Below, in pieces: positions 1-47,426 of a stretch of 47,426 nucleotides of DNA (its first letter is position 1; each line of letters begins with the position of its first letter). The translations under genes were made by a program, and so were the position numbers. Where the stretch lies: positions 1 through 47,426 of the forward strand of contig NZ_WANV01000018.1 in the NCBI RefSeq assembly GCF_015521605.1. Reading direction: 5' to 3'. The notes under the pieces are model-generated. The model was not told the DNA's origin. It ran no database searches and saw only the letters and a list, made by a program, of their open reading frames with translations. Source of the stretch: Thermococcus sp. (lineage in GTDB: Archaea; Methanobacteriota_B; Thermococci; Thermococcales; Thermococcaceae).

Positions 1-157
1 TATATAAACTTTTCTTTTTACTAGTTGGATTAACTAACGTTTTTTTTTCGTAGGATTTTCAATTTACAACCGTATTAACACGATGAGAACGGGCCAAAAG
101 AAGGGAGAGTAAAAGAGTGAACAAAAGAACACAACTGATTATTTTATGCAATCAAAG
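1..157. other. AT-rich intergenic sequence at the window edge
   Basis: No gene is seen here. The stretch begins with a TATA-like TATATAAAC and contains a run of nine T residues near 41-49, which in Thermococcales could act as an intrinsic termination tract for a plus-strand gene lying to the left of the window. That gene is outside the view, so this is only a possibility. Confidence 0.3.
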
Positions 158-278
158 CTCGGGGCGTGGGGGCACAGCCCCCCAATAGTTTAAGAGAGAA
201 GGGGGTTGTGGGGCGAAGCCCCACTCCGGGGGTTTGAGAGTACAGAGAGATAAGGGGGCCGAGCCCCCTTGTCTTTCG
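158..278. repeat. G/C-hairpin element, left copy of an inverted pair
   Basis: The element consists of three G/C-rich hairpins in a row (about 167-184, 208-224 and 252-270) joined by a shared linker. Its reverse complement matches 18631-18800: the first about 75 bases (from 278 downward) differ at only two positions, after which similarity continues more loosely. It begins immediately after the cbf5 stop codon, so one hairpin probably also ends the cbf5 transcript. It resembles a dispersed REP- or MITE-like element. Function beyond termination is inference. Confidence 0.75.
252..270 (-). terminator. Hairpin downstream of cbf5
   Basis: A perfect eight-pair stem, AAGGGGGC with GCCCCCTT and a three-base loop, lies nine bases after the cbf5 stop codon on the minus strand. 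Its place suggests transcript termination or 3-prime-end protection, but no long T run follows it. Confidence 0.45.
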
Positions 279-1283
279 TCACCAAAGTTTGGGGTACCAG
301 TCCCTCGGCATGAAGACCTTGTCAACATCGACGGCTATGCCCTTGCTCTTCTGGAGCATCTCGCCGCTCGTCATGGTGGCCTTTCCGAGTGCAACCAGCT
401 CGTCTTTAAGAGTCATCACGGCAACTAAATCACCCTTCTTGATGCCCTTGTGAACCTTGACTATGCCAGGAACGGCCAGATCGGCTCCGTAGGTGACCGC
501 CGCAACGGCGGAGTCCCTTATCCATACCTTGGGAAGGTGCTCCACCGCTTTCTCCATCGGCTGGATGGCATTCCTGAAGTACTCCTCAATGCCGTCGTCC
601 TTCCAGAAGTGGTAGTAATCGATGAGGTCGTGAAGGGTTACGAGGGTCTCGTCCTCCTTGAAGGGCCCGCTCCTCGTTCTCCTCAGCTCGGCCATGTGCG
701 CTCCCACTCCGAGGGCAAGGCCGATGTGGTGGATAAGTGAACGTATGTAGGTCCCCGCCTCGACGCCAACACGGAAGAGCACATCTTTACCGTCTATCTC
801 AAGAATCTCGATGTAGTAAACCTTTCTCGTCCTCAGCCTTCTCTTGACCGCGCTCCTCAGCGGCGGCCTCTGGATTATCTCGCCCTCGAACTCCCGCATA
901 ACCGCGCGGATTTTGTCCTCAGGAACGTCGCCGTGGAGGTGCATCAACGCAACGTACTCCTTTCCCGCAGGTAGGAGCGCCTGAACGACCCTCGTTGCCC
1001 TCTCAAGTGCCACGGGCAAAACGCCGCTGACCTTCGGATCTAGGGTCCCGCCGTGGCCGGCCTTGTTCAGGTTGAAGAGCCTCTTTATCCAGGCAACAAC
1101 CTCGTGACTGGTTGGGCCAGGTGGTTTGTCAAGGTTTATTATCCCGAACTGCATGTGCATCTCCATTGGCCTCTTCTCGGGCGGGAAGCCCCACTTCGGG
1201 TTCGTCTCGGCCTTCTCGTCCTTAATCAGAACCTCTCGCTTTCTGTCTGCAGGTAAAATCCTCCTGACCTCGTCCCTCGCCAT
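279..1283 (-). CDS. truB: tRNA/rRNA pseudouridine synthase Cbf5 (TruB family)
   Basis: This is Cbf5, the catalytic subunit of archaeal box H/ACA ribonucleoproteins. It isomerises uridine to pseudouridine in rRNA guided by H/ACA RNAs and acts on tRNA U55 without a guide. The protein has 334 residues, the usual archaeal length. The TruB motif HGGTLDPKVSGVLPV contains the catalytic aspartate (D82), and KPPGPTSHEV precedes it at 53-62. A C-terminal PUA domain follows at about 245-330. The ATG at 1283 is chosen over two upstream start codons because GGGTGAT lies at the right spacing and the protein then begins MARDEVRRIL as in Pyrococcus Cbf5. It has its own TATA box at about 1329 and lies beyond the ribosomal cluster, after an inserted dehydrogenase gene. 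Confidence 0.97.
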   Translation of the reverse strand: MARDEVRRILPADRKREVLIKDEKAETNPKWGFPPEKRPMEMHMQFGIINLDKPPGPTSHEVVAWIKRLFNLNKAGHGGTLDPKVSGVLPVALERATRVVQALLPAGKEYVALMHLHGDVPEDKIRAVMREFEGEIIQRPPLRSAVKRRLRTRKVYYIEILEIDGKDVLFRVGVEAGTYIRSLIHHIGLALGVGAHMAELRRTRSGPFKEDETLVTLHDLIDYYHFWKDDGIEEYFRNAIQPMEKAVEHLPKVWIRDSAVAAVTYGADLAVPGIVKVHKGIKKGDLVAVMTLKDELVALGKATMTSGEMLQKSKGIAVDVDKVFMPRDWYPKLW

Positions 1284-1328
1284 GAGCATCACCCGATGAG
1301 CGTTATCGCCCTAAGTTCGGAATAGCGC

Positions 1329-1336
1329 CTTATAAA
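1329..1336 (-). promoter_or_regulatory. TATA box for cbf5
   Basis: On the minus strand this reads TTTATAAG, preceded by a purine-containing BRE-like stretch, 46 bases before the cbf5 ATG. It falls in the short gap between the SDR stop and cbf5, so cbf5 can be transcribed independently. Confidence 0.6.
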
Positions 1337-1343
1337 CCTGAGC

Positions 1344-2054
1344 TTAGTACTTGAACCGGTATGTAAATACCGGCCAGTTTGGGAGGTATTTGACGAACCT
1401 CAGATAGCCGGGCACGAAAACTTCCCTCTTACCCTTTTCAAGCCCCTTCAATACCGCCCTTGCAACCTGTTCCGGCTCTATCGAGCCCTTCGGAACCCTT
1501 CCGTTCCAGAAACCCGTCTTGACCTGCTTGGGATACACCCTCATAACATGGATTCCTCTGGCTCTTAGCTCCCTCTCAAGGTTTACCGCGAGGTAGTGGA
1601 GGGCACCCTTGGCGGCGCAGTAGGAGGGAATCTCCGGCACGTTGATAAAGGCAACGCCGCTGATTATGAACACCACGGTCGAACCCTTCGGGAGCACTGG
1701 GAGGAGCACATTCGTGAGCTCAACGGGCGCGAGGGTGTTTACCCGGAACAGGTTCTCCAGCTCCTCGCTTGAGTGCTCAAGAAGGGGCTTTCTCACCGCG
1801 AGGCCGGCGTTGTTTATGAGGAGGTCAACCCTTTCCACACCCAGCCTCTCAAGCCCCTCCAAAATCGTGCCTGGAAAGTCCCCTTTGCTCAGGTCGGCGA
1901 TTATGTACTCAAAGGCAGGCAGTTTTTCCTGAAGTTCACGGAGCTTTTCTCCGTTTCTGGCCACCCCAACAACGCGGTAGCCCCTCCCGACGAGACCCTC
2001 AACAAGAAGCCTTCCGATGCCGCCAGTTGCACCTGTCACAAGCGCGGTTTTCAT
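1344..2054 (-). CDS. Short-chain dehydrogenase/reductase
   Basis: This 236-residue protein is a classical NAD(P)-dependent oxidoreductase of the SDR superfamily. It shows the Rossmann glycine motif TGATGGIG (7-14), the NNAG motif (81-84) and the catalytic set S132, Y145 and K149 in SYCAAKG. The basic residue R33 after the second strand suggests a preference for NADP(H). The substrate cannot be told from sequence; the family includes acyl and sugar reductases. The ATG at 2054 is favoured because GGTGGG lies just upstream and the Rossmann strand then starts at residue 3; an upstream in-frame start would overlap the eL14 stop region. The gene sits between eL14 and cbf5 with its own TATA box, so it appears to be an insertion into a translation cluster. 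Confidence 0.9.
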   Translation of the reverse strand: MKTALVTGATGGIGRLLVEGLVGRGYRVVGVARNGEKLRELQEKLPAFEYIIADLSKGDFPGTILEGLERLGVERVDLLINNAGLAVRKPLLEHSSEELENLFRVNTLAPVELTNVLLPVLPKGSTVVFIISGVAFINVPEIPSYCAAKGALHYLAVNLERELRARGIHVMRVYPKQVKTGFWNGRVPKGSIEPEQVARAVLKGLEKGKREVFVPGYLRFVKYLPNWPVFTYRFKY

Positions 2055-2084
2055 GAAACCCACCAGAAATAGTTGGAAACCAAA

Positions 2085-2093
2085 CTTAAAAGC
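2085..2093 (-). promoter_or_regulatory. TATA box for the SDR gene
   Basis: GCTTTTAAG on the minus strand lies 31-39 bases before the chosen ATG and just after a terminator-like hairpin that closes the eL14 gene. The expected transcript would have a very short leader. Confidence 0.5.
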
Positions 2094-2108
2094 GTTGAGA
2101 AGTAAAGG

Positions 2109-2124
2109 GAGGCCAAAAGGCCTC
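2109..2124 (-). terminator. Hairpin terminator after eL14
   Basis: A perfect GAGGCC/GGCCTC stem with an AAAA (TTTT on the minus strand) loop lies five bases past the eL14 stop and is followed by a pyrimidine-rich CCTTTACTTCT on the minus strand. It separates eL14 from the SDR gene. Confidence 0.5.
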
Positions 2125-2128
2125 TGCC

Positions 2129-2380
2129 TCACTCAAGGCTGATTCCAGCACTCTCAAGGGCGGCCTTGACGGCCTCGTCGTCGGCGCCGCGCTCGATGTT
2201 GACCCTCTCCGGAAGGGGCTCAAGGTGCTTAACGTTCATCCTCCTGCGCTTGACCTTGTTGAGGCCGGCGCCTGTAACGAGGACAAAGTTCCTGTCGATG
2301 ACGTCAACGACGACGACCTTCTGGCCGGCCCTCCTTCCGGCGATTATAACTGCAAGCCTTCCAACTTCCATAGCTGGCAT
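2129..2380 (-). CDS. rpl14e: Large ribosomal subunit protein eL14
   Basis: The protein has 83 residues with an N-terminal KOW/SH3-like barrel, typified by [20 protein letters not shown] (residues 10-29) and then [15 protein letters not shown]. These are hallmarks of archaeal L14e, a protein shared with eukaryotes and absent from bacteria. GGAGGTG lies six bases before the ATG. It follows cytidylate kinase closely, a pairing common in Thermococcales, and is followed by a terminator hairpin, so it ends this transcription unit. Confidence 0.95.
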
Positions 2381-2393
2381 TCATCCCACCTCC

Positions 2394-2975
2394 TCATTTT
2401 TTGTTGCCCGGGTTTGCACCCGACCCCGCGTCACCGTCGGGGTAAAGGTGGTCGATGGCGGCCTTCACAATCGCGAAGACGCCATCGGGATCCCAGTGGG
2501 CAGTGTTAATAATCAAGTCGTAAATCGACTTGTCGTCGATGTCAATTCCATAGAGGTTTAAATACCTTTTCCTGTTGCCCTTCTCGCGCTCGGCGATTTC
2601 CACAAAGGCCTCCTCCACGGAGACACCCTCACGGCGGGCAACTCTCCTGGCACGCTCCATTATGGGGGCATCGAGCCATATCTTAAGGTCGGCATTCTTG
2701 ACCATCCAGCCGGCTAGGCGCCCCTCGATAACGACGTTACACTCTTTGGCTGCCTCGACCTGCCTCCTGTCCACCTCCCTGTCTATTTCGGGGTGAAGCT
2801 CTGCGTACTCCTGGAACTCCTCAAGCGACATGCCCATCTCCTTGGCCATCTGCCTGAAGATGAGGCCGGCGTATATGTGCTTGAAGCCGTAGTGCCTGGC
2901 GAGGTTCCTGCACAGTGTCGTCGTCCCGGAACCGGCCAGGCCGCTGACGGTTATCACGAGGCAGCCCTTCGGCAT
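2394..2975 (-). CDS. cmk: Cytidylate kinase (archaeal type)
   Basis: This enzyme phosphorylates CMP and dCMP to the diphosphates with ATP. The 193-residue protein carries the P-loop GLAGSGTTT (12-20), the early HIYAGLIFR segment and the VVIEGRLAGW motif, which is typical of the short archaeal Cmk family lacking the bacterial NMP-insert. The C-terminal tail GDAGSGANPGNKK is glycine and asparagine rich and probably disordered. It lies 9 bases after eL34 and 13 bases before eL14, so the three are cotranscribed. Confidence 0.95.
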   Translation of the reverse strand: MPKGCLVITVSGLAGSGTTTLCRNLARHYGFKHIYAGLIFRQMAKEMGMSLEEFQEYAELHPEIDREVDRRQVEAAKECNVVIEGRLAGWMVKNADLKIWLDAPIMERARRVARREGVSVEEAFVEIAEREKGNRKRYLNLYGIDIDDKSIYDLIINTAHWDPDGVFAIVKAAIDHLYPDGDAGSGANPGNKK

Positions 2976-2984
2976 GTTAGCACC

Positions 2985-3254
2985 TCAGACGAGGGCAGCC
3001 CTGACCTGGGCCTTCATGACCTTCCTCATGCAGCTCGGGCAGAGGTTCGGGTAGGGCCTCTCTGGCCTCTTTGCCGTCTTCGGGAGCTTCCTGAGTTCGC
3101 TCGGCCTTCCGCGGGGAATGCCGTTGAGCGGCCTACCGCACATGGCGCAGTGAGCTACTTTCGGCTTCCTTCTCTCGAAGTGTATGACGGTCCTTCCGCC
3201 CGGAGTCCTGACGTACTTCCTTCTCCATGACCTTGACCTGTACATCGGCTTCAT
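2985..3254 (-). CDS. rpl34e: Large ribosomal subunit protein eL34
   Basis: The 89-residue basic protein carries two CxxC pairs, CAMC and CPSC, forming a zinc ribbon, and the [15 protein letters not shown] start typical of archaeal L34e. The upstream in-frame GTG is part of the ribosome-binding site GAGGTGA, so the ATG at 3254 is the start. It heads an eL34-cmk-eL14 unit with its own TATA-like sequence at about 3290. Confidence 0.95.
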
Positions 3255-3286
3255 TTCTCTCACCTCGCAACCCCTATTTTCAGAGT

Positions 3287-3298
3287 CTTTTTAAATTT
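3287..3298 (-). promoter_or_regulatory. Probable promoter for eL34-cmk-eL14
   Basis: The minus strand reads AAATTTAAAAAG about 35-45 bases before the eL34 ATG, overlapping the stop codon of the preceding membrane-protein gene. The AT-rich box in an otherwise GC-rich operon suggests an internal promoter. Confidence 0.45.
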
Positions 3299-3824
3299 AA
3301 CCCATGTCAAGGAGCTTCCTGAGGATGTAACCGGTTATCATAGACGTCATGATGTACCAGCCGACGTAACCGAGCTCGTTAGCGGGCAGTCCGGAGTGAT
3401 AGAGTCTGTGGAACCAGTCGAATATGAAGAAGTTGAACGGAGATTTCACTATGCCAACTTCGATATACCATCTCCTGAGCCATCCGAAGAAGATCCAGAA
3501 TATCGGCAGGGTCAGCAGCGTGACTTTGAACATCGTGTCCTTCATGACCTCGCTCTGGAGCTTCATAAGCTCCATCTGCTCCTGCTGAAGCTTCTTGAGC
3601 TTTTTCTCATCCTTTGCGGCCTGGGCCTCCTTGTACTTCTTCTGGAACTCTTTGCTCTTCTTTTGAAGCCGCTTAACCTTTTCCTGGTCGACCAGGATGT
3701 AGTTCAGCAGGGTGAAGAGTCCACCCAGCATTATGCCCGCGACAGTGACCACCACTATCGGGTGGTAGGCCTGTATCATGGGTCCAAACAGATTGTCAAG
3801 GAATGTGTATATCCCCTCAATCAT
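3297..3824 (-). CDS. DUF106/EMC3-like membrane protein of the Oxa1/YidC superfamily
   Basis: The 175-residue protein has a membrane segment near the N terminus (about 19-43), a long lysine- and glutamine-rich coiled coil (about 48-95) and two further membrane segments (about 98-115 and 148-168). This three-helix plan with a cytosolic coiled coil is that of archaeal Ylp1/DUF106 proteins, known relatives of YidC/Oxa1/EMC3 insertases that contact ribosomes. Its position beside SecY and adenylate kinase is conserved in archaea and supports a role in inserting membrane proteins. It overlaps the adenylate kinase stop by 8 bases, so the two are translationally coupled. Confidence 0.9.
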
Positions 3825-4407
3825 ACTCTCCCACCGCCAGATTCAGTACTTCAACAAGCTCGTGAACGGCCTCATCAAGGCCCTTATCTTCATGGTTCTC
3901 GATTATCTTTATGAGCGCGTTAGAGTGCATGGCGTAGCTCACGGCAGCGGCACGGTTAAGATCCTGATGCCTCTGTATCTGCTCTTCAGTCTCAACGTCC
4001 CTATCGCGCTTCAGATCGCGGAGACGTCTTCCAAGTATCTCGCTCGGGGTGGCCTCGATTATGACTATGAAGTTGGGGTTTATTACCTCGATGACCTCCT
4101 TGGGGAAACCGAGAAGGTATCCTACAGGGGTTCTGATGGTTGCATGGGTATCGAGGAGTATGGGCTCCATCTTGGCCATTTCAACGATCCTTCTGGCGAC
4201 TTTCATCTGGAGCTCCTTCTGAACGTTGGGGTTGAGCTTTCTCATCTCGTCCCTGTGGCTCACCAGTCCCGCCTTCACTGCCTCCTCGAACATCAGGTCG
4301 CCAAAGTTGACAAGCCTGAACTTGACCTTCGTTTTTCGAAGGGCCAGCCGGGTTATTGTGCTCTTACCCACCCCTGGAATCCCTGTTATCATGACCACAA
4401 ACGGCAT
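3817..4407 (-). CDS. adkA: Adenylate kinase (archaeal AdkA type)
   Basis: Adenylate kinase interconverts 2 ADP with ATP and AMP. The 196-residue protein shows the P-loop GIPGVGKST (9-17), [19 protein letters not shown] and the lid-region arginines in [12 protein letters not shown], matching the archaeal trimeric family (PF13207-like) rather than bacterial Adk. The ATG at 4407 follows GGGTGAG at normal spacing; two upstream codons in frame are rejected. The gene lies directly after secY, as in many archaea and bacteria, but has its own TATA box. Confidence 0.95.
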
Positions 4408-4450
4408 CACGCTCACCCAAGGAGGTTTCTGGAAGAAGTAATCGAACCGG

Positions 4451-4459
4451 GTTTAAAAG
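4451..4459 (-). promoter_or_regulatory. Internal TATA box before adkA
   Basis: CTTTTAAAC on the minus strand, in the gap between secY and adkA and 44-52 bases before the ATG, preceded by a BRE-like AAAACC. It suggests an internal promoter for adkA and the membrane protein. Confidence 0.5.
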
Positions 4460-4482
4460 GTTTTGTGAAAGAAAAGAAAGAC

Positions 4483-5928
4483 TCACTTGGTGAAGAACCT
4501 CCTCAAAGCCGGGAACATCTCGGTGGCCTGTTCTCTGGCTATCTCTTCATAGAACCTGTAGAGTATACCCACCGTAAGGAGGATTCCCGTTCCCGTACCA
4601 AGGGCTCCAAGGAAGTCCGCCAGCACTGCCACTATCGCCAGGGTGAACGAACCCCAGAAGGTGACGTAGGGGATGTACCTGTTGAGCACCCTCTCCAGTA
4701 TCCTAGGATCGCGCCTGAATCCCGGAATCTGAAGGCCGGCGCTCTGAAGCTGTCTGGCGATGCTCTTGGCGTCAAGGCCTGTCAGCTCGACCCACAGGAA
4801 TCCAAAGAGTATCGACCAGAAGATCGTCATCAGCGCGTAGACCAGGGCCCTTCCCGGATCTGCGATGACGTGGTAGATGTCCCGCGGTGGATAGAGGTAC
4901 GTGACAAATCCTGTTAGTGGGTAGCCGGCCTCGTCGAAGGTTCCAAGGAATGTGTAGCCGAAGTTGTTGAGGAGTCTGGCCCAGAGCTGGATGTTGGAGT
5001 AGAGGGCAAAAGTCAGGATAATCGGGATGTTGCTGACGTACATGAACCTTATCGGGTACCTTCCGCGAACGGTAACACGGCCGTAGCTGAGCGGTATCTC
5101 AACGCGCATGCTCTCAAGATAAACAACCACGAGGAAGACGACTATGGTGGCCAGCAGATCCATCATATCCGGCAGCGTTCCCCTGTAAAGCGCGCCCGTG
5201 AGGTCGCCGTAGAACAGATGCTGTATGAACGCGGGGATGGCACCTATTATCGCAGGCCCTCCTGTGACGGGGTCGATGTAGTCAGGGGTCGTTGCAGGGT
5301 TTAGGGCCTTCGTAATGACGGTCTGTGAAACACCCGCGGCGATGAAGAGGCTGATACCGCTTCCGATACCCCACTTGCTCACGAGCTCATCGAGGAGGAT
5401 GAGCATCACGGAGGCGAATCCAAGCTGGAGTATGATGAGTATCGCCAGGCCGAGTCCGATGTACGCCTCACCGGCGGGTGTCGTCACGGTCTGGAAGGCG
5501 CCGAGGCCGGTATCCACCCTACCGAAGGCACCGGCGAAGACGTATATGGCTGCTTCGAAGAAGCTCATGAAGACTGCAAACAGCTTCTGGGCGGCCTGAT
5601 AAAACCGCCTATCCTCGTGATTGGAGAGATCAAGGTGAACTATCTCGGAACCAACGAGAAGCTGCATGATGATGCTCGCGGTGACTATCGGCCCGATACC
5701 GAGAGTCAGAAGAGAACCACTCCTTCCTGCGAGGACGAACCTGAGCGTGGCAAAGTAGTCCTGAATCTGTGCTGGAATCCCATAGAGCGGAATCTCAGCG
5801 AGGATGAAGTACAGCAGCAGAACGATTCCCGTCCACATGAACTTCTCCTTGAGTGGCACGTGCCTCTTGGGCCGCTCCACCTCGGGGAAGTACCTTTCAA
5901 TCGCGAACACTACGTTTCTGAACCCCAT
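4483..5928 (-). CDS. secY: Protein translocase subunit SecY
   Basis: SecY is the channel-forming subunit of the Sec translocon in the cytoplasmic membrane. The 481-residue protein has ten predicted membrane segments, the [20 protein letters not shown] start typical of archaeal SecY, the plug region [20 protein letters not shown] and the cytosolic basic loop [20 protein letters not shown]. The ATG at 5928 gives the conserved MGFRN start; the upstream GTG lies in the ribosome-binding site. It is the last member of the spc-type cluster, 33 bases after uL15. Confidence 0.97.
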
Positions 5929-5961
5929 GATTAACACCCGCCAAAAGTTAAATTAAAGGGG

Positions 5962-6408
5962 TCAGGCGAGGAGAACCTCGCCGCCAGCGGCCTTTATCTT
6001 CTCCTCGGCCTTCGGGGTGACGTAGTAGGCCTTGATGGTAAGGGGCTTGGTGAGCTTTCCGGTGCCGAGAACCTTGTCAACGCCGAGCTGGGTGACGTCA
6101 ACGACTATCTTTCCCTCCTCCTCGTAGGCAACGCCCATATCAAGGAAGAGGGTGAGGTTCTCGTCTATGTCGCTGAGGTTTATGGTCTTTGGAGTGTACT
6201 GGACGGCTTTGGGCCTGTGGAAGCCCCTCTTGCCGAGGTGATCCGGGGCGTACTTGATTGTCCAGGTCCACTTGGTGTTCTTCCTCTTTCCGGTTCCTGC
6301 CATTCCCTTACCGCCCTTGCTACCGCCGCCGCGGTGCTTCTTCTTGCAGCCCCATCCGTGAGTGTGACTTCCGCGGAGCTTCCTAACCTTCTTCTTTCTC
6401 CTTATCAT
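5962..6408 (-). CDS. rpl15: Large ribosomal subunit protein uL15
   Basis: The 148-residue protein starts with the basic segment [20 protein letters not shown] and carries the glycine-rich [15 protein letters not shown] tail that threads into 23S rRNA, followed by the globular domain ending in [14 protein letters not shown]. It lies 11 bases after uL30 and 33 bases before secY. Confidence 0.97.
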
Positions 6409-6419
6409 CTCTCGCCACC

Positions 6420-6887
6420 TCAGAGCATTCTCTCAATGAGGTCGTTTATCCTCTCGCCGCGGTAGCCGAGGGCACCGCCTTCCTTAAAGCTGCGCTTCTT
6501 GCTGCCCTTAAGGCCGCCCCTCGGCGGGTGAAGCCTGAAGACCGGCTTGATGTTCGGCAGGTCGGTGAGCTTCATCTCGCCGTCAACGACCTTCTTGGCG
6601 AACTCGTCTATGGTCATTCCGAGCTTCTCCTTGACGTACTCGTCTGTTATCGGCTTGTTCCCGATGAGCCTGCCCCTCTTCCTGATGAGCTTGGCGAGAG
6701 TCTCTGCGTCAATCTCACCCCAGGTGATGTAGTCCTTGACCTTCTGAACCATTCCCTTGTAGCTCGGGTTGTCGTCGACGAGGACGAGGTGGTTGATCCT
6801 GTGGAGGCGGAGCATGGCGAGGGTGTCCCTGACTTCGCCCCTCGCCCTTATCCCGCTCCTAAGCCTGATGAGTGCAAGCTTTGCCAT
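6420..6887 (-). CDS. rpl30: Large ribosomal subunit protein uL30
   Basis: The 155-residue protein is the long archaeal/eukaryotic form (bacterial L30 has about 60). It shows [20 protein letters not shown], then [13 protein letters not shown], and the C-terminal [19 protein letters not shown]. It is placed between uS5 and uL15 with gaps of 11 bases. Confidence 0.97.
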
Positions 6888-6898
6888 CCTCTCTCACC

Positions 6899-7606
6899 TC
6901 ACTCCAGCTCAAAGTTGGCCCTCATCTCCCTTCCGACAATGATGCCGTACTTCTCTTCCATTCCCGGCTGAATTGCAACGCGGTTGGTGTTGTAGAGCGC
7001 ATTGAAGACTGCCTTGGCGAAGTTGACTGTCGTCCTGGTCTCACCCAGGCTCTGCGACCAGACGTCCTGGACTCCAGCGAGGCTGAGTATCTTCTTGCCG
7101 ACGTCACCGATGACAAGGCCAAGACCACGCGGTCCGGGCATGAGCTTGACGCGGACACTTCCCTCCTTGCCCTCGACGGCGAACGGAATTGAGTGCGGTC
7201 TCCTACAGCGGCACTCCCAGCTTCCACAGCCGCGCTTGATCTCGATGATGTTCATCTTGGCGTAGTTGATGGCCTTCCTGATGGCTATTCCGACCTCCTT
7301 GCCGTGGCCGATTCCGAGGCCGACGTAGCCGTCCCTGTTGCCCACAGCGGCGAGAACCCTGAAGCGGATTCTCCTGCCGCTGTCGGTCATCCTGACGGTG
7401 AGGGCTATGTCGAGAACCTCCTGGTTCTCCCTGAGGTTGACCTCCGGAAGGAGGACGTCCACTATCTCCGGCTCCTTGATCTGGTACCCCTTGCGGAATA
7501 TCTCGTGAATGTCAGTTATCTGGCCCTCTTTGACGAGCTGACCGAGCTTGGTCCTCGGCTCCCACTCCTCCAAAACCCTCTGGGCGATCTCCCTCGGGTC
7601 GCTCAT
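6899..7606 (-). CDS. rps5: Small ribosomal subunit protein uS5
   Basis: The 235-residue protein has the double-stranded RNA-binding type S5 N-domain with [17 protein letters not shown] and the C-terminal S5 domain with [19 protein letters not shown]. The archaeal insertion [17 protein letters not shown] contains three cysteines, as in S2e-type S5. Its start overlaps the uL18 stop by 4 bases. Confidence 0.97.
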
Positions 7607-8208
7607 TCTCTCGCCTCCTCAAACTTCTCGATTATCCTCGCCTTGACCTCCTCAAAGTGCTCGGGGAGCTTCTCCGGCTCAAGACCCTTGACGAGGTATC
7701 CCGAGAACTGCTTCCTGTAGCGCTCCTCGTCCTCCTCCTTGAGGGCCTTGGCGTAGTTGGCTATGTGCTCGCCGGTTATCCTGTAGTCCTCCGGGTAGAT
7801 CTCCTCGCTGTGCGGGACGTTGAGCCCAGCGTCAACAGCTCCCTTGAGGACAGCAAAGATGCTTGAACCCCTGGTCGGCGGGTGCAGGCCTATGTCGAGG
7901 ATGGCCTCCTCTATTCCAGCTTTCTTGGCCTTGTAGCCTATGAGGAGACCAAGCAGATAGGCACTTGGGGTGTTGCCGCCGTGTCCCTTCCAGCCAAAGT
8001 CCCTCATAAGCTCCCTGGTGTGGGCAGAGACCACTGTCCTGTCACCCTTCGGGTCGTAAAGGACTACCTGGGCCATGTGGTGGTTCAGGGTCTTCCTCAC
8101 GACAAGCCTGGGCTTGCCAGACTTGAGGAGGGCGAGCCTCTTGTGATAGTTAGTCTTACCCTCTCTCCTTCTCCTGAACGGAACCCTATACCTCGGTCCG
8201 TGTGCCAT
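7603..8208 (-). CDS. rpl18: Large ribosomal subunit protein uL18
   Basis: The 201-residue protein begins [20 protein letters not shown] and carries [16 protein letters not shown] and the C-terminal tail of archaeal L18/L5e, the binder of 5S rRNA. The start at 8208 is set by GAGGTGAGAGAG just upstream, which swallows an in-frame GTG. Confidence 0.97.
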
Positions 8209-8218
8209 CTCTCTCACC

Positions 8219-8665
8219 TCACTCCTTCAAGATACCGTGCTCCTGCATGAACATGTAGAGCTGCCTCTTGTTCTTGAACTGGCCGCCCTTAGCACGGATG
8301 TAGAGCCTCCTGTAGGCGTGCTCGTCGATCTTTCCTTCGGCCTTGAGCTTCCTGAGCTCCTTCCTGAGGGCGCGGATGGTCATCATCCAGCGCTCCTTCT
8401 TGCCCATCCTAGCGGTCTTCTTACCCTTCTTGCTTCCGGGGCCCCTGTGGCGTCCCTTCTTTCTGGCCTCCTGATAGGCCCTGGCGCGAGCCCTGCTCTG
8501 TCCCTTGACGGGCTTCTTCTTTATGACGCCATCGTTGATGAGCCTCTTGATGTCCTCTCTAGTGATGGCAGCCGCGACGTCGTCAATCCTCTCCGGGTCG
8601 ATCCAGACCCTGTTCTCACCGCACTTCAACAAATCAGCGGCAATCCTTCTCTGCATCTTGAGCAT
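8219..8665 (-). CDS. rpl19e: Large ribosomal subunit protein eL19
   Basis: The 148-residue helical, very basic protein starts [19 protein letters not shown] and contains [20 protein letters not shown], the diagnostic L19e segment absent from bacteria. The ATG at 8665 follows GAGGTGAGACTC. It lies five bases after the eL32 stop. Confidence 0.97.
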
Positions 8666-8670
8666 GAGTC

Positions 8671-9054
8671 TCACCTCGCGTTAAGAACCTTAACACCGAG
8701 CTCCTTCGCCCTGGCAAGTATCGCCTCTCTCTTCCTGGCACCAACGGTCCTGGCTATCCTGGCGGCCTGCCTGGTCGGGTCGATGGCCTCAAGCTCCTTG
8801 ACGTTGTGGACGAGGACTTCCTCATACCCGCTCGGGTGGAGTCCCCTAACGAGCCTCGGTGAGCTCCAGCCTATGCTCGGTGACCTGGCCTTACCCTTCT
8901 TCTTGAGCCTCATCTTGCTGTCGATTCCCTTCGGCCTGCGCCACTTCGGGTCGTTCTTGAACTTCGGATAGCGCCACCACTCCTGCCTGAGGAAGCGGGG
9001 CTTCTTCCTCTTGATCCTGGCCCTTATCCTAAGGAGTCTCGCCTTCTCGTTCAT
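8671..9054 (-). CDS. rpl32e: Large ribosomal subunit protein eL32
   Basis: The 127-residue protein has the L32e core: [20 protein letters not shown], then [17 protein letters not shown] and the [19 protein letters not shown] segment. Like eL19 it is inserted in the spc operon only in archaea. It is followed by eL19 with five bases between them. Confidence 0.97.
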
Positions 9055-9064
9055 TTCTCACACC

Positions 9065-9619
9065 TCAGAACTTTATCGGCTTACCAGCCTTCTCAACGAT
9101 GTAAATTCCATCCTGGAAGACACGCCTGTCCCACTTGGTTATCCTGGTGGCCTGCTCGATGTTTGCAGCGGTCTGGCCTACAGCTTCTTTGTCTATGCCC
9201 TCGACGATGACCTCCTGGCCCATGACCTTGACGGTGACTCCCGGAAGTATCTTGGCCCTCCTCGGGTTCTTCTCACCGAGGAAGTTCTCGATGACAACCT
9301 CGTCACCCTGAACCTTGACGGTCATCGGGAAGTGGCTGTAAACGACCTTGAGCTTGTAGGTGAAGCCCTCGGTGACGCCCTTGATCATGTTGGTTATGTG
9401 GGCCTTGAAGGTTCTGGCTATGGCTATGTCGCGCTTCCTCGGGAACTCCTTGAAGACGACGACCTTACCGTCTTCGGTGAAGATCTGGACGCCCGGATAC
9501 CTGAGCTCCCTCTCGAGCTCGCCCTTCGGACCCTTGACCTTGACGACGTTGTTCTCAACGGTGACCTCGACTCCCTCCGGAATCTCAACCTCTTCCCTTA
9601 CCCACGCGTCTATCGGCAT
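9065..9619 (-). CDS. rpl6: Large ribosomal subunit protein uL6
   Basis: The 184-residue protein has the two repeated L6 domains with [20 protein letters not shown] near the N terminus and the archaeal L9e-type C-terminal region ending [20 protein letters not shown]. The start at 9619 (MPIDAW) follows GAGGTGAGAG; the upstream GTG of the longer reading frame is part of that site. Confidence 0.97.
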
Positions 9620-9629
9620 CTCTCTCACC

Positions 9630-10022
9630 TCAGTAGACGTAGGCTATCAGCCTTCCGCCGATTCCCTTCTCGATGGCCTCTTTGTGCGTCATGACGCCCT
9701 GGGAGGTCGAGACTATGAGGATACCGAACTCGAAGGCCGGAAGGAACCTCTTCTCCCATGTCTCGTACTCCCTGGCCTTGACCGGGAACCTCGGCTTTAT
9801 CGCCCCAGCCTTGTTGATCTTTCCTATGAGCTGCACCCTGTAGATGCCTGCCCTTCCGTCGTCTATGAACTCAAACTCACCGATGTAGCCGTTCTCCTGC
9901 ATAACCCTGAGGACCTCTCCTATGAGCTTGGAGGCCGGCTTGAGGTAAACCTCCTTCTTTCCGACCCTCTCGCTGTTGGTTATGTGGGAGAGAGCGTTCG
10001 CCAGCGGGTCAAGCAAAGTCAT
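9630..10022 (-). CDS. rps8: Small ribosomal subunit protein uS8
   Basis: The 130-residue protein begins [19 protein letters not shown] and ends with [17 protein letters not shown], the S8 RNA-binding signature that contacts helix 21 of 16S rRNA. It lies between uS14 and uL6. Confidence 0.97.
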
Positions 10023-10033
10023 CTCCTCTCACC

Positions 10034-10204
10034 TCACTCGTACTTCTTAAAGCCCAGCTTGGGGGCTATCTCTCTAAAGCAGTGCCTGCAGAGCATAAGG
10101 CCGTGTATCCTGATTATCGGGCCGTACTGGCCGCAGCGCATGCACCTTCTCGCACCCTTCCCAAACTTCCTGGGCTTCCTCTTGTTGTAGTCAGCCTTCG
10201 CCAT
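10034..10204 (-). CDS. rps14: Small ribosomal subunit protein uS14 (zinc type)
   Basis: A short reading frame of 56 residues fills the gap between uL5 and uS8. It begins [17 protein letters not shown] and carries a zinc ribbon formed by C21, C24, C39 and C42 (CMRC and CRHC), the form usual in archaea. The frame ends in FKKYE and the stop codon overlaps the ribosome-binding site of uS8. The position between uL5 and uS8 is the universal one for this gene. Confidence 0.96.
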
Positions 10205-10205
10205 C

Positions 10206-10757
10206 TCACAATCCCTCCACGGTAACCTTAAACTCCTCCATAGCGAAGACGATACCTTCCTCCTTGGTCAGCTTGTGCCTGTTCGGTATCTTCTTCCTCT
10301 GCCTCTTCCTCTTGGCGACCCTGAAGCCAGGCCTCTCAAGGGTGACGCAGACATCCATACCGAAGATGCCTATCTCCGGGTCGTACTCGACGCCGGGTAT
10401 GTTGATGTGCTCGTCTATTCCAAAGCAGAAGTTGCCGTGCTCGTCGAAGTTGCTCGCCTTGAGCTTGTTGTCAACCGCAGCGAGGAGTCTCTTGAGCATT
10501 TCCTCGGCCTTCTTGCCGCGGAGGGTGACCTTGACCGCTATCGGCTCTCCGCGCCTGATTCCGAAGTCCTTGTTGGTCTGCCTGGCCCTTCTCCTTATGG
10601 GCTTCTGGCCAACAAGCTGCTCCAGCATTTTTTCGGCCTTGGTGAGCCTCTCACCGCTCTCGCCAACCCCAATGTTTATGGTGACCTTCGCAATCCTGGG
10701 CCTCCTCATAGGGTGAGCTTCCCAGTCTGCAAGGATAGCCTCTCTGTTGATCTGCAT
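10206..10757 (-). CDS. rpl5: Large ribosomal subunit protein uL5
   Basis: The 183-residue protein shows the L5 signature [17 protein letters not shown], followed by [20 protein letters not shown], and the archaeal middle region with [18 protein letters not shown]. It binds 5S rRNA with uL18. It lies one base ahead of uS14, so the two are tightly coupled. Confidence 0.97.
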
Positions 10758-10768
10758 CTCATCTCACC

Positions 10769-11500
10769 TCACGGAAGGGAAATCTCCGGCTTGTCCTTAC
10801 CAACGACGAAGGCGTACTCCTTCAGCGTGTCGAAGAGCTCGCCGTTCTCGTCCTCGATGGTGACGACGTCCGGCCAGCCCATCGGGAACTGCCTGACCTC
10901 AACGACCTTACCCTTCCTTGCGACGTTCTTACCCTGGGTAACGAAGACGTAAGCTCCTACCTCGAACGGGATGACCTCAATGACCTCCCTCTCCGTAACC
11001 TTCATGAGGACGGTGTAGGCTGTCCTGTACTTGTCCTTGTCGTCCATTGTAACGAGGTGGTTGCTTCCGTCGTGGAGGTTGAGCTGTACCTTCGCACCCT
11101 TGACCATTCTCTTGTTGCTTATCCTGAGCGGCTTGATGCCCGCTTCCTTCTCACTTATCGGGTGGAGTATGAGCTTGCCAATCCTGTTCGGAAGAACCCT
11201 GTAGTGCTCGCCGGTCTCGGGGATGGAAACGACGTCCATGATTCCGACCGGGAACTTGTAGTCCCTCCTCACGCGGCCGTCAACGAGTATCTTGCCCTCG
11301 TTGAGTATCTTCCTGGCCTCGCGGGCAGTCTTGGCGTAGCCGAGGTAGTCCCTGACTATGTAGAGGAGCGGTATGGAAGTCCTCATGTTGTGCGGACCCG
11401 GCCTCGGCCTGACCGCCCACTTGTAGGTCTTTCTTGAGATGTACCACTGATTCGGAGCGGCAAGCCTCTTAAGGTGCCTCTTGGCTCCTTTCCTCGCCAT
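10769..11500 (-). CDS. rps4e: Small ribosomal subunit protein eS4
   Basis: The 243-residue protein has an S4-type RNA-binding domain ([20 protein letters not shown]), a central S4e domain and a C-terminal KOW motif ([17 protein letters not shown]). It occurs only in archaea and eukaryotes. The ATG at 11500 shares its first base with the uL24 stop codon. Confidence 0.97.
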
Positions 11501-11865
11501 CAACCAGCCCTCCTATTAATTATCTTCTCCCTCTTCTCGTCCTCAAGGTTGAGGTCTATTATCATAACGTTCGACGGGTGGATCGGGTAGAAGACCTCGG
11601 TTCCGTCGACCTTCTTCTGAGTGACTCCCTCGATGTGTATCCTGTACCTCTTGAGGTCAACCTCAAGGACCTTGCCTTCCTTGCCCTTGAAGTCGCCGCG
11701 CATAACGCGAACCTTGTCACCCTCCCTGATCGGAAGGCTCCTCACGCCGTACTTGCTCCTGAGCTCCGGGCTCAGGGTAGCGGCCATTATCTTGCTCCTA
11801 AGGTGAAGGGGAGCGTTGTAGAGGAACTTCCTCTGCTTCTTGGGCTGTCTCGTCTTCAACTTCAT
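11500..11865 (-). CDS. rpl24: Large ribosomal subunit protein uL24
   Basis: The 121-residue protein starts [20 protein letters not shown], contains [20 protein letters not shown], the KOW motif that contacts rRNA near the exit tunnel, and ends with ILNLED-like acidic then basic residues. GAGGTGA precedes two adjacent ATG codons; the second (11865) gives the family start. Confidence 0.95.
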
Positions 11866-11875
11866 CATTCTCACC

Positions 11876-12301
11876 TCACAACACTATGCTCGCTATGCTC
11901 CCGAGCCTGACCCAGCGCTCGGCGGCTTCCCTTGCTATGGCACCCCTGATCTCGGTTCCCCTCGGGACACCCTCGGGGGTGACTATCGCTGCCGCGTTGT
12001 CCTCGAACTTGACGCGCATACCATCAAGGCGCCTGTACTCCTTCCTCTGCCTGACGACAACGGCCCTGACCACCTGGTGCCTAATGTCCGGCCTTCCCTT
12101 CTTGACGGCGGCGATGACCATGTCGCCCACACCGGCTGAGGCGAGCCTCCTTCTGGTGCCCTTGTAGCCAACGACGCCTATGATCTGGATGACCTTGGCA
12201 CCGCTGTTGTCGGCGACCTTGAGGTAAGCGCCTATCGGAAGAGCGCGAGTTGGCCTGACCGGGCTAATACCTCTCGTAGCACCTGCACCCTTCTTCGCCA
12301 T
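11876..12301 (-). CDS. rpl14: Large ribosomal subunit protein uL14
   Basis: The 141-residue barrel protein contains [20 protein letters not shown] and [15 protein letters not shown], the L14 signature. Its position between uS17 and uL24 is universal. It begins with an archaeal extension [20 protein letters not shown]. Confidence 0.97.
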
Positions 12302-12306
12302 CTATA

Positions 12307-12642
12307 TCACCTCTCGCCAGCCCTCTTGGTGACTGCAACAACAACCCAGCTCTTGGTTTTGCTTATCGGCCTGGTCTCAGCGATGAGAACCCTGTCACCG
12401 ACCTTGGCGTCTATGCACTCCGGGTTGTGAGCGTGAACCTTGCTCCTCCTGAGCTCATACCTCTCGTACTTCTTGAGGTAGTGGTAGTGCTGCCTCTCGA
12501 CGACGACGGTCTTCTTGCCCTTGTCGCTGACGACGACGCCCTCGAAGTACCTGCCGTGTATCTTGAGGTGCCCGTGCCAGGGGCAGTGCGGATCGTCGCA
12601 CTTCTCAGCGGGAGGCTGAACCTTCAATCCGATCTCTCTCAT
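12307..12642 (-). CDS. rps17: Small ribosomal subunit protein uS17
   Basis: The 111-residue OB-fold protein has the archaeal N-terminal segment with [17 protein letters not shown] and the S17 signature [20 protein letters not shown]. The ATG at 12642 is chosen because GAGGTGG lies five bases upstream; the longer frame would start inside that site. It overlaps the Rpp29 stop by four bases. Confidence 0.96.
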
Positions 12643-13016
12643 TTTCGCCACCTCTTCTTCAATCTCATCTCGGGTCTTCCAATCAGCTCTTTTCCGTTGA
12701 TCCGGATCCTTTTATCGCCAACTTCAAACTCGAGCTCCACCACGTCCTTCGGGATAACCCAGACCCTCTCACCGCCGATGGTGAGGGTGTTCCTCGTCTC
12801 GTCAAGGACGTAGCCCTCGATGCCAACCAGCTCTGGATGAGATGCCCTTATAATTTTTGCTTTCAGCCCTATGAGCTCGCTCCAGATGATGTTCTTTGCC
12901 GTCACTCGATTTCTATCAAGTCCTCTGAAAATCCAAGGTCTCCCAGCAACTTCTTGACCCTTTCTCTGTGGTCTCCCTGGAGCTCTATCCTTCCCTTCTT
13001 TACCGTTCCGCCGCAT
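12639..13016 (-). CDS. rnp1: Ribonuclease P protein component 1 (Rpp29/Pop4)
   Basis: Rpp29 is an Sm-like barrel subunit of archaeal RNase P, which matures tRNA 5-prime ends. The core [20 protein letters not shown], then [20 protein letters not shown] and the C-terminal [13 protein letters not shown] are diagnostic. The open frame can start at the ATG at 13016, giving 125 residues much like the 127-residue Pyrococcus protein as I recall it, but this overlaps eIF1 by 115 bases in another frame. The alternative GTG at 12905 overlaps the eIF1 stop by four bases, the coupling seen elsewhere in this operon, and gives 88 residues containing the whole barrel. Neither start has a strong ribosome-binding site, so the start is uncertain. 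Confidence 0.9.
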
Positions 13017-13198
13017 GCCAGCTTCGCCTTCAGCTTTTTAGCTATATCTTCGAGGTCGAACTCCTTCTCGTCTATGCCCTCGATTATGGTTTTAAGCTTT
13101 CCGTAGCGGGCTTTCTCTATGTAGACTCTAATTCTCTGCTGCTCCTTCAGGACCTCCTTAAAGAGCATCTCATCCAGAGGGTTAACAATCCTAGGCAC
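12902..13198 (-). CDS. sui1: Translation initiation factor eIF1 (SUI1)
   Basis: This 98-residue factor helps select the start codon on the 30S subunit. It has [30 protein letters not shown] and the SUI1 signature [20 protein letters not shown] followed by [12 protein letters not shown]. The start is a GTG at 13198, supported by AAGGTGATGG seven bases upstream. It lies between uL29 and Rpp29, the usual archaeal order. Confidence 0.95.
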
Positions 13199-13204
13199 TA
13201 ACCA

Positions 13205-13405
13205 TCACCTTTTCTCCCTAAGCTTCTCCTTCTTTATGGTCAACAGGCGCGCGATATCGCGCCTGAGGTTCCGGATGACCATGGGGTTCTCAAGAGAGGC
13301 CCCCATGGTGAGCACACCCCTCTCCTTGGCGAGTTCAAGGCGGAGCTCCCTGATCTTCTTGTCGATCTCCTCGATGCTCATCTCCCTAATCTCACTCGGC
13401 TTCAT
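13205..13405 (-). CDS. rpl29: Large ribosomal subunit protein uL29
   Basis: The 66-residue helical protein begins [20 protein letters not shown] and contains [20 protein letters not shown] and [16 protein letters not shown], the L29 core. It overlaps the 3-prime end of uS3 by 14 bases. Confidence 0.96.
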
Positions 13406-14021
13406 TGGTGCTCACCTCTTCCTGAACCTTCTCTATAACCTCTATCTCGTCCGGGAGCTTGGCATCGGGCGGCATGATGGAGACCTTGACACCGATGACA
13501 CCGAGCTTGAGCTTGGCCTGGGCGTAGCCCTTGCTGACGAGGGTCTCGGCCGGGTTTCCAACCTTGGCGAGGTAGCCCTGGTAGAACCTGACGCTCTTGG
13601 CCCTCTCACCGGTGAGCTTTCCGCTCAGGCGGATCTCAACACCCCTGGCGCCGTTCCTCATGATGGCCCTTATGGCTGAATAAGCTGCCCTCCTGAAGTG
13701 GATGCCCCTCTCAAGGGCCTGGGCGAGCCTGACGGCCTGAACCTTGGCGTTGAGGTAGGGGTTCTTGATCTCCTCAACTTCGATCTGGGGGTTCTCAAGG
13801 TTGAACTGCCTCTCAAGGGTCCTGGTGAGCTCCCTAATGCGCCTGCCACCCCTGCCTATAACGTAGCCGGGGTTGGCGGCGAAGATGATGACCTTGGTTC
13901 CGAGGGGGGTCTTCTTGATGTCTATTCCGCCGTAGCCGGCGCGCCTAAGCTCCTTCTCAAGGTACTCGTCGATGAGCATCTCCTTAACGCCTTCCTTGAT
14001 GAAGTATCTCTCGATCGCCAA
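13392..14021 (-). CDS. rps3: Small ribosomal subunit protein uS3
   Basis: The 209-residue protein has the KH domain with [20 protein letters not shown] and the C-terminal S3 domain with [20 protein letters not shown]. The start is most likely a TTG at 14021: a perfect AGGAGGTGA lies just upstream and the protein then begins [16 protein letters not shown], the family start. Any earlier start would lie in the ribosome-binding site. It overlaps uL29 by 14 bases. Confidence 0.96.
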
Positions 14022-14026
14022 AAGTC

Positions 14027-14497
14027 TCACCTCCTAACTTCCTCAACGACTATCTCGATGTGGGTGGTCTGCTCGTTGAACGGCGTGGCCCTTCCAAAGG
14101 CCCTCGGAATGTATCCGCGGAGCACTGGACCGCGCTGGGCAGCCGCGTGGATTATCTTGAGCCTGTCCGGGTCGAGACCCTTCTGCTCGGCGTTGTTCTT
14201 GGCGTTGAGGAGCACCTTCTTGACGGCCTTGGCGACCTTAACCGGGTACCTACCGGGACCGAAGCCCTTCCCCGGCTTGTGTCCCTGGCTGTCGTTGAAG
14301 CGCCTCATTGGAACGGGCCTCTTCAGGGCGATAACGTCGTCGAGGTACTTGAGGGCATCGTTGAGCATCATGCCCCTTATCTCCCTGAGGAGCTCGACGC
14401 TGTGCTTGGGGGATATCCTGAGGTCCCTTCCGCTGGCGCGAGCCATCCTGTCCGGGTCAAAATTTTGGAATGAGTAGGAAAACCTGCCCCTGCTCAT
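14027..14497 (-). CDS. rpl22: Large ribosomal subunit protein uL22
   Basis: The 156-residue protein has the archaeal/eukaryotic L22/L17e form: [20 protein letters not shown], then the conserved loop [20 protein letters not shown] and HIEIVVEEV. The loop lines the exit tunnel. GAGGTGG precedes the ATG. It lies between uS19 and uS3. Confidence 0.97.
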
Positions 14498-14507
14498 CTA
14501 TACCACC

Positions 14508-14909
14508 TCACTTGATGGCCACGAACATTGACGACCTGGTCGCACCGACACCAGGTGAGCCGTGCTGGACTATCTTCCTCGTGAGGGCGAACTCGCCGAG
14601 GTAGTGGCCTATCATTTCCTCCTTGATCTCTATTGGAACGAACTCCTTTCCGTTGTAGACGTGGATGGTCATGCCGACCATCTCGGGAAGGATGACCATG
14701 TCCCTGCTGTGGGTTCTGATCGGCTTCTTGTACTTGCCCTTCTTGGCAAGCCTTATCTTCCTGAGGAGCTTCTTCTGCTCCGGTGAAAGGCCCCTCCTGA
14801 GGCTCCTCCTCTGCCTGGCCGGGAGGAGCTTGGCAAAGTCCTCCAGTGACATGTTGAGCAGTTCCTCGAAGGTGTAACCCCTGTACTTAAACTCCTTCTT
14901 TCTCGCCAT
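14508..14909 (-). CDS. rps19: Small ribosomal subunit protein uS19
   Basis: The 133-residue protein begins [20 protein letters not shown] and ends with [20 protein letters not shown] then [11 protein letters not shown], the S19/S15e signature. Two ATG codons (14915 and 14909) fit; the first shares a base with the uL2 stop and is closer to GGAGG, the second gives the family start. I use the second. Confidence 0.94.
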
Positions 14910-14914
14910 CTTCA

Positions 14915-15634
14915 TCACTTCCTCCTACCCGTTCTTCTCGCGGCTATGTGACCGACCTTCCTTCCGGGCGGAGCGCGCCTCGAAACGGTTGAAGGTCTGC
15001 CGATGTGGTGCTCCTTACCACCGTGCGGGTGGTTGACGGCGTTCATCTTGACACCCCTCGGCTTCGGCCAGAACCTGTTCCTTGCCTTGGCGATGTAGTA
15101 GGCCTTACCGGCCTTAACGATGGGCTTCTCAAGCCTTCCACCGCCGGCGACAACGCCTATGGTGGCCCTGCACATCGGGTTGAACTGCTTGAGCTCACCG
15201 CTCGGGAGCTGGACTATGACCTTGTCCTTCTCCCTGCTGACGACGAGCGCGTAGGCACCGCCAGCGCGAACGTACTTGCCGCCGTCGCCCGGAACTCCCT
15301 CGATGTCATAGACGTAGCTTCCCTCGGGTATCATGGCAAGCGGAAGGGTGTTGCCTATCTTGATCGGAGCGTTCGGCCCGATGGCTATCTCCTCGCCAAC
15401 GAGTATTCCCTCAGGAGCTATTATGAGCTTCTCCATGCCGTTCTCGAACTTGACGCGAGCAACTGGAGCGGTCCTTCCCGGGTCGTGGAGTATCTCGACG
15501 ACCTTGCCGACGAGGGTCTTCTCCTTGGTAAGGTTGAGCGGAACGTACCTGACGGCGCCCCTGTACCTGTGGGAGGGGGCCCTAAAGGTCGTGGTTCCCT
15601 TACCTCTCCTCTGCTGAATCAAACTCTTTCCCAT
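14915..15634 (-). CDS. rpl2: Large ribosomal subunit protein uL2
   Basis: The 239-residue protein binds at the peptidyl transferase centre. It begins [20 protein letters not shown], and carries the conserved [20 protein letters not shown] segment near the C terminus. The ATG at 15634 follows GGGGTGAGTGAG at normal spacing. Confidence 0.97.
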
Positions 15635-15647
15635 CTCACTCACCCCG

Positions 15648-15908
15648 TCAGAACAATCCTATCCTGGCAGCAACCTCACTTGCGCTGTACTCAGGCTTGA
15701 GCTTCACGTAGGCCTTCTTCTCTCCTCTCATGGTTATGAGGGTGTTGACCTTCTCGACCTTGACCTCGAACATCGCTTCCACGGCCCTCTTGATGTCGGC
15801 CTTGGTTGCCCTTCTGTCCACTATGAAGGTGAGCTTGTTCTCGTTCTCTATCATCGCCACGGCCTTCTCCGTGACGACCGGCTTTATGATGACCTTGTAC
15901 GGATCCAT
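15648..15908 (-). CDS. rpl23: Large ribosomal subunit protein uL23
   Basis: The 86-residue protein has [20 protein letters not shown] followed by [20 protein letters not shown], the L23 signature. uL23 sits at the tunnel exit and is a docking site for SRP and translocon. It lies 13 bases ahead of uL2 and 6 after uL4. Confidence 0.97.
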
Positions 15909-15914
15909 CTCTCA

Positions 15915-16682
15915 TCACCCGTAAATCTCCCTAAGCCTCTCAATAGCTCCCTTCGTCCAGATGGTGAGCCTGCCCGGATGAGTTCCCGGGGCGAGCAGCT
16001 CGGCACTGAGGTTCTCAACGGTAACGACGTCAACGCCCGGGTGGTTCCTTGCTCCCTGGACGATTCCCTCGTTCTTGGCAACGACGATGAGCGGCCCCTT
16101 GGCCTTCTTGTAGCGCCTTCCGCGCATCTTGCCCTTTCCTGCGCGGATCTTGGTGTTCTTCTTGGCCCTCTCGATGTCGTCCCAGACGCCGAGCTTCTTG
16201 AATATCTCCCTGGTCTGGGCGGTCTTGAAGACCTTCTCAAGGTCGTCAACGACAACGAGGGGAACCTGCGGGACGTTATCAACGATGTGCCCCCTAGCCC
16301 TGACGAGGTCGTAGTTGGCCGTTGCAGCGATGGCGCTCATTATAGCCAGCCTGCGCTCCTTCTTGTTGATGTCCTCCCAGATTATCTTCTCAACCTTGGG
16401 CGGGTGGGTTCTCCTTCCACCCCTCGCGAAGGGAACGAAGGCGGCAAACCTCGGGGAGGTCTTTATCCTCTCAACCCTCGCCATGCCGTGGCCCTTTCCG
16501 ATGTTCTCGGTGACGCGCCTCTTACCGGCCATCGGGTCCCTGCCCTGCGGCTGTATCCTGTGGGTCCATGAGGCGATGACAGCCCTCCTGATGAGGTCGG
16601 GCCTGAATGGAGTGGCAAAGACCTTCGGAAGCTCTATCTCCTCCACAGGCTCGCCTTCGAGATTGAAAACCTTAACCTTCAT
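15915..16682 (-). CDS. rpl4: Large ribosomal subunit protein uL4
   Basis: The 255-residue protein is the archaeal/eukaryotic L4 form: [20 protein letters not shown] at the start, the tunnel loop [20 protein letters not shown] then [12 protein letters not shown], and the C-terminal globular part with [20 protein letters not shown]. Standard position between uL3 and uL23. Confidence 0.97.
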
Positions 16683-16692
16683 CTATCTCACC

Positions 16693-17736
16693 TCACTGCT
16701 TGGATTCCCTACTGACGTAGGTTATCTGCGGCCTCTCAACCGGCGGCTTCTTCTTCGGCGGCCTAATAGCCGGCCTGACCCTGATGATCCTCTTGAAGGA
16801 ACCCGGCACGGTTCCCTGTATCATGAGGAAGTCGCTCCTTATGATGCCGTAGTGCGGGAAGCCACCCTTTGGGGTGATGTCTATCTCGTCCTTGTCCCCG
16901 AGCTTGAGCTTGCCGTTCTCGCCTATGGCTATGAGCCTCTTGTTGAACTCGGTCCTGTGGTGGAAGCCCATCTGACCGGCCTGCGGGACGGTCCACATGA
17001 CCCTGGTCGGGTGCCACGGACCGAGGTTACCGACGTGCCTGGCCTTTCCAGCGCGCTGGGCCTTGTGGAACTGTATCTTAATACCCCAGCGCTTGACCGG
17101 ACCCTGGGTTCCCTTACCCTTGGTGACCGCTATGACGTCGAGGAGCTCACCCTCGTGGAGAACCTCGCCCGCCCTGAGTTCCTTGCCGATCTTCTCCTTG
17201 GCGTATTCAAATTTCGCCTTGACGTCGTCGCCACCGATGGCGTACTCCATGACCTCGGGCTTCTTCTTGAGCTTGATGAGCCACGGCTGGGTGTGGACGA
17301 GAAGCCTGACATCGACGATCTCCCCGTCGTTGACGAGATCCTCAAGCTGACCGAGCTTCTCCCTGAACGCCTCCTCACCGTACTCCTTGGGCAGGGTCTT
17401 TATCCTCCTCTTGACGTAGTCGTTGAGCTCGTGGAACCAGACCTCGGTGGCGGTCTCAAGTCCGAGGTAGCCCTGTCTGTAGGCCCTGATGCCGTAGACG
17501 AAGAGCGGCGGGACTTCCACGATAGTGACCGGCATGAAGACTTCCTTGCCCTTGGTGAGCCCTGGTCTGTCGTCGATCATAAGGATGTGGGTCATACCAG
17601 CCTTGTAGCCGGCGAATCCAAGCATCCTGACCTCGCTGTCCTGCGGCCACTTCCTGATTCTCGGGACTATGCTCTTGGCCCTCTTTCTAGGGGAGTAAGC
17701 CAGTGAACCTCTCCTTGGCCTGTGTATTTTTCCCAT
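16693..17736 (-). CDS. rpl3: Large ribosomal subunit protein uL3
   Basis: The 347-residue protein begins [20 protein letters not shown] and contains [32 protein letters not shown] and the W-loop region RRTGQ-equivalent [15 protein letters not shown]. It is the long archaeal/eukaryotic form. It lies one base from the stop of the upstream methyltransferase gene, so both are in one transcript. Confidence 0.97.
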
Positions 17737-17737
17737 C

Positions 17738-18508
17738 TCAATCCCTCCTTATGAGATTAAACACCGCGAGTGTGGCCAAGACGGCCTCCTCGGTGCGGAC
17801 GGTGGCTGTCCGCTGATTTGGAATCGTGTTGAGGATTAGATCAAAGTCATATTCCTCCTCGCCGAGGAGCTCCATCACGCCCTTCCTCGGTGAGCCGAAT
17901 ACGAATCCGACCTCCCCCTCCAGCGGGGAAAGCTTCACCTCTCGAATGTCGCGACCCTTCCTTGAGGTCGCGATGACCAAATCCAGCCCGGCCTTTTTAA
18001 GTGTTTTCGCCAGTGACTTTCTCGTCAAGTGCACCTTATAGCCCCAGTATTCCTCTGGTTTTGCCGGTATCACCCTGAGAGGCCTTACCGAGACGATCCT
18101 GAACGTTGACCGTCCTTCAACGTCCCCCTCGACCATCGCGAGGTCGTCGAGGCCGATGTCCGCGTAGGTTCTGCGTCCCTTCCTGAAGGCGAAACCTTCG
18201 CGGATTTCGCCGACCTTTGGCTTTCCCTTGAGCTTGTGGTGCGGCGTCCTGAGCGGCGGGATGACGCCGACGTACCTGAGCTCCGGCATCAGCGGGAACA
18301 GCCTTTTGCGGAGGTACTGGGGCGTTTCCGCGTATTCGAGGATCGTTTTGATGAACCTTCCGTCCCTGCCGCCTGCTTTGTAGATCCAGATGTGCTCGAC
18401 GCCGAATATTGCGCATGCCCTGGCTATCTGTCCGACCTTGTACGTCCTGATCTTCGGGTCATCGGTCTCTTCGAGGAGCGAATCCGGAATGAAGACGTGC
18501 CAGGCCAT
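17738..18508 (-). CDS. SPOUT-family RNA methyltransferase (COG2106)
   Basis: The 256-residue protein belongs to the SPOUT knot methyltransferases with an inserted OB-like domain, related to eukaryotic SPOUT1/C9orf114. The knot region is seen at the C terminus: [20 protein letters not shown] followed by [17 protein letters not shown]. The inserted barrel lies about 80-160. The RNA substrate in archaea is not known to me; its fixed place ahead of uL3 suggests rRNA. The longer open frame starts at 18640, but a good TATA box at 18565-18573 puts the transcript start near 18542, so the ATG at 18508 ([10 protein letters not shown]) is the probable start. It heads the whole ribosomal operon. Confidence 0.88.
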
Positions 18509-18564
18509 TTTTCCGTCATCCTTCGCTATGGTCACTTCAACGCTGAACTGGGGTCTATGGAGAG

Positions 18565-18573
18565 TATTTAAAA
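18565..18573 (-). promoter_or_regulatory. TATA box of the ribosomal superoperon
   Basis: The minus strand reads TTTTAAATA, preceded by CGAAAGCC as a BRE candidate. It is the only clear promoter upstream of the SPOUT-uL3 gene pair and should place the start site near 18542. Confidence 0.6.
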
Positions 18574-18630
18574 GGCTTTCGAAGGCTGCAACCCTTTTTT
18601 GGTTTGGAAGGTATGCAACTTTTTTGCAAA

Positions 18631-18800
18631 CGAAAGACAAGGGGGCTCCGCCCCCTTATCTCTCTGTACTCTCAAACCCCCGGAGTGGGGCTTTGCCCCA
18701 CAACCCCACTTTTCTCTAAAACCTGGGAAACTACGTTTCCCCGCCTTCCTTATTCATTAAATCCTCTGGGGGGCTAACGCCCCCACGCCCCCAGTAACTT
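18631..18800. repeat. G/C-hairpin element, right copy of an inverted pair
   Basis: Positions 18631-18709 are the reverse complement of 200-278 with only two mismatches in the first 75 bases; looser similarity (the GGGGGC hairpin with its CCCACGCCCCC partner near 18767-18792) extends to about 18800. The copy lies just upstream of the promoter of the ribosomal superoperon, and contains hairpins at about 18639-18657 and 18684-18703. Confidence 0.75.
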
Positions 18801-18812
18801 CGCCTGCGCGAC

Positions 18813-18851
18813 GTTGGAGCGAAGCTCCAACGCACGGGACGACAGTCCCGT
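18813..18851. other. Two consecutive perfect hairpins
   Basis: GTTGGAGC-GAA-GCTCCAAC (18813-18831) is followed two bases later by ACGGGAC-GACA-GTCCCGT (18834-18851). On the minus strand they lie directly after the stop of the small frame ending at 18861. This is the place where IS200/IS605 elements carry their structured right end and guide RNA, so they may be part of a transposon relic. Confidence 0.5.
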
Positions 18852-18860
18852 TGAGTTTGA

Positions 18861-19073
18861 TCAAGGTTGGTAGCTCATCGCTGAACTTCCGAAGCTGAGA
18901 GTGTGATCCCTCTTCAAACGCCCATTCCAAAAACGGAATTCAACTCGATGGACAGGGGCTATTAGGAGTTCCTGCCCACTGACGCCCTTCGGGCGTCGAT
19001 TTAAAGTGAACTCACTCTTAGCGAATTGCTTTTGTAGATTCCACAGAATTAAAAGCGTCAGTAGCTGGATCAC
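18861..19073 (-). pseudogene. Possible 3-prime relic of an IS200/IS605 tnpB-like gene
   Basis: A 70-codon minus-strand frame ends in GRLKRDHTLSFGSSAMSYQP. The amino-acid composition and the structured sequence after its stop recall the variable C-terminal tails of TnpB proteins, but no zinc ribbon or RuvC motif is visible and neighbouring frames upstream carry stops. A perfect GACGCCC-TTC-GGGCGTC hairpin lies inside it (18981-18997). It may equally be non-coding repeat sequence. The assignment is weak. Confidence 0.25.
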
Positions 19074-19350
19074 CAGCTCAGATTAACTTTCAGAACGAGA
19101 GCTATACACTTTTGGTGAAGCTTTTTCCAAAAGCTTCCTGTACTCGCAAACCTCCTGACGGGGCCAATGCCCCCCACACCCCCTTTACAGCCCATTTCTT
19201 TGCAAAGATGCTTGTACCCAACCGGAAAGATGCCCCCACTTGCGGAGGTACAAGTAACTTGTGGGGGTGCAAGTTGATGGGCCTCCCCAGAAACAGTTCA
19301 TAATTCCAGGCGAAAAATTTGAGAAGGTATTTAGAGAGCTCTGAAGTCCC
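19074..19350. other. Intergenic repeat-rich sequence
   Basis: No gene can be supported here. The stretch holds a hairpin around 19113-19134 (CTTTTGG and CCAAAAG arms), a GGGGCC...CCCCCC block near 19159 that echoes the G/C elements at both ends of the ribosomal block, and CCCCCAC/GTGGGGG arms between 19233 and 19268. It looks like accumulated remnants of dispersed hairpin elements. Confidence 0.4.
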
Positions 19351-20193
19351 TCAGAGCTTCTTTATCTCCTCCACCCGCTCGAACTCGCCCCGCTTTATTA
19401 TTTCGATAGCGAAGGCAACGAGGCCGATTTTCTGGAGGTTCTCATGGGTTAGTTCTTCCTTTGAGAGCTCTTCGAGCATCGAGGCCAGCTTTCCGAGGGC
19501 TTTTTCCTTCGCTTTTTCGGAGTAGTCCGCGAATTCCAGACCGCGGAGAATTGAGAGGACTTCGACCTTGGCATCTTCGGGCAAACCTCTCGTTCTCGGC
19601 TCTGCCTCCACCTGTTTTTGGACCTGCTTGAACTTGGCGAGGGGTTTCTTCCCGCTGATCTCCACCAAGAACTCTCTGAACTCTTTGTTCGTTTTTATTC
19701 CCTTTATAATGTATTGGTGTTCGTCGATCGTGCTGCTGATGATTCCATAGGTAGGGTTCATATATGCTTCCTTTACGAGGCTTTCTACAACTGGTTTTGC
19801 TCTTCTAAATGCTTCCTCTGCTCTTTTTCTATCAACGTGGATGCCTACTTTCGCCAGCTCATTCACTAGTGTTTCCGCAATCTTTGGGATATTGTCGTCT
19901 GCGGCGAACTCGCTGAATGGTTTGACCAAGTATGCCTCTTCTAGGGCGTCCGAAGCGATTCCGCTTTCCACCGCACCTAAACGTACCGCGTAGATATATT
20001 CTACTGTTGCGTGTTTCTTAATCGCCTTTTTAGATATCTCGCCCAGCTTATATGTATCTATGCGGGCAAGTCTGAACGCATCCTCGTGCTCCTTGATTAT
20101 CTTCAACATCGCTAATTGAAACAGGAGGTGGTATTTTAGGGCATCTTGTGCCGACGGAGCGATGTACCTCTTTAGATCTCCTGATTCTAACAC
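19351..20193 (-). CDS. Hypothetical protein, helical
   Basis: I do not recognise this 280-residue protein. It is predicted to be almost wholly alpha-helical and charged, without membrane segments, signal peptide or nucleotide-binding motif. The middle has repeated EEAFRRAKPVVESLVKEAY-like amphipathic helices and the C-terminal part (about 215-275) is rich in lysine and glutamate. The start is a GTG at 20193 that overlaps the preceding gene by seven bases; no good ribosome-binding site precedes it, so translation is probably coupled. Its base composition is less GC-rich than the ribosomal block. With its small upstream partner and next to repeats, it looks like accessory DNA. Confidence 0.6.
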   Translation of the reverse strand: MLESGDLKRYIAPSAQDALKYHLLFQLAMLKIIKEHEDAFRLARIDTYKLGEISKKAIKKHATVEYIYAVRLGAVESGIASDALEEAYLVKPFSEFAADDNIPKIAETLVNELAKVGIHVDRKRAEEAFRRAKPVVESLVKEAYMNPTYGIISSTIDEHQYIIKGIKTNKEFREFLVEISGKKPLAKFKQVQKQVEAEPRTRGLPEDAKVEVLSILRGLEFADYSEKAKEKALGKLASMLEELSKEELTHENLQKIGLVAFAIEIIKRGEFERVEEIKKL

Positions 20194-20411
20194 TTCCGAT
20201 GTGAATTTAGTAGTGTGTGTTCAAGAGCCAGGTTTAAGAGAGTTGGATCCATGAAGATAGAATCTTTGATGATTCGCTGCACTCTGGGGTGGTTGAGTGT
20301 TACTCTTGGATGTACTTTCGCGTACAAAGCCCTCTCTATCTCGACCTCCTTTTTTGGGAACTTTCTTACCACCTTTTTGACTTTATCCTTTCTAACTAGC
20401 CCCACTACCAA
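20187..20411 (-). CDS. Small hypothetical protein
   Basis: I do not recognise this 74-residue basic protein. It contains KVKKVVRKFPKKEVEIERAL and HPRVTLNHPRVQRIIKDS and ends in two cysteine/histidine-containing turns. The TTG at 20411 is chosen because GGAGGTG lies six bases upstream; the longer frame starts inside that site. Its end overlaps the following 280-residue gene by seven bases, the usual arrangement of a two-gene operon. A small basic protein coupled to a larger partner resembles a toxin-antitoxin or regulator pair, but nothing in the sequence shows it. Confidence 0.5.
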   Translation of the reverse strand: MVVGLVRKDKVKKVVRKFPKKEVEIERALYAKVHPRVTLNHPRVQRIIKDSIFMDPTLLNLALEHTLLNSHRKC

Positions 20412-20435
20412 CTGTAACACCTCCGCGCATTCCTT

Positions 20436-21797
20436 TCATGATGTAGACGTAAGCCTTACCATTTTATCGAAGTCCCTCAAATCCCAGGCCAAGAAGCCCG
20501 CCTCCCTTAACCGCGCTTTATCTTCAATCTCCTTCGCCACCAGTCCGTAGCCCTTTTCCCAGCTCTCCAGTCCCACAAGCTCGCTCTTCCTCTCCAAGTC
20601 CTTCAAGATTCCCCTCGCTTCTCTCTCCCTTAGCTCTTTCCACTTCACCTCGACAAACAGAGCCTTCCGTTCCCTCTCGTTTAAAGCAACCAAATCAATT
20701 TCCTCTCCCCTGTGCCACCAGCAGCCGATTTTTGTAAACGCAAATGGCAGTCTCCCAGCTTTGTTGAGCTCGATTAGAAACTGCCTCGCCACCTTCTCAA
20801 AAACAAAGCCGAGGTAGTGGTTGTAGGATTCCCGTATCTCCTCAGCGCTGAAGGTGCCCTCCTCTATGCGCGAGAGGTTTGGAGAGATGAAGCGGAACCA
20901 GAAAGCTAAGAAGTTGTCGGCCACGTAGTAGCGCCCTTTCTTGGAGGTTCTCTTCCCTGTGACCGGCACCTCCCTTACTATCAGCTCGGTCTCGATGAGG
21001 TTCCTTAAGTATGGACTGATGTCCGAATGCCTCAGACCGGTGAAGTCCCTTATCTCCTTGGGGGTCGTCTTCCCTAGCGCTATGGCCTCAAGGATTCTCT
21101 TGTAGGTGCTTACCTCGCTGAATTCGTACCTCAGTAGGAAGTCAACCTCGTCCCTGAAGAAGCTCACAGGGCTGGAGAGCTCCTTTTCCAGCCACTCCCA
21201 GAAGGGGAGCTTAACTTGGGTTATGTAGAAGGGTATCCCATCGGTCATGCCGTAAACTTCAACGAGCTCCTCCCAGCTTGCCTTCGGGAAAAACTCCCTG
21301 AGGGAAAAGAAGCCCATTGGTCTGAGCTTCATTGAACCGGTCCTCCTCCCGTAGAGCGGGCTCTTGTAACTCAGCACCTTTTCCGTCATCATGCTCACAG
21401 AGGAACCGAGGAGAACGAGCTTGGTGCTGGAACTAGACAGGTCGAGGTCTATGGCCCTCTGGAAGAGCGAGAGAACCCGGGGGTTTTCCTTTATCAGGTT
21501 CGGGAACTCGTCAATGACTATAATCTTCTCTTTTAGGGCGTGTAAGGTTCCCTCCCAGTCCTCCCTTGAGTATCTGACCTCTGGAAACACGCGCTCGGCG
21601 GTTTTTCGAAAGTGCCGCAGATTGTCGCCTTCAACCGCCAGATAGTAAACGTGGGGAAGCTCCTTAACGGCTTCGAGGGCGAGGCGGGTCTTCCCCACCC
21701 TCCTGCGCCCATAAATGACGATCAGCTCAAAATTGTTACTCGTTAAACGCTCCTTGAGGGCCTTGAGCTCCTCCCTCCTGTCAACGAATGGACGCAT
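20436..21797 (-). CDS. Archaeal ATPase of the AAA/DUF234 family
   Basis: The 453-residue protein has a STAND-like archaeal ATPase domain: Walker A GRRRVGKT (30-37), Walker B IIVIDEFPN (92-100) and sensor LLGSSVSMM. A winged-helix region follows at about 225-290 (TPKEIRDFTGLRHSDISPYL). The C-terminal DUF234 part carries EIDLVALN and ALFVEVKWK, which has the spacing of a PD-(D/E)XK nuclease site (E-x-D ... E-x-K). Such genes are abundant in Thermococcales and their role is unknown. The ATG lies inside a palindromic operator-like array, suggesting self-regulation through its winged helix. It is followed by two unrecognised genes. Confidence 0.9.
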   Translation of the reverse strand: MRPFVDRREELKALKERLTSNNFELIVIYGRRRVGKTRLALEAVKELPHVYYLAVEGDNLRHFRKTAERVFPEVRYSREDWEGTLHALKEKIIVIDEFPNLIKENPRVLSLFQRAIDLDLSSSSTKLVLLGSSVSMMTEKVLSYKSPLYGRRTGSMKLRPMGFFSLREFFPKASWEELVEVYGMTDGIPFYITQVKLPFWEWLEKELSSPVSFFRDEVDFLLRYEFSEVSTYKRILEAIALGKTTPKEIRDFTGLRHSDISPYLRNLIETELIVREVPVTGKRTSKKGRYYVADNFLAFWFRFISPNLSRIEEGTFSAEEIRESYNHYLGFVFEKVARQFLIELNKAGRLPFAFTKIGCWWHRGEEIDLVALNERERKALFVEVKWKELREREARGILKDLERKSELVGLESWEKGYGLVAKEIEDKARLREAGFLAWDLRDFDKMVRLTSTS

Positions 21798-21832
21798 ATG
21801 ATAATCACCATTATCATAATGGCAATTATCAT
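21798..21832. promoter_or_regulatory. ATTATCAT palindromic array at the start of the DUF234 ATPase gene
   Basis: A perfect inverted repeat ATGATAAT-CACC-ATTATCAT occupies 21798-21817, directly abutting the start codon, and a third ATTATCAT half-site lies at 21825-21832. The ribosome-binding site GGTGAT is inside the palindrome. It may act as an operator at DNA level or as an RNA hairpin masking the ribosome-binding site. Confidence 0.6.
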
Positions 21833-21872
21833 TTTTAACGATTTCGGAAACGGCCCGTGCTGGATAAAAACC

Positions 21873-23015
21873 TCAATCCACGAACGCTAACCCGTTCCAA
21901 AGCTCCCGCATTTCCCTCGTCGCGTCTGGGTAAACACGCTTGAAGGTTATCCTCCAGTAGCCGTTCTTCAAGTCCTCGATGTCCTCGATGTGGATCTTCA
22001 CGCCGAGCCTCTCGAAGTGAGTCACCATTTTATGGGCGGTCGTTATGTTCTTGACCCTCACCGTGAAGACCTCCTCGACCTCGCCGCCGTTGGCCACCTC
22101 GTGGATGCTCTCGACGAAGGGCCTTAGCAGGGCTTTTCCGAGGGCTTTGGCGTACTCATCGAACTCCTCGCCCCTGACGTGCTTTTCGGCAAGGTAGAAC
22201 GCAAGGCGCTTAATCCGTCCCATAAAGTAACCGTGAGGAAGGTCGAAGAAGATGTGCGAGCCTATCTTGATGTCATTGATGTTGGCATAGGGCGTTACGT
22301 ACTTCGCTATCTTCTTCATATCCGGGGTCTTCATGACGATGCCTTCCCTTCCCTCCCGGCTGAGTCTCTCGATTAGGTCGTAGAGGTCATCCAGACGGGA
22401 GCGGTCGAAGAGGCCAAACGTCGCAACGTGCCGGATCCCGTATTCCTCGGCCAGCTTAAGCCTCTCCTCCACAGAGAGGCTTCGTCCGGTTCCCTTCTCC
22501 TGGATGTCAAACAGAAAGAACTCTATGTCCTCCTCCACATAGGGCGGCCCCTCGACTATGTAGGGGCTCTCCGGGCCAGCCATCTCCCCCGCCAAGACGA
22601 GGTTTGGATAGTCCCTGAAGAACTCCCCGTTTATGAAGTCAAGTATTCGCTCCGTCGTGAAAGGACAGACGAAGCCGCCGCGGGTGAGGGCGAGAACCTT
22701 ATCCCCGACCTTAACGACCCGGACGTTGTAGCCGTCCACCTTCTCCTCGACGTAGAACGGCCTGTTTTTGAAGACCCGCCTTATCCCGTTCTCCAGCTGG
22801 ACGACGCGCTTTATGTGGGGAAATCCAAGAACAACGTCCCCGTTATCAAAGACAACCGTTCCGCGCCGGAAGCCCTTGGCGGAATCCCGGAAGCGGACGT
22901 ACCTGATGCCTTCAAATTCCCCCTCCACAACTCCACCCTTGCCCTCAAGAACCGTCAGCCTGTCCTCAGGAACGCCGAGTTTGAGAAGCATTGCCCTAAA
23001 GCCCGAGCTTACCAT
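21873..23015 (-). CDS. ATP-dependent RNA ligase (Rnl3 family)
   Basis: The 380-residue protein matches the archaeal homodimeric RNA ligases typified by Pyrococcus Pab1020, which join 5-phosphate and 3-hydroxyl RNA ends and can circularise RNA. Nucleotidyltransferase motif I is EKVDG (91-95) with K92 as the adenylated lysine; motif III-like FFLFDIQEK and motif IV EGIVMK follow, and the motif V region is KYV. The C-terminal part from about 265 corresponds to the dimerisation and C-terminal domains of the family. GGTGGG precedes the ATG. In vivo substrates are thought to include box C/D RNAs and others. Confidence 0.93.
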   Translation of the reverse strand: MVSSGFRAMLLKLGVPEDRLTVLEGKGGVVEGEFEGIRYVRFRDSAKGFRRGTVVFDNGDVVLGFPHIKRVVQLENGIRRVFKNRPFYVEEKVDGYNVRVVKVGDKVLALTRGGFVCPFTTERILDFINGEFFRDYPNLVLAGEMAGPESPYIVEGPPYVEEDIEFFLFDIQEKGTGRSLSVEERLKLAEEYGIRHVATFGLFDRSRLDDLYDLIERLSREGREGIVMKTPDMKKIAKYVTPYANINDIKIGSHIFFDLPHGYFMGRIKRLAFYLAEKHVRGEEFDEYAKALGKALLRPFVESIHEVANGGEVEEVFTVRVKNITTAHKMVTHFERLGVKIHIEDIEDLKNGYWRITFKRVYPDATREMRELWNGLAFVD

Positions 23016-23077
23016 CGTCCCACCAATCTAAATTGGACTGCATCGTTAATAATCATTATGAATATATGGGAAAACTG

Positions 23078-23530
23078 CTACCACACCATGCGCGAGAGCA
23101 GGTAGTGTCCAATGACCCCAAGGAGATAGGGGGATGTAAACAACAGATAAGCCGTGAGGAATCCAAAGTTGTTCTCGCCCCCACCATTGAAAACCGCTTC
23201 CACCACCGAGATCGTTATGACAACAAAGAAAGGAACAACTAAGCCCAGCATCAGAAAAGAGCCCTCTTGAAACTCCGTCTTTCTCAGGAAGATAACCGTG
23301 AGCAACGCCAGAACAAGAACCGGGTACAGCAACATACCCCACGACTCAATAAAAATATACCTCACAGATACGGGATCAAACTCAACCTCAATGCCTGGAA
23401 TCACATTAATAACAGTTGGATAGTGCTGTGCAAGATAACTGAACCCTTCAATCATGAGGGGCAGTGAGGGCATCGTGGCGAGGATGAACAGAACGGCAGG
23501 AACGGAGGAATCCTTTTGTACGTTAGGCAT
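23078..23530 (-). CDS. Hypothetical membrane protein
   Basis: I do not recognise this 150-residue protein. It has four to five predicted membrane segments (about 10-29, 58-80, 92-112 and 124-145) separated by short loops, one of which is acidic and could face outward. The ATG at 23530 follows GGGGTGGG; the longer frame adds 18 residues without a ribosome-binding site. It stands alone between uL16 and the RNA ligase on the same strand. Confidence 0.7.
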   Translation of the reverse strand: MPNVQKDSSVPAVLFILATMPSLPLMIEGFSYLAQHYPTVINVIPGIEVEFDPVSVRYIFIESWGMLLYPVLVLALLTVIFLRKTEFQEGSFLMLGLVVPFFVVITISVVEAVFNGGGENNFGFLTAYLLFTSPYLLGVIGHYLLSRMVW

Positions 23531-23592
23531 GCCCACCCCATCGTAACTACGCGAAGGAGTACTTAAAGATTTCCCCCGGAACATAGCAATGA

Positions 23593-23682
23593 GTGCTTCA
23601 ACGTTGAGAGAACAAAAGAAGAGGTAAAAGGCACTCCAGTGTGCATCAGCGCAGCTCTTCAGCGCTTCATGGTTGAGAGAAC
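23593..23682. repeat. Short direct duplication of the uL16 gene end
   Basis: Positions 23593-23613 and 23662-23682 are 21-base direct repeats that differ at three positions. The second copy contains the last codons of the uL16 gene, the first lies 45 bases beyond its stop. It appears to be a small local duplication. Confidence 0.6.
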
Positions 23683-24207
23683 CTTGCTGGTGATGTCGTT
23701 GCCTTCCTTGTCGTAGATTCTGTAGTAGGCGCTGTAGGGCAGCTTCATCTTGGCCCTGTGCATCGCACCGAGGGCGAACTTGAGGTGGTTCTCGTTGACC
23801 CAGACGGTGAGGATCTTCTGGTCCTTCTTGACCCTTGCGGCGAGTCCTATCGGCTTTCCGAAGGGCCTCCTCATACCGTTTCCGTAACGGTCTGCCTTCC
23901 TTCCGGTGGCCATCGGGTTCTCACGGAGAACCTGGAAGGGGTAAACCCTTATCTTGAAGTGGTAGTTGCTCCTTCCTACATTCTTCTGGAGGTACCTGTT
24001 CACCTGAATACGGATGGCCTCAAGGGCGTTCTGCCTTATCTGCATGGCCTGCTCGGCGTGAAGGCTGACCTCGTACTCGAATTCAGCGGAGAGGTTGCCC
24101 ATGTCGAAGATCGTTATCTTCGGACCGGGCGCACCGCGTATGTATTCCCTCCTCGTGTAAGCGGGCTTGTCAACGTCCCTATCAATCTTGGCTGGTCTCA
24201 GTCCCAT
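23659..24207 (-). CDS. rpl10e: Large ribosomal subunit protein uL16 (L10e)
   Basis: The 182-residue protein is the archaeal/eukaryotic L10e form of uL16: [20 protein letters not shown] at the start, the [20 protein letters not shown] helix and [20 protein letters not shown], then [16 protein letters not shown] near the tRNA-binding site. It is transcribed from its own promoter, with a strong GGAGGTGA seven bases before the ATG. It lies outside the main cluster, as usual in archaea. Confidence 0.97.
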
Positions 24208-24236
24208 ACTCTCACCTCCAAATGAGCGTAAGCTAA

Positions 24237-24250
24237 GCCTAAACTTAGGC
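24237..24250. promoter_or_regulatory. Palindrome at the expected start site of rpl10e
   Basis: GCCTAA and TTAGGC are separated by two bases. The TATA box TTTTATAAAA (24261-24270) lies about 25 bases upstream of the middle of the palindrome on the minus strand, so the palindrome coincides with the predicted transcription start and would be the first hairpin of the leader or an operator. Confidence 0.4.
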
Positions 24251-24260
24251 GAGTGCTCTC

Positions 24261-24270
24261 TTTTATAAAA
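24261..24270 (-). promoter_or_regulatory. TATA box for rpl10e
   Basis: TTTTATAAAA, a near-perfect archaeal TATA box, preceded by AAAAC on the minus strand and located 54-63 bases before the ATG. Confidence 0.65.
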
Positions 24271-24296
24271 GTTTTGGAGTTCCCGTCAGAGGGCAC

Positions 24297-25463
24297 TTAC
24301 TTCCCACTGCCTTTAAGCTTAACGCTCTGCCAGAGCAAGGCTATCGAAACGGGTGCGAACGCCAGCAGGGCGAGGTTGAGAGTTATAACCCAGTGAAGCT
24401 CCCCCAGCGAGTAGGCGAAGCCGAACAGCATTCCACCCAGGAAAGTTGAGAGGTTCTGGACGCCGTTGACGCCGCCTATGGCAAGGGAAGAGCGGTGGTA
24501 GGAAGCGAGAACCTTCCTCGAAATCGGGCGGAAGCTCTGGAAGGCGAAGAGCGCTAGGAATATCCCGAGGAACACCGTCGGGGCGGTCTTCACTGCAGCG
24601 AGAAGCGGTGAGAGTGCCGCCATCAGAGAGGTCAGCAGAACCATCCGCCTCTCGCTCCTCACGTCAGCGGCCCAGGAGGCAAAGTAGCTGAGCATCGCGG
24701 ACAGAAAACCGGCCCAGCCGATTAGCGTTGCTGTCGTTGCCTTGTCCATCCCAAGTGCCTCCGAGACGTAAACGTAGGTTATCTCGCCGGAGGTGAATGC
24801 GACTATGACGGCCATCAGCGAGGCGATAATCAAAACCCTCCGGGGGTCGAGGCTCGGCCTTTCACCGTCGGGAGTTTTCTTCCGTTTGGGCGTTATTCTA
24901 TCGTAGAGGAGGACGTAGCTGGCCACCATTATCAGGCCGGTCAGGACGAAGAACGCCGAGGCAATCCACATCTGACCGCCCAGTCCGAGGTCTATCGTGT
25001 AGGCATAGATGTAGTTTCCGAGGAGAGCGGCTATGCTGCCAAAGAAGAAGTATATCGCCGTGACCCTCGCCCTTATCTCCCTGGGAGTGGCCACGGCTAT
25101 CACAAACTGTGCCATCGGCCAGCTGAGACCGTTGAGGAAACCGTTGAGGAGCTTTATTCCGGCCACCTGAACCCATGTCGATGTCAGGGGGTAGAGCTGA
25201 ACCGCGAGGGCGTTCCCCATCATGGCCACCGCGCCAATATAGACGAGCCTTTTACCCCTCTCAAGGATCAGTCCACCGAAGACCGACGAAAACGCCCTTG
25301 CAAGGACGAATGACATCGAGACGATTGAAACGGAGAGCATCGAGGCCTGGAGTATATCGCGCGTGTAGAACGCTATGGCGGGGGTGGCGAGGCGGAAGGC
25401 TATCGTGCCGGTGAAGGCAGACAGGATGAGCAACAGTATCCCGGCGAGGCGTCTGGATTCCAT
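24297..25463 (-). CDS. MFS transporter
   Basis: The 388-residue protein has twelve predicted membrane segments in two halves joined by a basic cytosolic loop at about 190-205 (RITPKRKKTPDGERPS). MFS signatures are seen in GGLILERGKRLVYIGAVAMM (motif A between helices 2 and 3) and in the second half DVRSERRM. The substrate is unknown; the family exports drugs or moves metabolites with protons. It shares an intergenic region with the divergent aminotransferase gene, each with its own TATA box. Confidence 0.9.
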   Translation of the reverse strand: MESRRLAGILLLILSAFTGTIAFRLATPAIAFYTRDILQASMLSVSIVSMSFVLARAFSSVFGGLILERGKRLVYIGAVAMMGNALAVQLYPLTSTWVQVAGIKLLNGFLNGLSWPMAQFVIAVATPREIRARVTAIYFFFGSIAALLGNYIYAYTIDLGLGGQMWIASAFFVLTGLIMVASYVLLYDRITPKRKKTPDGERPSLDPRRVLIIASLMAVIVAFTSGEITYVYVSEALGMDKATTATLIGWAGFLSAMLSYFASWAADVRSERRMVLLTSLMAALSPLLAAVKTAPTVFLGIFLALFAFQSFRPISRKVLASYHRSSLAIGGVNGVQNLSTFLGGMLFGFAYSLGELHWVITLNLALLAFAPVSIALLWQSVKLKGSGK

Positions 25464-25491
25464 ACGACCACCTTCTGAACGTTAGGGTGAA

Positions 25492-25501
25492 TCTTTTAAA
25501 A
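25492..25501 (-). promoter_or_regulatory. TATA box for the MFS transporter
   Basis: CTTTTAAAAG, a symmetric TATA-like sequence 29-38 bases before the transporter start. It is separated from the divergent aminotransferase promoter by about 80 bases. Confidence 0.5.
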
Positions 25502-25583
25502 GTCTTGGCTATGCCGAAGATTTTTCAGGAATGGGTCCGGTAAATGAACGGAGCTTCAGAAGAGAACCCGCACCGCCAACGAA

Positions 25584-25597
25584 CCCTTTTTATATTT
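25584..25597 (+). promoter_or_regulatory. TATA box for the aminotransferase gene
   Basis: CCTTTTTATATTT followed by the ribosome-binding site GAGGTGAT and the ATG at 25628. The expected transcript start near 25617 leaves a short leader. Confidence 0.6.
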
Positions 25598-25627
25598 CAC
25601 CTCCAAACTCCCGCCGAGGTGATGCTG

Positions 25628-26782
25628 ATGGAGCTGAGGTTCGACATGCAGTACGAGGACGCTTACAGGGAGGTTTACGAGCTCGTCAAGCCGAAGTATA
25701 AGCTCTTTACCGCCGGACCCGTCGCATGTTTTCCCGAGGTTCTCGCAATAATGAGCGTTCAGATGTTCAGCCACCGCTCGGCCGAGGCGAAGGAGGTTCA
25801 CGTTGACACTCTCAACAGACTCAAGGCTTTCCTTGAGGCCGATAGGGGCGAGATAATCCTCTTCCCCAGCTCCGGGACGGGCTTCATGGAGGCCGCTGTG
25901 AGGAACACGATACCCCGGGGAGGAAAGGTTCTGGTTACCACGATAGGGGCATTCGGCAACAGGTTCATGGATGTAGTTGAGACCAACGGCAGAAAAGCCG
26001 TTGTCCTTGAGAAAGAGCCGGGCTACGCCATCAAGCCGGAGGAGCTCGACGAGGCTTTGAGGAAGAACCCCGATGTACACGCGGTGACGATAACATACAA
26101 CGAGACCTCTACCGGTGTGCTGAACCCGCTTCCTGAGCTGGCCAAGGTCGTCCACGAGCACGACAAGCTCCTCTTCGTCGATGCGGTCTCGGCGATGGGT
26201 GGTGCGGACATAAAGTTTGACGAGTGGGGTATTGACCTCGTCTTCGGGAGCAGCCAGAAGGCCTTTGGAGTGCCGCCGGGATTAGCGGTAGCAGCTGTCA
26301 GCGAGCGCGTCTTTGAGATAGCGGAGAAGATGCCCGAACGCGGTTGGTACTTCGACCTCCCGCTCTACAAGAAGTTCAACGAAAAGAAGAAGGGAACGCC
26401 CTCAACGCCGCCGCTCCCGCAGATATTCGGCCTCAACGTCGTTCTCCGCATAGTGGAGAAGATGGGCGGAAAGGAGAAATGGCTCGACATGTACAGGAAG
26501 AGGAGCGAGATGATACGGAACGGCGTCAGGGAGATGGGCCTCGGAATCCTCGCCGAGCCCGGCTACGAGAGCCCGACCATTACAGCGGTCGTGGTTCCCG
26601 AGGGGATGAAGGGCGTCGATGTCTACAACGCGATGCGCGAGCGCGGCTTCGAATTGGCCAAAGGCTACGGAAGCGTTGCCGAAAAGACCTTCCGCATAGG
26701 GAACATGGGGTACATGACATTCGAGGACATCGAGGAGATGCTCGCCAACCTCCGTGAGGTCGTGAAAAAGCTTAAGGGCTGA
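25628..26782 (+). CDS. Class V aminotransferase (alanine-glyoxylate/serine-pyruvate type)
   Basis: The 384-residue PLP enzyme has TAGPVACFPEVLAIMSVQMF-type N-terminal contacts, PSSGTGFMEA (phosphate site), the aspartate in LLFVDAVSAMGG and the PLP lysine in GSSQKAFGVPPGLA (about residue 215). This places it in the alanine:glyoxylate / serine:pyruvate aminotransferase group; a characterised relative is the alanine:glyoxylate enzyme of Thermococcus litoralis. In Thermococcales, the likely role is glycine synthesis from glyoxylate or serine metabolism. The ATG at 25628 follows GAGGTGATGCTG. Confidence 0.92.
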   Translation: MELRFDMQYEDAYREVYELVKPKYKLFTAGPVACFPEVLAIMSVQMFSHRSAEAKEVHVDTLNRLKAFLEADRGEIILFPSSGTGFMEAAVRNTIPRGGKVLVTTIGAFGNRFMDVVETNGRKAVVLEKEPGYAIKPEELDEALRKNPDVHAVTITYNETSTGVLNPLPELAKVVHEHDKLLFVDAVSAMGGADIKFDEWGIDLVFGSSQKAFGVPPGLAVAAVSERVFEIAEKMPERGWYFDLPLYKKFNEKKKGTPSTPPLPQIFGLNVVLRIVEKMGGKEKWLDMYRKRSEMIRNGVREMGLGILAEPGYESPTITAVVVPEGMKGVDVYNAMRERGFELAKGYGSVAEKTFRIGNMGYMTFEDIEEMLANLREVVKKLKG

Positions 26783-26812
26783 CCTCCCTTATCTTTTAAT
26801 CAAGTGAGGTAC

Positions 26813-27586
26813 ATGATTTCAAAAAAATGGATCGCCGCATGGCTCGTTCTGAACTTCTTCGTCTTCTGGAGCGTCGGTCTCTACACGAGCGGATATTCCC
26901 TCGAAGGCTACCTGCCCTGGGAGAGCAAAGACGCCCCTACTTACAGCCCCATAGTGTATGCGCTACCCGATGACACGCCCGACGGGATGCTCTACATGGT
27001 GGACAGGGACGGGAACATATACTACTACATAGTCTGGGAAGATGAACATTTCAGCAACCGGCTGATAGACGAGCTCTACCGCTTCTTCAGGGCCTTGGTA
27101 TACGGGGGGGCTACACAGGATATAGAGGTGGTCAAGGTTTTTCCGGAGAACAGAACCGTCTACTTCCAGACCTATGAACACACCGACGTGTGGGTCACCG
27201 TAAACCCCGACGGGACGTGCCTGTGGCCGGAGGGGAACGTGGAAGTCCCGAACTGTGCCGAAAACGGCACCCACATCAAGGTGTATTCTGTAACGTGGAA
27301 CCACATGCTCTCGATTATTCCAGAAAACGGAACGGTGCGAACAACGCTGCCCCTGAAGCGCATGAGCCCAACGGACTACTTTATCCTCGGGATGTTCAGA
27401 AGGACTCAGATGACAATAGCGGGAGTGACGGTAGACTCGATAGTGATCGGTCTCCTCGTGACCCTGGCGTTCAATGTGTTCCTCTACGTTGCCTGGCGTC
27501 TCGGCTACCTGAACCGGGAGAGCCAAACCAGAATACTGCGGGAGCTCAAGAAAGTGATAAAACCCGAAAGAAGCAGAAAAGAATGA
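26813..27586 (+). CDS. Hypothetical membrane-anchored protein
   Basis: I do not recognise this 257-residue protein. It has an N-terminal membrane segment (about 6-25), a roughly 175-residue extracellular part rich in tyrosine, aspartate and NGT/NRT glycosylation-like sites, and a second membrane segment near 207-230 followed by a basic cytosolic tail. Such a two-anchor layout resembles a pilin-like or sensor protein, but no known domain is seen. The ATG at 26813 follows GTGAGGTAC. It is separated from the aminotransferase by 30 bases and ends on the base before the stop of a convergent ATPase gene. Confidence 0.7.
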   Translation: MISKKWIAAWLVLNFFVFWSVGLYTSGYSLEGYLPWESKDAPTYSPIVYALPDDTPDGMLYMVDRDGNIYYYIVWEDEHFSNRLIDELYRFFRALVYGGATQDIEVVKVFPENRTVYFQTYEHTDVWVTVNPDGTCLWPEGNVEVPNCAENGTHIKVYSVTWNHMLSIIPENGTVRTTLPLKRMSPTDYFILGMFRRTQMTIAGVTVDSIVIGLLVTLAFNVFLYVAWRLGYLNRESQTRILRELKKVIKPERSRKE

Positions 27587-28168
27587 TCACAGGAGGACTT
27601 CGAGGTTTCCGTCTTTTACCCTGTACACCCTGTTTATGCTCTTCTTCCCGGTTCTCCAGTCCCTCTTGAGCTCGACCACGATGTCAAACTTGTCGAAAGT
27701 CTCGCCACTTATCCTGAGCCAGTGCTTCACCTCATCCTTTATGTCGTCTGTAAGGGCAAGGGAGGTGACTATGAAGGCGTAGTTGTCTATGAGCTCGCGG
27801 AAGACCCTTGCAACGTCAATAGTGTGGATTGTATCGATGACGACGTAGTCCGGGTTTATGGCCTTTATCTTGGCTATCACGTCGGAGGTACGTCTTTCAA
27901 GGGACTGGTTGTCAAACTGGGTGTCTATGACAACGATGTTGGGCTTAAAGGGCTTGAACTCGCCGTAGGCGGTGATGACCGCGACCTTCCAGTCGTCGGG
28001 AACAAAGTGCATCAGAGCCTCCACGAGCTTCGTCTTCCCGGAGCGGCTTGAGCCAACGATCAGAATGTCTTCTTTATCCAGAACCGCCTTTTTGAGGAGG
28101 TCAAGCTGTCCTTCCCTCGCGGCACCGTAGCGTATGAGATCCTCCGGTGTGAATATGTACACTCCCAT
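27587..28168 (-). CDS. Small P-loop ATPase of the VirB11/type II-IV secretion family
   Basis: The 193-residue protein has a P-loop GSSRSGKT (39-46) following DKEDILIVG, and a YVVIDTIHTIDVARVFRELI segment as Walker B with an aspartate at about 112. The arrangement resembles the C-terminal RecA-like half of GspE/VirB11/FlaI ATPases and not a full-length one, since those have over 350 residues. No N-terminal domain is present. It is an orphan, convergent with the membrane-protein gene and divergent from asparagine synthetase. Its role is unknown. Confidence 0.7.
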   Translation of the reverse strand: MGVYIFTPEDLIRYGAAREGQLDLLKKAVLDKEDILIVGSSRSGKTKLVEALMHFVPDDWKVAVITAYGEFKPFKPNIVVIDTQFDNQSLERRTSDVIAKIKAINPDYVVIDTIHTIDVARVFRELIDNYAFIVTSLALTDDIKDEVKHWLRISGETFDKFDIVVELKRDWRTGKKSINRVYRVKDGNLEVLL

Positions 28169-28367
28169 GCTTTACCACCATACAAAGTTCTCGGCTGGCG
28201 TTATAACGCTATCGCCGGAGGGCGTTGATAAATGTCAATTAGCGATTAAAATGTTGTCGATTGTTCAAAAATAGTTGCGACTTAATGTCATATTTTGCCC
28301 AAAATCCAAAAGTTTTTGCATAAAGGTCATAAAGGAGAAAATCGGTGACAAAAATCAGGTGATGTAT

Positions 28368-29270
28368 ATGAACGCTCTCCAAATTGTGACCAGAAAAATT
28401 GAACCAATAATGGAAATTCAGACGAAAGTCATTGACTATATGACAAGGTACATGGTGAGCAGGGGCTTCAAGTGGCTACTCCCTGTGATGCTCAGCTCGA
28501 TAACCGATCCCCTGTGGCCGGATCCCGCCGCTGAAGAAGCCCTAAAGCCTCCAGAAGTCGAAGTTTACGGCTCAAGGCTGAGGCTGACCCACAGCATGAT
28601 ACTGCACAAACAGATGGCAATAGCCATGGGGATCGACAGGCTCTTCATCCTCTCGCCGAACGTGAGGCTTGAGGGGAGGAGTGCCGACGACGGAAGACAC
28701 GCCTACGAGTTCACCCAGCTCGACTTCGAGATAGCCTACGCAAGCATGGACGACGTGATGGGCCTCATCGAGGGACTTATCAGCGGTCTATTCAAAGAGG
28801 CGAGAAGCTGGGGGCTCGAAAGAGAGGTTCCGAAGGTCAGGACACCCTTCAAGCGCTTCACCCTGGAGGAGATAAAAGAGGAGTTCGGAGATGAAGAAGA
28901 GGCGAGCAAAACCATGAAAGAACCCTTCTGGGTACTCGATATTAAGAGAGAGTTCTACGACAGGGAAGACCCCGAGAGGCCGGGCCACTTCAGAAACTAT
29001 GATCTATACCTTCCGGAGGGCTACGGCGAAGTGTCGAGCGGCGGCGAGAGGGAGTGGGAGTATGAGGTCATCGTCAGGAAGATGATGGAAGCAGGGATAA
29101 GCCTCGACGCCTTCAGACCGTATCTGGAGGTGGCCAAGGCGGGTCTCCTGAGACCGAGCGCGGGAGCAGGAATCGGAGTCGAGCGCTTGGTCCGCTACAT
29201 GGTCGGGGCGAAGCACATAGCCGAAGTTCAACCATTCCCGAGGATTCCAGGCGTTCCGGCGGTTATCTAA
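28368..29270 (+). CDS. Archaeal asparagine synthetase (AsnRS/AspRS-related)
   Basis: The 300-residue protein resembles the catalytic core of class IIb aminoacyl-tRNA synthetases but lacks the N-terminal anticodon-binding domain. It shows HSMILHKQMAIAMGIDRLFI, FTQLDFEIAYASMDDVMGLI and motif 3 GAGIGVERLVRYM near the end. A characterised relative in Pyrococcus abyssi makes asparagine from aspartate, ammonia and ATP. GGTGAT precedes the ATG at 28368; the longer frame has no ribosome-binding site. Confidence 0.92.
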   Translation: MNALQIVTRKIEPIMEIQTKVIDYMTRYMVSRGFKWLLPVMLSSITDPLWPDPAAEEALKPPEVEVYGSRLRLTHSMILHKQMAIAMGIDRLFILSPNVRLEGRSADDGRHAYEFTQLDFEIAYASMDDVMGLIEGLISGLFKEARSWGLEREVPKVRTPFKRFTLEEIKEEFGDEEEASKTMKEPFWVLDIKREFYDREDPERPGHFRNYDLYLPEGYGEVSSGGEREWEYEVIVRKMMEAGISLDAFRPYLEVAKAGLLRPSAGAGIGVERLVRYMVGAKHIAEVQPFPRIPGVPAVI

Positions 29271-29346
29271 TCCCTTTTTTAAATGTCCGACGGAAGGCCT
29301 CAGACGGCCCCTGAGAAGTCCACACCCATTCAGGAAAGAAAGGAGA

Positions 29347-32208
29347 TCAGGAAGAAAACAGGTCAAGGGCCCTGCTGGCCTCTTCAACCGCCTTGCCGAC
29401 CTTCAGCTCCATTCCAAGGGCGTTGGTTACCGTCCCTTCCTTCGCCGCCCAGAGGCCGGCAGGGAGCACCAGCACATCGCCCGACAGCTCCTTCTCCGTC
29501 CTTCCGATGACAACGTAGGCTTCAGCCTCGGGTATTCCGGTTATCCCGGCTTTTATGAGCCCCGCCGCGTTAACGCCCGGATAAAGTATCAGAGTCGGGA
29601 CATCGAGCGGTTCTCCCCCCTCAAGTATCGCAACGTCATAGTCTTCATCAACGATTTCCTTGCCCCTCAGGAGTATCTTGAGCAGCGGGTACTTCTCAAC
29701 GTCCGCCTTCAGGAGAACGCGCCTAGCATTCTTTATGTCCTCCAGCGTGGCAGTTGAGATGCCCCCACTTACGGTTGAACCTATTGGAACGCCCGTCTTC
29801 TCCGCAAAGGCCTTGAAGAAGGCTATCTCCTCGTTCGTCAGCTCCGGGGTGAGGATTAACGCGTAGTCCCTATCCGCTATGAACTTCCTGGCCTCCTCCC
29901 AGCTCACCGGTTCGCCGTTGAGGAGCGGCTGAGTTAGGTCTTCGGCCCACGGCCTGGCGAAGCGACAGACGTCGCAGAGGTGGCCGTTCCATGAGCTTTC
30001 CACCCTCGAAGCCCTCACGAGCATGCCGTCGTAAACCTCGACGTTCATCTCGCACGCAAAGCTACACCCGTTGCAGACCGTCTTTACCGGCCTCGTCTTC
30101 CAGGGCCCGGGCTTGACGAAGGGGAGCTTCTCGGTTATTGCCCCAACCGGACATAGGTCTATCATCTCCCCGATGAACCTGCCGTCCATATCCCCGAGGC
30201 TCTCCCCGAGCGGCGGCGAGATTCTCGTCTTAAATCCGCGGAACAGGTAGTCGAGGACTCCCTCTCCAGCGACCTCGTGGGTGAAGTTGACGCACTGGCC
30301 GCAGAGGACGCACTTGTTGTTGTCGAGCGTCACCCATGGGTGGCTCTCGTCGATTTCGAACTTGTTCTGCTCCCCCTCAAAGGCGTACTGTTCGGCACCG
30401 TAGAGCGTGGCGTACTCCCTAAGCTTGCACCTGAAGACCTCCATACAGCCGCAGCTCATGCACCGCCTGGCCTCTTCGAGGACCTGCTCCTCGGTTAAGG
30501 CCGGCTCGACCTCCTCAAAGGTTCTCTTCCTCCTTTCAGGATCGAGGAGCTTCACCTTAGCCCTCGGCTTCCTCTCAATATCCTCATAGTCCTTCTCCGT
30601 CACCTTCTTCCAGTGGTTGTAGGGCCTGAGGTCGAAGAGAACCCTGTACAGGTCGTCATCGCTTAAGACTTCCCCGATGTGCTTCTCCGGCTCGGTGAGG
30701 ACTTCCCTGGCCTTCTCCAGCTTGCCTTTGAGGTAGAGGTCTATCATTATCGCGGCCCTTCTTCCGGTGGCTATGCTCTCGATGACCGTTGAAGGCCCGA
30801 GGACGAGGTCTCCGCCGGCGAAAACTCCGGGAACGCTCGTCTGGAGCGTCACCTCATCAACGAGAGCCTTACCGCGCCTCGCCTCGATGCCGAGGCTCTT
30901 GAGGAACTCCTCGTCGCAGTACTGGCCTATGGCGAGGATGACGTTGTCGGCCCTGACGCGGAACTCCGAGCCCTCTATAGGTATCGGCCTCCTCCTTCCG
31001 CTGGAATCGGGCTCGCCAAGGCGCATCTTTATGAGTTCAACCTCCTCGACCTTCCCGTCGCCGAGAATCTTTACCGGGTTCGTCAGGAACATGAACTCCA
31101 CGCCTTCCTCCATCGCTTCCTCCACTTCCCTCTCGTTGGCAGGCACCTCGGCCTTCGAGCGGCGGTAAACAACGGTAACCTTCGCACCGAGCCTCAGAGC
31201 CGTCCTTGCGACGTCCATCGCGGTGTTTCCGCCACCAACGACTATGACGCGCTCCCCCAGCTCGACCTTTTCGCCGGTGTTGACCTTTCTGAGGAACTCT
31301 ATGCCGTGCATCACTCCCTCAAGCTCCTCGCCCGGAATCCCCATCTTTCTGCTTCTCCACGCGCCGACGCCGAGGAAAACCGCGTCGTACTTTTCGCGGA
31401 GCTCCTCAAGGGTTACGTCCCTTCCGAGGGCGGTGTTGGTCTTCACCTCGATTCCCGTGTTGATCACGGTCGCTATGTCTTTATCGAGCACGTCCCTCGG
31501 GAGCCTGTAGGGCGGTATTCCGTAGCGCATCATGCCGCCGAGCTCGGGCATCGCCTCTATTATGGTAACCTCGTGCCCCATGGTCCTGAGGTAGTAGGCG
31601 CAGGCAAGGCCGGCTGGCCCGCCACCGACGACGGCTATCCTTTTTCCGGTCGAGGGCGGAATCTCGGGCATCCACGGGCCGTGCTCAAGGTCGTAGTCCG
31701 CCGCGTACCTCTTCAGCTGCCTTATCGCGAGGGGCTCCTCCACGAGGTTTCTCCGGCAGGCGTCCTCACAGAAGGCCGGACAGACCCTCCCGAGAACCGC
31801 CGGGAGGATGTACTTCTCCTTCATCAGCTTGACCGCCTCGTGGTACTTGCCCATCGCTATGAGCGCGAGATATCCTTGCACGTCGCTGTGGGCCGGACAG
31901 CCGTCTTGGCACGGCCCGATGCAGTCGCCGTAGTGGTCGGAGAGGATGAGTTCAAGCGCGGTCTTTCTCATTGAAACAACTTCATCGCTGAGGGTCTCTA
32001 ACTCAAGCCCCTCCATCGGCTTGAGGGTACAAGAGGTGGTGACGCCCCTCTTGGTGGAGACGAGGCAGAGCCTGCAGGAGCCGTAGGGGTCAAGCTCGTT
32101 CGTGTAGCAGAAGCCGGGGACGTGCTCCCCAATCTCACGGAGGAAGTCTATGAGCGGCTTCCCCTCCGGGGCGTCGAGTTCCTTACCGTTGACTATGATC
32201 TTGACCAT
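29347..32208 (-). CDS. NuoG-like/GltD-like fusion flavoprotein, probable bifurcating transhydrogenase subunit A
   Basis: This 953-residue protein is a multidomain iron-sulfur flavoprotein. Order: a NuoG-type [2Fe-2S] domain (C34, C45, C48, C60), a GltD/NfnB-type ferredoxin-like helical domain (C96, C100, C104 and further cysteines to 151), FAD Rossmann GGGPAG (195-200), NADP(H) Rossmann GGGNTA (325-330) with YRRS at 348-351, a cysteine-rich linker (CMSCGC near 600), two [4Fe-4S] motifs (CVLCGQC and CPVGAI) and, from 712, the CNGCSFAC...CDVC motif of the formate dehydrogenase/NuoG Fe-S domain. The molybdopterin domains that follow in FDH are absent; the last 200 residues are a remnant fold. 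With NuoF and NuoE beside it, this is the composition described for the Sporomusa-type Nfn. The ATG at 32208 follows GGGGTGAG. It overlaps nothing but lies 1 base from the next gene. Confidence 0.9.
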   Translation of the reverse strand: MVKIIVNGKELDAPEGKPLIDFLREIGEHVPGFCYTNELDPYGSCRLCLVSTKRGVTTSCTLKPMEGLELETLSDEVVSMRKTALELILSDHYGDCIGPCQDGCPAHSDVQGYLALIAMGKYHEAVKLMKEKYILPAVLGRVCPAFCEDACRRNLVEEPLAIRQLKRYAADYDLEHGPWMPEIPPSTGKRIAVVGGGPAGLACAYYLRTMGHEVTIIEAMPELGGMMRYGIPPYRLPRDVLDKDIATVINTGIEVKTNTALGRDVTLEELREKYDAVFLGVGAWRSRKMGIPGEELEGVMHGIEFLRKVNTGEKVELGERVIVVGGGNTAMDVARTALRLGAKVTVVYRRSKAEVPANEREVEEAMEEGVEFMFLTNPVKILGDGKVEEVELIKMRLGEPDSSGRRRPIPIEGSEFRVRADNVILAIGQYCDEEFLKSLGIEARRGKALVDEVTLQTSVPGVFAGGDLVLGPSTVIESIATGRRAAIMIDLYLKGKLEKAREVLTEPEKHIGEVLSDDDLYRVLFDLRPYNHWKKVTEKDYEDIERKPRAKVKLLDPERRKRTFEEVEPALTEEQVLEEARRCMSCGCMEVFRCKLREYATLYGAEQYAFEGEQNKFEIDESHPWVTLDNNKCVLCGQCVNFTHEVAGEGVLDYLFRGFKTRISPPLGESLGDMDGRFIGEMIDLCPVGAITEKLPFVKPGPWKTRPVKTVCNGCSFACEMNVEVYDGMLVRASRVESSWNGHLCDVCRFARPWAEDLTQPLLNGEPVSWEEARKFIADRDYALILTPELTNEEIAFFKAFAEKTGVPIGSTVSGGISTATLEDIKNARRVLLKADVEKYPLLKILLRGKEIVDEDYDVAILEGGEPLDVPTLILYPGVNAAGLIKAGITGIPEAEAYVVIGRTEKELSGDVLVLPAGLWAAKEGTVTNALGMELKVGKAVEEASRALDLFSS

Positions 32209-32209
32209 T

Positions 32210-34012
32210 TCACTCACCCCCTGCATCGACTATCTCTATGGCGTTGAACCGGCACACCTCGTAGCAGGTTCCGCACTTGATGCACTCCTCCTGGTTGATA
32301 ACGTGGGGCCTGAGCCTCTCGCCGCTGATGGCCTTGACAGGGCAGAATATGGCACACGCCGTACAGCCGGTGCACCTGTCGGTTATTATGACGTACCTGA
32401 TGAGCGGCTTGCAGACCTTGGCTGGGCATTTTCCTTGGATATGGGCAAGGTATTCGTCCCTGAAGTAGCGGAGCGTCGTCAGAACGGGATTCGGGGCAGT
32501 CTGCCCGAGGCCGCAGAGCGAACCGGCTTTGACCTGGTATGCCAGCCTTTCGAGCTTCTCAAGGTCTTCCTCCGTTGCTTCGCCCTTCGTGAACTTGTCC
32601 AGAATCTCCCACATCCTCTTCGTTCCAAGGCGGCAGAAGGTGCACTTTCCGCAGGACTCCTTGACCGTGAAGTCGAGGAAGAACTTCGCCACATCGACCA
32701 TACATGTGTCCTCGTCCATAACGACCATTCCGCCGCTTCCCATTATCGCCCCGGTGGCGTTCACGCTCTCGTAGTCAACGGGTGTGTCGAATAAGTACTC
32801 GGGGATGCACCCGCCGGACGGACCGCCGAGCTGGACGGCTTTAATCCTCTTGCCGGTCTTGGTTCCCCCGCCTATCTCGTAGAGTATCTCCCTCAGCGTC
32901 ATGCCCATCGGAACCTCGACGTTTCCGCCGTGCTTTATCTTGCCCGACAGGGCGAAGACCTTGGTGCCCTTGCTCTTCTCGGTTCCTATCGAGGCGTAGG
33001 CCTTCCAGCCGTGTTTGATTATCCAGGGCACGTTCGCCCAGGTCTCAACGTTGTTGATGTTTGTCGGCTTGCCCCAGAGGCCCTTTTGAGCGGGGTAAGG
33101 TGGCCTCGGCCTCGGCATTCCTCTCTTCCCCTCTATCGAGGCTATCAATGCCGTCTCCTCGCCGCAGACAAAGGCTCCGGCACCTTCCTTGATGACGATG
33201 TCAAAGGAGAACCCGCTTCCGAGGATGTTCTCGCCGAGGAAGCCCCTTTCGCGGGCCTGCTTCAGCGCTATCTTGAGGCGCCTTATGGCGAGCGGGTACT
33301 CGGCGCGGACGTAGATAAAGCCCTTGGTTGCCCCAATCGCGTAGGCACCGATTATCATGCCCTCGATTACCCTGTGCGGGTCGCCCTCAAGGACGTTCCT
33401 GTCCATGAATGCCCCGGGGTCGCCCTCGTCGGCGTTGCAGACGATGTACTTCTCGTCGCCCTTTGCCTGCCTTGCAAACTTCCACTTCAGCCCCGTCGGG
33501 AATCCGGCACCGCCCCTCCCCCTGAGGCCGGACTTCATTATGACGTCTATTATCTCCTCGGGCTCCATCTGGAGGGCCTTCCTGAGGGCCTCGTAGCCAC
33601 CAGCTTGGATGTACTCGTCTATGTTCTCCGGGTCTATGTAGCCGGAGTTTTCGAGCACTATCTTCCTCTGCTTGGCGAAGTAGCCGTCAACGTCCCACGT
33701 CTTCCTCTCGCCGTTCTCCCACCAGTCGCGCTTGACTATCCATTCCTCGACCGGCTTTCCGTTGATAACGTGCTCCTCGATGATTCTCGGAACCTTCTTG
33801 GGGTCAACGTGACCGTAGGTGATTATCTCATCATCGGTGATGATGTCCACGAGGGGCTCGCGGTAGCACATACCTACACAGCCGACTATCTTGAGCCTGA
33901 TGTCAAGGCCTCTCTTCTCAAGCTCGGCCTTTATGGCCTCGTAGGTTTCCCTCGCGCCGGCAGCTATTCCACAGGAGTTCATGCCGACGGCGATGGCTTT
34001 AATTTCAGACAT
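32210..34012 (-). CDS. NuoF/HydB-like NADH-binding FMN iron-sulfur subunit
   Basis: The 600-residue protein has an N-terminal thioredoxin-like [2Fe-2S] domain (C14, C45, C49), the FMN site GLRGRGGAGFPTGLKW (162-177), the NADH site CNADEGDPGAFMDR (192-205), the [4Fe-4S] motif SCGKCTFCRLGTKR (about 442) and a C-terminal bacterial-type ferredoxin with two clusters (CTGCTAC from 547, CIKCGTC from 577). This extended form is that of HydB, StnB and NADP-reducing hydrogenase beta subunits rather than complex I NuoF. It overlaps NuoE by eight bases and is followed by the fusion flavoprotein. Confidence 0.95.
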   Translation of the reverse strand: MSEIKAIAVGMNSCGIAAGARETYEAIKAELEKRGLDIRLKIVGCVGMCYREPLVDIITDDEIITYGHVDPKKVPRIIEEHVINGKPVEEWIVKRDWWENGERKTWDVDGYFAKQRKIVLENSGYIDPENIDEYIQAGGYEALRKALQMEPEEIIDVIMKSGLRGRGGAGFPTGLKWKFARQAKGDEKYIVCNADEGDPGAFMDRNVLEGDPHRVIEGMIIGAYAIGATKGFIYVRAEYPLAIRRLKIALKQARERGFLGENILGSGFSFDIVIKEGAGAFVCGEETALIASIEGKRGMPRPRPPYPAQKGLWGKPTNINNVETWANVPWIIKHGWKAYASIGTEKSKGTKVFALSGKIKHGGNVEVPMGMTLREILYEIGGGTKTGKRIKAVQLGGPSGGCIPEYLFDTPVDYESVNATGAIMGSGGMVVMDEDTCMVDVAKFFLDFTVKESCGKCTFCRLGTKRMWEILDKFTKGEATEEDLEKLERLAYQVKAGSLCGLGQTAPNPVLTTLRYFRDEYLAHIQGKCPAKVCKPLIRYVIITDRCTGCTACAIFCPVKAISGERLRPHVINQEECIKCGTCYEVCRFNAIEIVDAGGE

Positions 34013-34469
34013 CGAGCTTCCCCTCCTTGAGATTTCTCATCAGCTTCCTGACCTTGTCGGGCGTGAGCTTGCCGAAGACCTTGTCGTTTATCATTATGAC
34101 CGGGGCCAAACTGCAGCATCCGAGGCACGCTACGCGCTCCAGCGTCACGAGGCCGTCCTCAGTTGTCTGACCTTCTTCTATGCCTAGCTCTTCCGTTATC
34201 GCCTGGGATATGTTCACGGCGCCGTTTACATGGCAGGCTGTCCCGTGGCAGATTTTGACGACGTACTTCCCGAGGGGCTCGAAGCGGAACTGGGCGTAGA
34301 AGGTCGCCACGCCGTAGACCCTGCTGAGAGGAACACCTAAGTAGTTCGCTATCTCCTCAAGGGCCTCCCTGGGGAGGTAGCCAAACTTTTCCTGAGTTCG
34401 CTGGAGAAGGGGAATCAGCGAGCTCGGTTCCGGAGGGTAAGAGCGGATATAACCGAGGGAGGATTCCAT
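34005..34469 (-). CDS. NuoE/HydC-like [2Fe-2S] subunit
   Basis: The 154-residue thioredoxin-fold protein carries the [2Fe-2S] ligands C74 and C79 (CHGTAC) and C115 and C119 (CLGCC), and LIPLLQRTQEKFGYLPREAL of the helical N-terminal part. It is the first gene of the NuoE-NuoF-fusion operon. GGTGAT precedes the ATG. A TATA box lies at 34514-34522. Confidence 0.95.
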   Translation of the reverse strand: MESSLGYIRSYPPEPSSLIPLLQRTQEKFGYLPREALEEIANYLGVPLSRVYGVATFYAQFRFEPLGKYVVKICHGTACHVNGAVNISQAITEELGIEEGQTTEDGLVTLERVACLGCCSLAPVIMINDKVFGKLTPDKVRKLMRNLKEGKLDV

Positions 34470-34513
34470 TTTGCATCACCGCAAGGATTTTTCGGAAAAA
34501 CTTCGACTTTAAT

Positions 34514-34522
34514 GTTTATAAG
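34514..34522 (-). promoter_or_regulatory. TATA box of the NuoE-NuoF-fusion operon
   Basis: CTTATAAAC on the minus strand, 45-53 bases before the NuoE-like start. Its start site would lie near 34492. Confidence 0.5.
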
Positions 34523-34539
34523 CGTGCACTAAAGTACAA

Positions 34540-34570
34540 GTTAGTAACATTTGGTTGGTAACCGTTTGTT
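34540..34570. promoter_or_regulatory. Double extended SurR-type operator
   Basis: The sequence reads GTTAGTAAC (34540-34548), five bases, GTTGGTAAC (34554-34562), five bases, GTT (34568-34570). Each unit fits the SurR consensus GTTn3AAC, and together they form two overlapping copies of the extended GTTn3AACn5GTT. SurR, the sulfur-responsive regulator of Thermococcales, activates hydrogenase operons when elemental sulfur is absent. The site lies immediately before the BRE/TATA of the hydrogenase operon and about 20 bases behind the TATA of the divergent operon, suitable for control of both. Confidence 0.8.
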
Positions 34571-34577
34571 TGAAAAA

Positions 34578-34587
34578 TTCTTAAATC
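34578..34587 (+). promoter_or_regulatory. TATA box of the sulfhydrogenase operon
   Basis: TTCTTAAATC preceded by GAAAAA. It is a weak TATA box, consistent with a need for an activator bound at the adjoining 34540-34570 site. Expected start site near 34608. Confidence 0.45.
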
Positions 34588-34636
34588 AATCCTTTACAAA
34601 CTTAAAATCGTAAGCCCGTTCGAGGCGGTGATGCCC

Positions 34637-35641
34637 TTGAGATACATAAAATTGCCTTCCGAAAACTTTGAGAAGTTCTTCAAGTCACTCGAAGCCTGGG
34701 GCACTGTCTATGCTCCAGTAAAGAAGGGGAGCATCTACTCTTTCCAGGAGGTGCACGACCCGGCGGAGATAGTGCTGGACTACAACAGAACCATGCTTCC
34801 TCCGAAGAAGTTCTTCTTCAGGCCCAGAGAGGCCATTCTCAGGCTAAAAAACGGCCGCTGGGAGGAGGAGATAGAGGCAGAACCGATGGTCCTCTTCGGA
34901 CTCCATTCCTGTGATATCCACGGTCTTAAGATACTCGACAAGGTGTACCTCGATGAACCCGCCGACCCGTACTACAAGAGCAGGCGGGAAAAGACCCTGA
35001 TAATAGGGATAAGCTGCATGCCCGACGAGTACTGCTTCTGCAAGAGCCTCGGCACGCACTTCGCAATGGACGGCTTCGACCTGTTCCTGCACGAACTGCC
35101 GGACGGATGGCTTGTGAGGATAGGCAGCGTCCGCGGTCATGAGATAGTATGGGAGGACGACGAACTGTTTGAAGAGGTGACCGACGAAGACCTGGCCAAC
35201 TTCAAAGAGTTCGAGGAGAAGCGCGCGAAATCTTTCCAGAAGGAGCTCCCGCAGGAAGGTCTCGCAGACATGCTCGATCTGGCGTACAACAGCCCGGTAT
35301 GGAAGAAGTACGCAGAGATATGCCTCGCATGCGGCAACTGCAACATGGTGTGCCCGACGTGCCGCTGCTACGAGGTCTGTGACCGCTGGATGGACGCGTA
35401 CAAAGCGGTCCGGGAGAGGCGCTACGACTCGTGCTTCATGGAGAACCACGGACTCGTTGCCGGGGGCCACAACTTCAGGCCCACCCGTCTTGACCGCTTC
35501 AGGCACCGCTATTACTGCAAGAGCTACTTTGACCCGTCCTCCGGCTACAACTGCGTCGGATGTGGGAGATGCGACGAGTTCTGCCCCGCGAAGATAGAGC
35601 ACGTCAAGGTTCTTGAGGAGGTTAGGGGGTCTCTGAAATGA
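34637..35641 (+). CDS. hydB: Sulfhydrogenase beta subunit (iron-sulfur electron-transfer)
   Basis: The beta subunit of the cytosolic group 3b NiFe hydrogenase, associated with sulfur reductase activity in Pyrococcus, passes electrons between the hydrogenase and the flavin dimer. The 334-residue protein has PPKKFFFRPREAILRLKNGR, ISCMPDEYCFC and two C-terminal [4Fe-4S] motifs, CLACGNCNMVCPTC and CVGCGRCDEFCP. The start is taken as the TTG at 34637: GGTGATGCCC lies just upstream and the protein then begins MRYIKLPSEN like its Pyrococcus relative; ATG at 34631 is the alternative. It overlaps the gamma gene by four bases. Confidence 0.95.
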   Translation: MRYIKLPSENFEKFFKSLEAWGTVYAPVKKGSIYSFQEVHDPAEIVLDYNRTMLPPKKFFFRPREAILRLKNGRWEEEIEAEPMVLFGLHSCDIHGLKILDKVYLDEPADPYYKSRREKTLIIGISCMPDEYCFCKSLGTHFAMDGFDLFLHELPDGWLVRIGSVRGHEIVWEDDELFEEVTDEDLANFKEFEEKRAKSFQKELPQEGLADMLDLAYNSPVWKKYAEICLACGNCNMVCPTCRCYEVCDRWMDAYKAVRERRYDSCFMENHGLVAGGHNFRPTRLDRFRHRYYCKSYFDPSSGYNCVGCGRCDEFCPAKIEHVKVLEEVRGSLK

Positions 35642-36513
35642 GCGAGAACCCGTATGTGACCCACAACGCCAGGATTCTCGAAGTGAAGGACCTGACATCA
35701 AGGGAAAAGCTCTTCACGCTACGCTTCCTCGATCCCGAGGTCGAGGCCAACTTCAACTTCAAGCCAGGGCAGTTCGTCATCGTTGACATACGCGGTTTCG
35801 GGGAGTTCCCGATAAGCATATGCTCTTCCCCGACGAGGAGGGGCTACCTCCAGCTCTGCATCAGGAAAGCCGGCAGGATGACCAAGTTCATACACAAGAT
35901 GAAGGAGGGCGATATAATAGGAATCCGCGGGCCCTACGGAAACGGCTTCCCCATGGAGAAGATGGAGGGCTCCAACCTGATACTCGTTGCAGGTGGCCTC
36001 GGAATGGCACCCCTCCGTTCGGTGCTCTGGTACGCCATCGACACCGGCAAATACGAGAACGTCTGGCTGCTCTATGGAACCAAAGCCTACGAGGACATAC
36101 TCTTCCGCGACGAGATAATACACCTCCTGAAGCACGGTGATGCCATGAACTGCTCGGTAAAGCTGGCATACGAGGTCGAAAGCCCGTCGTGCATATATCT
36201 GGAGAGGGGCTTCTCGGACAGGGTGTGCAAGGGTGTCGTCACCGACCTGTTCAGGGGGGAGGAGTTCGACGTGAACAACACCTACGCCCTCATCTGCGGC
36301 CCGCCGGTCATGTACAAGTTCGTCATAAGGGAGCTCCTGGATAGGAAGCTCTCTCCGGGCAGGATATACATGACCCTTGAGAGGAGAATGCGCTGTGGGA
36401 TAGGCAAGTGCGGCCACTGCATCGTCGGAACGAGCACGTCCATCAAGTACGTCTGCAAGGACGGTCCGGTCTTCACGTACTGGGACGCTCTCTCCACAAG
36501 GGGGTTGATATGA
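35638..36513 (+). CDS. hydG: Sulfhydrogenase gamma subunit (FAD/NAD(P)-binding)
   Basis: The gamma subunit is a ferredoxin-NADP reductase-like flavoprotein of 291 residues that transfers hydride to NADP+. It has KPGQFVIVDIRGFGEFPISI (FAD site), ILVAGGLGMAPLRS (nucleotide site), ALICGPPVMYK and a C-terminal [2Fe-2S] motif CGIGKCGHC...C. It overlaps its neighbours at both ends (ATGA arrangements) within the four-gene operon. Confidence 0.95.
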   Translation: MSENPYVTHNARILEVKDLTSREKLFTLRFLDPEVEANFNFKPGQFVIVDIRGFGEFPISICSSPTRRGYLQLCIRKAGRMTKFIHKMKEGDIIGIRGPYGNGFPMEKMEGSNLILVAGGLGMAPLRSVLWYAIDTGKYENVWLLYGTKAYEDILFRDEIIHLLKHGDAMNCSVKLAYEVESPSCIYLERGFSDRVCKGVVTDLFRGEEFDVNNTYALICGPPVMYKFVIRELLDRKLSPGRIYMTLERRMRCGIGKCGHCIVGTSTSIKYVCKDGPVFTYWDALSTRGLI

Positions 36514-37250
36514 TGGACAAGCTCAAGTTGGCAGTTTTCGAACTTACCGACTGCGGCGGATGTGCCCTCAACATTCTCTTCCTCTATGAAAAGCTCTTCG
36601 ACCTCCTCGAATTCTACGAGATAACCGAGTTCCACATGGCGACCAGCCTGAGCGAGGAGAACCACTACGACGTTGCACTCGTAACCGGAACCGTTTCAAC
36701 CCAGCGCGACCTGAACCTCCTCAAAGAGGCGAGAAACCACTCCGAATACCTCATAGCCCTCGGAACCTGCGCAACCCACGGGTCTGTTCAGGGGAGCGTT
36801 GAACTCCCCATAAGGGAGAAGCTGAAGGCCGTTTACGGGGACAGTGGTAATCCGATGCGCGCCCTCGACTCCAAACCGGTCGTCGAATACGTCGCCGTTG
36901 ATTTCGCCCTTCCGGGATGCCCGTACGACAAGGAGGAAGTCTACCAGGTGCTCATCGACATTGCCAAGGGCATCGAGCCTGTTAGAAAGGACTACCCCGT
37001 CTGCCTGGAGTGCAAGCTCAACGAGTACGAGTGCGTGCTGGTAAAGAAGGGCCTTCCGTGCCTCGGCCCGATAACCTACGGAGGTTGCAAGGCTGTCTGC
37101 GTGCGCTCGGGCCTCGGATGCATAGGCTGCCGCGGTCCGCTTCCGGGGGAGGTTAACCCGGCCAGCGAGTACGAGATTCTCAAGAGCCTCGGCTACGATG
37201 ACGAGTACATCGTGAGGAAGTTCAAGACCTTCGCGAGGTGGGAGCCATGA
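36513..37250 (+). CDS. hydD: Sulfhydrogenase delta subunit (NiFe hydrogenase small subunit)
   Basis: The small subunit of 245 residues carries three [4Fe-4S] clusters: the proximal cluster ligands in ELTDCGGCALN (C15, C18) with GTCATHGSVQG and CPVCLEC, then KGLPCLGPITYGGCKAVC and GCIGCRG. Two adjacent ATG codons are possible (36510 and 36513); the second overlaps the gamma stop by one base and begins MDKLKLAVFE. It differs considerably from the Pyrococcus hydrogenase I delta subunit as I remember it and may be closer to the second sulfhydrogenase. Confidence 0.94.
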   Translation: MDKLKLAVFELTDCGGCALNILFLYEKLFDLLEFYEITEFHMATSLSEENHYDVALVTGTVSTQRDLNLLKEARNHSEYLIALGTCATHGSVQGSVELPIREKLKAVYGDSGNPMRALDSKPVVEYVAVDFALPGCPYDKEEVYQVLIDIAKGIEPVRKDYPVCLECKLNEYECVLVKKGLPCLGPITYGGCKAVCVRSGLGCIGCRGPLPGEVNPASEYEILKSLGYDDEYIVRKFKTFARWEP

Positions 37251-38494
37251 TAATCGAGATGAGAGAATTCACGCGCGTTGAGGGCAACGGCAAAGCCGAG
37301 ATAGTCATCGAGGACGGCGAGGTAAAGGACGTCAGGCTCCAGATAGTTGAGGGGCCGCGCTTCTTCGAACTCCTGACCCTGGGAAGACACTACTACGATG
37401 TTCCCGACCTTGAGGCAAGGATATGCGCCATCTGTTACCTCTCCCACAGCGTTGCCTCAGTCCTTGGAATCGAGAGGGCCTTCGGAGTTGAAGTTCCGGA
37501 GGAGATAACACTCCTCAGGGAACTCGGCCTGATAGGAGAGTTCCTTGAGAGCCACGCGCTTCACCTCTACCTCCTAGTTGCACCGGACGTCTTCGGCTAT
37601 CCCGACGCCATAAGGATGGCGACGAAGCACGGCGAGCTGGTGAAAGAGGGACTGGCCCTCAAGGCCTTTGGGAACAGGCTCAGAGTCATCATAGGCGGCA
37701 GGGAGATACACGGCATAAACGTCAAGCCCGGCGGCTTTGGAAGGTATCCAACCGTTGAGGAGCTGGAGGAGATAGAGAGGGAGAGCGAAGCCCTTCTCCG
37801 GCTGGCCAGGCGGGCCGTGAGGCTCTTCGCACAGTTAGACCCCTACGGAGAGAGGGCAAAGCACTTCGTTGCCACCGACGGCTACCTGTGGGGTGAGAAG
37901 CTGATATCCGACGAGGAAGGCACCTTCCACTACACCGAGAGGATAGAGGAGCGGTCCCTCGTCTACAGCTTCGCCAAGCAGAGCAGGTACCGGGGCGAAG
38001 CATTTTTTGTCGGAGCGCTTCCGAGGCTGCTCCTTAAGTCGGAGATGCTCACCCCCACGGCAAAGAGGCTCTTTGAGGAGCACAGGGAGAAACTGGAGAC
38101 AGGCTACGTCAGCTACAACAACCTGGCCCAGGCGATAGAGCTGGTCTACTCCCTCGAAAAGGCCAACGAGATAGCGAGGATCCTGCTCGATAGGGGCATC
38201 GATGGAGAGAACGTCCCCGTCGAGCCCAGGGAAGGTGAGGGCATCGGCTACGTGGAAGCGCCGAGGGGGCTCCTCATACACCACTACCGCACCGATTCCG
38301 AGGGCAAGATAGCCTACTCCAACATAATAACGCCAACGGCTCTGAACCACGCGATGATAGAGGCCAGCCTTCTGAAGGAAGCCAGGGAACTCTATGGCGA
38401 AGTTGACGAGGGCAGGATGATAGGGCGCCTTGAGGAGACGGTGAGGGCGTTCGATCCGTGCATATCCTGCTCGGTGCACATTGTCCGGTTATGA
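37247..38494 (+). CDS. hydA: Sulfhydrogenase alpha subunit (NiFe hydrogenase large subunit)
   Basis: The catalytic subunit of 415 residues binds the NiFe centre through RICAIC near the N terminus and DPCISCSVH at the C terminus. Four residues, IVRL, follow the histidine and are presumably removed by a maturation protease. It belongs to group 3b, cytosolic NADP(H)-dependent hydrogenases. The ATG overlaps the delta stop by four bases. It is the last gene of the operon; a T-rich tract follows. Confidence 0.96.
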   Translation: MIIEMREFTRVEGNGKAEIVIEDGEVKDVRLQIVEGPRFFELLTLGRHYYDVPDLEARICAICYLSHSVASVLGIERAFGVEVPEEITLLRELGLIGEFLESHALHLYLLVAPDVFGYPDAIRMATKHGELVKEGLALKAFGNRLRVIIGGREIHGINVKPGGFGRYPTVEELEEIERESEALLRLARRAVRLFAQLDPYGERAKHFVATDGYLWGEKLISDEEGTFHYTERIEERSLVYSFAKQSRYRGEAFFVGALPRLLLKSEMLTPTAKRLFEEHREKLETGYVSYNNLAQAIELVYSLEKANEIARILLDRGIDGENVPVEPREGEGIGYVEAPRGLLIHHYRTDSEGKIAYSNIITPTALNHAMIEASLLKEARELYGEVDEGRMIGRLEETVRAFDPCISCSVHIVRL

Positions 38495-38502
38495 GGCCAT
38501 TT

Positions 38503-38541
38503 GGTTCTTTACATTCTTTAGATTTCTTTTCTGGCTTTTCC
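38503..38541 (+). terminator. T-rich tract after the hydrogenase operon
   Basis: The stretch contains several T-runs without a stem, which matches known intrinsic terminators of Thermococcales RNA polymerase. It lies 9 bases past the alpha-subunit stop. Confidence 0.45.
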
Positions 38542-38598
38542 TCACACATAAAAACATATATTCACCACGATGCAACTTTAGTATACCGAGGATTCACA

Positions 38599-39263
38599 AT
38601 GGAGGGCTTGGAAGACGTTTTCAAAGCCATAGACACAATAAAACCAGGAGGGGCTGTTCTGATAGAATACAACCCATCATCGTGCCCGAGTTTCTAACAC
38701 TGGTCCTGCTAATGTACGCCAGACATCGGGGGCGTTCCCGTGGTTATAGACGAGAACTTCAACTCACTGCATGTAATACAGAAACATCTGGAACCCTGGG
38801 GAATACAGGAAGACTTCATGGACGCCCTCATGATAAAATCAAACGGGAGCGTAGATGTTGGGAGCGTGGTAAGCAGAATAATGTCCAACACCGAACCCAA
38901 AGTCTACCTGAAAGAATACGGGGAAATCGCCAGAAAGGCACTCCAGAAGCATGAGGGCTTGTAAACATAGTCCTTGGAACAGAAAAATATTTGCTTTCGT
39001 CTACAATGTCCGGGAATTCTACCTTCTGATAATTCGCATTCAGAAGGTTCTTGGTTACCCGAAGAGCGTTCTATCTGGTAAATAGAGGAACGGCAGAATC
39101 TTTTGGCTTCAATCCCCCTCCCAAACTGGAGGAACTAGCGAGTACTGTGGTCAGAATCCAGGCAAGAAACGGTACCCATGTTGCGGTGCCCGTGAAGAGC
39201 CTGCTGGTGGGGATCATCGGGAAGGAGTTCTCAGGAGACCCGGATGAGATAGCCAAATGGTGA
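38599..39263 (+). pseudogene. Decayed DUF257-family gene
   Basis: Reading three frames in turn gives a broken protein similar to the two intact DUF257 genes downstream: MEGLEDVFKAIDTIKPGG from 38599, then PEFLTLVLLMYARH near 38690, then GGVPVVIDENFNSLHVIQ with MIKSNGSVDVGSVVSRIM up to 38964, and finally RRAFYLVNRGTAESFGFNPP with the C-terminal end at 39263. At least three frameshifts and in-frame stops near 39024-39035 show that it is inactive. A TATA-like CATATATTC lies at 38549-38560. Confidence 0.85.
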
Positions 39264-39355
39264 CGTGTCAGGTAGGTTTAAGAGGACCGAAGACCGACCA
39301 ATACTGCAACAGCGCTTGAAATCCTCTTTTTATCTCTCCCGTGCCCCGCAAAATG

Positions 39356-39363
39356 TTTATATC
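39356..39363 (+). promoter_or_regulatory. TATA box of the DUF257 operon
   Basis: TTTATATC, 32-39 bases before the ATG at 39395 and followed by the ribosome-binding site GGGTGAG. Confidence 0.55.
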
Positions 39364-39394
39364 CTCTTGAAATAAATTTTAAAGGGTGAGAACT

Positions 39395-40060
39395 ATGAAC
39401 TGGGAAAAAGCCACCGAGATCGCTGACTCCCTGCTCCCCGGCGAAACAGTTCTCGTGAAATATACTACGTCCTACATCCCCGAATTCCTGCTGAAGTTCT
39501 TCGTGGACTACTCCAAGAGAAAGGAAATCCCCCTCCTCATAGATGACAATTTTGATACCCTCCACTCAATCGCGATCCGCGCAGAGATGATGAACCTACC
39601 CCTGAAGCTGGACGACGTGTACGTTATAAAAACCGGCGGAAAACTGGACGTCGGGAACGTTGTGGCAAAGGTCCAATTCCACCCAGACCCAAGGGTCTAT
39701 CTCAAGAACTACGAGGAGGCCATACAGGAGGCACTGAAGGAAATCCCAACTCCCGTGATAAACCTCGTAATCGGGGTGGAGAATCTGTTTCTCATAATAA
39801 GAACGCCCCTCGACGCGTACCGGCTGATACTGGCGATGCAGAAGTTCATGGGCAACAGGAACAGGAAGGCGTTTTACATAGTCAACGAGACCGTAATGGA
39901 GAACCTTCCAATAAAGGTTCTCCAGGAGTTCGAGAGGATAGCCACCACCGTGATAAGGCTCACGCCGTACCATACCGGCGCGACCCTGCGGGTTATCAAA
40001 AGCATCAATCCCAATCTCATAGGGAGGGAGGAGAAAATAGACGTCGAGGGGTGGATGTAA
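39395..40060 (+). CDS. DUF257-family protein
   Basis: The 221-residue protein belongs to a Thermococcales family of unknown function (DUF257). Conserved features seen in all three copies here are a GETVLVKYTTSYIPEFLLKF-like first strand and helix, PLLIDDNFDTLHSI, DDVYVIKTGGKLDVGNVVAK and AFYIVNETVMENLP. The alternation of strands and helices recalls a RecA/KaiC-type core, but no Walker A motif is present; that link is inference. It overlaps the next DUF257 gene by one base and is cotranscribed with it. Confidence 0.85.
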   Translation: MNWEKATEIADSLLPGETVLVKYTTSYIPEFLLKFFVDYSKRKEIPLLIDDNFDTLHSIAIRAEMMNLPLKLDDVYVIKTGGKLDVGNVVAKVQFHPDPRVYLKNYEEAIQEALKEIPTPVINLVIGVENLFLIIRTPLDAYRLILAMQKFMGNRNRKAFYIVNETVMENLPIKVLQEFERIATTVIRLTPYHTGATLRVIKSINPNLIGREEKIDVEGWM

Positions 40061-40761
40061 TGGAGGCGTTTAAAAAACCCGTTCTAGTCACCAAGAAGGA
40101 TCTAGACGCCATGGTAGAACAGATCTGGCCGGGAGGCACTACAATAATTGAAAACCGCGGTGCCCTGGGGGCCGAGTTTGTCCTCCATGCGTTCATTCAG
40201 TACTCAAAAAGAAAGCGCATACCCCTCATAGTGGAGGACATCTTCGACACGCTCCCCATCTACGTAGGGCACCTCAGGCTGATGGGCGCCAGCGTGGAGG
40301 AAAAGGACATCACGGTGATCAAGGTTGGCGGGGCGCAGGAAGCGGGGAACGTCATAGCCAGGATCAGGTTTGAGAACGACCCCCACGTGTACCAGAGGAA
40401 GATCGATCAGGAGCTTCAGAAGGTAGTAGGCGATGGTGTTTACATACACCTTGTTCTCGGGCTGGAGAGGCTGCTGTTCCTCCAGGGCGACGTTCGCAGC
40501 GCATACACCCTTCTGGGACTCATAAAGCAGAAACTCGGTGACAAACGCAGAATAAACGTCTACCTGGTAGAGGCGCCCATAATGGAAACACTGGACTTCA
40601 ACCCCCTGCCAATGCTGGAAGACATAGCGACCTCCGCGATAGAGCTCACCAGCGAGGGAGAGCTCATAAGAATGAAGTTCAGGAAGTCGGTGTTCACGCT
40701 GCTCATGCACAAGGAATACGTCCTCATATCTCCCAGGGAGACACTGCGGTGGTGGAGTTGA
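40060..40761 (+). CDS. DUF257-family protein, second copy
   Basis: The 233-residue paralogue of the preceding gene contains GAEFVLHAFIQYSKRKRIPL, VEDIFDTLPIYVGHL, ITVIKVGGAQEAGNVIARIR and INVYLVEAPIMETLDFNPLP. Identity to its neighbour is moderate, so the duplication is old. The ATG shares a base with the preceding stop codon. The end overlaps a small barrel protein gene by four bases. Confidence 0.85.
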   Translation: MEAFKKPVLVTKKDLDAMVEQIWPGGTTIIENRGALGAEFVLHAFIQYSKRKRIPLIVEDIFDTLPIYVGHLRLMGASVEEKDITVIKVGGAQEAGNVIARIRFENDPHVYQRKIDQELQKVVGDGVYIHLVLGLERLLFLQGDVRSAYTLLGLIKQKLGDKRRINVYLVEAPIMETLDFNPLPMLEDIATSAIELTSEGELIRMKFRKSVFTLLMHKEYVLISPRETLRWWS

Positions 40762-41072
40762 GCTTCCTCAGCAGGCTCTTCGAGGGGAGTAAAGAAGAGC
40801 AAAAAATACGAACGATCCCCGGAAAGCCTGTGGGAAAATTCAGGGTGGAGAGCGTTCTCAGGGTCTTCACCAGACAGGTTCTCATCGGGGAGGTGACAGA
40901 AGGCATCGTCTATCCAGGTTGCAAGCTCAGAGGAGGTAGCATCGGGAAGGTCGTGAAGATTGAAATGGGCAGAAGGCAGGTGGACCTCGCCGAAAGCGGC
41001 AATAAAGTGGCTATAATGCTGGAAAATGAAATACCCGCCAAAAAGGGAGATGAACTGGAGATATACCCATGA
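40758..41072 (+). CDS. Small beta-barrel protein resembling translation-factor domain 2
   Basis: The 104-residue protein consists of one predicted beta barrel, with VGKFRVESVLRVFTRQVLIG, GIVYPGCKLRGGSIGKVVKI and a final GDELEIYP. This order of strands resembles domain 2 of EF-Tu/IF2-type factors. A TTG at 40758 is taken as the start because GGTGGTGGAG precedes it and the following MSFLSRLFEG resembles the start MGILDRFRKK of the next paralogue. It overlaps the DUF257 stop, so the pair is coupled. Function unknown. Confidence 0.75.
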   Translation: MSFLSRLFEGSKEEQKIRTIPGKPVGKFRVESVLRVFTRQVLIGEVTEGIVYPGCKLRGGSIGKVVKIEMGRRQVDLAESGNKVAIMLENEIPAKKGDELEIYP

Positions 41073-41141
41073 CAGCACGGCAGACCACGCCCATAACAAC
41101 CTTTAATTTCTTAGGCATTAACTTCTCTGTGGGGAAACACC

Positions 41142-41450
41142 ATGGGCATCTTAGACAGGTTCAGAAAAAAGAAGGATGAGCCAGAGATCGTCTCAAGGTA
41201 CCCTGTCGCCAGATTTAAAGTTTCTGAGATTACGTACGTACTTGGAAAGCAGGTCTTGGGCGGAGTCGTGATGGAGGGAGTGATATACCCTGGCTACAAG
41301 CTCAAGGGGGGCGGGGTGGCCCTGGTGAGGGAGATCCACATCAAGAACAGGAAAGTGGATTTCGCCGTGGATCACGATGAGGCAGCCCTGGTTCTTGAGG
41401 GAAGGCTGAAGGTCAAAGAGGGAGAGGTCATAGAAGTTTACCAGTCGTGA
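41142..41450 (+). CDS. Small beta-barrel protein, second copy
   Basis: The 102-residue paralogue of the preceding gene starts MGILDRFRKKKDEPEIVSRY and shares VARFKVSEITYVLGKQVLGG, GVIYPGYKLKGGGVALVREI and VKEGEVIEVYQS. It has its own TATA-like CTTTAATT at 41101 and is followed after ten bases by a TatD-related hydrolase gene. The conserved barrel again recalls domain 2 of translation GTPases, without the GTPase domain. Confidence 0.75.
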   Translation: MGILDRFRKKKDEPEIVSRYPVARFKVSEITYVLGKQVLGGVVMEGVIYPGYKLKGGGVALVREIHIKNRKVDFAVDHDEAALVLEGRLKVKEGEVIEVYQS

Positions 41451-41460
41451 GGTGATGGCA

Positions 41461-42306
41461 ATGATAATCTGGGACGACCACTTCCACGTCGACCCGTACC
41501 ACGGGCTGTTCCTTGAGGCGGTTAAGGAATTCCACAGGGCGGGAGGAACTCACCTCGTCGTCGTCTACAAGACGGCCCACGACTACGGCTTCCCGGGCCT
41601 CAAGGCAGAGGACTTCATCAAGGCGATGGACTTCCACATTGAGCTTGTTGAGAAGATAAACAAGGAGACGCCCGTCAAAGCCTACGCTGTCGTCGGTGTT
41701 CATCCCGCCGAGTTCGCCTATTTGGCGGAGCAGAAAGACCTCGAATACGCCAAAAACGAGGTCATGAAGGCCTTAGACTACGCCCAAAAGCTCTGCCTCG
41801 AAGGGAAGGCGATAGCCATAGGCGAGATAGGCAGGCCGCACTATCCCGTTCCAGAGGAAATCTGGGAGGCGAGCATCGAGCTGATGAAATATGGAATGGC
41901 CTTGGCAAAGGAAGCCGACTGCGCCGTCCAGCTCCACACAGAGAGCTTCGACGAGGAGAAGTTCAGGGAGCTGGGAGAGTACGTGAAGGAGGTCGGGATA
42001 AAGTCCTACAAGGTAGTTAAACACTTCTCGCCGCCGCTGGTAAAGGTGGCCGAGGAAGTGGGCGTCTTCCCGAGCATAATAGCCAGCAGGAAGAACATAA
42101 AGGCCGCGATAGAACAGGGGAACAGGTTCATGATGGAAACGGACTACATAGACGACAAGAGGAGACCTGGTGCAGTTCTCGGCCCGAAGACCGTTCCGAG
42201 GAGAACCAAGGCCTTCCTCCAGAACGGCATCTTTACGGAGGAGGACGTTTACAAGATTCATGTGGATAATCCGAGGAAGGTTTACGGGGTTGAGGTGAGG
42301 GAGTAA
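41461..42306 (+). CDS. TatD-related metal-dependent hydrolase
   Basis: The 281-residue protein has the amidohydrolase fold signatures: H7 and H9 in DDHFHVD, GVHPAEF, GEIGRPHY, a histidine in VQLHTESFDEEKF, KHFSPPL and ETDYIDD. These are the metal ligands of the TatD branch (COG1099-type archaeal proteins). The substrate is unknown; TatD proteins are nucleases or phosphoesterases. The start at 41461 follows GAGGTGATGGCA, immediately after the barrel-protein stop. Confidence 0.88.
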   Translation: MIIWDDHFHVDPYHGLFLEAVKEFHRAGGTHLVVVYKTAHDYGFPGLKAEDFIKAMDFHIELVEKINKETPVKAYAVVGVHPAEFAYLAEQKDLEYAKNEVMKALDYAQKLCLEGKAIAIGEIGRPHYPVPEEIWEASIELMKYGMALAKEADCAVQLHTESFDEEKFRELGEYVKEVGIKSYKVVKHFSPPLVKVAEEVGVFPSIIASRKNIKAAIEQGNRFMMETDYIDDKRRPGAVLGPKTVPRRTKAFLQNGIFTEEDVYKIHVDNPRKVYGVEVRE

Positions 42307-42358
42307 ACCAAAAGCGATTTATAGAACTCTTCCTGAAATAATTACCTGAGGGTTCCTC

Positions 42359-43493
42359 ATGGGAAAGCTAAGGGCAGTTCTCCCAATCCTCATGATATAC
42401 TACATCGTCAAGAAATCTGACAAGAAATACGAGAAGAAAATCGGGTGGATGAAAAAGATCGCTGCAGACTTCGCAATAGTCGATAACATTACTTATAATC
42501 ACACGCTGGCTGGTCACCGCATCAAAATGGAAGAGTTTATAAAGAAAAAATACGGAGAGCTTCCTGGAAGCCCTGGCACAGATGCGAAAACAAGAAGGCG
42601 CGCAATATGGGAAGCACTAACACACACACGATTACTTCCCACATTACGGGAAAACGTACATTCACAAAAGCCCCGAAGATGCACAGAAATGGAACACGCT
42701 TGTTGGCCTGATGACAATCTTGCCGGCAATGTTCCACAAACTCACAGACACCGAAGAATTCGGGAAAAGAACAGATGCAATGCTGGAAAAAATAGCAGAA
42801 GGGCTGATATTCTACAATCACAAGAAAGATGTGGAAGAAGAGTACGGAACCTTGAAGATCCCGCCACCAAAGGAAGCTGTGCTTTTAGAGGGGTATCTAC
42901 TGCCCGAATTTGAAAAACTGAAAAAGGACCCACAGCTCCAAGACAAATTCCTAGATGCCCTAGCCGAAGCATACCACATAAGAACATGGCCAAAAGAGCG
43001 ACTGAGAGAATATCTCAAATTGGCAATAGATGCCGCCGAAGAAGTATCGAAATACCTCGGTAAGGCAGGGAAGTCATACATACCCGTGGATGAGTTTGAA
43101 AAGTTTGAGAAATTAAACAAGTTCCTGGACACGTTATTCACCAAAGAGTTCCATGCAAGGAAAAGAAAACCAGTCCTACACAAAACGCCCGTGAGTCGGA
43201 TGCAAACTACCAAACCGCCCCTTCAAAACGGTTGGATAAAAAGCCAAAGTTCGGAAGAAATACACCGAGAGGCCACCAAGCTCCTTGGCGTTATTCAGGG
43301 TCTCAAAATCGCTAACGCCGGCGAGGAGGCACTGAGGGGACTTGAGGAAAGGCTCTGGAACGACATCAGAGGGCTCGGTAAGGAAAACCTTGAGCTGGCC
43401 GGTCTCTACGCCCTTGTCATTGCCCACCTCCGCGAGAACGACCTCGAAGGGGTCGAGAGGTTCCTCTCGGAGATCACAAAAGGCGGGTCATAA
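42359..43493 (+). pseudogene. Hypothetical gene disrupted by frameshift and stop
   Basis: The gene starts at the ATG at 42359 behind ATTTATAG (42317) and runs through a hydrophobic N terminus (AVLPILMIYYIVKK). Around the A-rich run 42541-42550 the coding signal changes to the second frame (SFLEALAQMRKQEGAQYGKH), which meets a TAA at 42618-42620 within a CA-repeat and then continues open as YFPHYGKTYIHKSPEDAQKW to the stop at 43493. So two lesions, both at simple repeats, separate a first part from a C-terminal part of 260 residues. I do not recognise the protein; it is helical, with conserved-looking PKEAVLLEGYLLPEFEKL. A sequencing error cannot be excluded. Confidence 0.7.
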
Positions 43494-43495
43494 AA

Positions 43496-43606
43496 TCATA
43501 CAATGGAGTCGGGAGAGTAAACTGACTTCCCCTCCTCCAGAACAGCCCTTATGAAGCCCCCATTTCTCCTTTTGAGCTCTTCCAGCTTGATGAAGATTGG
43601 GCTAAG
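43496..43606 (-). pseudogene. Remnant of a nucleotidyltransferase-type C terminus
   Basis: A minus-strand frame without a start reads SPIFIKLEELKRRNGGFIRA and VLEEGKSVYSPDSIV and stops at about 43496. Such an ending, a basic helix followed by a VLEEG-x-x-xY strand, is typical of MNT-type nucleotidyltransferase-domain proteins. The fragment sits just after the end of the intact MNT gene in a different frame and is probably left over from another copy. Confidence 0.4.
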
Positions 43607-43973
43607 CCCTCATCACCCAGTATCTTTCCTTCCGCATTCCCTTCCGCTTCAGCTCCTCGAAGTGTCTCCTGGCAACCTCATAGAAGCCGTTGTCATAAAG
43701 GACTATCCCCTCCCTCATGGCATCGAGGGCTGAAGGAGAGAGGTTTTCAAGTGCCCTGAGAAACTCCGCTGGAGTGTAGGCGAGCACATCAACGGGCAGA
43801 AACTCATCGTTGAGCTCGTAGAGTGGCTTTGTACGGCGAAGGAAGTTTCCACTCAGCTTCCTGGAGATTACTATCAGATCGTAGTCGCTTGCCCTGTTGT
43901 AGTCACCCCTCGCCCTGGAGCCGAAGAGAATAACCGTGACGTCACCGTTGAAGTAGTCGACTATCCTCCTCAC
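43602..43973 (-). CDS. MNT nucleotidyltransferase-domain antitoxin
   Basis: The protein has the minimal nucleotidyltransferase site GSRARGDYNRASDYDL: G18 and S19, ten residues, then D30 and D32, intact for AMP transfer. In HEPN/MNT modules, the MNT protein neutralises the HEPN RNase by AMPylation. Length is 123 residues from a GTG at 43973 behind GGAGATTGA; a start at 44045 would run back into the HEPN gene and give a basic, poorly conserved beginning. The start is uncertain. It is paired with the upstream HEPN gene, which is broken. Confidence 0.82.
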   Translation of the reverse strand: MRRIVDYFNGDVTVILFGSRARGDYNRASDYDLIVISRKLSGNFLRRTKPLYELNDEFLPVDVLAYTPAEFLRALENLSPSALDAMREGIVLYDNGFYEVARRHFEELKRKGMRKERYWVMRA

Positions 43974-43980
43974 AAAACTC

Positions 43981-44400
43981 TCAATCTCCGGCGAGACGCT
44001 CTGCAGTACTTTTGACGAAGTTGAGGACTTCCTCCGCATAATCAATCATCTCCCGGGCCACGTCCTCCGAGTAGTACTCGAAGGGGGAACCCTCCGGATA
44101 GGCATCGGGGTATCTCGGGGCTATGTAGTTCCTGTCAAGTTCCATAGCCCTGTGGAACAGTTCTCTGGGGACATCAACGCCTTCATCCCGCAGGTTTCTG
44201 AGAAGTCTCGTTATGGAGTGGCCGATGGGGGCAAACCCCATTCCACGAAGGAGTGCCTTAACCGCCAGTTCTGCCGCCTGCTGGGCCTTGAAGCTCGCTC
44301 ACTCGTAGTCTTCCCCTTCCAAGTCCCTGAGGGCGGAGCGAAGGGTTTTCTCCGCCTGCTTCATCCATCTCTCGTACTCGACCCGCTTGAACATGGGCAT
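43981..44400 (-). pseudogene. HEPN-domain toxin gene with an in-frame TGA
   Basis: Read on the minus strand from the ATG at 44400, the frame gives MPMFKRVEYERWMKQAEKTL, then SALRDLEGEDYE, a TGA, then ASFKAQQAAELAVKALLRGM and GFAPIGHSITRLLRN to a normal end at 43981. The frame is open on both sides of the TGA, and the HEPN family usually has a tryptophan at this place (YEWASFKAQQAAE), so TGG has become TGA. No selenocysteine signal is expected in this order. The C-terminal part retains DRNYIAPRYPDAYPEGSP. The toxin is therefore probably lost while the MNT antitoxin stays intact. Confidence 0.85.
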
Positions 44401-44420
44401 CAAGGGGAATTTGGATTGGG

Positions 44421-44430
44421 AGTATTTAAC
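44421..44430 (-). promoter_or_regulatory. TATA box of the HEPN/MNT module
   Basis: GTTAAATACT on the minus strand, preceded by CGAAGGG. The same sequence occurs before both UPF0175/PIN modules downstream. It lies 21-30 bases before the ATG at 44400. Confidence 0.6.
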
Positions 44431-44460
44431 CCCTTCGTCCCCCAGTATTATACCCTCCGG

Positions 44461-44530
44461 GAGGAGGGAAATCTATAAATACCCGGAGGGAGGAGGGAAA
44501 TCTATAAATACCCGGAGGGAGGAGGGAAAT
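44461..44530 (+). repeat. 29-base tandem repeat carrying TATA box and ribosome-binding site
   Basis: GAGGAGGGAAATCTATAAAT then ACCCGGAGG occurs at 44461-44489 and again at 44490-44518, followed by a partial third copy that runs into the ATG at 44529. Each unit carries CTATAAATA and GGAGGAGGG, so the duplication repeats promoter and ribosome-binding elements. A related region near 45677-45706 has only one unit, which is the likely ancestral form. Confidence 0.8.
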
Positions 44531-44897
44531 GGACGTCTCCCCCGCAGGAATTTATTTAATACTTACCGCTGTGATTCCAATCTTCTACGCAGAGTGGACT
44601 GGCTGGCCTGGAGACATCATCAAAAAAGTCGAACCGCCAATCTATGAGCTGGAAGAGGCCATTGAAAGAAGTTTTAAGTACATGGTATCAATGACCTTCG
44701 GATTAATTCTCATCTCAATGGGAATGACGATAGTCGTTCCGTGGATAGGGTATGTCTGGTGGGCGATTACTGGGATAGTAGTGCTTTGGCTTAGACATGG
44801 ACGAGAACAACTCAAGCTGAAACTCCAAGAGGCCAGAATGAAAGAGGCCGTCGCCAAGGGCGTGGAAATCGGTATGAAGAAGGCAAAAGAAGTCTAA
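44529..44897 (+). CDS. Small membrane protein
   Basis: I do not recognise this 122-residue protein. It has a short N-terminal hydrophobic stretch (about 6-20), an amphipathic part, two membrane segments (about 52-70 and 71-92) and a charged C-terminal helix ending GVEIGMKKAKEV. Its stop codon overlaps the stop of the convergent PIN gene. It follows the 29-base tandem repeat. A deletion remnant of a second copy lies at 45704-45772, so membrane protein and PIN module were probably duplicated together. Confidence 0.7.
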   Translation: MDVSPAGIYLILTAVIPIFYAEWTGWPGDIIKKVEPPIYELEEAIERSFKYMVSMTFGLILISMGMTIVVPWIGYVWWAITGIVVLWLRHGREQLKLKLQEARMKEAVAKGVEIGMKKAKEV

Positions 44898-45379
44898 AGC
44901 TCTCCTGCTTCCTTCAGGACTCTTTTTACAACTCCCTCAGAAATCCTAAAGCCGTTTCTTCTCAGCTCTTCCACGTAGGGAGCTATCTGAGAGATAAGAC
45001 CTTTTCTCTTCGCAAGGAGGAGCAATCCGAGCGTGCCAGTAACCCTCAGGCCAAAGCTCCTTGCGATTTTTCTCGCATCCTTGTCGTCGAGGAGAACCAC
45101 GTCAACCTCATTCTCAAGTGCGAAGGCTATCGTCTCCGCCTCGCCGTGGTCTACCATCTCAAGCAGAAACTTCACGAGCCTCTGGTTCTCCACTGAGACC
45201 CTTTTCAGAAAATCCGCGTTTGCTATTACGACGGTCTCTTCATGCCCTGCGCCCTCAACTACAGTCTCGTGATAAACTGACTCAGTGATATAAACCTCCT
45301 CAAAGAGCCTCTCCAGAAGATCAAGAAGCCCGAGCTTGGCGAGGAATATAAGCGGGGACGAGTTTAAGGCAACCCTCAT
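44894..45379 (-). CDS. PIN-domain toxin, DUF3368 type
   Basis: The 161-residue protein shows the DUF3368/PIN signature: LNSSPLIFLAKLG at the start, HGEAETIAFA (E80, E82) and LLDDKDARKIA (D98, D99, D101), the acidic residues expected of a VapC-like RNase. It overlaps the UPF0175 gene by four bases (ATGA). The likely role is RNA cleavage restrained by the partner. It is clearly paralogous to the PIN gene at 45777-46262. Confidence 0.88.
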   Translation of the reverse strand: MRVALNSSPLIFLAKLGLLDLLERLFEEVYITESVYHETVVEGAGHEETVVIANADFLKRVSVENQRLVKFLLEMVDHGEAETIAFALENEVDVVLLDDKDARKIARSFGLRVTGTLGLLLLAKRKGLISQIAPYVEELRRNGFRISEGVVKRVLKEAGEL

Positions 45380-45627
45380 GAGAGCTCCTCCAGAACCTTA
45401 AGGTCGCTCTCAAGCTCTTCTTCATCGTAGGGTATGCCACTCCCCTCCTTAGCTAGGAGCTCAACGAACTCCCACTTGCTCAGACCAGCGAGCCTCCTGG
45501 CCTGGCCAAAGGAGAGTATGCCCTTCTCGTAGAGGCGCAGGGCCAGCTCCACCTTCACCCTCTCCTCAACCTCCTCGTCTGGTATCTTCACCATTCCAGG
45601 TATCTCAACAACAACTTTCCTGCCCAT
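45376..45627 (-). CDS. UPF0175-family antitoxin
   Basis: The 83-residue protein has RVKVELALRLYEKGILSFGQ, followed by ARRLAGLSKWEFVELLAKEG, a helix-turn-helix-like core of the UPF0175 family that is regularly found just before DUF3368 PIN genes. It is the first gene of the module with a TATA box at 45657. The ATG is 30 bases from the TATA box. Confidence 0.88.
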   Translation of the reverse strand: MGRKVVVEIPGMVKIPDEEVEERVKVELALRLYEKGILSFGQARRLAGLSKWEFVELLAKEGSGIPYDEEELESDLKVLEELS

Positions 45628-45656
45628 CTTCCCACCGATTCAACATTGGAGCAGGT

Positions 45657-45665
45657 GGTATTTAA
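45657..45665 (-). promoter_or_regulatory. TATA box of the first UPF0175/PIN module
   Basis: TTAAATACC on the minus strand, preceded by CGAAGGCG. It is nearly the same as the TATA/BRE sequences before the HEPN and second UPF0175 genes. Confidence 0.6.
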
Positions 45666-45703
45666 CGCCTTCGCCCAGTAATATACCCCCGGGAGGAGGG
45701 AAA

Positions 45704-45772
45704 ATGTCTCTCGATGCCAAAGGCTTTGGAGGTATTATAGGTCTGATAGCATGAAGAAAGCAAAAGAGACCT
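45704..45772 (+). pseudogene. Deletion remnant of a small membrane-protein gene
   Basis: The sequence before the ATG (CAGTAATATACC, GGGAGGAGGGAAA) is nearly that before the gene at 44529. The start reads MSLDAKGFGGIIGLIA and then, after a one-base frame change, ends in MKKAKET and a stop, matching the last residues MKKAKEV of the intact protein. About 300 bases of the middle are missing. It lies in the same convergent position toward a PIN gene as the intact copy. Confidence 0.8.
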
Positions 45773-45776
45773 GAAG

Positions 45777-46262
45777 CTAAAGTTCACCCGCTTCCCTCAG
45801 CACCTTTTCATAAAGTCCCTCGCTCAGCCAGAAGCCTGTGGCCTTTAGTTTCTCCAGCTCGTCTCTGAGGCTGGTTATCCTACCGGTGAACTTGGCTTTA
45901 AGGAGAACACCGAGGGTTCCGGCCACCCTGAGACCGAGAGCCCTTGCGATCTCTCTTCCATCGTAGTCATCAATTAAGACGAGTTCAGCGTTCTTTTCCA
46001 AGGCCAGAACTATTGCCTCGCTCTCTCCCTCGTCCAGCTCAATCATCAGGGAACGCTTGAGCCTCTCGTCCGTTATTTTCTCCACCTTAATCCATTCGGT
46101 GTTTTTAATCGCTTGGGCGTCTTCGCTACCGCCGCCTTCAATTACGCATTCTCGATAAACGGCTTCAGGGATTAAAACCTCCCCGAAGAACTCCCTGAGA
46201 AGCTCGAGCCTTCCTATCTTGGCGAGGTGGATGAGGGGAGTTGAGTTACTCACCACGGGCAA
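45777..46262 (-). CDS. PIN-domain toxin, DUF3368 type, second copy
   Basis: The 161-residue paralogue of the PIN gene at 44894-45379 has SNSTPLIHLAKIG, EGESEAIVLA and LIDDYDGREIARALGLRVAG, with the acidic residues in place. A TTG at 46262 is taken as start because GGAGG lies eight bases upstream and it gives the same N-terminal length as the paralogue; an ATG at 46271 is too close to that site. It overlaps the UPF0175 gene by 17 bases. Confidence 0.85.
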   Translation of the reverse strand: MPVVSNSTPLIHLAKIGRLELLREFFGEVLIPEAVYRECVIEGGGSEDAQAIKNTEWIKVEKITDERLKRSLMIELDEGESEAIVLALEKNAELVLIDDYDGREIARALGLRVAGTLGVLLKAKFTGRITSLRDELEKLKATGFWLSEGLYEKVLREAGEL

Positions 46263-46494
46263 AGGCCACATCCTCCGCCAGTTCCCTCTCCGTGTAGTGC
46301 CTCGGAACCTTTCTCTTGGCGAGCTCTTCAAGGAACTCCCTCTTGGTTACTCCCGCGAGCTTCGCCGCCTTTCCAAGAGGAAGGACACCCCGCTGGTAGA
46401 GAATAACCGCTAGGTCGAGCCTTAGCTCCCTCTCAACCTCGCCCCTGGGGAGTCTCATGGCGGTGATAACGTCCTCTGGAATGACTATTTCCAT
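46246..46494 (-). CDS. UPF0175-family antitoxin, second copy
   Basis: The 82-residue protein has EVERELRLDLAVILYQRGVL and KAAKLAGVTKREFLEELAKR, the core of the family, and a C-terminal tail RELAEDVAFARGE that should bind the PIN partner. The ATG at 46494 follows GGTGGGAAGA; the frame extends three codons further to a GTG inside that site. Confidence 0.87.
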   Translation of the reverse strand: MEIVIPEDVITAMRLPRGEVERELRLDLAVILYQRGVLPLGKAAKLAGVTKREFLEELAKRKVPRHYTERELAEDVAFARGE

Positions 46495-46525
46495 TCTTCC
46501 CACCGCCTTAAGGTTGGCATTAGGA

Positions 46526-46535
46526 GATATTTAAC
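46526..46535 (-). promoter_or_regulatory. TATA box of the second UPF0175/PIN module
   Basis: GTTAAATATC on the minus strand, preceded by CGAAGGG, shared with the other two TA modules. It lies 32-41 bases before the ATG. Confidence 0.6.
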
Positions 46536-46542
46536 CCCTTCG

Positions 46543-47426
<884 letters not shown>

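Follow-up and report, generated by a model that had tools for sequence, protein, structure and literature searches.

The window analysed here, a stretch of 47,426 nucleotides from Thermococcus sp. (contig NZ_WANV01000018.1), holds two divergent redox operons, a hydrogenase on the plus strand and a putative transhydrogenase on the minus strand, with a row of SurR-like half-sites between them. In Pyrococcus furiosus and Thermococcus, SurR activates mbh, SHI, sulfhydrogenase II (SHII), and hyp, and represses mbs, nsr, and pdo. SurR control of SHII is already known, and the question raised by this locus is whether the row of half-sites also serves the operon on the other side and, if so, with which sign.

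Positions 34540–34570 read GTTAGTAACATTTGGTTGGTAACCGTTTGTT, 31 bases that match GTTn3AACn5GTTn3AACn5GTT exactly. The two overlapping extended sites (GTTn3AACn5GTT) that the initial annotation had placed there were recovered by motif search (copy 1 at 34540–34556 and copy 2 at 34554–34570, both on the plus strand), so that the promoter region has both the short and the extended SurR motif. Another exact extended site lies on the minus strand (GTTACCAACCAAATGTT, 34546–34562). These three, all inside the array, are the only extended matches in the window (two plus, one minus; 0.12 expected from shuffled sequence), which has 13 copies of the short GTTn3AAC versus 7.9 expected, an excess that is not significant alone. 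The genome as a whole (2.03 Mb, 42 contigs) has 34 extended sites versus 6 matches to the reversed control pattern, and the five-half-site pattern occurs in it only once, the probability of finding it by chance in the intergenic region being ~6e-7 given base composition. The array is larger than earlier described. A degenerate sixth half-site, AAG at 34532–34534 (CTT instead of GTT on the minus strand), extends it leftward in the same register and is conserved in every NfnABC promoter examined. The predicted SurR operator thus spans 34532–34570, its six half-sites sharing one register (AAG n5 GTT n3 AAC n5 GTT n3 AAC n5 GTT), with a dyad centre at 34551.

The plus-strand operon, shyB-shyC-shyD-shyA (34628–38494), had been called a hydrogenase; it is one, and more exactly SHII, as all four subunits score above the NCBIfam equivalog cut-offs for ShyB, ShyC, ShyD, and ShyA (NF040829, NF040830, NF040831, and NF040828). 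The same cut-offs rule out SHI, for which the subunits score too low and which sits elsewhere (locus L053). ShyB probably starts at the TTG at 34637 (ribosome-binding site GGTGATG) and not at the GTG at 34628, because its relatives align from MRYxKLP. Downstream of the operon are two DUF257 genes in tandem (39386–40761), whose function is unknown.

The minus-strand operon (34469–29347) brings together the genes characteristic of the NfnABC class, coding for a NuoE-like subunit (34005–34469; PF01257), a NuoF-like subunit (32210–34012; PF01512 and PF10589), and NfnA (29347–32226), a protein of 959 amino acids in which, according to domain profiles and the match to a PDB entry, a GltD/NfnL-like domain is inserted in a NuoG-like protein. 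Residues 3–948 of NfnA match chain A (NfnA) of PDB 9n5u with 1778 bits, which is a near-full-length match to the NfnA subunit of T. sibiricus NfnABC. The protein shares its short C-terminus with Nso of T. litoralis, and is ~200 residues shorter than Stn of Sporomusa ovata (Nso and Stn are the names of the enzyme in T. litoralis and Sporomusa; PMC7483475). A formate dehydrogenase, suggested by a Molybdop_Fe4S4 remnant, was rejected because the protein lacks the molybdopterin domain and matches NfnA best. We take the operon to be NfnABC of the Nfn-Bfu/Stn/Nso type, that is, a putative bifurcating ferredoxin:NAD(P) transhydrogenase, in agreement with the "transhydrogenase-like operon" of the initial annotation.

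The genome encodes a SurR ortholog at locus L031 (G000:C2), a protein of 230 residues that matches PF0095 (PDB 2qlz, E = 1.7e-90) and keeps the N-terminal CxxC as CTEC. The surR gene and a pdo-like gene are transcribed divergently, and SurR sites lie in the interval. Many of the extended sites of the genome precede known SurR targets (SHI, mbh-like, mbs-like, nsr-like, pdo, surR, hypA, and hypF), and others precede NfnII-like and cbiM-like genes, some of all these being identified by sequence resemblance only. With the SurR operators of P. furiosus and Thermococcus, the array has in common the half-sites, the extended motif, the activator position ahead of BRE and TATA, and a genomic SurR with CxxC. 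Unlike them, it has six half-sites in one register, placed symmetrically between two TATA boxes and two divergent operons. The promoter of the cbiM-like gene (nickel/cobalt uptake; L039, 1549–1600) has nearly the same array, GTTn3AACn5GTTn3AATn5GTT, at 9 bp from a TATA-like CTTTTATTT.

There is one predicted TATA box on each side of the array: CTTATAAA for NfnABC (34515–34522, minus strand), where TTATAA and the spacing are invariant, and CTTAAATC for SHII (34580–34587, plus strand), which is preceded by a BRE-like TGAAAAATT and is conserved where SHII is intact and decayed where it is lost. The NfnABC box, earlier placed about 20 bases away, lies at a distance of 17 bp from the exact array, or 9 bp if counted from the AAG half-site. 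On the other side, 9 bp separate the right outer GTT from the SHII box. With the same 9-bp gap between outer half-site and TATA box at both ends, array and boxes are dyad-symmetric about 34551, the centre of both the array and the TATA pair. The array had been said to touch the hydrogenase TATA region. By this spacing it adjoins the BRE, stopping 9 bp short of the TATA box itself. A distance of ~9 bp between the last GTT and the TATA region is also found at the mbh and hypF promoters of the same genome. SurR sites upstream of BRE/TATA go with activation and overlapping sites with repression (PMC12401011; PMC10025317). Here the motif scan found no SurR site overlapping or following the TATA box at either promoter. 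All sites are upstream of both predicted boxes, as at SurR-activated genes, which predicts co-activation of the two operons without sulfur. It is from this position that we infer the sign of control.

One alternative accepts SurR control of both operons and reverses the sign at NfnABC: SurR would activate SHII and repress NfnABC, as it does mbs, nsr, and pdo, because NfnABC/Nso would be an NADPH-dependent sulfur reductase needed when sulfur is present. The naming of the T. litoralis Nso as a sulfur reductase would fit repression (a passage of PMC7483475, citing Toth 2008, describes it as an NADPH-dependent sulfur oxidoreductase), and so would the observation that SudA of the analogous NfnI is seen only with sulfur in T. 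onnurineus (PMC4463584). However, if Nso were repressed in this way, one would expect a SurR site over or after the NfnABC TATA box, as is the case at the nsr, pdo, mbs, and NfnII promoters of this very genome, and none is found. Furthermore, the Nfn-Bfu of T. sibiricus is a bifurcating ferredoxin:NAD(P) enzyme, with electron bifurcation between NADH, ferredoxin, and NADP demonstrated (PMC9304861). Repression of NfnABC is thus unlikely, even if it is the best of the alternatives.

The conservation of the array was analyzed in 94 genomes of the family, using the pattern TTATAA-n10-AAG-n5-GTT-n3-AAC-n5-GTT-n5-C-n5-GTT. The pattern has 46 occurrences, in 45 of the 94 genomes, and its reverse has none. 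All occurrences but one adjoin the start of nuoE, the exception (G066) being at the end of a contig. Among the 36 distinct NfnABC-promoter sequences, 17 of the 18 half-site columns are invariant versus 1 of the 21 spacer columns, so that half-sites are conserved above background in orthologous promoters. In the single variable half-site column, one AAC has its first A replaced by C in a subset spanning several genera. Members of Thermococcaceae are reported to carry either Nfn-Bfu or the bifurcating NfnAB, but not both (PMC9304861). In other Thermococcales the unrelated NfnAB is found in place of NfnABC, usually with a related array adjacent. By coordinates, the gene of the NfnAB large subunit lies beside SHII in these relatives, which keep 13–17 of the 18 half-site bases (the shuffled maximum is usually 9–12) and nearly always the 9-bp spacing on the SHII side. 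This is the case for the divergent SHII/NfnI (NfnAB) promoter of T. piezophilus, T. onnurineus, and Pyrococcus, where SHII occupies the same place next to a related array, whereas the array differs in its left half and the divergent operon has an architecture unrelated to that of NfnABC. In T. piezophilus, for which SurR control of NfnI has already been predicted, long SurR motifs were predicted 69 and 72 bp before SHII and NfnI (PMC8595942).

Some variants of the locus in these genomes affect the SHII side. In L068 (G076), the intact array is parted from shyB by ~0.9 kb of inserted DNA that contains transposase-like reading frames, and the NfnABC side is left intact. In L064 (G063, about 1500–1693), ~95 bp with inverted ends (ACTGTCA...TGACAGT), resembling a small transposable element, are inserted between the SHII TATA box and shyB. 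In L028 (G068), shyB has one in-frame TAA, which may mark the beginning of SHII loss.

Genomes that have NfnABC and lack an intact SHII provide a natural test of which operon the array serves. There are five (loci L088, L089, L090, L091, and L092), with shyB remnants in L088 and L090 and none in the others. On the tree of NuoE and NuoF, the losses require four changes, three of them forced by well-supported branches, hence at least three and most likely four independent losses. Each of the five promoters was compared with that of the nearest SHII-bearing relative. Changes were found at 0 of 90 half-site positions, 20 of 105 spacer positions, and 47 of 85 positions of the former SHII core promoter, a contrast for which Fisher p-values overstate the case, because sites are treated as independent, and in which the SHII promoter has been partly replaced and not only "decayed", since two of the five genomes have a rearrangement with its end near the array. 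All 18 half-site bases are kept in each of the five. Most of the weight falls on L089, L091, and L092, given the divergence of their spacers, and little on L090, where SHII was lost recently. As half-sites survive the loss of SHII while its core promoter decays, the array would serve NfnABC itself, and the pattern is that of an operator apparently held by selection for NfnABC alone in these genomes.

This largely refutes the possibility that the array acts as a SurR operator on the hydrogenase alone, with NfnABC just a neighbour. In favour of that possibility, the SHII BRE is directly adjoined by the second extended site, just as at mbh and hypF, and the spacing on the SHII side is unchanged where the neighbour is NfnAB. 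Yet the AAG half-site and its spacing to the NfnABC TATA box are invariant, and the half-sites all persist without SHII, even in two sister genomes with diverged spacers, which makes this explanation very improbable. Least probable of all is that another regulator or an RNA element conserves the region and the match to GTTn3AAC is incidental, which would account for the conserved 9-bp TAGTGCAC beside the NfnABC TATA box, unexplained by SurR, but not for a conservation that tracks the SurR half-site register exactly, and for which there is neither a significant match in Rfam nor a second exact copy of the TGCACTAAAGTACA element in the genome.

The 9-bp element (TAGTGCACG, 34523–34531, minus strand) occupies the interval that separates the NfnABC TATA box from the outer half-site. 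It is well conserved, with a nearly invariant GTGCA, and would be an atypical BRE, as it has no likeness to the usual archaeal one. The conserved block GTGCACTAAAGTACA was also considered as the site of a second, separate regulator, and rejected as such: the block has no further exact copy in the genome, and its one-mismatch matches are few and scattered. One of them is near another SurR site (L033), but there the arrangement is not the same, as GTGCAC follows the TATA box. A sixth half-site accounts better for the AAG and its spacing, and only the 9-bp part of the block remains unexplained.

In conclusion, the element is probably a bidirectional SurR operator, from which reduced SurR co-activates SHII and NfnABC. 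In the absence of elemental sulfur, reduced SurR would occupy the row of half-sites, with whatever number of dimers it may accommodate, and would assist the recruitment of TBP and TFB at both divergent promoters, since on each side a TATA box follows 9 bp beyond the outermost half-site. The two operons, for SHII and for the bifurcating transhydrogenase, would be turned on together. This would pair an NADP-linked hydrogenase with an enzyme balancing ferredoxin, NAD, and NADP when the product is hydrogen. Elemental sulfur would oxidise the CxxC of SurR, SurR would leave, and both operons would fall. The prediction of the initial annotation, that the transhydrogenase operon is under sulfur control together with the hydrogenase, is thus supported at the sequence level, by a SurR encoded in the same genome and by half-sites outlasting SHII. 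The cluster is probably under selection for both operons, with one switch turning both on without sulfur. Some published data run counter to this. The proteome of T. onnurineus is inconsistent for the SHII/NfnI pair, with SHII gamma (TON_0054) and FNOR (TON_0056) detected only without sulfur, and SudA (TON_0057), the other NfnI subunit, only with it (PMC4463584), and in Palaeococcus pacificus SHII is unresponsive to sulfur (PMC6981617).

Outside the primary SurR papers (Lipscomb 2009, 2017; Yang 2010), the literature searched describes neither a symmetric SurR arrangement of six half-sites nor the regulation of NfnABC, by SurR or otherwise; binding or transcript data for the SHII/NfnABC promoter pair were not found in it, and main texts held nothing relevant for the likely NfnABC locus tags of T. 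kodakarensis. The symmetric architecture and the evolutionary test are new beyond the earlier prediction. A more tentative proposal, which we hold to be possible though somewhat short of an even chance, is that a single symmetric SurR assembly on six half-sites activates the two promoters at once, and that the operator stayed while the adjacent transhydrogenase gave way to an unrelated enzyme (NfnAB or NfnABC), the switch being evolutionarily more stable than the enzyme. The symmetric array would make a clean model for one archaeal activator serving two promoters. For Thermococcales, the finding would place the NfnABC transhydrogenase within the sulfur/hydrogen switch, and provides a regulatory argument that the enzyme may work on the hydrogen (no-sulfur) side, and not as the sulfur reductase implied by its older name, Nso.
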